Shown here: piece by piece, positions 1-36,017 of the stretch | Numbering within the stretch: position 1 is the first letter of the stretch | Layout: each line of letters starts with the position of its first letter | Source: Myxococcales bacterium | Lineage (GTDB): Bacteria > Myxococcota_A > Polyangia > Polyangiales > JAFGIB01 | Direction: 5' to 3' | DNA: 36,017 nt | NCBI GenBank assembly: GCA_028817905.1 | Contig: JAPPOR010000151.1 | Span: forward strand, 5,815-41,831 | Translations under genes and position numbers: made by a program | Notes under the pieces: model-generated | Databases searched by the model: none | What the model was told of the DNA's origin: nothing | The model's input: only the letters and a program-made list of their open reading frames with translations

Positions 1-60
<60 letters not shown>

Positions 61-378
61 GTGGCCCTCGGTCTTGGGACATATTTTGGACTGAGCGCGA
101 TCTCGGATGAGAGTCGGCTCGAAGGACTCTGCAGGGACAACCTCAACGACGGCGGAGAGTGTCGGAGCAACGAAGCGTTGTCCGTTGAGGAGGACCGCGA
201 CCAGTCCGCGCTCCTATCGAGCGTGTTCGTGGTTGGCGGCCTGGGCGCGGTCGTCGCTGGGGCGATTCTGTACTTCGCGGCTCCCGAGGGGCAGGAGGAA
301 GCCGCAGCTATCTCGCTGACGGTGGACGTCGCGGAACATGGGCGCGGTGGCGCGCTGTGGCTGGCAGGGAAGTTCTGA
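61..378 (+). CDS. C-terminal fragment of a membrane-anchored protein, 5' end lost
   Basis: This is the tail of a longer protein whose 5' part is replaced by the poly-C/G run; the GTG at 61 is only the first readable codon, not a proven start. The roughly 105 visible residues begin with a hydrophobic stretch (GLGTYFGLSAI), continue through an acidic loop with two Cys (C24 and C34 of the visible part), and then a second hydrophobic segment (SSVFVVGGLGAVVAGAILYFAAP) ending near a Pro. From general knowledge, this pattern of helix, Cys/Asp-rich loop, helix and AP closes many large myxobacterial envelope proteins, often with TPR or PEGA domains in front. That family placement is inference. Its TGA overlaps the ATG of the next gene by one base, so the two are probably translationally coupled. 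Confidence 0.6.
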   Translation: MALGLGTYFGLSAISDESRLEGLCRDNLNDGGECRSNEALSVEEDRDQSALLSSVFVVGGLGAVVAGAILYFAAPEGQEEAAAISLTVDVAEHGRGGALWLAGKF

Positions 379-1604
379 TGCGGACACGATCACATGAAGA
401 TATGACCGCTGCACGCCCTGGGCGTGGCCCGGCGCGGGCCCTGACGTTTTCCCCGTTCGTCGCGCTGAGCGCCATGGCTATCATGGGCGGCTGCCACGCG
501 CTCGGCGGGTTCGAGGACTGGAAGATCGTTTCGGAAGAAGCCGGTGACGGGGGCGGTCCGGAGGCCATGCAGGGCCCAAGCCAGGTCTGCAAGGAGTACT
601 GTGCGACGGTGATGTCTGCTTGCACAGACATCTACAAGGTCTACAACACCGAGCAGAACTGCCTGGCGGTGTGCGCTCTCATGGACGAGGGGGAGCCGGG
701 AGACCGCACTGGAAACACGGTCGCCTGCCGAAGTCGGCAAGCCACCCTGGCTGCCAACACGCAAGAGAAGTGGGATCACTGCGCCCCCGCCGGCCCTGGG
801 GGCGCCAACATCTGCGGTGACAACTGCGAGAGCTATTGCAGCTTATACGAACAGGTCTGCCCGGAGGAACAGCAGGATTGCATGCTCCGCTGTCAACTCC
901 TGCACGACCTCGACGAAGATCCCAAAGCGGACTACAAGGACAGCACCTTCGACGTGGTGGAGCACCACGAGGGCGACCTGCTGCAGTGTCGTCTGGTCCA
1001 CGTGTCGTCGGCAGCCGAGGGCCCGGAGGCCCACTGCTGGCACTCCGAGATCGCCCCCCGGTCGTTGATGGATGTCGGGACCCGCAACCCGTGCACCTAT
1101 GACCATGGGGAGATGCCTCGCTGCGAGGACTACTGTCGCTTGAACCTGGCGGCCTGTGCAGAGGACCATGCGGGCTACGAGGATGAGGAGCAGTGCCTGG
1201 CCGTGTGCGAACACATACCTCCGGGCGATGGGGGCGACGAGGGCGGGCAGGATACCGTCGGCTGTCGTATCGCACACAGCCACAACGCCTTCGACGACGC
1301 GAGCATTCACTGTCCCCACGCTGGTCCGGCTGGGGCCGAGCCGTGCGGAAATGGAAACAATTGCGAGGGCTACTGCCGCACCGTCCAGGCGGCCTGCGGA
1401 CAGGGCTTCGAGAGCGCTTTCGGCAGCCCGGAAGCGTGCAAGACCGCCTGTGAGATGCTCAACGGCGCTCAGGACGGCTACAGCGTCCCGCTCGGCCGGC
1501 AAGGGGGTGACACCTATGCGTGTCGCATGCTGCACGCGGCCCGCGCGTTCGCGGACGATGCCCACTGCGCCGCAGCCCTGGGCGCCGCGCCCTGCGGCGA
1601 CTGA
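378..1604 (+). CDS. Cys-rich four-repeat lipoprotein
   Basis: A 408-residue predicted lipoprotein of unknown function. I start it at ATG 378, which overlaps the previous stop (TGATG); a GTG at 357 in the same frame is possible but less likely. A hydrophobic segment ends in MGGC, so C39 is the probable lipidated Cys. The rest is four diverged repeats of about 75-90 residues (roughly 71-146, 150-239, 249-323 and 329-406). Each carries C-x3-C or C-x2-Y-C, a pair C-x3-C, a CR dipeptide, usually a H/W/A-C site near 'AGP', and a closing C(G). The even spacing suggests one disulfide-knotted module repeated four times on the cell surface or in the periplasm. Similar Cys-repeat secreted proteins are frequent in myxobacteria. 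No enzyme motif is visible. Confidence 0.75.
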   Translation: MRTRSHEDMTAARPGRGPARALTFSPFVALSAMAIMGGCHALGGFEDWKIVSEEAGDGGGPEAMQGPSQVCKEYCATVMSACTDIYKVYNTEQNCLAVCALMDEGEPGDRTGNTVACRSRQATLAANTQEKWDHCAPAGPGGANICGDNCESYCSLYEQVCPEEQQDCMLRCQLLHDLDEDPKADYKDSTFDVVEHHEGDLLQCRLVHVSSAAEGPEAHCWHSEIAPRSLMDVGTRNPCTYDHGEMPRCEDYCRLNLAACAEDHAGYEDEEQCLAVCEHIPPGDGGDEGGQDTVGCRIAHSHNAFDDASIHCPHAGPAGAEPCGNGNNCEGYCRTVQAACGQGFESAFGSPEACKTACEMLNGAQDGYSVPLGRQGGDTYACRMLHAARAFADDAHCAAALGAAPCGD

Positions 1605-1715
1605 CACGAGCGTTGGGGCGTTGTCGTCCCGACCGGGCGTTCGTCCAGCCTGCAAAGATGGGCTGATTGGCGCCTTGCGCTGCCGGCTCACGTTGGTAAA
1701 AGCACGCCACCCATC

Positions 1716-3320
1716 ATGATCACCACCGAAAAGCTCTCGCTCTCGTTCGGCAGCCAGATCCTGTTCGAGGACGTGGATGTGAAGTTCACGCCCGGCAACT
1801 GCTACGGCCTGATCGGTGCCAATGGCGCGGGAAAATCCACCTTCCTTCGCTGCCTGTCGGGACAGGTTGAGGCGAGCTCTGGGCGCGTCCTGATCCCCGG
1901 AGATTTGCGTGTAAGCGTCCTCAAGCAGGACCACTTCGCTTTCAACGAAGAACGGGCGCTCTCCACAGTGATCATGGGCCACGAGCGGCTCTACCAGGTG
2001 ATGGCCGAAAAGGATGCCATCTACGCGAAGCCGGACTTCAGCGACGAGGATGGCATCCGCGCAGGCGAGCTGGAAGCCCAGTTCGCAGACATGGATGGCT
2101 GGGACGCCGAGGCCAACGCCGCCCAATTGCTCAGCGCCTTGGGGATCGTCGAGAGTCGGCACGACAAGCTCGTCAAGGAGCTCGACGATGGCGAGCGCGT
2201 GCGCGTGCTCCTGGCCCAAGCGCTATTTGGCAGCCCAGACATCCTGCTGCTCGACGAGCCAACCAATCACTTGGACGTGGATTCGATCCTGTGGCTGGAG
2301 GAGTTCCTGCTGAACTTCCCCCACACTGTGATCGTCGTGTCGCACGACCGGCACTTTCTGGACAAGGTGTGTACCCACATCGCTGATCTGGACTTCCAGA
2401 AGGTGACGCTGTTCACCGGCAACTACACCTTTTGGTACGAGACGAGCCAGTTGGCCCTGCGGCAGCGCCAGGAGTCGAACCGCAAGAAGGAAGAGAAGAT
2501 CAAGGAGCTCAAGACCTTCATCCAGCGGTTTAGCGCCAACGCCTCCAAGTCGCGCCAGGCCACGGCGCGCAAGGCACTGCTCGACAAGATCACCCTGGAC
2601 GACATCAAGCCTTCCTCGCGCAAGTACCCGTATGTCGTGTTTCAGAGCGAACGGGAACTGGGCAAGGAAGTGTTGCGGGTCGAGGGCCTCTCCAAGTCAC
2701 TCGATGGCCAGATCCTGTTTAGAGACCTGCGCTTCTCGCTCGCCAAGGGCGAGAAGATGGCGGTCGTGGGCAGCGACGTGGCAACCACAGCGCTGCTGCA
2801 GGTCCTGGCAGGTGAGCTCGAACCGGACTCGGGGGAGGTCGCCTGGGGCCGCACCGTGAACCTCGGCTACTTCCCCAAGGACAACACGCACTTCTTTGAT
2901 ACCGACCTCAATCTGATCGATTGGCTCCGACAGTTCACCGAAAAGCAGGAGGAGAACTTCGTCCGTAGCTTCCTCGGCCGGATGCTGTTTTCCGGTGAAG
3001 AAAGCAAGAAGAGCGCCAATGTCCTGTCCGGCGGTGAAAAGGTCCGCTGCATGCTGGCCCGCATGATGCTTCAGGACCCCAACTTCCTGGTCCTGGATGG
3101 CCCCACCAACCATTTAGACCTTGAATCGATCACGGCTCTGAACAACGGTCTGCTCAAGTTCACCGGCAGCATGATCGTGAGCTCCCACGACGTGCAGTTC
3201 GTCGACTCCCTCGTGGACCGGGTGCTAGAGCTCGACGGCGAGAACTACCACGACCTTGGGATGGGCTACGAAACCTATCTGGCCGACGAGGCCCGCCTGC
3301 AGCGCGTCGCCCGAGGCTAG
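1716..3320 (+). CDS. ABC-F family ATPase, YbiT-like, with one degenerate ATP site
   Basis: A soluble 534-residue protein with two ABC ATPase domains joined by a charged linker (residues about 245-300) and no membrane part: the ABC-F family, which acts on ribosomes. The sequence most resembles E. coli YbiT. NBD1 has an intact Walker A (GANGAGKST, about 35-43) and Walker B with catalytic Glu (LLLDEPTNHLD), but its signature reads LDDGE instead of LSGGE. NBD2 has an intact signature (LSGGEK), but its Walker A reads GSDVATTALL, without the Lys, and its Walker B reads LVLDGPTNHLD, with Glu changed to Gly. Composite site 1 (NBD1 Walker motifs plus NBD2 signature) is therefore intact, while every element seen at site 2 is damaged. 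A role in translation is expected from the family; antibiotic resistance cannot be claimed. The stop lies in a small palindrome. Confidence 0.92.
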   Translation: MITTEKLSLSFGSQILFEDVDVKFTPGNCYGLIGANGAGKSTFLRCLSGQVEASSGRVLIPGDLRVSVLKQDHFAFNEERALSTVIMGHERLYQVMAEKDAIYAKPDFSDEDGIRAGELEAQFADMDGWDAEANAAQLLSALGIVESRHDKLVKELDDGERVRVLLAQALFGSPDILLLDEPTNHLDVDSILWLEEFLLNFPHTVIVVSHDRHFLDKVCTHIADLDFQKVTLFTGNYTFWYETSQLALRQRQESNRKKEEKIKELKTFIQRFSANASKSRQATARKALLDKITLDDIKPSSRKYPYVVFQSERELGKEVLRVEGLSKSLDGQILFRDLRFSLAKGEKMAVVGSDVATTALLQVLAGELEPDSGEVAWGRTVNLGYFPKDNTHFFDTDLNLIDWLRQFTEKQEENFVRSFLGRMLFSGEESKKSANVLSGGEKVRCMLARMMLQDPNFLVLDGPTNHLDLESITALNNGLLKFTGSMIVSSHDVQFVDSLVDRVLELDGENYHDLGMGYETYLADEARLQRVARG

Positions 3321-3330
3321 CTAAGCTAGC
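3316..3330. repeat. 15-bp palindrome spanning the ABC-F stop codon
   Basis: The sequence GCTAGCTAAGCTAGC has 7-bp perfect arms around one central base and contains the TAG stop of the ABC-F gene. It is followed by another CTAG. It is AT-poor and has no T-run, so it is not a convincing intrinsic terminator; its role is unknown. Confidence 0.5.
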
Positions 3331-3409
3331 TAGGGGCCATGAGGGACAGGGGCGGAGGGCGCCCGGCGGGGGTGCGTAACGTCTGCGCCCCTGCGTGGTA
3401 AGGAAGTCC

Positions 3410-3907
3410 ATGTCCAGACTCAAGAGGCTGCCCGTGTGGGTGCGCGATGCACTGATTTTCGTGGTGCTGCTCGCCGGGGTGCGCGCCTATCAGCAGCGAG
3501 GGCTCCCCACCGGGCCCTCGCCGGCGTTGTCGGGGCAAACGGTCACCGGGCAGGCCGTGCGGCTCTCAGACTATCGCGGGGCGCCCGTGTTGGTACACTT
3601 CTGGGCCACCTGGTGCGGCGTCTGCCGCGCCGAAGAGGGCCACGTCTCCGAGTTGTCTCAGGAGCTCCCGGTGATCACTATCGCAAGCCGCTCCGGGCAG
3701 CCGCAGGCCATCCGCGCCTACCTTGCGGAACGGGGTCTCGAGTTCGATGCTATCGCCGATCCAACGGGCAAGCTTGCAGCGCGCTTCGGAGTACGAGCGT
3801 TTCCGACCACTTTTGTGCTCTCCTCCACCGGGGCCATCCGACATGTCGAGGTCGGCTATACCACCGAACTGGGCATGCGCGCGCGCATGTGGCTGGCCGG
3901 CCTCTAG
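3410..3907 (+). CDS. TlpA/ScsD-like membrane-anchored protein disulfide oxidoreductase
   Basis: A 165-residue thioredoxin-fold protein. I start it at ATG 3410 because AGGAAG sits about 5 bases upstream; a GTG at 3395 is also in frame. Residues about 14-25 form a single N-terminal membrane anchor, after which the thioredoxin domain faces the periplasm. The active site is WC-GV-C (C69 and C72), preceded by VLVHFWAT, and the cis-Pro loop reads FPTTF. The ending with 'VEVGYTTELGMRARMWLAGL' style residues and the 'PVLVHFWATWC' core recall the ScsD/MtbDsbE subgroup of TlpA-like proteins, which reduce or isomerise disulfides in exported proteins. The substrate is unknown; no cytochrome c maturation genes are nearby. 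The TAG stop is the first part of a palindromic intergenic element. Confidence 0.88.
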   Translation: MSRLKRLPVWVRDALIFVVLLAGVRAYQQRGLPTGPSPALSGQTVTGQAVRLSDYRGAPVLVHFWATWCGVCRAEEGHVSELSQELPVITIASRSGQPQAIRAYLAERGLEFDAIADPTGKLAARFGVRAFPTTFVLSSTGAIRHVEVGYTTELGMRARMWLAGL

Positions 3908-4068
3908 CCCGCATCCATCACCAACCCACGCGCCCTCGCACAACCGCTCGACTCCGCAGCGCTTTCGCCTCAGTCGAAAGTACAGCGAGTATTCCCGTCG
4001 GTCGTCGAAAGCCCTGCGAAGCCGAATCCCTGCGCGATCCGACTCCGAAGTCGTGAATGCTCCGGGCT
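3906..4068. repeat. Palindromic intergenic element, copy A (mixed arms)
   Basis: This copy fills most of the gap between the thioredoxin gene and thiE. The left arm is of the 'CATCCATCACC...CGCGCCCTCGCACAA' type; the right arm is of the other type, with GAAGCCGAATCCCTGCGCG, then GATCCGAC, and TCCGGGCT at its end. Inner CGCTTTCG and CGAAAG segments pair with each other. Its first bases, TAG, form the stop codon of the gene upstream. Confidence 0.8.
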
Positions 4069-4102
4069 CGCAAGCTGGGACAGCACGTGTACACTCACCC
4101 AC

Positions 4103-4726
4103 GTGCGCGGGCTGTATGCGATCATCGACCCTGACCTGAGTGGTGAGCATGAGCCGGTTGCCCTGGCCGAGGCGATCCTGCGCGGGGGCTGCGCGGCCCT
4201 TCAGCTTCGCAGCAAGACCCTGCCCGACGATGCTTACTTGGCGCTGGCTCGGCCGCTTCTCACCGCCTGTGACCGGGTCGGAGTCCCTTTCTTCGTGAAC
4301 GATCGGGTTGACGTGGCAGAGGTATTGCAGGGCGAAGGACGCGACGTGGGGTTGCACCTCGGACAGGACGACATGCCGGTGTTGCAGGCCCGCAAACGCT
4401 TCCGTGGCCCGGTAGGCCTTTCGACCCACAATCTCGATCAGGTGCGACAGGCGCATCGGTTGCAAGTCGATCTGATCGGCTTCGGGCCCGTATTCCCGAC
4501 GCGCAGCAAGGCGCGTCCGGACCCCTTGGTGGGGCCAGAAGGGTTGCGACAGGCGTGCGCTGCGAGCGCCGTGCCCGTGGTCGCCATTGGTGGCGTCCAG
4601 CGCGACAATCTATCCGAGGTGCTGGCGGCCGGTGCTTCCCTGTTCGCGATGATCGGCGCGCTCTCGTCGGCTGCCGATCCCGAGGGTCTCGCCCGGTGCT
4701 TGCACGGGCGGGTAGGCGTACCGTAG
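4103..4726 (+). CDS. thiE: Thiamine phosphate synthase ThiE
   Basis: A 207-residue TIM-barrel enzyme that joins HMP pyrophosphate to thiazole phosphate to make thiamine monophosphate in the cytoplasm. Recognisable features in order: the starting strand GLYAIIDPDLS, LQLRSKTLPD (pyrophosphate/Mg contact region), FFVNDRVDVA, GLHLGQDDMP, the FGPVFPTRSK loop and VVAIGGV near the end, all in the family order and at family length. The start is GTG 4103, chosen because homologues begin with a short residue or two before GLYAI; no strong ribosome site precedes it. It stands alone here: no other thiamine gene and no recognisable TPP riboswitch appears upstream, where the gap is occupied by element copy A. 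Confidence 0.9.
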   Translation: MRGLYAIIDPDLSGEHEPVALAEAILRGGCAALQLRSKTLPDDAYLALARPLLTACDRVGVPFFVNDRVDVAEVLQGEGRDVGLHLGQDDMPVLQARKRFRGPVGLSTHNLDQVRQAHRLQVDLIGFGPVFPTRSKARPDPLVGPEGLRQACAASAVPVVAIGGVQRDNLSEVLAAGASLFAMIGALSSAADPEGLARCLHGRVGVP

Positions 4727-4872
4727 CGGATACCCGGTCGCGACCAGATCGTCGGGAGCGCGCGAATTGTCACAATCGCTGGCTAGCATCGGCGACAATT
4801 GGGGGCTTGCACCGAATCCCGACCACGATTTGCTTGCCGTCGCGATCGAGGCGCTGCTAACTGCATCGCGTC

Positions 4873-5205
4873 ATGCCTCGCATCCAGCACCACCCGCCCG
4901 TTTTTGTGGCGGAGAGCCCCATTCATGGTCGTGGGATCTTCGCCCGTCGGCGCATTCGCAACAACGCGTTGATCGGCGAGTTTCAGGGCCGTCCCACCCG
5001 GCGCGACGGGCCCCATGTGCTCTGGATCTCGGACGAGTCGGGACTGCAGGTGGAGAACGAACTGCGGTTCATCAACCACTCCGAGGTGCCGAACGCAGAA
5101 GCGCACGGTACCCAACTGATTGCGCTACGCAACATTCAGCCGGGCGTCGAGATTACCATGCACTATGGTGACGACTGGGAAGAGGGGCCCAGCGCCGACG
5201 CCTGA
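4873..5205 (+). CDS. Minimal SET-domain protein
   Basis: A 110-residue protein that is essentially one SET domain, the fold of eukaryote-like protein lysine methyltransferases. The start of the fold reads ESPIHGRGIFARRRI (SxIxGxGxFA pattern), followed by the hallmark RFINHSEVPNAE (NHSxxPN, the cofactor and pseudoknot strand) and GVEITMHYGDDW (G-E/V-E-I...Y-G, with the Tyr expected to line the active site). Pre-SET and post-SET Cys clusters are absent, as usual in small bacterial SET proteins. The substrate is unknown. The gene lies alone between thiE and the flippase gene, about 145 bp after thiE. Confidence 0.82.
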   Translation: MPRIQHHPPVFVAESPIHGRGIFARRRIRNNALIGEFQGRPTRRDGPHVLWISDESGLQVENELRFINHSEVPNAEAHGTQLIALRNIQPGVEITMHYGDDWEEGPSADA

Positions 5206-5330
5206 CCGCCGACTGCCCCAGGGTACCAGCACAAGCGCGGCGGGCCAGCCAAGCAGGTGCTCCCGATTCGCTTTGCGGCGTTTTCCTTTTCAATCGCGCC
5301 GCCCAGGCGGTTATCATTTGGTCTCCCGAC

Positions 5331-6695
5331 GTGAGCACGGAAGACCAGCAGGGCGAACCATTGTCGCTCGCCAAGCGCGTGATGCGGGCCGCTGGTTTCA
5401 ACGCGGTCGCCTATGTGTTGATGCAGGTCATCCGGATGGTGACCAACATCGTCCTGGCCAGGTACTTCATTTCGAAGGGCGACTTCGGCCTGGTCTCTGT
5501 GCTCCTGGCAGTGAACATCGGCCTGGAGATGCTTTCCGATGTCGGCATCGGTGCTGCGATCATTCAGAATGACCGCGGTGAGGAGGCGGATTTCCTCAAC
5601 ACCGCCTGGACCCTGCACGTGGTCCGGGGTGCAGGGCTGACGGTCGTTGCGCTGCTGCTGGTCTACCCGACCGCCGCCATCCTGGACATGCCGAAGCTCC
5701 TGGAGCTGATGCCGGTCACGGCACTGGTGGGCGTCATCAATGGCATGCATTCGACCTCCGTGTTCACGCTCCAACGCCGGCTCGCCTTTGGTCGCCTGTC
5801 CGCTATGGAGGTGGCGGGCCAGGTGTGCGGATCGGGGGGAACGCTGCTCATCGCCATGTACGAGCCGAGTGCCTGGGCGCTGGTGTGGGGCATGCTCATC
5901 CGGAGTACCGTGGACCTGATCATCACGCACGCGGTCCCGGTGGGCTATCGCAATCGCTTTGCCTGGAATCGCGACGACCTCCGACGCATCATGCACTTCG
6001 GCAAGTGGCTGTTCGGGTCGTCAGCCCTCACTTTCGTCGGAGGGGAGGGTCACAAGCTTGTGCTTGCCCGTCCCCTCGGCCAGGAGGCGTTGGGCGTCTA
6101 TCACATCGCGGACCTGTTGGGGCAGGCCGCCACCAATGCGGTCGTGCAGCAAACATCGACGATCGGTTATTCGGCCTACAGCGAGGTCTCGCGCGATCAG
6201 CCCGGACGCCTCAAATCGGTCTACTACCGCAGCCGGCGTGTGCTGGATGCGCTTTCGCAGCCGGCTTTTGGGGGGCTTTCGGCCCTGGCACCACCGATCG
6301 TGCTGTTCCTCTACGGGGAGGGCTTCCGGGAAGCGGGCTGGATGCTGCAGGTGCTGTGCCTGCGTGGCGCGATGAAGGCGGTCGCGAGTTCCGGTCAGTA
6401 CGTGCTGCAGGCCCGCGGCGTCACACGCTACAGCTTCTTTCTGAACGTGGGCCGCGTCGCATGGCTGGTGCTGTGCGCGCCTGCCGGCTTCGCCCTGGAT
6501 GGGGTTCGGGGCGTCGTGTGGGCCGTAGCGACGGTAGAGCTGCCCGCGCTACTCGTCACGCACTACGGCATGTATCGACACGAGCTACTCAGCATCCGGC
6601 GTGAGCTGCTCGCGCCAGCGATGTTTGGGGTCGGTTGGGCCCTCGGTTGGGGCGTTCGCGCCTATGTCCTGCCGCTCATTGGCCTTGGCGGGTGA
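5331..6695 (+). CDS. Polysaccharide (Wzx/PST-like) flippase
   Basis: A 454-residue integral membrane protein with about twelve hydrophobic helices, starting at GTG 5331. The N-terminus (LAKRVMRAAGFNAVAYVLMQ, then VLARYFISKGDFGLVSVLL) has the typical pattern of oligosaccharide/lipopolysaccharide flippases of the MOP superfamily, where the residues after helix 1 read 'ARxLxxxDFGLxxVxLA'. The internal stretch GIGAAIIQND followed by FLNTAW is also typical of the polysaccharide biosynthesis family. It should move undecaprenyl-linked sugar units across the inner membrane. No glycosyltransferase or polymerase genes are in the window, so the partner pathway is unknown. It ends 20 bases inside the convergent lipoprotein gene. 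Confidence 0.85.
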   Translation: MSTEDQQGEPLSLAKRVMRAAGFNAVAYVLMQVIRMVTNIVLARYFISKGDFGLVSVLLAVNIGLEMLSDVGIGAAIIQNDRGEEADFLNTAWTLHVVRGAGLTVVALLLVYPTAAILDMPKLLELMPVTALVGVINGMHSTSVFTLQRRLAFGRLSAMEVAGQVCGSGGTLLIAMYEPSAWALVWGMLIRSTVDLIITHAVPVGYRNRFAWNRDDLRRIMHFGKWLFGSSALTFVGGEGHKLVLARPLGQEALGVYHIADLLGQAATNAVVQQTSTIGYSAYSEVSRDQPGRLKSVYYRSRRVLDALSQPAFGGLSALAPPIVLFLYGEGFREAGWMLQVLCLRGAMKAVASSGQYVLQARGVTRYSFFLNVGRVAWLVLCAPAGFALDGVRGVVWAVATVELPALLVTHYGMYRHELLSIRRELLAPAMFGVGWALGWGVRAYVLPLIGLGG

Positions 6696-6981
6696 CATCG
6701 GTCATACGGATGTTGTTTCGAACCTCGTCGAGGGCTGCCCGGCCCGCCAGGTTCCCGTCATCGAGCTGCCACTGATACCGGCACACCCGTTCCTTGAAGT
6801 GGGAGCCGATGACCCTTTCTTTGCGACAGACGATGCGGTCCTTGCGCTCGACCGATGCGTTGTGTTCCTCGAGGGCGCGCTCGAACTCCTCGTTCGTCGT
6901 CTGCCTTAGCGCGCAGGCTCCCACCAGTCCGGCGACTACGCCAGCCAACATCCATTCCTGAACCCATCGCTTGCCGCTCAT
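6676..6981 (-). CDS. Small predicted lipoprotein, unknown function
   Basis: A 101-residue protein starting at the ATG complementary to 6979-6981; longer upstream readings in the same frame run through a repeat element and are rejected. An N-terminal hydrophobic segment ends in LVGAC, a good lipobox, so C23 is the likely lipid anchor. The mature part is short, charged and helical (EEFERALEEHNASVERKDR), then has two Cys in an RIVC/RVC pattern and ends with VRNNIRMTDVTRQGQ. I do not recognise a family. It is convergent with and overlaps the flippase gene by 20 bases. Its promoter region holds element copy B with a 15-bp perfect hairpin. Confidence 0.68.
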   Translation of the reverse strand: MSGKRWVQEWMLAGVVAGLVGACALRQTTNEEFERALEEHNASVERKDRIVCRKERVIGSHFKERVCRYQWQLDDGNLAGRAALDEVRNNIRMTDVTRQGQ

Positions 6982-7014
6982 CCGTTCTCCGCTCGTTGTG
7001 CGTTGCTCGACCTT

Positions 7015-7140
7015 GCCCGGATCAATCACGACTTCGGCGCTGCCTCGCGTGTCCTTCGACTCCACGGGAAACCGGGAATACTCCCGTGGAGTCGAAAGCA
7101 CTGTGAAGCCGACTTCCTGCGTGATCCGACGCCTCGGTCC
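7015..7140. repeat. Palindromic intergenic element, copy B with long hairpin
   Basis: The outer ends (GCCCGGATCAATCACGACTTCGG and the matching TCGGTCCGGC) belong to the window-wide element family. The centre is a perfect 15-bp inverted repeat, TTCGACTCCACGGGA at 7055-7069 and its complement at 7082-7096, with a 12-base loop. The right arm keeps the conserved GTGAAGCCGA...CCTGCGTGATCCGAC core. It lies just upstream of the small lipoprotein gene on the minus strand. Confidence 0.8.
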
Positions 7141-7340
7141 GGCAATAACCATATCGAAATCCTGTGCACCGCGTCCGACCGTTTGCCCGTATCGATCGCC
7201 ACATGACGCATCGTTGCACTACTTCTCCGGTGCTGCGCTCTTGCTTCAAGCGAAAAATACAGCAGGTTTCGCTCCTTCATAGCAAGCCCCGTATCGGCGT
7301 TCCCTTGCACGATCATCGCATGCCGGCGGATGCTTGCGGG

Positions 7341-7880
7341 CTAGCCAGCCAGTGCCTGTTCCACTTTCGCCCATGCCTCGTCCGAAAGGCCGGTGGTGAA
7401 TTGTCGTATACGGGGCAGAACGTCGGTCGCTCCGCAGTAGGGGGCGGCGCAGGTCAGGTGCAGAAACCCGCTTGGTTCGAAACGCCCCGCCTCGAACCAG
7501 ACCAACCTGATGCGCAGGGCGCCCTTGTCGATGCGCTCGCGGCAGTGGCGGCAGCTCGCGCGGCCACTGGCGGCAGCTTCCGCGCTGTCCAGGCGTGCGA
7601 GCCGACGATGTTCCAGGCCGCGCTGGGCGGCGGCTGTCAGGGCATCGAACCCGTCGGGTGTGTCAGCGCCTTCGCGCTCTGTCATCTTCTCGGCCGCTTC
7701 GAGAAAGGGCTCGGGTCGTTTGAACGCCCCGCAGGTCGGATGAAACCAGAGTGTGGTCACCCCGTCGTTGTAGGGGTTTTCTACCTGTTCACCAAACCGC
7801 AGGCTGCCCTTGTCGATCCGCTGGCCGCACCCGCGGCACTTGGCGCGTCCACTCGTGGCCGCTTCGATGACGTGTTCCAT
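7341..7880 (-). CDS. Tandem PARP-type zinc-finger protein
   Basis: A 179-residue protein made of two similar halves, each resembling a PARP-type (zf-PARP) zinc finger. Finger 1 begins ATSGRAKCRGCGQRIDKG and has ligands C15, C18, H47 and C50; finger 2 begins AASGRASCRHCRERIDKG with C110, C113, H141 and C144. In both, a basic SGRAxCRxC start, an IDKGxLR strand, 27-28 residues to the His and an HxTC closing site match the eukaryotic finger, which recognises DNA breaks. No ADP-ribosyltransferase or other catalytic domain is present; the rest is linker and a short helical tail. DNA-end binding is inference from family. The gene is isolated, flanked by element copies B and C. Confidence 0.8.
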   Translation of the reverse strand: MEHVIEAATSGRAKCRGCGQRIDKGSLRFGEQVENPYNDGVTTLWFHPTCGAFKRPEPFLEAAEKMTEREGADTPDGFDALTAAAQRGLEHRRLARLDSAEAAASGRASCRHCRERIDKGALRIRLVWFEAGRFEPSGFLHLTCAAPYCGATDVLPRIRQFTTGLSDEAWAKVEQALAG

Positions 7881-7989
7881 GGCGATGCCCCCGAAGGTTG
7901 ATGCCAGTGTACCGCGAGAGCCCCGGCGGTCTGGGCTCTGACCATACCAGGGCTATCGCCGGCGCGGTGACAACGCAACCCCACGCTCA

Positions 7990-8037
7990 TTTCGGACGAA
8001 GCCCTGCGGCGTCGAAGTCATGAATGATCCGGGCTAT
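7990..8037. repeat. Palindromic intergenic element, copy C (half only)
   Basis: Only the outer right arm is present: GAAGCCCTGCGGCGTCGAAG, then TCATGAATGATCCGGGCT, running up to and just into the 3' end of the ilvY gene. No matching left arm is seen on the other side, so it appears to be a decayed or solo half-element. Confidence 0.6.
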
Positions 8038-8911
8038 CAGCCAGCTGCCACAGAGCCGCTAGGGACCGGCGTCGCAGGTCGCGGCGCTTCGTGCACAAGC
8101 CGACCGCGAAGCCGGCCGGACCGTCTGCGATGGGCACCGGCACGACCGCGTCGCGCAGGGGGCTTCCTGCAAGGACCAGCTCGGGCACGATCCCGAGCCC
8201 GCAGCCGAGACTGACCATCGCGATGATGGCTTCGTTTCCGCTGACCTCCGCGTAGATGTCGGGATGCTCGACCTCGCGTGTGGCCATGAACCGGTCGAAG
8301 CGCTGACGCTCCAAGCCGCCTTCCGGTAGGATCCAGGGCACCTCGGAAAGCGAGGTTCCATCCGCGCACCCGGCTCGGGCCAGCCTCCGATCATCCACTG
8401 GCGCGATCACGAGCAGACCCGTACGAGCTAGCTGAGCGAACGCCAAGGTCGCGTCCAACCTGTCGGGCTGTGGCACCACCGCCACATGCACATCGTCTCG
8501 CTGCAGTCGCGTCATCGCTTCCACGGCGTCGCATGTGACCAAACGCAGGTGAATGCGCGGGTAGTCGCGTCGGCATTCCGACAGCAGGCGAGGCAGAATG
8601 GAGTGGCAGGCCGTGACCGTACACGCGATCCGTAGCTCACCGGCCGGGTCGCGCGTCTCCTCTGCCAGCCGTTCCAGCAGCTGCTGGTGGGCTTCGAGCT
8701 GCCCGCGGGCGTGCTCCGCGAAGACTTCGCCCGCCCGCGATAGGCGTACGTTGCGCTTGTCGCGCAGTAGCAGCACTTCGCCGAGGTCTTCCTCCATGCG
8801 CTGCACGGCCCGTGTCAGTGCGGAGGGGCTCATGTTCAGGCGCCGGGCACTGCGCGAAAAGTGGAGTGTTTCCGCGAGCGTTGCGAACGCACGATAGTCG
8901 GAGAGATGCAT
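8018..8911 (-). CDS. ilvY: LysR-family activator IlvY
   Basis: A 297-residue LysR-type regulator. The first 65 residues hold the winged helix-turn-helix (YRAFATLAETLHFSRSARRLNMSPSALTRAVQRME), and the rest is the periplasmic-binding-like effector domain. It is divergently placed 93 bp from ilvC, the same arrangement as the ilvY-ilvC pair of enteric bacteria, where IlvY with acetolactate or acetohydroxybutyrate activates ilvC. The sequence CTVTACHSILPRLL and the wording of the HTH fit IlvY rather than a generic LysR. The start codon is the ATG complementary to 8909-8911, right beside a perfect palindrome (8912-8930) that should be an operator, consistent with self-repression. The 3' end runs into a half copy of the palindromic element. 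Confidence 0.88.
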   Translation of the reverse strand: MHLSDYRAFATLAETLHFSRSARRLNMSPSALTRAVQRMEEDLGEVLLLRDKRNVRLSRAGEVFAEHARGQLEAHQQLLERLAEETRDPAGELRIACTVTACHSILPRLLSECRRDYPRIHLRLVTCDAVEAMTRLQRDDVHVAVVPQPDRLDATLAFAQLARTGLLVIAPVDDRRLARAGCADGTSLSEVPWILPEGGLERQRFDRFMATREVEHPDIYAEVSGNEAIIAMVSLGCGLGIVPELVLAGSPLRDAVVPVPIADGPAGFAVGLCTKRRDLRRRSLAALWQLADSPDHS

Positions 8912-8930
8912 AATTGCAGAATACGCAATT
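8912..8930. promoter_or_regulatory. Predicted IlvY operator (perfect T-N11-A palindrome)
   Basis: AATTGC-AGAATAC-GCAATT has perfect 6-bp arms with a 7-base centre and fits the LysR T-N11-A pattern. It abuts the ilvY start codon in the divergent ilvY-ilvC spacer. A weaker related site, roughly TTCGC-N9-GGCAA at about 8949-8967, may be the second, activation-proximal site. Assignment to IlvY is inferred from position and symmetry. Confidence 0.65.
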
Positions 8931-9004
8931 TAGAATAGCGAAAATGGGTTCGCAAGCAATACGGCAACTGCGGTACTTAATCCCGGTACCGGGAGGGAAA
9001 CACC

Positions 9005-10489
9005 ATGGCGCGGAACAACTACTTCAACACCCTGACGATGGCCGGCAAGCTCGAGCAGCTCGGCAAGTGCCGCTTCATGGATCGGCACGAGTTCAACGGG
9101 ATCGACCACCTACGTGGCAAGAAGGTGGTGATCGTAGGCTGCGGTGCCCAGGGACTCAATCAAGGCCTAAACATGCGCGACTCGGGGCTCGACGTGAGCT
9201 ACGCGCTTCGACAGGGCGCCATCGATGGCAAGCGCCAGTCATTTCAGGACGCGACCTCGAATGGCTTTTCCGTCGGCACCTACGAGGACATGATTCCGGG
9301 CGCCGATCTGGTCTGCAACTTGACACCCGACAAGCAGCACGCTGACGTGGTGCGCAAGGTGATGCCGCTCATGAAGCAGGGCGCCTGCCTTGCCTACAGC
9401 CACGGCTTCAACATCGTCGAGGAAGGCATGCAAATCCGGCCCGACCTGACGGTCGTGATGGTGGCGCCCAAGTGTCCGGGCACCGAGGTGCGCGAGGAGT
9501 ACAAGCGCGGCTTTGGGGTGCCCACCCTGATCGCGGTTCACAAGGAGAATGACCCTAGTGGCGACGGGCTGGCGATCGCGAAGGCCTACGCCGCGGCGAC
9601 CGGTGGGCACCGGGCGGGTGTGCTGGAGTCGTCCTTCGTCGCGGAGGTCAAGAGCGACTTGATGGGCGAGCAGACCATCCTGTGCGGGATGCTCCAGGCC
9701 GGCTCACTGCTGTGCTACGATCGCATGATCCAACACGGCGCTGATGCGGGCTACGCGTGTCGCCTCGTCCAGTATGGCTGGGAAGCCATCACGGAGGCTC
9801 TCAAGCACGGCGGGCTCACCCATATGCTCGACCGTTTGAGCAACCCGGCGAAGCTGAAGGCTTTCGAACTGGCCGAGGAGCTCAAGGAGATCATGCGGCC
9901 GCTCTACGAGAAACATCAGGAGGACATTATCAGTGGTGAGTTTTCGCGCACGATGATGGAGGACTGGGACGCGGACGACAAGAACCTCCTGGGCTGGCGA
10001 GCGGCGACCGCAGACACGCCTTTCGAGCAGGCTGCGGCGAGCAACACACCTATTCCGGAGCAGGAGTTCTTCGATCACGGCGTTCTCATGGTCGCTATGG
10101 TGAAGGCGGGTGTGGAACTCGCGTTCGAGTGCATGTGCGCGGTCGGCATGGAGCCAGAGTCGGCGTACTACGAGTCGCTGCACGAGGTGCCGCTGATCGC
10201 GAATCTAATCTCGCGCAAGAAGCTCTACGAGATGAACAAGGTGATCAGTGATACGGCCGAATACGGCTGCTATTTGTTCAGTCACGCCTGCGTTCCACTG
10301 CTGCGTGAGTTCATGGCCAAGCAAGGCGCCGACGTGATCGGCAAGGCCTACGGTGAAGGGCAGGGCAACGCGGTCGACAATCTACAGCTGATTGCGGTCA
10401 ACGGGGCCATCCGGAACCATCCCATCGAGGAGATCGGGCGGGAGCTGCGTGGTCACATGACCGAGATGAAGCAGATTGCGATCGGGTGA
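9005..10489 (+). CDS. ilvC: Ketol-acid reductoisomerase, class II (long form)
   Basis: A 494-residue enzyme that converts acetolactate to dihydroxyisovalerate (and the isoleucine counterpart) with NADPH and Mg2+. Its length and sequence match the long class II form of E. coli IlvC, not the ~330-residue class I form. The Rossmann site reads [25 protein letters not shown]; the cofactor loop reads [15 protein letters not shown], with basic residues expected for NADPH. The two knotted helical domains follow, with the metal-binding stretches [19 protein letters not shown] and [30 protein letters not shown] ribosome site lies 7 bases before ATG 9005. It is expected to be induced by IlvY through the shared spacer. 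Near-identity to the enteric pair in this host suggests past transfer, to be tested by phylogeny. Confidence 0.96.
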
Positions 10490-10574
10490 CCTAGCGACCT
10501 TGTCCAGACGCAGCCAATCAAGGCAACGCGGCCAAAATTGGCGCAAACGTCCACGTAGCGCTGACTCAAGGTCG

Positions 10575-10997
10575 CTAGCGGGCAAATCCCCACAGGGCGT
10601 AAGCCCCTAGCAGCGCCAGCGCGAGCATCGGGCGTGACGCCAGGCCGGTGGACAGGGAACGAAGGGTCCCGGTGGCGCGATTCGGGCGTGCGGCAAAGGC
10701 GGTGCAGAACAGCAGGGTTGCTACGAGCAATATCGGGCCCAGTGGGTGGTGCGCCAGACTGTGCGAGAGCTCGCCCGACCAGGCTGAGAGCAGGGAGCGC
10801 CCGAGCCCACAGGTCGGGCACGGCAAGCCTGTGATGCGCCGCAGCGGGCACAGGACGGGCAAGTGGGCCGCTGCAAACGCGTCCAGCGGACCCAGCGCTG
10901 CCTGGGCCAGGCGGGCGAGCCCGAAGGAGGCCAAGAGCGCGGCCAAGGGTAGGGTCCGAAAGATGCGCGTTGGCGTAGAGGCGATCACTTTCTTCAC
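10575..10997 (-). CDS. DUF2752 small membrane protein
   Basis: A 140-residue membrane protein starting at GTG (complement of 10995-10997). It has an N-terminal helix, then the DUF2752 signature CPLRRITGLPCPTCGLGRSL (the C...TGxPCPxCGLxR pattern), followed by a His-rich turn and NPL-like HHPLGP, and two more hydrophobic helices. The function of this family is unknown. The start overlaps the stop of the DUF4234 gene by one base on the minus strand, so the two form a coupled pair. Confidence 0.85.
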   Translation of the reverse strand: MKKVIASTPTRIFRTLPLAALLASFGLARLAQAALGPLDAFAAAHLPVLCPLRRITGLPCPTCGLGRSLLSAWSGELSHSLAHHPLGPILLVATLLFCTAFAARPNRATGTLRSLSTGLASRPMLALALLGAYALWGFAR

Positions 10998-11344
10998 TAC
11001 AGGGCGCTGTCGCCGAAGTGTTCGTTGATCTGGGATTGCTGAATCGCGTCGACCACGATCGACAGCCCGAATAGGCTGAGGACAACGGCGATCACCTTGT
11101 CGCTACCCGGATCACGTCCCAGCGCCTCGGCCAAATCACTGCTCACGCGGTACTCATGATAGATATGGTAGAGGCCGCACGTGATCAGCGTGAGGGCGCA
11201 CCAGGTGAGAAAGCTGTACTTGTCCTCGTTGAGGATCTCGTTCAGTGCTGTCATCTGCTTGGCCTGCCAGTACAGATTGTAGAGCCCGCATGTGATGACC
11301 GTCAGGACGATGTCCACCGCGATGTTTCGAACATGTTCGCTCAT
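10997..11344 (-). CDS. DUF4234 small membrane protein
   Basis: A 115-residue membrane protein. I start it at ATG (complement of 11342-11344), giving MSEHVRNIAVDIVLTVITCGLY; the frame is open much further upstream but that region is antisense to the acyltransferase gene. The repeated VITCGLYNLYW and LITCGLYHIYHEY motifs, each a helix followed by a YxxYW/Y turn, are the hallmark of DUF4234, and a further hydrophobic helix (VIAVVLSLFGLSIVVDAIQQ) ends the protein. Function unknown. It is translationally coupled to the DUF2752 gene downstream and divergent from the acyltransferase gene. Confidence 0.85.
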   Translation of the reverse strand: MSEHVRNIAVDIVLTVITCGLYNLYWQAKQMTALNEILNEDKYSFLTWCALTLITCGLYHIYHEYRVSSDLAEALGRDPGSDKVIAVVLSLFGLSIVVDAIQQSQINEHFGDSAL

Positions 11345-11410
11345 GGTCGCTGATGGTACCCCAAGCGGGCTGGTTTGGCGTTGGGGCGGGCGCTGTCGGG
11401 GCTGCGGGCC

Positions 11411-12556
11411 ATGGCTGGCTGGAAAGTGGAGCTGACCGTGGGACCTGCGCGCAGCTACTTTCCGGAGATCGACGTGCTCAAGGGGGTCGCCATCGTCTGC
11501 GTCGTGGTGATTCATAGCAGCCCCGCAGACCTGCAGACTGACTTGCCAAGTGGGCATGCCCCGGGTCTTTGTGCGGTCGCGATGTTGACCCAGTTTGCTG
11601 TTCCCTGCTTCTTGATGTGCTCGGGATTCCTCTACGCGACTGTCGATCGGGTGTCGGTCTTCACGCTCCGGGAGCGCCTTCGCCGCTTGCTGCTTCCCTA
11701 CCTGCCTGCGGCCATTCTGGCAGGCTGGTTTCGCAGCGAGGTGCTGGGGATCCCAGTCTCGTGGATCCGGGACCTTCTGCTCGGTCATACCTTCGGCATC
11801 TACTACTACGTATTCGTCATCTTCACCCTGGTGCTGGTGACGCCCATCATTCCTCGCCTCCCCCGTCCATTGCGCTGGCTGGTGGCAGCGTTGCTGATAG
11901 CCAGCGGGTCGGTCCGCAGCCTCGGGCCGGTACTGACGGTACCGGAAGCGACGGCTCGGACATTCAACCTTGGCCTCGACCCAAGTTTTCCGTGGTTTCT
12001 GCGTCACCCGCTGCTGGTGTGGGGCTACTTCTTCGCGGGCTGGGAGTTGCGGTTGGTCGCGCCACGCCTGCTCTCGTTGCTGTCGGCGCGTCCGTGGCTG
12101 AGGGGCCTGGGGGTGCTGCCGTGGATCGGTCTATCCTTCGCGATGGTCTACTGGTGTTTGCGCGGCGATGCGGTGCGAGCCGTGCTCGCCTCCTGGCCGT
12201 TGATATATGCCTCGCTTGCTGCGCTGGTGGCGGTCACGTTTGGCCGCACGCGTGCAGAGCCTGCTGGGTCCGTTGTCTCCGACCAGAGGCCGGACCGGAC
12301 GCCGCTCTACCTGTGGCTGTCCCGGCGCACCTATTTCATCTATCTCTACCACCTGTTCTTCGTGCTGACCGTACAACGTGTGTGGCCGCTACCTGGGGGC
12401 AGACCTTCCTATTTCGCCATGGGCGTCCATGTCCTGGCCGGGCTTGCGGGGCCGGCGGCGCTGGCACTGCTGTTGGAACGCACGCTTCCGGATCGGATGC
12501 TGGCATTCGTGGGGCTGCAAGGCCCCGTCCAGGGACGCGAACGAGCGTCCCCGTAA
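11411..12556 (+). CDS. Acyltransferase-3 family membrane protein
   Basis: A 381-residue integral membrane protein with about ten helices. The start SYFPEIDVLKGVAIVCVVVIHSS is the classic opening of acyltransferase family 3 (R/Y...ID.LKG.AI..VV..H), with the His in helix 1 thought to be catalytic. The second helix pair carries FAVPCFLMCSGFL (FFxxSGF pattern) and then RLRRLLLPYL. These enzymes O-acylate sugars of surface polysaccharides or other exported molecules. I prefer the ATG at 11411; a TTG at 11375 is an upstream alternative. No glycan genes lie beside it, so the acceptor is unknown. Confidence 0.85.
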   Translation: MAGWKVELTVGPARSYFPEIDVLKGVAIVCVVVIHSSPADLQTDLPSGHAPGLCAVAMLTQFAVPCFLMCSGFLYATVDRVSVFTLRERLRRLLLPYLPAAILAGWFRSEVLGIPVSWIRDLLLGHTFGIYYYVFVIFTLVLVTPIIPRLPRPLRWLVAALLIASGSVRSLGPVLTVPEATARTFNLGLDPSFPWFLRHPLLVWGYFFAGWELRLVAPRLLSLLSARPWLRGLGVLPWIGLSFAMVYWCLRGDAVRAVLASWPLIYASLAALVAVTFGRTRAEPAGSVVSDQRPDRTPLYLWLSRRTYFIYLYHLFFVLTVQRVWPLPGGRPSYFAMGVHVLAGLAGPAALALLLERTLPDRMLAFVGLQGPVQGRERASP

Positions 12557-12643
12557 CAGCGCGGAAGGACCTTCGTATGATCAGGGTGTGCCGATCCCGC
12601 GCGCAACACCCGGTGCCATCCGGAACGGAGTGAATCGATCGCA

Positions 12644-12815
12644 AGCCCGGATCCATCACCAAGTCGCGCGCCCTCGAACGCCTGCTCGAGTCCGCAGCGC
12701 TTTCCCTTTCGTCGAGCATCCAGCGAGCATTCCCTCCTTCACCGAAAGCGCTGCGAAGCCGATTACTTGCACGAAGGCCGCATGCTTTTTCGATGGCTGC
12801 CGGGGTGATGGCTGC
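12644..12815. repeat. Palindromic intergenic element, copy D1
   Basis: The left end reads AGCCCGGATCCATCACC then CGCGCCCTCGAACG; the right end reads CGAAAGCGCTGCGAAGCCGA, then TTACTTGCACGA, and GGTGATGGCTGC. It shares both arms with copy E (the TCCATCACC type) and is followed directly by a second element in the same gap. Confidence 0.75.
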
Positions 12816-12816
12816 G

Positions 12817-12982
12817 AGCTGGCCCGGATACTCCAACAGCGTCGCGGCGGCTCGCGTGGTCGTCGACTGCACAGCGCTTTCGCCTCACTCGGAAACACGG
12901 CGAGCAATCGGTCGCTCGCTGACGGCCCTGCGGAGCCGAATCCCCGCGCGATCCGCTCGCGAGTTCGCGAAGCATCCGGGGT
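12817..12982. repeat. Palindromic intergenic element, copy D2 in tandem with D1
   Basis: The left end GCCCGGATACTCC and the centre GACTGCACAGCGCTTTCGCC lead to a right arm with GAGCCGAATCCCCGCGCGATCCG and ATCCGGGG. Arms are more diverged than in the other copies. With D1 it fills the 560-bp gap between the acyltransferase and msrAB genes; no gene is seen there. Confidence 0.7.
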
Positions 12983-13117
12983 AGACTCGCGAATGCCTTT
13001 GCGTCAAGGAAAGGTACAGTAGCGATGCGTCCGTTCTCGGCAGTCCGGACAGGCTCTTCGCTTGCACACCCATCGCCCGCCCTGCGCCGGAAGCGGGCCA
13101 AAAGGACCGCGAACATC

Positions 13118-14248
13118 ATGCCACGCCCCCTGCGCTCCCATCTCTCTACTCTTGCCTGCGCGTTGTTCCTTGTTGCCTGTGATGCCCATGTGACCCACGC
13201 GGAGGGTCATGGCAAGCCTGCGGTGGTGCGCCCGCAGGCGGCTGAACGGGTTGCCACGTTGGCTGGCGGTTGTTTTTGGTGCATGGAGCCCCCGTTCGAG
13301 GGCCTGGCGGGCGTACGGTCGGTTCAATCCGGCTATGCCGGTGGCAAGGAAAAGGACCCGGACTACAAGGACGTGTCTTACGGCCGAACCGGGCACACCG
13401 AGGCGGTGCAAATCGTGTTCGATCCGAAGGTGGTCTCCTACGAGCGCCTGCTCGAAGTGTTCTTTCGCAGCATGGACCCGACCGACCTGGGCGGACAGTT
13501 CGCCGACCGGGGCAAGCAGTATCGTCCCGCGATCTTCGTTCGCGACGACACCCAACGCCGTGTGGCTGAGAAGGTCAAGCAACGAGTGGCCAAGTCTGGG
13601 CGCTTCAAGAAGCCAGTCGTGGTTCCGATAGTGGCATTTACGACGTTCTACCCCGCCGAGAACTATCACCAGGACTACTACAAGAAGGACCCCCGCGAGT
13701 ACAAACGGTACCGGCGCGCGTCCGGGCGGGAAGGCTTCCTCAAGCGTGTATGGGGTAAGGATATCGCCGACCACGGGCCTACGAAGGAGCGCAGCTACGG
13801 GCGACCCCCAGAGGCAGAGCTCAAACGCCGTTTGACGTCGCTTCAGTACGAGGTGACGCAGCAGAACGGCACCGAGCGACCCTTCAAGAACCGCTACTGG
13901 AACAACCAGCAAGCTGGCATCTATGTAGACGTCGTTTCCGGTGAGCCCCTCTTCAGTTCCCTAGACAAGTTCAAGTCCGGGACCGGTTGGCCGTCTTTCA
14001 CCCGACCTCTGGTGACTGACCACGTCGTGAAGAAGGTTGATCAGAGTCACGGCATGCGGCGAGTGGAGGTGCGCTCCAAGCATGGCAACTCCCACCTGGG
14101 CCACGTATTCGAGGACGGTCCCGCGCCAACTGGTCTGCGCTACTGCATCAACTCGGCATCCCTGCGCTTTGTGCCTGCATCGGAGCTTGGCCAGGAGGGC
14201 TATGGGGAGTTCACCCCTCTGTTCAGCCCGGATGCCGCTGGGCGATGA
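13118..14248 (+). CDS. msrAB: Lipoprotein MsrA-MsrB methionine sulfoxide reductase fusion
   Basis: A 376-residue fused enzyme that repairs both stereoisomers of methionine sulfoxide. I start it at ATG 13118, because that places a signal peptide ending in LFLVAC directly at the N-terminus (C21 lipidated); an ATG at 13025 adds a non-signal extension. The MsrA domain (about 45-210) has GCFWC with C52 catalytic, the GTGHTEAVQ-like [13 protein letters not shown] strand and [12 protein letters not shown]. The MsrB domain (about 232-370) has [21 protein letters not shown] and [11 protein letters not shown] with C343 catalytic. The usual first MsrB zinc CxxC is replaced ([11 protein letters not shown]), so this MsrB probably binds no zinc. 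It likely works in the periplasm on oxidised envelope proteins and overlaps the convergent rluA-type gene by 26 bases. Confidence 0.93.
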
Positions 14249-15152
14249 AGTCGGCCATATCGCGCGGTAGCGGGGCGGCTACACATAACCGCTGCCCGCT
14301 CGGGTGGGTCAGCTCGAGCTCGGCGGCGTGCAGCAGTTGGCGGGTTGGAACGTCGGCGCGCGTCAGGTCTTCCGTTCGCCCATACAGCTCGTCGCGGATG
14401 ATCGGATGACCGAGATGCCGCAGGTGTACGCGCAGCTGATGCTGCCTGCCGGTCTCCAGGCCGAGGCGCACCAGGGCCGCTAGCGCCAAGCGCTGCTCTG
14501 TCCAAAAGTGGGTAACCGCGGGCTTTCCGTGGTGGGGATCCACGATCACGTGTTGATCGGACGTCGAGCGCAGGGGGGCATCGATCGTTCCCGCCTCGGG
14601 CGGCTGGCCGTGTACCACCGCTAAGTAGGTCTTGCGCACGCGCCTGTCGGCGAACTGCTGCGTGACGGCACGGGCGGCTGCGCGATGCTTGGCAAACGCG
14701 ATCACCCCGCTCGTTTCACGGTCGAGGCGGTGGACGATGCAGGGCTCGACGTCCCGCTCGCCCCGCTGCTCGCGGTACATGAAACGCAAACGGTTGAGAA
14801 GGTTCTCGTGGATGTACCGTCCAGTCGGTTGCACGGCCAGGTCGCCCGGCTTGTTCACGATCACCAGGGCGTCGTCTTCATAGAGGATGGATACGGGAAT
14901 GGCGGCATAGTCGAACTGGGTCCGGTAGCTGTCTGGGAGCTGTAGGGTGATCTCGTCTCCGACCCTCAAACGAAAGGCCTTCTTCACTCGCGCCCCGTTG
15001 ACGCGCACGGTTCCGTCCGAGAGCAGCGACATGAAGTATTGCCGAGAGCGCCAATTGAAGCGCCTGGGCAGGTACGCGTCGATGCGTTGGCCGGCGTGCT
15101 CCCGGGGGACGCGGACGGTCACATGGTCTACGGGCCTGGAAAAATCCGTCAC
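14223..15152 (-). CDS. RluA-family rRNA/tRNA pseudouridine synthase
   Basis: A 309-residue pseudouridine synthase starting at GTG (complement of 15150-15152). An S4-like RNA-binding domain occupies about residues 15-75 ([10 protein letters not shown]...[24 protein letters not shown]). The catalytic domain starts at [19 protein letters not shown] and holds the RluA motif HRLDRETSG at 141-149, with D144 catalytic, then [10 protein letters not shown] and [25 protein letters not shown]. The RNA target (RluA, RluC or RluD type) cannot be decided from sequence alone. Its leader can fold a hairpin that contains the probable ribosome site, and its 3' end overlaps msrAB. Confidence 0.92.
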
Positions 15153-15154
15153 AT

Positions 15155-15175
15155 CCCTGCCTTACCACGGCAGGG
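15155..15175. promoter_or_regulatory. Leader hairpin over the pseudouridine synthase ribosome site
   Basis: CCCTGCC-TTACCAC-GGCAGGG has perfect 7-bp arms and a 7-base loop. Read on the minus strand, the second arm GGCAGGG is the only purine-rich candidate Shine-Dalgarno, ending 2 bases before the GTG start. Folding would hide it. Control of translation is inference. Confidence 0.45.
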
Positions 15176-15350
15176 TGATCCGGGTAAGCGGACCGCCCCC
15201 GGTGGGGATGCCGGCTGCGGGCCGTGGCTCAAGCACAGGCTGCGGTCTGCGCGCCGTCGCTCAACCCGGCCAAGCCGCTCGCTTCCACGAGCGGTGCGTG
15301 CGTCGCACTCCCGGGTGATCGCGACCGGACGACCATGATACGGACCCGTC

Positions 15351-15893
15351 ATGGCAGTCGAGGATTCCCCCAAGGACTACATCGATAGTGTCGAGTTTCC
15401 CCGGTCGATCGAGCTTTCGCCCATCGGGATGGTCCGATCTCCCCATCGTGAGCGTCACGGCACCCCGCACCAGGCTCCGTTGCCAGCTGACCCGGCGAAC
15501 CGGAGTGACGAGCGTGCATGCATTCAGCTGTTTCCGGAGCGCGTGCCAGCGTCCGTGCTGCAGGATCTGGACGGCTTCGAATACGTCTGGGTAATCGCGT
15601 GGCTGCACCTCAATCGCGGCTTCAACCCGCTGGTTGCTCCACCTCGCGAACCCGGAAAGAAGCGCGGCCTGTTCGCGACGCGCGCACCCCACCGTCCCAA
15701 CCCCGTCGGTTTGTCCGCCGCGAGGCTTGTGGGTATCGAAGGTCATCGCATCTGGCTGGAGCGCATCGACCTGCTGGACACTACCCCGGTACTCGACCTG
15801 AAGCCCTACGTGCCCTACGCGGACGCGTTTCCCGCCGCCGCGGCCGGGTGGGTGGACGAGGTGGCGAAACGTGCGTCCGAGTCGCAAGCATAA
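15351..15893 (+). CDS. trmO: TrmO/TsaA-family tRNA methyltransferase
   Basis: A 180-residue single-domain protein of the TsaA/TrmO family, which uses S-adenosylmethionine to methylate the N6 of t6A37 in threonine tRNAs. The fold begins ELSPIGMVRSP, passes through LDGFEYVWVIAWLH, and carries the family hallmark GLFATRAPHRPNPVGLSAARL. The C-terminal part (LERIDLLDTTPVLDLKPYVPYAD) is also typical, with the 'D.tPvLDiKPY.py.D' pattern. Length is that of the compact one-domain form. It is divergent from the pseudouridine synthase, so two RNA-modification genes share one 198-bp spacer, in which I see no clear promoter boxes. Confidence 0.92.
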   Translation: MAVEDSPKDYIDSVEFPRSIELSPIGMVRSPHRERHGTPHQAPLPADPANRSDERACIQLFPERVPASVLQDLDGFEYVWVIAWLHLNRGFNPLVAPPREPGKKRGLFATRAPHRPNPVGLSAARLVGIEGHRIWLERIDLLDTTPVLDLKPYVPYADAFPAAAAGWVDEVAKRASESQA

Positions 15894-15935
15894 GGGGGTG
15901 TCGGTCCGTGGCCCCGCGCTCGAGCGGCCGGGGGG

Positions 15936-15969
15936 AAAAAAATGCTGACCGCGCCTGGTCAACTTTTTT
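15936..15969. terminator. Probable bidirectional intrinsic terminator
   Basis: A7, then a stem TGACC-GCGCCT-GGTCA, then A-A-C and T6 on the plus strand; the A-run gives a T-run on the other strand. It lies 43 bases after the trmO stop, in the right place to end trmO transcription before the response regulator gene. Confidence 0.6.
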
Positions 15970-16039
15970 CCTACGCCGGCCGTTTGAGAAGTCCAGGACG
16001 CTGAATTCCTTTTTTCGCCAACGTTTTGGGAGCCCTACC

Positions 16040-16678
16040 ATGATTAGAGTGATGGTTGCCGATGACCACCCTGTTGTTCGCTTGGGCCTGCGCGCGCTGG
16101 TCGAGGCCGAGCCGGACATGTCATTGATCGGCGAAGCGAGCGACGGCCACCAGGCTGTTCGCCGAGTGTGCGAGTTGCGCCCCGATGTGATCGTCTTGGA
16201 TCTGCACATCCCTGGCCTGTCCGGGATGGAAGCGGCCGGGGAGATTGCGCGTCAGGCGCCGGATACGCGCTGCCTGATCCTCACGATGGATGAGGAGCAG
16301 GCGCAGACCGAGCGCAGTCTGCGCGAGAGCGGCATCAGCTACGTGGACGCCCACGCGGTTGGGTCGCAGCTGGCCAACGCGATCCGTGGGATCGCAAGCC
16401 GGGACATGCAACAACCTGCCAACGACCAGGAGGGACGGTCGGATACGGTTCCTCGCGGTGATGGCCTGGAGTGGTTGAGCAATCGAGAGCGCCAGGTGGC
16501 GGTCATGTTGGCGCGCGGCCTGACCGCGCGCGAGATTGGCGAGGCGATCCAACTCAGCCACAAGACTGTGGGCACGTATCGCGGCCGCATTTACCACAAA
16601 CTGGGCGTCCGTAGTCGCGCGGAAATTACCCAGGCCGTGCTGCGCGCTGGTTTGCTGTCGTTTGAGCGCTCGGCGTAG
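16040..16678 (+). CDS. Orphan NarL/FixJ-type response regulator
   Basis: A 212-residue regulator starting at ATG 16040; the frame is open far upstream, but that part is antisense or out-of-frame to trmO. The receiver (1-120) has the acidic pair D8/D9 and phosphoacceptor D54 in VIVLDLHIPG. The switch Ser/Thr is present (LILTMDE), but the conserved Lys expected in 'GYLLK' is absent: the stretch reads ISYVDAHAVG. The LuxR-type HTH (about 140-205) reads LSNRERQVAVMLARGLTAREIGEAIQLSHKTVGTYRGRIYHKLG. No histidine kinase is nearby. The missing Lys suggests that phosphorylation signalling may be altered or absent; target genes are unknown. Confidence 0.88.
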   Translation: MIRVMVADDHPVVRLGLRALVEAEPDMSLIGEASDGHQAVRRVCELRPDVIVLDLHIPGLSGMEAAGEIARQAPDTRCLILTMDEEQAQTERSLRESGISYVDAHAVGSQLANAIRGIASRDMQQPANDQEGRSDTVPRGDGLEWLSNRERQVAVMLARGLTAREIGEAIQLSHKTVGTYRGRIYHKLGVRSRAEITQAVLRAGLLSFERSA

Positions 16679-16845
16679 CCGAAGGGATACGCGCAGTTCC
16701 CTGACGCAAGGGGCCGCCCAGGTCTCCTCTCCGCTGCGCAACGGACGCGTGGACCTGGTGCTCATCCCGAATCGGCGCTCTTGACGTGGGTGAGAACCAG
16801 CGACCTCGGTGACAGGCGCGGGCAGACCGGCTAGAACCGCTCCCG

Positions 16846-17376
16846 ATGTTTGTGATTCACCGTAGTATCGACGTGGATTTCGCTCACCACGTGCGTGGTC
16901 ATGCGGGCGGCTGCATCAACGTGCACGGCCACACCTGGAAGTTCGAGGTGGGCCTGCGGGCCCATCACCTCGATGAACGCGGCTTCGTGACGGATTTCGG
17001 CGACTTGCAGCGCCGCGTACTGGACCCCATCCACGACCTACTCGACCACAGCCTAGCGCTGGGGCGTCAGACCTATGAAGAGGCTGAGCCAGCCCTATGC
17101 GAATTGGGTCAGCGCTTGCTGTCCAGTCGTTCCGAGTGTTCCCCCGTGGCGGCCACGCCGATCACGCTAGCCGGGGCGGAGACGCGCTTCCCCGGCGGCA
17201 TGAAGGTAGCGGTGTTTCCCTTCGCCCCGACAAGTGAGCGTCTTGCCCAGTGGCTTCATCAGCTGGCGACGGGGGAACTCGCTGATGGCCGCGTTGGCGT
17301 GGCCTATGGCCGCATCTACGAGACCCTTCACCCGGTTGAATCGATAGCCGAATACCGAGGGCCCGATCCGGGCTAG
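16846..17376 (+). CDS. queD: 6-pyruvoyl-tetrahydropterin synthase/QueD family enzyme
   Basis: A 176-residue member of the PTPS/QueD family. Zinc ligands are expected from the FAHHVRGHAGGC stretch (H14/H15) and from CINVHGHTW (H27, H29), where C23 is placed as the catalytic Cys of the C-x3-HGH motif. VTDFGDLQRRV and LLDHSLAL (D68, H69) follow in family order. QueD makes 6-carboxy-tetrahydropterin for queuosine and related deazapurines; PTPS makes 6-pyruvoyl-tetrahydropterin. The C23 arrangement favours QueD, but it is longer than typical QueD by about 50 residues, with an insertion around 75-115, so the exact activity is uncertain. Its TAG stop lies at the edge of element copy E. Confidence 0.82.
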   Translation: MFVIHRSIDVDFAHHVRGHAGGCINVHGHTWKFEVGLRAHHLDERGFVTDFGDLQRRVLDPIHDLLDHSLALGRQTYEEAEPALCELGQRLLSSRSECSPVAATPITLAGAETRFPGGMKVAVFPFAPTSERLAQWLHQLATGELADGRVGVAYGRIYETLHPVESIAEYRGPDPG

Positions 17377-17512
17377 CGCGTATCCATCACCACATCACGC
17401 GCCCTCGCACAACTGCTCGACCCCGCGGGGCTTTCGCTTCAGACTCCTTTACCGAAAGCCCTGCGAAGCCGATCACTTGCACGATGATCACGTGCCCTGG
17501 TGATGGATGCGG
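17365..17512. repeat. Palindromic intergenic element, copy E (TCCATCACC arms)
   Basis: The arms read GCGTATCCATCACCAC (17378 onward) and the matching TGGTGATGGATGCGG (ending 17512). CGCGCCCTCGCACAACTGCT and CGAAAGCCCTGCGAAGCCGA lie inside. The bases just before, GATCCGGGCTAG (17365-17376), are an outer end of the other arm type and supply the queD stop. The element separates queD from the convergent SprA-like gene. Confidence 0.78.
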
Positions 17513-17513
17513 A

Positions 17514-18392
17514 TTACTCCGCTTCTTGTAGCTTTCTGCGACCGAACGCAGTCTGACCGCTGAAGGCGCGGCTACTGCGAAAACGGTTGATCGCGCTCGC
17601 GATCTCCGAACCGGCTTCTTGTCCGCCAGCGTTCCTTTGTTGGGTGGACTGTTTGGCGTCTTGGCCAACATCAGCAGCTGTGAAACCGTCATCTTCGAAG
17701 AGGGTGCTGCGATCGGCCCGTCGTGAGTCGTCGTCCTCGCCGGTATAGTCGTCCTGTCGTTGCTCGTGGAGCTCGCGGCGCGCCTTGGCCTCCGTGCGCG
17801 CGGCTTCTGCGGCCACACGCCGATCCTGAGGTGACGGTTGCGCCGGAGCGAGGGCAGCCCGGCGCACCACGCGCATCTTGTCGATCGTGGCTTCGGGGTC
17901 GTTCGGGACGGGGGCCGCATCAATGCTTACCTCCCCGCCCACAGCGTATAGCTCGCCATCCGGTCCGCGTTCGTAGTCATAGGATGGGTGGCCTGCGTAG
18001 CGACCACCCGCCGAAGCGTGGGCCTGCTCATGCGCTCGCACCTCGCGGTCGCGTTGCTCCAGTTCGCGGGTCTCCTGCTGCTCCTCGGGGGTCTCCTCCT
18101 TCGGCTTGCGCGGATCTTCGGGTTCTGCCTCTTCGGCGGCGCTCTGCGGCTGTCCGGCAGCACCCTGGGGCGCGACCGTGCTGTTGTGCGACTGCGTGCC
18201 GTCCCTTCCTGGGTCGTCTCCGGAGGCTTCGCTGCCTCGTTCGGACCTCTGGATTCGCTCACCCGCCGATAGCCCTTCGCTGGAGCCCTGATAGCCCGCG
18301 GGCGAGTGCGGGTCGAGGGACGTTCCGCGTGCCGGCTGGTTGTGCGCGTGGAGCAGCGCCTGGCGGCTCGTGTCAGACAGTGAGGAGATCAT
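17514..18392 (-). CDS. SprA-like putative HExxH metalloprotease
   Basis: A 292-residue protein of the SprA-related family (putative metalloprotease, function unknown). I start it at ATG (complement of 18390-18392), preceded by GAGG at a good distance. The first ~90 residues are polar and low in complexity, then an acidic helix rich in E/Q (PKEETPEEQQETRELEQRDREV) leads into the only conserved core: VRAHEQAHASAGG, where HEQAH (121-125) is an HExxH zinc motif, followed by YERGPDGELYAVGGEVSID. The C-terminus is charged and unstructured. There is no signal peptide, so it should be cytoplasmic or exported by an unusual route. It lies 89 bp downstream of the small conserved protein on the same strand. 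Confidence 0.83.
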   Translation of the reverse strand: MISSLSDTSRQALLHAHNQPARGTSLDPHSPAGYQGSSEGLSAGERIQRSERGSEASGDDPGRDGTQSHNSTVAPQGAAGQPQSAAEEAEPEDPRKPKEETPEEQQETRELEQRDREVRAHEQAHASAGGRYAGHPSYDYERGPDGELYAVGGEVSIDAAPVPNDPEATIDKMRVVRRAALAPAQPSPQDRRVAAEAARTEAKARRELHEQRQDDYTGEDDDSRRADRSTLFEDDGFTAADVGQDAKQSTQQRNAGGQEAGSEIASAINRFRSSRAFSGQTAFGRRKLQEAE

Positions 18393-18481
18393 CGCATACC
18401 TCGTGATGGATTCCGTCACAGGGGCATGCGGATGATTCCAACTGCAACTTGAGAAAAAAAACGCCTGAGCCTGAAAGAAAG

Positions 18482-18847
18482 CTACTCGAAGCGCTCGTAC
18501 ACCGCCTGCAGCAGTGCTGGTCGCATCGAATCTTCCAGCGTTCTCGCGGTTTGTCCGTCGGTCTTCGTCTTGTAGAGCAGGGCCGCCACGTCGCGGGCAA
18601 GCGCTTCGAACTCCTGTGGGTCGAACGCGTACATGTCTTCGCTCATGACGATCGCGAATGGCCAAAACTTGGCAACCGTCGTTGCGACGTTGCGCAGATC
18701 GCACGTCTCTATCCGGGCACCGGGAATGTCCGTTGCCGTGCGCTGCGCAGCCCGAATCAGTTCTTCAGGTCCACCCACCACTACGATGACTGTAGAGAGA
18801 CTGGTCTCGACCGTGTCCCGTTCGCGCATGGCTTCAAACGGTACCAT
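18482..18847 (-). CDS. Conserved small protein, unknown function
   Basis: A 121-residue soluble protein; an internal Met at residue 7 is an alternative start, and no strong ribosome site favours either. After a charged start, the core alternates strand and helix: STVIVVVGGPEELIRAAQRTA, IPGARIETCDL, FWPFAIVMSEDMYAFDPQEFEALARDVAALLY. This resembles a receiver-like alpha/beta fold, and the PFAIVMSEDMYAFDPxEF stretch reads like a conserved motif in myxobacterial hypothetical proteins. No catalytic set is visible. It is followed on the same strand by the SprA-like gene, with a T8 run in between, so co-transcription is possible but not certain. Confidence 0.62.
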   Translation of the reverse strand: MVPFEAMRERDTVETSLSTVIVVVGGPEELIRAAQRTATDIPGARIETCDLRNVATTVAKFWPFAIVMSEDMYAFDPQEFEALARDVAALLYKTKTDGQTARTLEDSMRPALLQAVYERFE

Positions 18848-19038
18848 GAACGCAACGTCGGACCCAAAAGGGGACGGTCCGCGCAGGGCGCGCGGTGTGC
18901 GGATAGCGATCGCTCCCTGAACCCAAGCTCAGCGTACGCGCGCTTGCTCCCTTATGTGGTCGTTGAGCGACATGCCCGCATGCTGGGCGGATCGCGGGCA
19001 TGGGTGGGTGTGCCGCCCGCTTTGACGCGAGTGCTACC

Positions 19039-20844
19039 ATGAGCCGTATGAACTCGGTCTCCGAGGCGCAGGCGCGCGTGGGTCGTGTTGTTGCCGGGAA
19101 GTACACGCTGGAGCGCTTGCTTGGGGAAGGTGGCATGGGCGCGGTGTACGTGGCTGAGCACGCCTTTACCAAGCGAGCGGTGGCGGTCAAGTTGATGCAT
19201 GCGGCGTTCACCAAGTCGCGAGTTGCCGCTGAGCGCTTCATTCGGGAGGCGCAAGCACCGAGCAAGATTGGGCACCCGGGTTTGGCCCAGGTCCTCGACG
19301 GGGGCTACGACTCGGACGGCACCCTCTATCTGGTGCTCGAGCTGCTGTCAGGTGGCACCTTGGCGGAGGCGATGCGCGGGGGCGATCTTGAGGTCGAAGA
19401 CCTGGCCGAGATTGGCATTGAGCTGCTGGACGCACTCGAGGCCGCGCACGGCGCTGGGTTCATCCATCGCGACATCAAGCCCGAGAACATTTTTTTGGCC
19501 GACGACGGGAAGGGCGGCACACAGGTCAAGCTACTCGACTTCGGCATCGCGAGTCTGGCACAGACCGACCAGCACCTCACGATGACCGGCGCTATCCTCG
19601 GTACGCCCCTGTACATGAGTCCGGAGCAGGCGAAGGGTCAGAGTGTGGACGCCAGTTCCGACCTGTGGGCCGTCGGGGCTGTGTTGTACTCTGCCTTTGC
19701 GGGGCGCCCACCGTTCTCCGGGGATACCTACAACGCACTGATCGTCTCAATCGCGACCAGCGAACATGTGCCGTTGCAGCAGCTTCGCCCCGGGTTGCCA
19801 CAGCCCCTTCTGCATGTGATCGAGCGGGCGCTGCGCAAGGACCGCGGTCGGCGCTGGCGCAGCGCGACGCACATGCGAGAGGCCCTTTGCGGTGCGTTGG
19901 CGAGGGCTGCCCGCACAGCTGCCGAAAGCGGTGTTCGGACGATGGCTCAAGCAGGAGCGGACGCACGGGGCCCGGGCCCCGCGCAGGGCGAACCCGGCGG
20001 GTCCGGCCCCGAGACGCGCCGTCACCGTCCGCAAGCCGTGCCCTTGGCGGCTCTTTCCCGTGCGGCAGGGCAGACGGAGGCTGGCCCGTTCCGCAGTGGT
20101 GCACCGTCGAGCATGGTCAGGGCCCCCTGGTTTTGGGGGGCATTGGCCGGCGCTCTGGTACTGATGGCGGGGGTGGGAATGGTTCTGAGCCGGGGCCAAT
20201 CCGGTGACACGGTTCGTCGGGCAGACCTGGATCCGACGCCCGCCGGGGCCGCGCCGCGGCAGGCTCCGAACACGAAGCATCGCCGGTCGGTGGAGCCCGA
20301 GGGTGCCGAAGCAGCGCGCGGGGCGTTGCCCCGGGCGGCCCAGCCGGAGCCCGTTGTCACAGGCATGGACTCACCCCGAGAGGTTGGCAAGGTGGCGGGC
20401 GAACCGGACACGCGGCCTAGGAGGGCGCCAGCAGGGGCTGGTTCCCATGTGGGTGCGAAGCCCGCACGCCGTCCTGCCGGCCAGTTTGACACGTTCGACA
20501 CGCCCAGCCACGCCCCCGGCAGGATCAGCACCGAGGTGCTTGCGCGGATCGTGGCCCAACACCGCCCGGACCTTGAGCGATGCTACCAAGATACGCTCGC
20601 AGAGGCTCTCGTTCATGATCCCGCAGCTGCGGCCGCCCCCGTGCGTATCGATGTGACCCTGCACGTTGCCGCGAATGGGGCGGTCAACCGTACCGGCCTC
20701 CGGGGCTCCTCCAACGGGCGTCTCGAGGCATGCCTGCGACGGGGCTTCGGGAGTCTTGCGTTCCCGGCGCCTGGGGCGGCCACCGAGGTTGCCTTCCCGT
20801 TGGTGTTTCAGCCAGCCATCCTAGGCGGTGGTGCGCCGGAATAA
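19039..20844 (+). CDS. Membrane-anchored Ser/Thr protein kinase with AgmX-like C-terminus
   Basis: A 601-residue Hanks-type kinase. I start it at ATG 19039 (MSRMNS), about 18 residues before the kinase fold; ATG 19048 is equally possible. The kinase domain (about 22-285) has the Gly loop [13 protein letters not shown]51, HRDIKPEN with D145, DFG at 167-169 and [11 protein letters not shown] Pro/Ala/Gly linker, one helix (about 362-384) and a further disordered stretch follow. The last ~90 residues ([16 protein letters not shown] ... [20 protein letters not shown]) match the AgmX/PglI C-terminal type, which in myxobacteria occurs on motility and envelope proteins. The kinase should face the cytoplasm and the tail the periplasm. 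Substrates are unknown. Confidence 0.92.
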
Positions 20845-20919
20845 CTAGCTAGTCTGCGGAGCTCATGAATGGAGTGTGGGCGGCCGGGGAGTATGGCGTG
20901 TGGCAGGCTTGCCCGCTGT

Positions 20920-20972
20920 CGTCAACCTTGCTGGAGAGTGGACACTCCAGTCGGTGTCAGCAAGCCGAATTC
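20920..20972. other. Nested inverted repeats after the kinase gene
   Basis: Between the kinase and MaoC genes (273 bp with no gene) an inner imperfect inverted repeat CTGGAGAGT-GG-ACACTCCAG lies inside an outer CTTGC...GCAAG pair. It could form a branched hairpin but has no T-run, so a terminator role is only a guess. Confidence 0.35.
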
Positions 20973-21117
20973 CGGTGTGATCCACCCGCGAGGTCGGGTG
21001 ATTTCGCAGTGGTTTCGCCAGTTGCCCTCCGGCCGTGAACCCGGTAAGAACGGCTGTTCTACAACTTCCAATCAGGCCTGCTTGTGAACTGCAAGAGCCG
21101 GCAACCCATGGTGAGAC

Positions 21118-21600
21118 ATGTCCGCAAACGCTGAGAAAGGTATCGCGATCTTCCAACAGTACGTCGGGAAGGAGGAAGCGGCTGGGGACTGGTTCGAGGT
21201 CACCCAGGAGCGCATCAACCAGTTTGCCGACTGTACTTTGGATCACCAGTTCATCCACGTGGACCCGGAGAAGTGCAAGGAAATGTCGCCCTTCGGGGTT
21301 CCGATCGCCCATGGCTTCCTGACCCTATCGATGCTGACCCACCTCGCTACCAGCGTGAAGGTCGAATACGGCCAGGGCTACGCGGGGATCGTCGCCGGTG
21401 TGAACTACGGCTTCGAAAAGGTCCGGTTCCCTTCGCCCGTCAAGGTCAACTCTCGCATTCGGTTGGTGCGGACCTTAGCTGCCGCGGAGTTGAAAGGAGC
21501 CACCGCCATACAGCTAACCCATACCTGCAAGATCGAGATCGAGGGAGAGGCCAAGCCAGCCTGCGTGGCCGACTGGCTCACGCGCCTCGTGTATGGCTAG
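21118..21600 (+). CDS. MaoC-type (R)-enoyl-CoA hydratase / acyl dehydratase
   Basis: A 160-residue single hot-dog domain of the MaoC/NodN-like group, which hydrates 2-enoyl-CoA to (R)-3-hydroxyacyl-CoA. The active-site segment reads NQFADCTLDHQFIHVDPEKC (residues 34-53), giving catalytic D42 and H47 in the D-x4-H pattern, followed by FGVPIAHGFLTLSM. The VNYGFEKVRFPSPVKVNSRIR strand is also family-typical. A fatty-acid or polyhydroxyalkanoate role is likely; it is not linked here to a specific pathway, although a thiolase lies 6 kb away. The stop overlaps that of the convergent HDOD gene by 3 bases. Confidence 0.9.
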   Translation: MSANAEKGIAIFQQYVGKEEAAGDWFEVTQERINQFADCTLDHQFIHVDPEKCKEMSPFGVPIAHGFLTLSMLTHLATSVKVEYGQGYAGIVAGVNYGFEKVRFPSPVKVNSRIRLVRTLAAAELKGATAIQLTHTCKIEIEGEAKPACVADWLTRLVYG

Positions 21601-22424
21601 TGATACTTGGTCATGGTGGTGTCGAGGGGGTTAAATCCGCCGCTGACGCCTCCATGCCCTTGGCGGGCCCGGTGGCTTCCGGTTCGGTCGGGCAGGGTGT
21701 CCCAGTGGAAAGCTCCGCCGTGGGCTTCGCAGATCTTGTGCGCTTGGTGGACCACGTCTGCCACGCGTCCAGCGGCGTCCGCGTGGCCCGGTTCCGGGCT
21801 CGTCAGCTGCTGCAACGCGCGCACCGGGACGTCCGGCAGCCGCCAGGCAAAGAGCAATCGGGCCGATAGTTCCGTGGGGTGACACCCAAAACGTTCGAGG
21901 CAGGCAGCGTGCAACGAATGCCCGCGCTTCCCGGCAAGCAGGTGTTGGAACGTGTCCGGAAGGAAGCGTGCTAGGGCTACAGCGCCAAGCTCGTGGAGCA
22001 GTCCGGCCAGATATGCGGCGTCCGGGTCCGCCCCTTCGGCGGTTGCCAGATGTTCCGCCAGGACCGCCACATTCAAGGCGTGGTCCAGGTACACCTGGAT
22101 GTCGAAGTCATACGGAATCCCAAATCCCCTGACGACCTCCAAGGTGGCAATCTCGCGCGCCACGACAGGGAGGCCCAGCTGCTGGGCGGCGCCCGCAATC
22201 TTCATGGGTGTCCCTGGGCCGGTGGCCGGTGCGCGGGCGGCTGCCTTGAGGACATGCGCGGCCAAGCTGGGATCGCGTTCCAAGAGCATGGCCGCGTCCT
22301 CCAAGGTCACGCTGTCATCCTCCAGGGCTGCCGACAACAGCAGGTGGTGTTCGGCCAGCACCGGCAGGCTCTCGACCCGGTCGAGAAGCGTCAACAGGGC
22401 GGCTGGGTCGGGGCGCCCTGTCAC
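21597..22424 (-). CDS. HDOD-domain protein
   Basis: A 275-residue protein whose first ~200 residues form an HDOD domain, the HD-like output module common in bacterial signalling. Signature stretches are LESLP-like VESLPVLAEHHLLLSAALEDDSVTLEDAAMLLERDPSLAAHVLKAA, IAGAAQQLGLPVVARE and AYLAGLLHELGAVALARFLP. The HD dyad of true hydrolases is not conserved, as usual in HDOD. The C-terminal 70 residues have no recognised domain. There is no receiver or GGDEF partner in the protein. Convergent with the MaoC gene; role in regulation is inferred from family only. Confidence 0.82.
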   Translation of the reverse strand: MTGRPDPAALLTLLDRVESLPVLAEHHLLLSAALEDDSVTLEDAAMLLERDPSLAAHVLKAAARAPATGPGTPMKIAGAAQQLGLPVVAREIATLEVVRGFGIPYDFDIQVYLDHALNVAVLAEHLATAEGADPDAAYLAGLLHELGAVALARFLPDTFQHLLAGKRGHSLHAACLERFGCHPTELSARLLFAWRLPDVPVRALQQLTSPEPGHADAAGRVADVVHQAHKICEAHGGAFHWDTLPDRTGSHRARQGHGGVSGGFNPLDTTMTKYH

Positions 22425-22775
22425 CGGCTTTCGGCTCCGGCTTGCGCGTGGCTTCCGATACTACGGCCTCGCATGTTAGCCACTAACGGCCACCCGTCAT
22501 GGAAACAGAAGGTGGACCGTTGCAGCGGCCCGGTGTCCGAGGTCGTTCCAAGCGATCGGGCTGAGTGGTTGCATCCGGCGGCTCGGCCGGCCTTTGCGCA
22601 CGCCGCGGCAGTTGCGAGGGTTTGACGAAAAGCAGGTAAAATCAAGTGCTTATTTGATCTGCGCGCGCTTCAGAACGGGAACCGGGCTAGGCTTGCATGG
22701 GGCCTGGCCCTATAGGCCTTCCCAGTCCGTGTTGGCTCGCTTGCCAGCCCGGCCAACGACACGCGAGGTGTATTG

Positions 22776-22958
22776 GTGGACATCAACGACAGCGAGGCGC
22801 GCAAGCTGCGCATAGCGAGACGCATCGCGCTGGTGATCGGAACGATCGTCGGGCTGATTTTTATGGGGGCGGGTACGCTCGGGTACATCTACTTCGCCTA
22901 CGATCGCCCCGCCAAGGAGGTGTTGCTGGGGAGTTCAGAGCCGGAAGCCGGGCCCTAG
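22776..22958 (+). CDS. Small one-helix membrane protein
   Basis: A 60-residue protein starting at GTG 22776 (a TTG is directly in front), with AGGTG a few bases upstream. It has a basic N-terminus (SEARKLRIARRI), a single transmembrane helix (IALVIGTIVGLIFMGAGTLGYIYFAY) and a short acidic tail. No family is recognised. The TAG stop is the beginning of element copy F. The 350 bp upstream, back to the HDOD gene, hold no other gene that I can support. Small size makes this call moderate. Confidence 0.58.
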   Translation: MDINDSEARKLRIARRIALVIGTIVGLIFMGAGTLGYIYFAYDRPAKEVLLGSSEPEAGP

Positions 22959-23120
22959 CCCGGATTATTCATCAACGCCACATCGCCTCGCTTGGTCTTC
23001 GACTTCACAGCGCTTTCGGCTCCCTCGCAAATACAGGCAGTATGTGGGTCGGTCGCCGAAAAGCCCTGTGAAGCGGAATCCCTGCGCGATCCGACGCGGC
23101 GTTGATGAATAGTCCGGGCT
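22957..23120. repeat. Palindromic intergenic element, copy F (best-preserved ends)
   Basis: The terminal arms AGCCCGGATTATTCATCAACGCC and the complementary GGCGTTGATGAATA, then GTCCGGGCT, match over 23 bp with one mismatch. Inside, CTTCACAGCGCTTTCGGC pairs with GCCGAAAAGCCCTGTGAAG. It sits between the one-helix protein, whose stop it supplies, and the HIT gene. Confidence 0.85.
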
Positions 23121-23165
23121 AGCTCAAGTTGGCTTCTGGTGGGTGCAAAGGGCTATGCTCCCGCC

Positions 23166-23579
23166 ATGGCGACTACCCTGTTCACACGCATCATTGAGGG
23201 GGAGATCCCCTGTCACAAGGTCTATGAAGACCCGCAGGTCTTCGCATTCCTCGACATCGGGCCACTCGCACCGGGCCACACCCTTGTGATTCCCAAGCAC
23301 CCGGTAGAGCGCCTGGAAGACCTCTCCGAAGATTCGGCGGCCGCGCTTGGACGAGCCCTGCCGCGTATCGCCCGAGCCGTCCTTGCAGCAAGCGGCGCTG
23401 CTGACTACCACGTGATCCAAAAGAACGGAGCTTCGGCAGGGCAGGTTGTTCCGCATGTTCACTTCCACATCATCCCGAAGTTCACAGACCAGGGCCTTGG
23501 GGTGACCTGGAAGCCCGGCGAGCTTTCGTCGGACGATGGGCGGACGATGGCCGCGAAGATCGTGGAACGGTTGGCATGA
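23166..23579 (+). CDS. HIT-family (Hint-type) nucleotide-binding protein
   Basis: A 137-residue histidine-triad protein starting at ATG 23166, as homologues begin shortly before TLFTRIIEGEIPCHKVYED; an upstream in-frame start is rejected. The fold shows FAFLDIGPLAPGHTLVIPKHPVERL and the triad HVHFHIIP, whose last His acts in hydrolysis of phosphoramidates of AMP-type compounds. It is typical of the Hint branch (purine nucleoside phosphoramidase). Physiological substrate unknown. Its stop overlaps the orn start (ATGA), forming a two-gene operon. Confidence 0.93.
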   Translation: MATTLFTRIIEGEIPCHKVYEDPQVFAFLDIGPLAPGHTLVIPKHPVERLEDLSEDSAAALGRALPRIARAVLAASGAADYHVIQKNGASAGQVVPHVHFHIIPKFTDQGLGVTWKPGELSSDDGRTMAAKIVERLA

Positions 23580-24127
23580 GCCGCAACCAGTCGCCCGACC
23601 ATCTCGTGTGGCTCGACCTGGAGATGACCGGGCTCGATGCCGAGCGAGACGTGATCCTGCAGGCGGCCGTCATCATCACGGACGCACAACTGCAGCCGCT
23701 CGAGTCCCTCGTGATCGACATTTGGCAACCCGAGACCGCCCTTGCCAGCATGACGCCGTTTGTTCGCAACATGCACGAAGGGAACGGCCTGATAGAGCGT
23801 GTACGCGCATCCACAGTGGACCTCCAGCAAGCGCAGGCTCGCCTACTGGCCCCGATCGCGGGTTGGTGCGAATACCCGGCAACCCTGTGCGGCAACAGTG
23901 TGGGCACGGACAAACGCTTCCTCGAGCGCTGGATGCCGGCGGTCGCCGGGTACTTGCACTACCGGATTTTGGACGTGAGCAGTCTCAAGCTGATCGCACA
24001 ACGGTGGTACGGTCCCGAGACCCAATTTGACAAGCCGACCGATCGCGAGCACGACGCCTTGTTCGACATCGAAAACTCAATCGCCGAGCTGGCTCACTAT
24101 CGCAGGCACCTGCTCCGTTCCATTTAG
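23576..24127 (+). CDS. orn: Oligoribonuclease
   Basis: A 183-residue DEDDh exonuclease that degrades dinucleotides and short RNAs left by larger RNases, including pGpG from cyclic-di-GMP breakdown. The first acidic pair is in WLDLEMTGLD (D14 and E16), the third Asp in CGNSVGTDKRFLERWMP, and the final H and D in EHDALFDIENSIAELAHYR. In exo I the usual Glu after 'I-I-E' is Gln (VILQAAVIITD). Length and order match E. coli Orn. It is cotranscribed with the HIT gene and ends directly against the convergent TIR-like gene. Confidence 0.95.
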   Translation: MSRNQSPDHLVWLDLEMTGLDAERDVILQAAVIITDAQLQPLESLVIDIWQPETALASMTPFVRNMHEGNGLIERVRASTVDLQQAQARLLAPIAGWCEYPATLCGNSVGTDKRFLERWMPAVAGYLHYRILDVSSLKLIAQRWYGPETQFDKPTDREHDALFDIENSIAELAHYRRHLLRSI

Positions 24128-25834
24128 CTACGCGGACAGGGCCGCATCGGCATGCGTGGCGCGCTCGCGGATCACAGCCTGAACGCGGCTAGCATTCAGG
24201 TAGTCTCGCTCGCTGTCTGGGCCGCGCAGGTTTTCCAGCATGCCCTCCAGCACGGCCACCTCTGCGGCGCTCATGCCAAGGGCTGTCACTGCGGTGGTCA
24301 AGGCCTCCATGGCGCTCTCCCATGTACCATCCAGTTCATGGGCCACGCTTGAGTCGGGGTCTACGCCAGCCAGGTTGAGGAGCGTCGCGAGTTGGAACCC
24401 GACCTCGTACCACCACCGCACGTATTGCCGGTCGTCCGGCAAGACCATCAGGACGTTGTCGGCCATCTCCATCCACAGGTCGACGTCGTCCAGAGCGCGA
24501 AGAGTTTCCCAATTGCCGCCGAGCGACGTGATGAAGCCGCCGAACGGGGCCTCCAACTCGCTTCGCAGCGCATCGCCCTGTGCCCTATGGAAGACACAAT
24601 CGGAGAAGGCTCGTCCTGCGTCCAGGCTGGCCTCGCATCCAGGCGCCGCTGCCAGCACGCTTGGGGCTGGCGCGACGTCGCTTCGGGTTGGAATCGCGCG
24701 GGGTGTTCCGGCATCGGGGCCGTCTGGAAGATCCGTGACGTCTTGGCTTGCTTCCCACGCCTGCTGCTCGTCTCCCTCGGCCGAGGTTGGCTCGGACGCT
24801 TCGCCCGTCAGTTGCTGCATAGGCTCGTCAGGGACCGTCGGTTCCAGCACGGGTGCCGGCGTCTGCGGCGTTTTCAGAGCAGGCAAGGCTTCTGGCGACG
24901 CGGAAGCTTGTGGCAGTGCGATCGCGCCCGACCCCGCATCCCAAGCAGTGGGCGATGACAACGGGCTCGATGGTTCGGGGGGCGCTTCGTTGCCCACCAT
25001 GATCGTAGGTACGCCGGGCGTAGGAGTGATGCGTGTGTCTGGCGCGGAATCCACCGGTACCGACCCTGCATCGGCGGCGTCGGCGGGGGCCTCCTCGCGG
25101 GCTGCTTCTTCTGCCTCTACCTCTTGGAACGCTTCGACGATCACGTCTTCGGTGGTCGTGGCCGCGGCACGCTGGGCCTCTGCGATGGGGGTAGGGCGAC
25201 CCGGTACCGTGGGCTTCGCACTTCGCCTGCGCTCCGGCGTGAGGGCTGTGACCACCTCGGAGGCCTTCCGATCGTCCTCGGGCGGGGGAGCCAGGTCCGT
25301 GGGCTTGTGCTCCCACGCCTGCTGACTGTCGCTGACCCACCCTTCCGTGTAACTGATGCCTGAGCTGTGGGCGGTGGCAAGTCGCCCCTCCGGCGTCTCC
25401 GATGGGGGCTCGCCGTCCCGGGCCGCTGTCCGTGAGTCGCACTGGACTGTGGGGCCCGGGACACCGAGGGTTTCGGCGACGCGTCCTGTCAAGGCCAAGA
25501 CAGCATGCGGATCTCCGAAGCGGGCCACCCGGTCCCTCGGAACTCCGCTGCTGAGGGTGCTTTCCGCCACGTCGCTGCCTAGCACGACGAACACAGGCTT
25601 CTCGAGTGCGTCTGCGCCTCCCAGGGCGAAGGGCACTTCAGCGCTTTGCAGAGAAGCCTGTGTCACCAAGCCAATCACCGCATGGCTTGTGAGCCAGGCC
25701 TGCTGCTTGCCAGCATACTCGGACAGCCAGGGCCCCACGAGTTCGCACGCCGGCAGAGAAGCGCGCAGCGTGACGGCGAGTTCGGAGCCCAAATCCTCGT
25801 CGGACCCTCCGTAGACCAAGAACACCTTCTGCAT
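24128..25834 (-). CDS. TIR-like domain protein with long disordered linker
   Basis: A 568-residue protein. I start it at ATG (complement of 25832-25834), which has AGGAG 8 bases upstream. Residues 1-125 look like a TIR domain: KVFLVYGGSDEDLGSELAVTL, then HAVIGLVTQASLQSAEVPFALGGADALEKPVFVVL. In this alignment the position of the NAD-cleaving Glu is A70, and the usual Trp before it is E66, so it is probably not an active NADase. Residues about 130-395 are Pro/Ala/Glu-rich and low in complexity; the last ~170 residues are helical (WETLRALDDVDLWMEMADN and onward) with no known domain. The tetrapeptide QQAW occurs three times. No signal peptide or membrane helix is seen. A scaffold role is a guess; no defence genes are adjacent. 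Confidence 0.6.
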   Translation of the reverse strand: MQKVFLVYGGSDEDLGSELAVTLRASLPACELVGPWLSEYAGKQQAWLTSHAVIGLVTQASLQSAEVPFALGGADALEKPVFVVLGSDVAESTLSSGVPRDRVARFGDPHAVLALTGRVAETLGVPGPTVQCDSRTAARDGEPPSETPEGRLATAHSSGISYTEGWVSDSQQAWEHKPTDLAPPPEDDRKASEVVTALTPERRRSAKPTVPGRPTPIAEAQRAAATTTEDVIVEAFQEVEAEEAAREEAPADAADAGSVPVDSAPDTRITPTPGVPTIMVGNEAPPEPSSPLSSPTAWDAGSGAIALPQASASPEALPALKTPQTPAPVLEPTVPDEPMQQLTGEASEPTSAEGDEQQAWEASQDVTDLPDGPDAGTPRAIPTRSDVAPAPSVLAAAPGCEASLDAGRAFSDCVFHRAQGDALRSELEAPFGGFITSLGGNWETLRALDDVDLWMEMADNVLMVLPDDRQYVRWWYEVGFQLATLLNLAGVDPDSSVAHELDGTWESAMEALTTAVTALGMSAAEVAVLEGMLENLRGPDSERDYLNASRVQAVIRERATHADAALSA

Positions 25835-26036
25835 CACACACACTCCTACGACACCCCCGCCGCACAGCGGGTCACCCCACGTGACCCGCCAGCATTGGGG
25901 CGCCCGCGTGGCGCAGCCCCAGGCCAGGGCACGCACGCGAACCAGGTGCGCGTAGTCGCACAACCAACCACCACCATACGCGGATGTGGCCTTGCGGGTC
26001 AACGCGCCCGGGCTTCCGGAGGACCCTGGAGAGCCT

Positions 26037-26200
26037 AGCCCGGATCATTCACGACTTCGTTGTCGGATCGCGCAGGGATTCGGCTTCACACGGCTTTTCG
26101 GCGACGGCCGGGAATACTACCCGCCTTTGCTGGGGCGGCCTGCGCCGTGTGAAGCTGAAGAACAAGCGAGCCAATGCAGAGTTCATGCATGATCCGGGCT
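26037..26200. repeat. Palindromic intergenic element, copy G
   Basis: The left arm TAGCCCGGATCATTCACGAC, then TTCG and GTCGGATCGCGCAGGGATTC, is the reverse complement of the right arm seen in copy A. The right side, GTGTGAAGCTGAAG and CATGATCCGGGCTAG, has lost part of the core. It lies in the 900-bp gap upstream of the TIR-like gene. Confidence 0.78.
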
Positions 26201-26360
26201 AGGCGCCTGCGTCCAACTGCATGACTCCAGGGCGTTTTCGCTTGAAGCCAGAGCCGGGAAGGGACCTGCGCCCTCGCCACCGAGATCGCTGGGCAACCGA
26301 TCCTTGGCCGACCCCTGCACCTGTGGGAGCCATCCCGGCTCGTCCGCACCCGCCGCAAAG

Positions 26361-26537
26361 GCCCGCGCGATGGTCGCGCAAGTGACTGGCTTCGCGGGGG
26401 TTTTGGGGAAGGGTGGGGGTGGCTGCTTATCTTTCGACCGACCCGCAAGCGCTGACGAGCCGAGCGGTTGTGCGCGCAAGCCCTGTGAAGCCGAATCCCT
26501 GCGCGACCCGACAGCGAAGTCACGATGATTGGGGCCA
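26361..26537. repeat. Palindromic intergenic element, copy H (mixed arms)
   Basis: The left arm (GATGGTCGCGCAAGTGAC, TGGCTTCGC) is the inverted version of the inner right arm of copies D1 and E; the right arm (AAGCCCTGTGAAGCCGAATC, CCTGCGCGACCCGAC) is of the other type. The centre is replaced by a G-rich unrelated stretch. With copy G it fills much of the gap before asd; the bases between them (26201-26360) show nothing recognisable. Confidence 0.65.
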
Positions 26538-26736
26538 GCCCAGTGTTGACTGCCGGGCCGCCGGCCTGCTGTCCGAATGGAGGGGGGCCCACCCGCGTTG
26601 TGCAGGGCTGGCGGGACCGCTATAGGAGCGGCAGGCGGAATCCTTCCTGAGGTCAATAGAGTCTCTGGGTTTGGTCACTAGCCCCTTAATATTACGAGCT
26701 TTTTTTGGCTCTAAGACTGGCGAATGGAGTGGCAAG

Positions 26737-27864
26737 GTGCGCGTAGGAATGATTGGTTGGCGCGGCATGGTGGGCTCGGTCCTGATGGATCGCATGCGCG
26801 CATGCGGCGATTTCGGGGACATTGAGCCGACGTTCTTCTCTACCTCCAACGCGGGGGGGAAGGCACCGTCGGTGGCAGGGGCATCGCCTGGTCGCCTGCA
26901 AGACGCGTTCAACTTGGATGCGCTGATGCAGCTGCCTGTCCTCGTTTCCTGTCAGGGCGGAGACTACACGGACAAGGTCCATGATGCGCTACGTGGCCGT
27001 GGCTGGACGGGCTACTGGATCGATGCGGCTAGCAAGCTGCGTATGCGGTCCGAGAGTGTACTCGTCCTGGACCCGGTGAACGCCCACGTTATCGCGCGCG
27101 GCCTTTCCGAGGGGTGCAAGACGTTCTGCGGAGCCAACTGCACGGTGAGCCTGATGCTGATGGCTCTGCAAGGGCTGTTTCGGGCGGGGCACGTCGAGTG
27201 GGTGACCTCGATGACCTACCAGGCAGCCTCGGGAGCCGGGGCCCAGCACATGCGTGAGCTAATCGCTCAGATGGCCCACGTGGCAGCGGGTTGTGAAGAT
27301 CTGCTCGCCGATCCTGCCAGCACAGCCCTCGAGGTCGACGCGCGTGTGGGCGGCGCCCTGCGGGAGGAGGCGCTTCCCACCGCAGCCTTTGGCGTTCCCC
27401 TCGCGGGCAGCGCTCTGCCATGGATCGACGTGCCCAGCGGGTCGGGTCGGACCCGGGAGGAGGCCAAAGCCCATGAGGAGGGCAACAAACTGTTGGGCCT
27501 CGAACCGAGCCCGATCCCTATCGACGGCATCTGCGTTCGCATCGGTTCGATGCGATGTCACGCGCAGGCATTCACGATCAAGCTGCGCCAAGACCTACCA
27601 CTGGATGAGGTCGAAGAGATTGTCGCGACAGCGAACGATTGGGTTCGCCTGGTGCCGAACGATCGCGAAGCCACCCTGCGAGAGCTGACACCCGCACGCG
27701 TGAGTGGACAGCTCGAGGTGCCGATCGGAAGGCTTCACAAGCTCAGAATGGGCGGCGAGTACCTAACCGGCTTTTCGGTGGGCGATCAGCTGCTGTGGGG
27801 CGCCGCCGAACCCCTGCGGCGAATGCTGCAACTCCTGAAGGAGAGCGAGCGCGTTCCTAGTTAG
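26737..27864 (+). CDS. asd: Aspartate-semialdehyde dehydrogenase (proteobacterial type)
   Basis: A 375-residue enzyme that reduces aspartyl phosphate to aspartate semialdehyde with NADPH, feeding lysine/diaminopimelate, threonine, methionine and isoleucine synthesis. I start it at GTG 26737, with GGAG 8 bases upstream, because homologues begin VGxIGWRGMVGSVLM; the TTG at 26671 is rejected. The catalytic Cys lies in CGANCTVSLMLMAL; the phosphate and NADP sites are in GWRGMVGSVLMDRM, SCQGGDYT and WIDAASKLRM. SMRCHAQAFTIKL near 290 carries the expected active-site His. It matches the E. coli form in length and order. It overlaps the convergent thiolase gene by 8 bases. Confidence 0.95.
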   Translation: MRVGMIGWRGMVGSVLMDRMRACGDFGDIEPTFFSTSNAGGKAPSVAGASPGRLQDAFNLDALMQLPVLVSCQGGDYTDKVHDALRGRGWTGYWIDAASKLRMRSESVLVLDPVNAHVIARGLSEGCKTFCGANCTVSLMLMALQGLFRAGHVEWVTSMTYQAASGAGAQHMRELIAQMAHVAAGCEDLLADPASTALEVDARVGGALREEALPTAAFGVPLAGSALPWIDVPSGSGRTREEAKAHEEGNKLLGLEPSPIPIDGICVRIGSMRCHAQAFTIKLRQDLPLDEVEEIVATANDWVRLVPNDREATLRELTPARVSGQLEVPIGRLHKLRMGGEYLTGFSVGDQLLWGAAEPLRRMLQLLKESERVPS

Positions 27865-29065
27865 CACGCTCGAGAACCATTGCGATGCCCTGGCCGACGC
27901 CGATGCACATCGTGCACAGCGCGTAGCGCGCCTCGCGTTGGGCCAACTCGTAGCAGGCGGTGGTCACGAGTCTTGCGCCACTCATACCAAGTGGGTGGCC
28001 CAGCGCGATCGCACCCCCGTTTGGATTGACGCGTGCATCATCATCTTGAACGCCCAGGTCGCGCAAGACGGCCAGGCCCTGGGCGGCGAACGCTTCATTG
28101 AGCTCGATCACACCCATGTCCGCGAGCGAAAGGCCCGTCCGCGCGAGGACCTTCTTGGTGGCGGGCGAGGGTCCCATACCCATGATACGGGGTGGTACGC
28201 CGGCCGTCGCCATCGCGACGACACGGGCCCGTGGGGTGAGTCCGTGGCGCTTGATAGCGTCGCCCGAGGCCACGAGTAGCGCGCACGCACCGTCGTTGAC
28301 CCCCGAGGCGTTGCCGGCGGTCACCGTACCATCCTCCCGAAACGGGGTCGGCAGCTTGGCGAGCTTCTGCAGGGTCGTGTCGGGGCGCGGATGCTCGTCC
28401 CGGTCGACGACCAGCGCTTCTTGCTTGCGCCGCGGTACTGACACCGGGACGATTTCCCGCGCCAGGCGCCCGTTCTCCATGGAAGCGGCGGCACGCTGTT
28501 GGCTCAGCACGGCGAACGCGTCCTGATCGGCGCGACTGATGTCGTAGTCAGCGGCGACATTTTCGGCGGTTTCGGGCATGGAGTCGACGCCGTACTGGGA
28601 CTTCATCAGCTTGTTCACAAAGCGCCAGCCGATCGTGGTGTCGTAGAGCTCGGCGTTTCGGCTAAATGCGCCGGTTGCCTTGGGCATCACGAACGGGGCG
28701 CGCGACATCGACTCGACCCCGCCCGCCAGGATGAAATCGGCCTCGTTCGCCTTGATTGCCCGGGCCGCGATGCCGATTGCGTCCATGCCCGATCCACACA
28801 AACGGTTGACCGTGGTTCCAGGCACCTGGATCGACAGGCCCGCCAGCAACGACGCCATCCGGGCCACGTTTCGGTTGTCTTCCCCCGCCTGGTTGGCGCA
28901 CCCATAGACGACGTCGTCCAGGGTGCTGAAGTCCGCTTCGGGGTTGCGTTCTACCAGTGCGCGCATCGGGATCGCCGCCAGGTCGTCCGCACGTACGGCC
29001 GAAAGGGCACCTCCGAAGCGGCCGATGGGTGTACGAATGGCATCGCAAATGAAGGCATCTCTCAC
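27857..29065 (-). CDS. pcaF: Thiolase, 3-oxoadipyl-CoA/acetyl-CoA acyltransferase type
   Basis: A 402-residue thiolase starting at GTG (complement of 29063-29065), with a strong AGGAGGAGGAG ribosome site just upstream. The acyl-accepting Cys lies in TTVNRLCGSGMDAIG; the second Cys and His pairs are in NEAFAAQGLAV, GGAIALGHPLGMSGARLV and LCTMCIGVGQGIAMV. The sequence, notably MRDAFICDAIRTPIGRFGGALS and MGMGPSPATKKVL, is close to PcaF-type 3-oxoadipyl-CoA thiolase, but related beta-ketothiolases share these motifs. It lies 111 bp downstream of the PKS gene on the same strand and could be its neighbour only by rearrangement; no other aromatic-degradation genes are present. Confidence 0.87.
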   Translation of the reverse strand: MRDAFICDAIRTPIGRFGGALSAVRADDLAAIPMRALVERNPEADFSTLDDVVYGCANQAGEDNRNVARMASLLAGLSIQVPGTTVNRLCGSGMDAIGIAARAIKANEADFILAGGVESMSRAPFVMPKATGAFSRNAELYDTTIGWRFVNKLMKSQYGVDSMPETAENVAADYDISRADQDAFAVLSQQRAAASMENGRLAREIVPVSVPRRKQEALVVDRDEHPRPDTTLQKLAKLPTPFREDGTVTAGNASGVNDGACALLVASGDAIKRHGLTPRARVVAMATAGVPPRIMGMGPSPATKKVLARTGLSLADMGVIELNEAFAAQGLAVLRDLGVQDDDARVNPNGGAIALGHPLGMSGARLVTTACYELAQREARYALCTMCIGVGQGIAMVLERAN

Positions 29066-29176
29066 GGTTGCTCCTCCTCCTGTGCCAGTCAGTTTGGCCT
29101 CTCCGGTCTAGCCTGCGAGCACACGCTTACAGGCCCTCCATACCTACATCACCCACCTTGCACAAGGGCCCTCCCG

Positions 29177-32100
29177 TCACCGTTCGCCGGCCCGCTCGTC
29201 TTCGCGGCGTCCAGCGCGGGTGGTGAACCCGGAGCGGTGTCGAGTGACCGTGTGGGCTTCCTTGAGCAATGGATGGGAGATGGGCGGGGACGAGGGCGTG
29301 CGCTCCTCGCCTTCGAGCTGTCGTTCCGGGAACTCCAGCCAGCATCGTTGGCGCTGGAAGGGATAGTGGGGAACCTCGCACATGCGATACCCGAACGGTG
29401 CATCCAGGCCGGCGAGGCGTGGGGCCGCCCCGGCGACGTACAGCTGTCCAAGGGCGCTGAGCAAGCTTTCCCATGGGTGGTCTTCCTGGGCGAGCAGGCC
29501 CAGCGGGGTTGGTCGGGGCCCTCCCGTCAGTTGGTCCCCAGCGGGTCCGAGGAAGACCTCGAATGGGGTCTCTAGCGCGTTGAGGCTCCCCCGCCCATCC
29601 TCGGGGTCCGGAGTGTGAAGAAGCTGGCGGCCGAAGTGGCCGTCAGGCACGGGCGCGTCGGGCCCGAATTGCGCATCGCCGGCACTCCCGAGGATCAGTG
29701 GGTAGCGGGGGGGCGAGAGCGGGACGCGGTCGGCGGCCTCGCTGAACTGCCGACGCGTCAGCCGCACCGTCATACCCGGACGGAGGCTTGCGAGCGTATC
29801 GGCCCGCTTGATCAAGAGGGAAAGGGCGTCATCCCAAGAGAGCGCTCCGACCACGCACGCGGCACTGTATTCGCCTGCGCCCTGTCCCATTGCGGCCACC
29901 GGCTTCAGCTCCGACAGGGCGAACCACTGTGCAAGGGCCCGGTGCACTGCGAAGCGAGCGACGTCGCGGTGTCGCGGGTCCCGCAGCCAGTGCGACCCGT
30001 CTGTATCGCTCAGGACCATTTCCGCGCCTGGTACCCCAAGAGCGGCCGCCTTGCGGGCCGTTGCGTCGAACGCTGCTTTCGCGATCGGATGACTCCGCGC
30101 CAGGGTCGCCATGAGCTTCGGCGTTAGAGGCCCCTCGTCGAACGTGAGTGTTAGGTGTGCTGTTAGGGCCTCAGCCGGCGTTACACCCTGCCACATACGC
30201 GGGGTTGGCTCTTCTGGAGGATTCGAGGGACTTCCGACACGGGTTTCGCGGCTGTCGACGGGCGAGCCGCCTCGCAGCAGCTCTCCTAGGTCTTGCCCGT
30301 CCGGGACGAGTAGTGCCCGCCGGTGTCGAAAGTGAGCACGACCTTCGGCGAGCGTGTGGCAAACGTCGCCGACCGTGGCCTCGCGACAGCCGCGGGCGAG
30401 TCGTGCTGCTACGGCATCGAGGGCTGCTCGGGTGCGTCCCGACAGGAGCGCCAGATGCCAGGGCCGCCGCTCGTCAGGTGCTCGGGGCCCTTGTTCAGGC
30501 CTGCGTACTGGGCGCCTGATGGGGCGCTCCCGGGTCGACCGCGAGGCGGCGTGACCCGGCCCCGGGCGTGGGACTTGGTTGACCGAGTGGTTCGCCTCCG
30601 AGAGCGGGGCCTCGGTCAGGATGGCGTGCGCGTTGGCCCCTCCAAACCCAAACGCGCTGACCCCCGCGTATCGTTTGCGAACGTTGTGTTTGTCGCGTGC
30701 CCAAGCTATGGGAACCGTTGGGACTTCGAGCGGCAGTCGATCGAGTCCGAGATCAGGGTGGGGGTCATTGAAGTGGAGGTGTGCGGGCACTTCCTCGTGT
30801 TCGAGAGCCAGGGTGGTTTTGATTAGGGCGGCGATGCCCGCCGCGGCTTCCAAGTGACCAAGGTTGGTCTTGATAGATCCGAGCAAGCATGGCCGCTCCA
30901 GTGAACGTCCGCGCATGAGCGCGCCCAGCGCGTTCACTTCCACTGCGTCGGAAACCGGTGTGCCCACGCCATGCGCCTCGACGTAGTCGAGGTCATCCGC
31001 ACCGATACCCGCGCGTCCGAGGGCCCGCTCGATGACGCGCTGCTGTGCGCGACCATTGGGGGCCACCAGACCATTGGCTTGCCCGGTGTGGTTGACGGCG
31101 ATGCCAGCCACGAGCGCCCGAGCCTGCACACCGAGGCGTCGTGCGTGAGAAAGGCGCGTGATGACCAGAACACCGGCACCTTCGCTTCGCACGAAGCCGT
31201 CGGCGGCGGCGTCGAAAGTGCGACAGCAACCGCTGGGTGAGAGCATGCCCGCCTGTGAGAAGTAGACCGATGCTTCTGGGGCAAGGATCGCGTTTGCGCC
31301 GCCCACGAGGGCCAGCTCGCAGTCTCCGCGTTCCAGGGCAGTACAGGCAGCGTCAAGTGCCACCAGGCCGGACGCGCAGGCCGCGTCGACGGTCACCGAT
31401 GGACCCTGGAAGTTGAAGCAATGACTCACACGGTTGGCGATGATACCTGTCGAGTTGCCGGTTCCGTAGTCACCGTCGATCAGGTTGAGATCGCCGCCAT
31501 AGAGGACCGCATAGTCGCTACTCGCGGCGCCCATGAACACACCGGTCTCGGTGCCGGCCAAGGAGACCGGGGCGATGCATGCGTCTTCGAGTGCCTCCCA
31601 CGCCACCTCCAATGTCAGGCGTTGCTGGGGGTCCATTCGCTCCGCCTCGCGTGTCGAGAGGCCAAAGAACCCGGGGTCGAACTCGTCGATACCTGCGATG
31701 AAGCCGCCCCGTCGGGTGCACACTTTCCCTCGTACGCGTGGTTCCGGGTCGTACAGCGCATCGATATTCCAGCGCCACGCGGGCACTTCGGTGACCGCGT
31801 CGACCGCACCTCGCAGAAGCTGCCAAAGCTCGCGCGTATTGTCCGCGCCCGGGAAGCGACATCCCATGCCTACGATTGCGATCGGGTCTCTCGGGCGACC
31901 GTTGTCGCGGCCTTGGGGCCTGGACCGGCGAGACGATTGTTCGGGCCTGCGCTGTGCTGGTAGTGATTGTGCGTGCTCAAGCTCAAGGATGGCCTGGGCG
32001 AGTTCGGCAATCGACGGGTTATCATAGGTGATGGTGGTCGGCAGTGGCTGACCAAGCCAGCGTTCCAGCTCCTCGGCTAGCTCGGCCAGAACGAGTGAAT

Positions 32101-34102
32101 CGGCTCCGTACTGTGCTAGTGACGCGCGTGGGTCGATGTCCTCGAAGGCGAGGCCGAGCCTGTCCGCCAGTGCCTGTACGAGGAATCGCGTTACGGACCG
32201 GGTGTCGCGTGACTGTTGGCTAGCTCTGCCGGTGGCGTCCGCAGGTGCGCTCCTGTTGGCGCCCACAGTGCGCGTTCGGGCCGGAGCGGGTGGAAGAATG
32301 GGTTCGACCATGCGGGGCGGAGGGTCCGCGTAGCTTGCGGGCGCGCGGGTCGCGGGCCAAGTGGCCGTTATGGTGAAGTCCCCCGCCAGCCATGCGTCAC
32401 GGACCGCGTGCCGCTTGATCTTGCCGCTGGATGTCTTGGGGAGTTGGCCACGCTTGATCAGGACGACCGCATGCGGGCTGACGCCGAAGTCGCGGAGGAT
32501 CGCATCGGGAATGGTGGCGACCAACGCTTCCGGATCGCCGCCTGACCGTTTGTCGAATTCTTGCACGAGGACTACTTGTTCGCCTTGCCCGTCGTCGAAG
32601 CCAAAGGCTGCTCCACCGTCGCGGACCAGGGCGGGGTCCAGCGCCTGCACTGCGCGCTCGAGATCATGAGGAACCATGTTGCGCCCGCGGACGATGATAA
32701 TTTCCTTGCGCCGGCCGGTGATGAACAACTCGCCATCGTCGACGAAGCCCAGGTCCCCAGTGCGCAAGTAGCTCGCTTCTGTTTCGGTGACGACGGTCGC
32801 TCCGAAGATCTGTGGCGTCGTGTCGTTCCCTTTCCAATAGCCTGCGGCGATAGAGGGGCCGCGCACCCAGATCTCCCCCACCTGACCGTTCGGCATCGGG
32901 GTATGCGTGTCGGCATCGACGATCCGGATCTCGGTTCCCGGTACGGGGCTCCCACAACTGACGATCCGTCGCCCTTCCACTTCCCCCTCGGGTAGCTCGA
33001 TGATCCGACCGTGCTCGAGGGCGCGGCTGTCAAGTCTGCGCACGCGCGGCGCTGCATTGGGCTTGCTTCCCGTCACGAGCAGGGTCGCTTCGGCCAAGCC
33101 GTAGGCAGGGAACAGGGCCTCGCGCCGGAAGCCCGCCGGGCTGAAGCTCGCTACGAAGCGGTCCAGCGTGTCGGCGCTGATGGGTTCGCTGCCTACTAGA
33201 CAGAGACGCACGCAGGAGAGATCGAGGTCGGCGGTTTCGGCCGGCTTGATCCGTCGGACGCAAAGGTCGAGCGCGAAGTTGGGCGTCATGAGGATGCTGG
33301 CGCGAAAGCGGGACACCGCTCGCAGCCAGCGCGCGGGCTTGCGAATGAACGACTCAGTCGGCATCAGCACGCAGTGGACGCCGGTGAATACTGAACCCAG
33401 CAGTCCGCCGATCAGACCCATGTCGTGGAACGGCGGCAGCCAGGAAAGTGCGATGTCATCCGGTTGGCCCGCCAAAGCGGCCCGACTATGATGGAGGTTG
33501 GCTATCAGATTGGCATGCGTGATCAGAACTCCCTTGGGGTTGGAGGTCGACCCCGACGTGTACTGAAGGATTGCTGGTGTTTCGGGTGCCAGCGTTGGGA
33601 GTACGAATTCTGAGTGGCTTTGGGATGGGTGTGCCACGTCCAGACCACGCAACCGCTCAGCGCCGGGTGTTGTGGCAAGAGCGTGCAGATGCTCTGGTGT
33701 GCCGATAGCTACCCGCGCGTCGGCGTCGTCGAGGATTCGGACGACCCGCTCACCCGCCCGCGCAAGTTGACGGGGATTGGGTGGGTAGGTCGGCACGGCG
33801 ACGGCGCCCGTTGCCAGGCAGCCGAGCAGGCCGCAGATGTAATCCAGGCCGGCCGGGTACATGACCAGCACCCGATCCCCCGGGTGCACCCTTGCCCGCC
33901 CGAGCTCTTGGGCAACCGCCGTCACCCTCTCGTTCAGCTGCGCAAAGGTGAGGGTAGCAATCGGCTGCCCAGGTCCCGGCGCAAAGGAGAAGGCCGTCGC
34001 GGCTCCTCGTTCCAGGGCGTGCCGCCTCATGACTTCGATCACGGTGCCGTGCTGCCGCGCCGGGCTATCGTGCCGGTGACGTTGTGCTCCATTTCGCTCC
34101 AT
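29177..34102 (-). CDS. FAAL-ACP-KS-degenerate AT polyketide synthase, 3'-truncated in DH
   Basis: A 1641-residue modular synthase. Fatty-acyl-AMP ligase (about 20-585): YTSGSTSNPKG at 181-191, YGLAEAT at 334, RTGD at 447 and the terminal K561 in KTSSGKIK; it should activate a fatty acid and load it on the ACP. ACP (637-706): phosphopantetheine Ser S669 in YGADSL. Ketosynthase (740-1165): C909 in DAACASG, H1044 in EAHGVGT, H1083 in NLGHLE, all catalytic residues present. AT-like (about 1310-1590): the GHSxG nucleophile motif reads GQGAGE at 1406-1411, so the Ser is Gly (G1408), and the usual N-terminal GQGSQ is missing; this AT looks dead. The post-AT linker HYPFQRQRCW is intact, then SHPLL (1609-1613) resembles the opening of a dehydratase domain, after which the frame stops. 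The product family is likely a lipopeptide. Confidence 0.9.
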   Translation of the reverse strand: MERNGAQRHRHDSPARQHGTVIEVMRRHALERGAATAFSFAPGPGQPIATLTFAQLNERVTAVAQELGRARVHPGDRVLVMYPAGLDYICGLLGCLATGAVAVPTYPPNPRQLARAGERVVRILDDADARVAIGTPEHLHALATTPGAERLRGLDVAHPSQSHSEFVLPTLAPETPAILQYTSGSTSNPKGVLITHANLIANLHHSRAALAGQPDDIALSWLPPFHDMGLIGGLLGSVFTGVHCVLMPTESFIRKPARWLRAVSRFRASILMTPNFALDLCVRRIKPAETADLDLSCVRLCLVGSEPISADTLDRFVASFSPAGFRREALFPAYGLAEATLLVTGSKPNAAPRVRRLDSRALEHGRIIELPEGEVEGRRIVSCGSPVPGTEIRIVDADTHTPMPNGQVGEIWVRGPSIAAGYWKGNDTTPQIFGATVVTETEASYLRTGDLGFVDDGELFITGRRKEIIIVRGRNMVPHDLERAVQALDPALVRDGGAAFGFDDGQGEQVVLVQEFDKRSGGDPEALVATIPDAILRDFGVSPHAVVLIKRGQLPKTSSGKIKRHAVRDAWLAGDFTITATWPATRAPASYADPPPRMVEPILPPAPARTRTVGANRSAPADATGRASQQSRDTRSVTRFLVQALADRLGLAFEDIDPRASLAQYGADSLVLAELAEELERWLGQPLPTTITYDNPSIAELAQAILELEHAQSLPAQRRPEQSSRRSRPQGRDNGRPRDPIAIVGMGCRFPGADNTRELWQLLRGAVDAVTEVPAWRWNIDALYDPEPRVRGKVCTRRGGFIAGIDEFDPGFFGLSTREAERMDPQQRLTLEVAWEALEDACIAPVSLAGTETGVFMGAASSDYAVLYGGDLNLIDGDYGTGNSTGIIANRVSHCFNFQGPSVTVDAACASGLVALDAACTALERGDCELALVGGANAILAPEASVYFSQAGMLSPSGCCRTFDAAADGFVRSEGAGVLVITRLSHARRLGVQARALVAGIAVNHTGQANGLVAPNGRAQQRVIERALGRAGIGADDLDYVEAHGVGTPVSDAVEVNALGALMRGRSLERPCLLGSIKTNLGHLEAAAGIAALIKTTLALEHEEVPAHLHFNDPHPDLGLDRLPLEVPTVPIAWARDKHNVRKRYAGVSAFGFGGANAHAILTEAPLSEANHSVNQVPRPGPGHAASRSTRERPIRRPVRRPEQGPRAPDERRPWHLALLSGRTRAALDAVAARLARGCREATVGDVCHTLAEGRAHFRHRRALLVPDGQDLGELLRGGSPVDSRETRVGSPSNPPEEPTPRMWQGVTPAEALTAHLTLTFDEGPLTPKLMATLARSHPIAKAAFDATARKAAALGVPGAEMVLSDTDGSHWLRDPRHRDVARFAVHRALAQWFALSELKPVAAMGQGAGEYSAACVVGALSWDDALSLLIKRADTLASLRPGMTVRLTRRQFSEAADRVPLSPPRYPLILGSAGDAQFGPDAPVPDGHFGRQLLHTPDPEDGRGSLNALETPFEVFLGPAGDQLTGGPRPTPLGLLAQEDHPWESLLSALGQLYVAGAAPRLAGLDAPFGYRMCEVPHYPFQRQRCWLEFPERQLEGEERTPSSPPISHPLLKEAHTVTRHRSGFTTRAGRREDERAGER

Positions 34103-34168
34103 TGGGAGATATGTAGTACCGCCTAGGAGCCCGGCGAGATAGCATCGATTGGTCCCACAAGCCCCTCG

Positions 34169-34182
34169 CTTTCGCGCGAAAG
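34169..34182. repeat. CTTTCGCGCGAAAG palindrome in the PKS/NRPS spacer
   Basis: A perfect 14-bp palindrome followed by TACAG, identical in flavour to the inner CGCTTTCG...CGAAAGTACAG segment of element copy A. The divergent spacer 34103-34437 holds no gene. A TTGACG (about 34309) and TAAAAT (about 34291) are present but in an order that does not make a good promoter in either direction. Confidence 0.4.
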
Positions 34183-34437
34183 TACAGATCTTCTCACTTT
34201 TTCGTTTCCAGCCTGCGACCGGGGACAGGCCCTTGCGTGGTTACGAGGGCCCCACGGGATTCACCGCATCCCACTCTGTATCCATTCGGTAAAATCTGGA
34301 AACTGTCCTTGACGGACCAGCGGACCTCCCCGCAGGATTCGGGGCAGTTGAGGAAGGAAGTGTGATCTTTCTCACGCTTTCTGTTGATGTGCTGGCGAGT
34401 AGGTGCTGGCTGACGCGCTCGGGGGGAATCATGTCCG

Positions 34438-36017
34438 ATGCGTACCGACACACGAATAGAGCTTGAGTTTCAGCTGGCCGGCAGTGGCCTTCCGGAAGCT
34501 GTGACACCCGGCCTGGCCCTCGAGCTCATGGCGGCCTCCGCGCAGGCCGCGGGCCAGAATTGGTCTGAGCTGTGCGACTTCTGGGCGTACGCTTACGTGC
34601 CAGCAGAGACGCTGCGCCTACAAGTGGACGTGGATGGTGAGATTCGAGTGTATGGGTCTTGCCTCGGCGGCACCGACCAAGTTCTGGCGTTCGCTCACCT
34701 CGGCCGACCGCCGGCCGACGGTGGCGCCGAGCCGGTGGAGGCTGATACCCAGTTCGCTGGAATGACGCCGGCAGTCCTGTGGCGGGGCCACGATCCGGCG
34801 GAGGACGCCTCCTACTATCTTCATCCGCAATATCTCGACGCGGCCCTGGCAGTGCTCGGGCTGTCCGCGGCCATCGATAGGAGAGCCTGCCTGCTCGTCT
34901 CGTCGGTTCGTTTTTTGGCGCTGAATGCATCGCCGACGCATGTTGTGGCGACCGCTGCAAGCGGGGAAGGGTCGGGGGAGCGCACGCTCGCCCTTCTTGA
35001 AGAAGCTCGGGCGGTGGTATTGCTGGAGGGTGCTCGGTTAGGGTCCCTGCCGGTCCATCAGGCGGTTGAGCTGTCGACCTTGAGTAGTCTCGTCGCGGAT
35101 GTGCTCGAGCTCGACGAGGTGCCGCCGAATGTCAACCTCAAGGAGCTCGGGGCGTCGTCCGTGCACTTCGCGAGGATTAGCAACGCGCTCCAAGATCGCT
35201 TCGGATGCGCCCCCAGTTTGCCCACACTTCTGAGCGGGACCAGTGTGGCGGTACTGCTACGCTACTATGTCGAACAGGTTGGAGGGGAGCACGCCCGGCT
35301 GCCCGATCTGCTCGCGGCGAGCGAACGGAGCAGGTGGCCGCTTACGCCTCCGCAGCAGCAGCAATGGTTGCGACTGCAGGCCAAGCCGACGGACAATAGC
35401 TACAATATTGCGTTCCGCTGGCGCTTCAGCTCTGCTGTGGACCCACAGGCGCTCGAAAGTGCGCTGATGCGGTTGCTGGAGCGCCACGAGGTCCTCCGAG
35501 CGCCAGTGGTCGTGGCCGCGGACGGTACCCCCTTCCAGGAGGTAACGGCGATCGCCGCTTGCCCCAGTCCCCTTCTTGTTTGTGACGACGAGCGAGAGCT
35601 GCTCGTTCGACGGGAGCAAGGTGTCGTTGATCCAACGGCCGCTCCCCTGTTGCGCGCGACGTTGCTTTGCAGTTCGCAGGGCGGTTGCCTATTCTCCCTG
35701 GTTTTTTCCCACCTAGTCGTGGATGATGCGGCGCTTCTTCAGCTCTTTGCCGATCTCGAGCGGTTGTACAGCGCCGAGACGGGCGCTGACGTCGAGCTTG
35801 GAGACCCGGATGTACCGTATTGCGACGCGGCCTGGTGGTTTGCGTCGGAGGCTGTTCGCGGGCACTTGGCGGACCTAGCGCGGGGGTCGACGGAGGCCGC
35901 CCTGCTAGCACCGCCTACCAGAGTCAGTCTGTCGCCCAACGACATGCCTGACCTCGACGCACCGGCCGCCAGGCTGCGGATGGAGTTCAGCGCCGCGGAG
36001 CGGGCTGAGCTCTCTGC
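34438..36017 (+). CDS. PKS-NRPS hybrid synthase beginning inside a dehydratase domain (partial)
   Basis: The frame stays open to the right edge, so at least 526 residues are visible. I start it at ATG 34438; an in-frame TGA at 34411 limits any upstream extension to eight codons. Residues about 20-205 look like a PKS dehydratase lacking its N-terminal strand: TPGLALELMAASAQAAGQ matches the 'PGxAxLEl' region of hot-dog 1, and YYLHPQYLDAALAVL matches the HPxLLDAxxQ motif of hot-dog 2 with its catalytic Asp (D134). The catalytic His of the DHxVxG motif is not seen. A carrier protein follows (214-282, S241 in LGASSV), then a condensation domain from about 298 whose HHxxxDG motif reads SHLVVDD (H425 catalytic, D429). 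No KS precedes the dehydratase in this gene. Confidence 0.85.
   Translation, partial: MRTDTRIELEFQLAGSGLPEAVTPGLALELMAASAQAAGQNWSELCDFWAYAYVPAETLRLQVDVDGEIRVYGSCLGGTDQVLAFAHLGRPPADGGAEPVEADTQFAGMTPAVLWRGHDPAEDASYYLHPQYLDAALAVLGLSAAIDRRACLLVSSVRFLALNASPTHVVATAASGEGSGERTLALLEEARAVVLLEGARLGSLPVHQAVELSTLSSLVADVLELDEVPPNVNLKELGASSVHFARISNALQDRFGCAPSLPTLLSGTSVAVLLRYYVEQVGGEHARLPDLLAASERSRWPLTPPQQQQWLRLQAKPTDNSYNIAFRWRFSSAVDPQALESALMRLLERHEVLRAPVVVAADGTPFQEVTAIAACPSPLLVCDDERELLVRREQGVVDPTAAPLLRATLLCSSQGGCLFSLVFSHLVVDDAALLQLFADLERLYSAETGADVELGDPDVPYCDAAWWFASEAVRGHLADLARGSTEAALLAPPTRVSLSPNDMPDLDAPAARLRMEFSAAERAELS

Follow-up and report, generated by a model that had tools for sequence, protein, structure and literature searches.

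A conserved, probably old two-subunit lipopeptide assembly line with one module divided between acyltransferase and dehydratase-like domains on divergent genes

Within the window (the whole 36,017-nucleotide stretch of DNA that was analysed), two divergent genes carry fatty acyl-AMP ligase (FAAL)-like, PKS and NRPS domains, and are called here subunit 1 (minus strand) and subunit 2 (plus strand; Table 1). Besides the domains tabulated, Pfam matched a KS-AT linker in the subunit 1 protein, and several FAAL models of NCBIfam matched the same protein at E values of 1e-77 to 1e-118, all of them below the curated cut-offs. The ketosynthase (KS) triad of this protein is complete (Cys-His-His, in ACAS, EAHG and NLGH), and the ACP serines are present. 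The contig (41,831 bases) stops where the window stops, inside the subunit 2 gene, so the missing 3' end of this gene is an assembly gap, separate from the division of the dehydratase (DH) described below; the other contigs of this assembly contain many NRPS fragments, none of which could be assigned as its continuation. No sigma-70-like promoter match was found in the intergenic region. A short ORF (MSDAYRHTNRA, 34431-34466, plus strand) begins 7 bp upstream of the ATG of subunit 2, after a G-rich stretch, and could possibly be an alternative start signal or a leader. The FAAL gene is followed after 111 bp by a thiolase gene (27857-29065) that is likewise on the minus strand and is adjoined by a gene of the semialdehyde dehydrogenase family (26671-27864, plus strand); no thiolase beside the FAAL gene was seen among the large ORFs listed in three related genomes (G002-G004).

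Table 1. Features of the two divergent genes, in positions of the window
Feature	Position	Strand	Basis
Subunit 1 gene, FAAL-ACP-KS-AT (dead)-first DH strand-tail, 1641 aa	29177-34102	-	ORF; Pfam; homologues in G002-G006
Fatty acyl-AMP ligase-like adenylation domain	32342-34045	-	AMP-binding 2.1e-73
ACP1 (GADSL)	31988-32185	-	PP-binding 1.5e-13
Ketosynthase, Cys-His-His present	30605-31888	-	ketoacyl-synt 1.9e-91; residues; KS tree
Degenerate acyltransferase (AT), about 75 aa deleted	29369-30277	-	GHSxGE to GQGAGE at 29870-29887
HPLL, first dehydratase strand motif kept on subunit 1	29264-29275	-	Sequence; HPL invariant in 6/6
C-terminal tail of subunit 1, ends REDERAGER; proposed docking tail	29180-29263	-	Homologous to G006 tail
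Intergenic region between the two divergent starts, 335 bp (73-552 bp in relatives)	34103-34437		
Subunit 2 gene, 5' part, DH-like-ACP-C; runs off contig end	34438-36017	+	ORF; Pfam
Pseudo-dehydratase without first strand, HxxxGxxxxP motif and part of second hot-dog	34438-35037	+	Custom HMM; Pfam matches of relatives; fold of G002 homologue
ACP2 (GASSV)	35077-35265	+	PP-binding 1.2e-8
Condensation domain, N-terminal half, cut by contig end	35335-36015	+	Condensation 2.1e-15, profile 5-181 of 456

The subunit 1 protein ends with HYPFQRQRCW, followed by SHPLLKEAHTVTRHRSGFTTRAGRREDERAGER and a stop; the preliminary description had read this end as the first strands of a PKS dehydratase, and the sequence bears this out for the first strand (HPLL). 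A frameshift check in three frames past the stop codon found no dehydratase continuation. The tail of the window protein (RSGFTTRAGRREDERA) was compared by shuffling with that of a further genome, G006 (RSGFVPRRREDETA), in which the same end of subunit 1 is preserved on a contig fragment, and the two are similar (0/5000 shuffles as good); similarity of the window tail to those of the other relatives is not individually significant in this test. The C-terminal tail of the FAAL protein appears from these comparisons to be a conserved gene end and no random read-through. Both genes had been described as incomplete, which holds for subunit 2, through the end of the contig, and does not hold for subunit 1, whose tail is conserved and homologous to that of G006.

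For the start of subunit 2, Pfam gave no dehydratase match in the window protein even at an E value of 1, and homologues and a custom HMM were therefore used instead. The homologous stretch of G002 is matched by PKS_DH_N (7.6e-10) and PS-DH (7.9e-24), and that of G003 by the same two families (1.4e-5 and 1.6e-8), with weaker matches in G005; PKS_DH_N is matched only from profile position 16 (G002) or 13 (G003), a few residues from the protein start. An HMM was built from 18 unsplit DH domains, and scored G002 at 145 bits (from position 14), G003 at 70, G005 at 56, the window at 10, and G004 at 2 bits. After the relatives were added to the model, the window scored 20 bits, a value reached by 0/500 shuffles (best shuffle 7.8). 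A profile of four subunit 2 starts matches solved PKS dehydratases at 8.8e-18, and the model of the G002 N-terminus is a double hot-dog (pLDDT 85.5) that matches PKS dehydratase domains with Z about 31, the values for 7zmf being Z 31.2 and an rmsd of 2.3 over 258 residues; the AF2 model of the window's own DH-ACP stretch is poor (pLDDT 50). The dehydratase domain is real in the family and decayed to varying degrees, and the start of the window's subunit 2 is best described as a dehydratase-like domain, placed by homology, the window copy being among the most decayed. The earlier reading of this gene as opening in the rest of a dehydratase, followed by ACP and condensation domains, is upheld to this extent: the Pfam search of the window protein alone fails, and the starts of the relatives and the custom HMM succeed.

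The two ends complement each other. Subunit 2 homologues start at position 13-22 of the custom DH profile, so the absent start of the domain is what subunit 1 carries: the motif of the first DH strand and the tail are found at its C-terminus, and in subunit 2 hardly any residues precede the second strand. The proposal that pieces of one dehydratase lie on divergent genes is borne out by this correspondence.

Four further genomes (G002, locus L118; G003, L117; G004, L116; G005, L120), which belong to the same family as the window genome and represent three further genera, carry this pair of genes in the same head-to-head order and cut at the same point. When genomes of the family were searched with each protein, G002, G003 and G004 proved to have the two genes together. 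In the fetched loci, FAAL-ACP-KS-AT is divergent from DH-like-ACP-C-A-PCP with 73-552 bp between the starts, and every FAAL gene ends alike, with the post-AT motif, HPL[LI], 22-32 residues, and a stop. After YPF-R-W, HPL is the only invariant block (6/6 sequences), in a region where identity to the window is 26-38%. Subunit 1 is 1514-1641 aa long in five genomes, and subunit 2 is 1722-1825 aa long in G002, G003 and G005. It ends in a TE (G002) or a reductase (G004 and G005); in G003, about 400 aa past the last carrier domain (L117, 9022-10236), where a TE or reductase stands in relatives, gave no Pfam match. In G004, the frame of subunit 2 contains a TAG within the pseudo-dehydratase (L116, about 13601-14290), reflecting either a pseudogene or a sequence error. 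Subunit 2 is adjoined by a further gene in three genomes (L116, 18780-20000; L117, 10212-14033; L118, 2-1198), which by eye reads in G003 as a Ser/Thr kinase with an ATPase and repeat regions, and C-terminal pieces similar to it, again by eye, adjoin subunit 2 in G002 and G004. No near-identical close relative was found in the species collection, and the phage collection gave no match.

Inspection of active sites showed that the AT nucleophile motif GHSxGE is replaced by GxGxGE in 5/5 ATs, with the catalytic Ser absent (the window's GQGAGEY aligns to GHSVGEY of CurL), and that a deletion of about 75 residues is common to all five. The spacing between this motif and YPFxR, 174 aa in the window and 153-182 in the family, does not overlap with that of 45 canonical ATs (226-267). 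The catalytic His of the dehydratase (HxxxGxxxxP) is W, L and V in G002, G003 and G005, respectively, and is lost in the window together with its segment; the catalytic Asp (HPxxLD) is kept in the window as HPQYLD, and is G in G002 and E in G003. Because the catalytic His is absent, dehydration by the joined halves is not expected. We infer that what remains of the AT and DH has lost catalysis and acts as a scaffold. The Cys-His-His triad of the KS is complete in 4/5 genomes (window, G003, G004 and G005), which fits a KS that would still condense and leaves the source of malonyl unexplained; in G002 (L118, 8711-13636) the last His is Ser (KTNFGSMEAA), which suggests a non-condensing KS in that genome.

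For the age of the split, a KS tree including unsplit FAAL-KS-AT(-DH) proteins from Cyanobacteria, Actinomycetota and others was examined, and the KS domains from all five genomes group in a single clade (SH-aLRT 97). The existence of such unsplit proteins (e.g. L027 and L029) agrees with the preliminary description, which had called the fused layout ordinary. A profile spanning AT to tail was run on 318 genomes of the class and scored the family at 1e-127 to 1e-144 and the G006 fragment at 1.8e-60, with the next loci at 5e-57 and weaker; most of the next-ranked loci examined continue in one frame without a stop into the following segment, which is DH-like in several. Across 379 sampled genomes of the phylum, no further split members were found. 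Since the family's KS domains form one clade among unsplit proteins, a single split in the ancestor of the family is most likely. If the 5' half of an unsplit gene were inverted, the divergent pair would result in one step, and the layout may have arisen once in this way; no inverted repeat pairing the two proposed breakpoints was found, in agreement with the preliminary description.

Taken together, the locus is read as a lipopeptide assembly line of two subunits, old and conserved, with a module split between AT and DH, a reading that includes the docking and scaffold proposals and is given a probability of roughly 0.78. The order of acyl activation by FAAL, loading and amide formation follows from the domain order and from established FAAL and NRPS biochemistry. 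Subunit 1 (FAAL-ACP-KS-dead AT) would activate a fatty acid and load it onto ACP1 and the KS, and subunit 2 (dead DH-ACP-C, with A-PCP-TE or A-PCP-reductase next in relatives) would take the acyl chain on ACP2, the chain being either handed over unextended or lengthened with malonyl that is loaded in trans. C-A-PCP would then join the acyl chain to one amino acid by an amide bond. Because the module is split, the two proteins must meet. The first DH strand (HPLL) has stayed on subunit 1 with a short tail after it, the rest of the DH begins subunit 2, and the HPLL tail may dock on the pseudo-dehydratase of the partner, perhaps restoring the missing strand; docking is proposed because HPL is invariant at a detached C-terminus in 6/6 sequences, and because split junctions of this kind are known from the dehydratase-docking (DHD) and cremimycin systems discussed below. 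A wider view, in which a cis-AT lipopeptide module became a two-subunit, trans-AT-like split module in one family, with a dead AT/DH scaffold and with the subunits joined by strand exchange, the partner's C-terminus supplying the first strand of the hot-dog in trans, is considered less likely than not.

The preliminary description had offered a one-off rearrangement or a misassembly as alternatives and had named a comparison of synteny in relatives, in which four genomes from three other genera proved to share the separate ends and the divergent order, the outcome that it had itself put forward as refuting its reading. A recent inversion in the window genome, cutting a working FAAL-KS-AT-DH-ACP-C gene, would account for the complementary ends and for unsplit homologues in other phyla, but is very improbable given that shared arrangement, the conservation of the tail after HPLL, and the decay of AT and DH in all members, which indicates an old event. 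A chimeric contig assembled in the wrong orientation is just as improbable: the assembly is indeed a draft of 1110 contigs and the window stops at a contig end, yet the same junctions occur in four other species, whose draft assemblies are independent. A programmed invertible switch between split and fused forms is the most remote of these readings, being favoured by the layout alone, since no inverted repeat joins the breakpoints, the layout is alike in all five genomes, and the tail is conserved as the end of the gene.

Two further readings accept that the split is shared by the family. If the pair is old and the HPLL tail is leftover linker, the subunits would meet through other surfaces (ACP-KS or KS dimer contacts); the shortness of the tail, its variable length (22-32 aa after HPLL) and its weak similarity outside G006 point this way, but HPL stands as the sole invariant block across six genomes at the low identity given above, and this reading is considered unlikely, if still the strongest competitor. 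A pair of pseudogenes decaying throughout the family would explain why AT and DH are dead everywhere and why the G004 frame is interrupted by a TAG, and is improbable in view of the long ORFs kept for both subunits, the intact KS triad in 4/5, and the retained C-A-PCP-release modules.

On the preferred reading of an old two-subunit assembly line, a presumed error is replaced by a conserved architecture, and the family offers a natural experiment in the cutting and re-docking of modular synthases, with loss of the AT and a split between KS and DH combined in a lineage seemingly separate from the known trans-AT systems. If the HPLL tail is a docking strand, it would provide a compact docking pair for engineering PKS-NRPS hybrids.

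Among known systems, the unsplit FAAL-ACP-KS-AT-DH synthases (L027 of Lyngbya, and L029 and L031 of Streptomyces) have the same domain order and fall in the same part of the KS tree, but are single genes with active GHSVGE and DHRVxGxxxLP motifs, whereas the window pair is split and decayed. In cremimycin biosynthesis, according to a review that cites Kawasaki et al. 2019, one PKS dehydratase is divided over the two polypeptides CmiP3 and CmiP2, and the artificially joined domain dehydrates (PMC11284099). The window pair likewise has a DH divided over two polypeptides; it differs in having lost the catalytic His of the DH, which is active in cremimycin, in its dead AT, and in consisting of divergent genes of a FAAL-PKS-NRPS system. 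In trans-AT PKSs, the two proteins of a DHD junction meet through an extension at the C-terminus of the KS-bearing partner, which contacts the DH itself, and the DH has gained no extra domain (PMC9113145). The window pair shares with these junctions a module split at KS/DH, a C-terminal extension upstream, and a DH N-terminus without an extra domain, and differs, as compared by description, in its cis-AT remnant, in the first DH strand motif carried by the tail, and in its degenerate DH.
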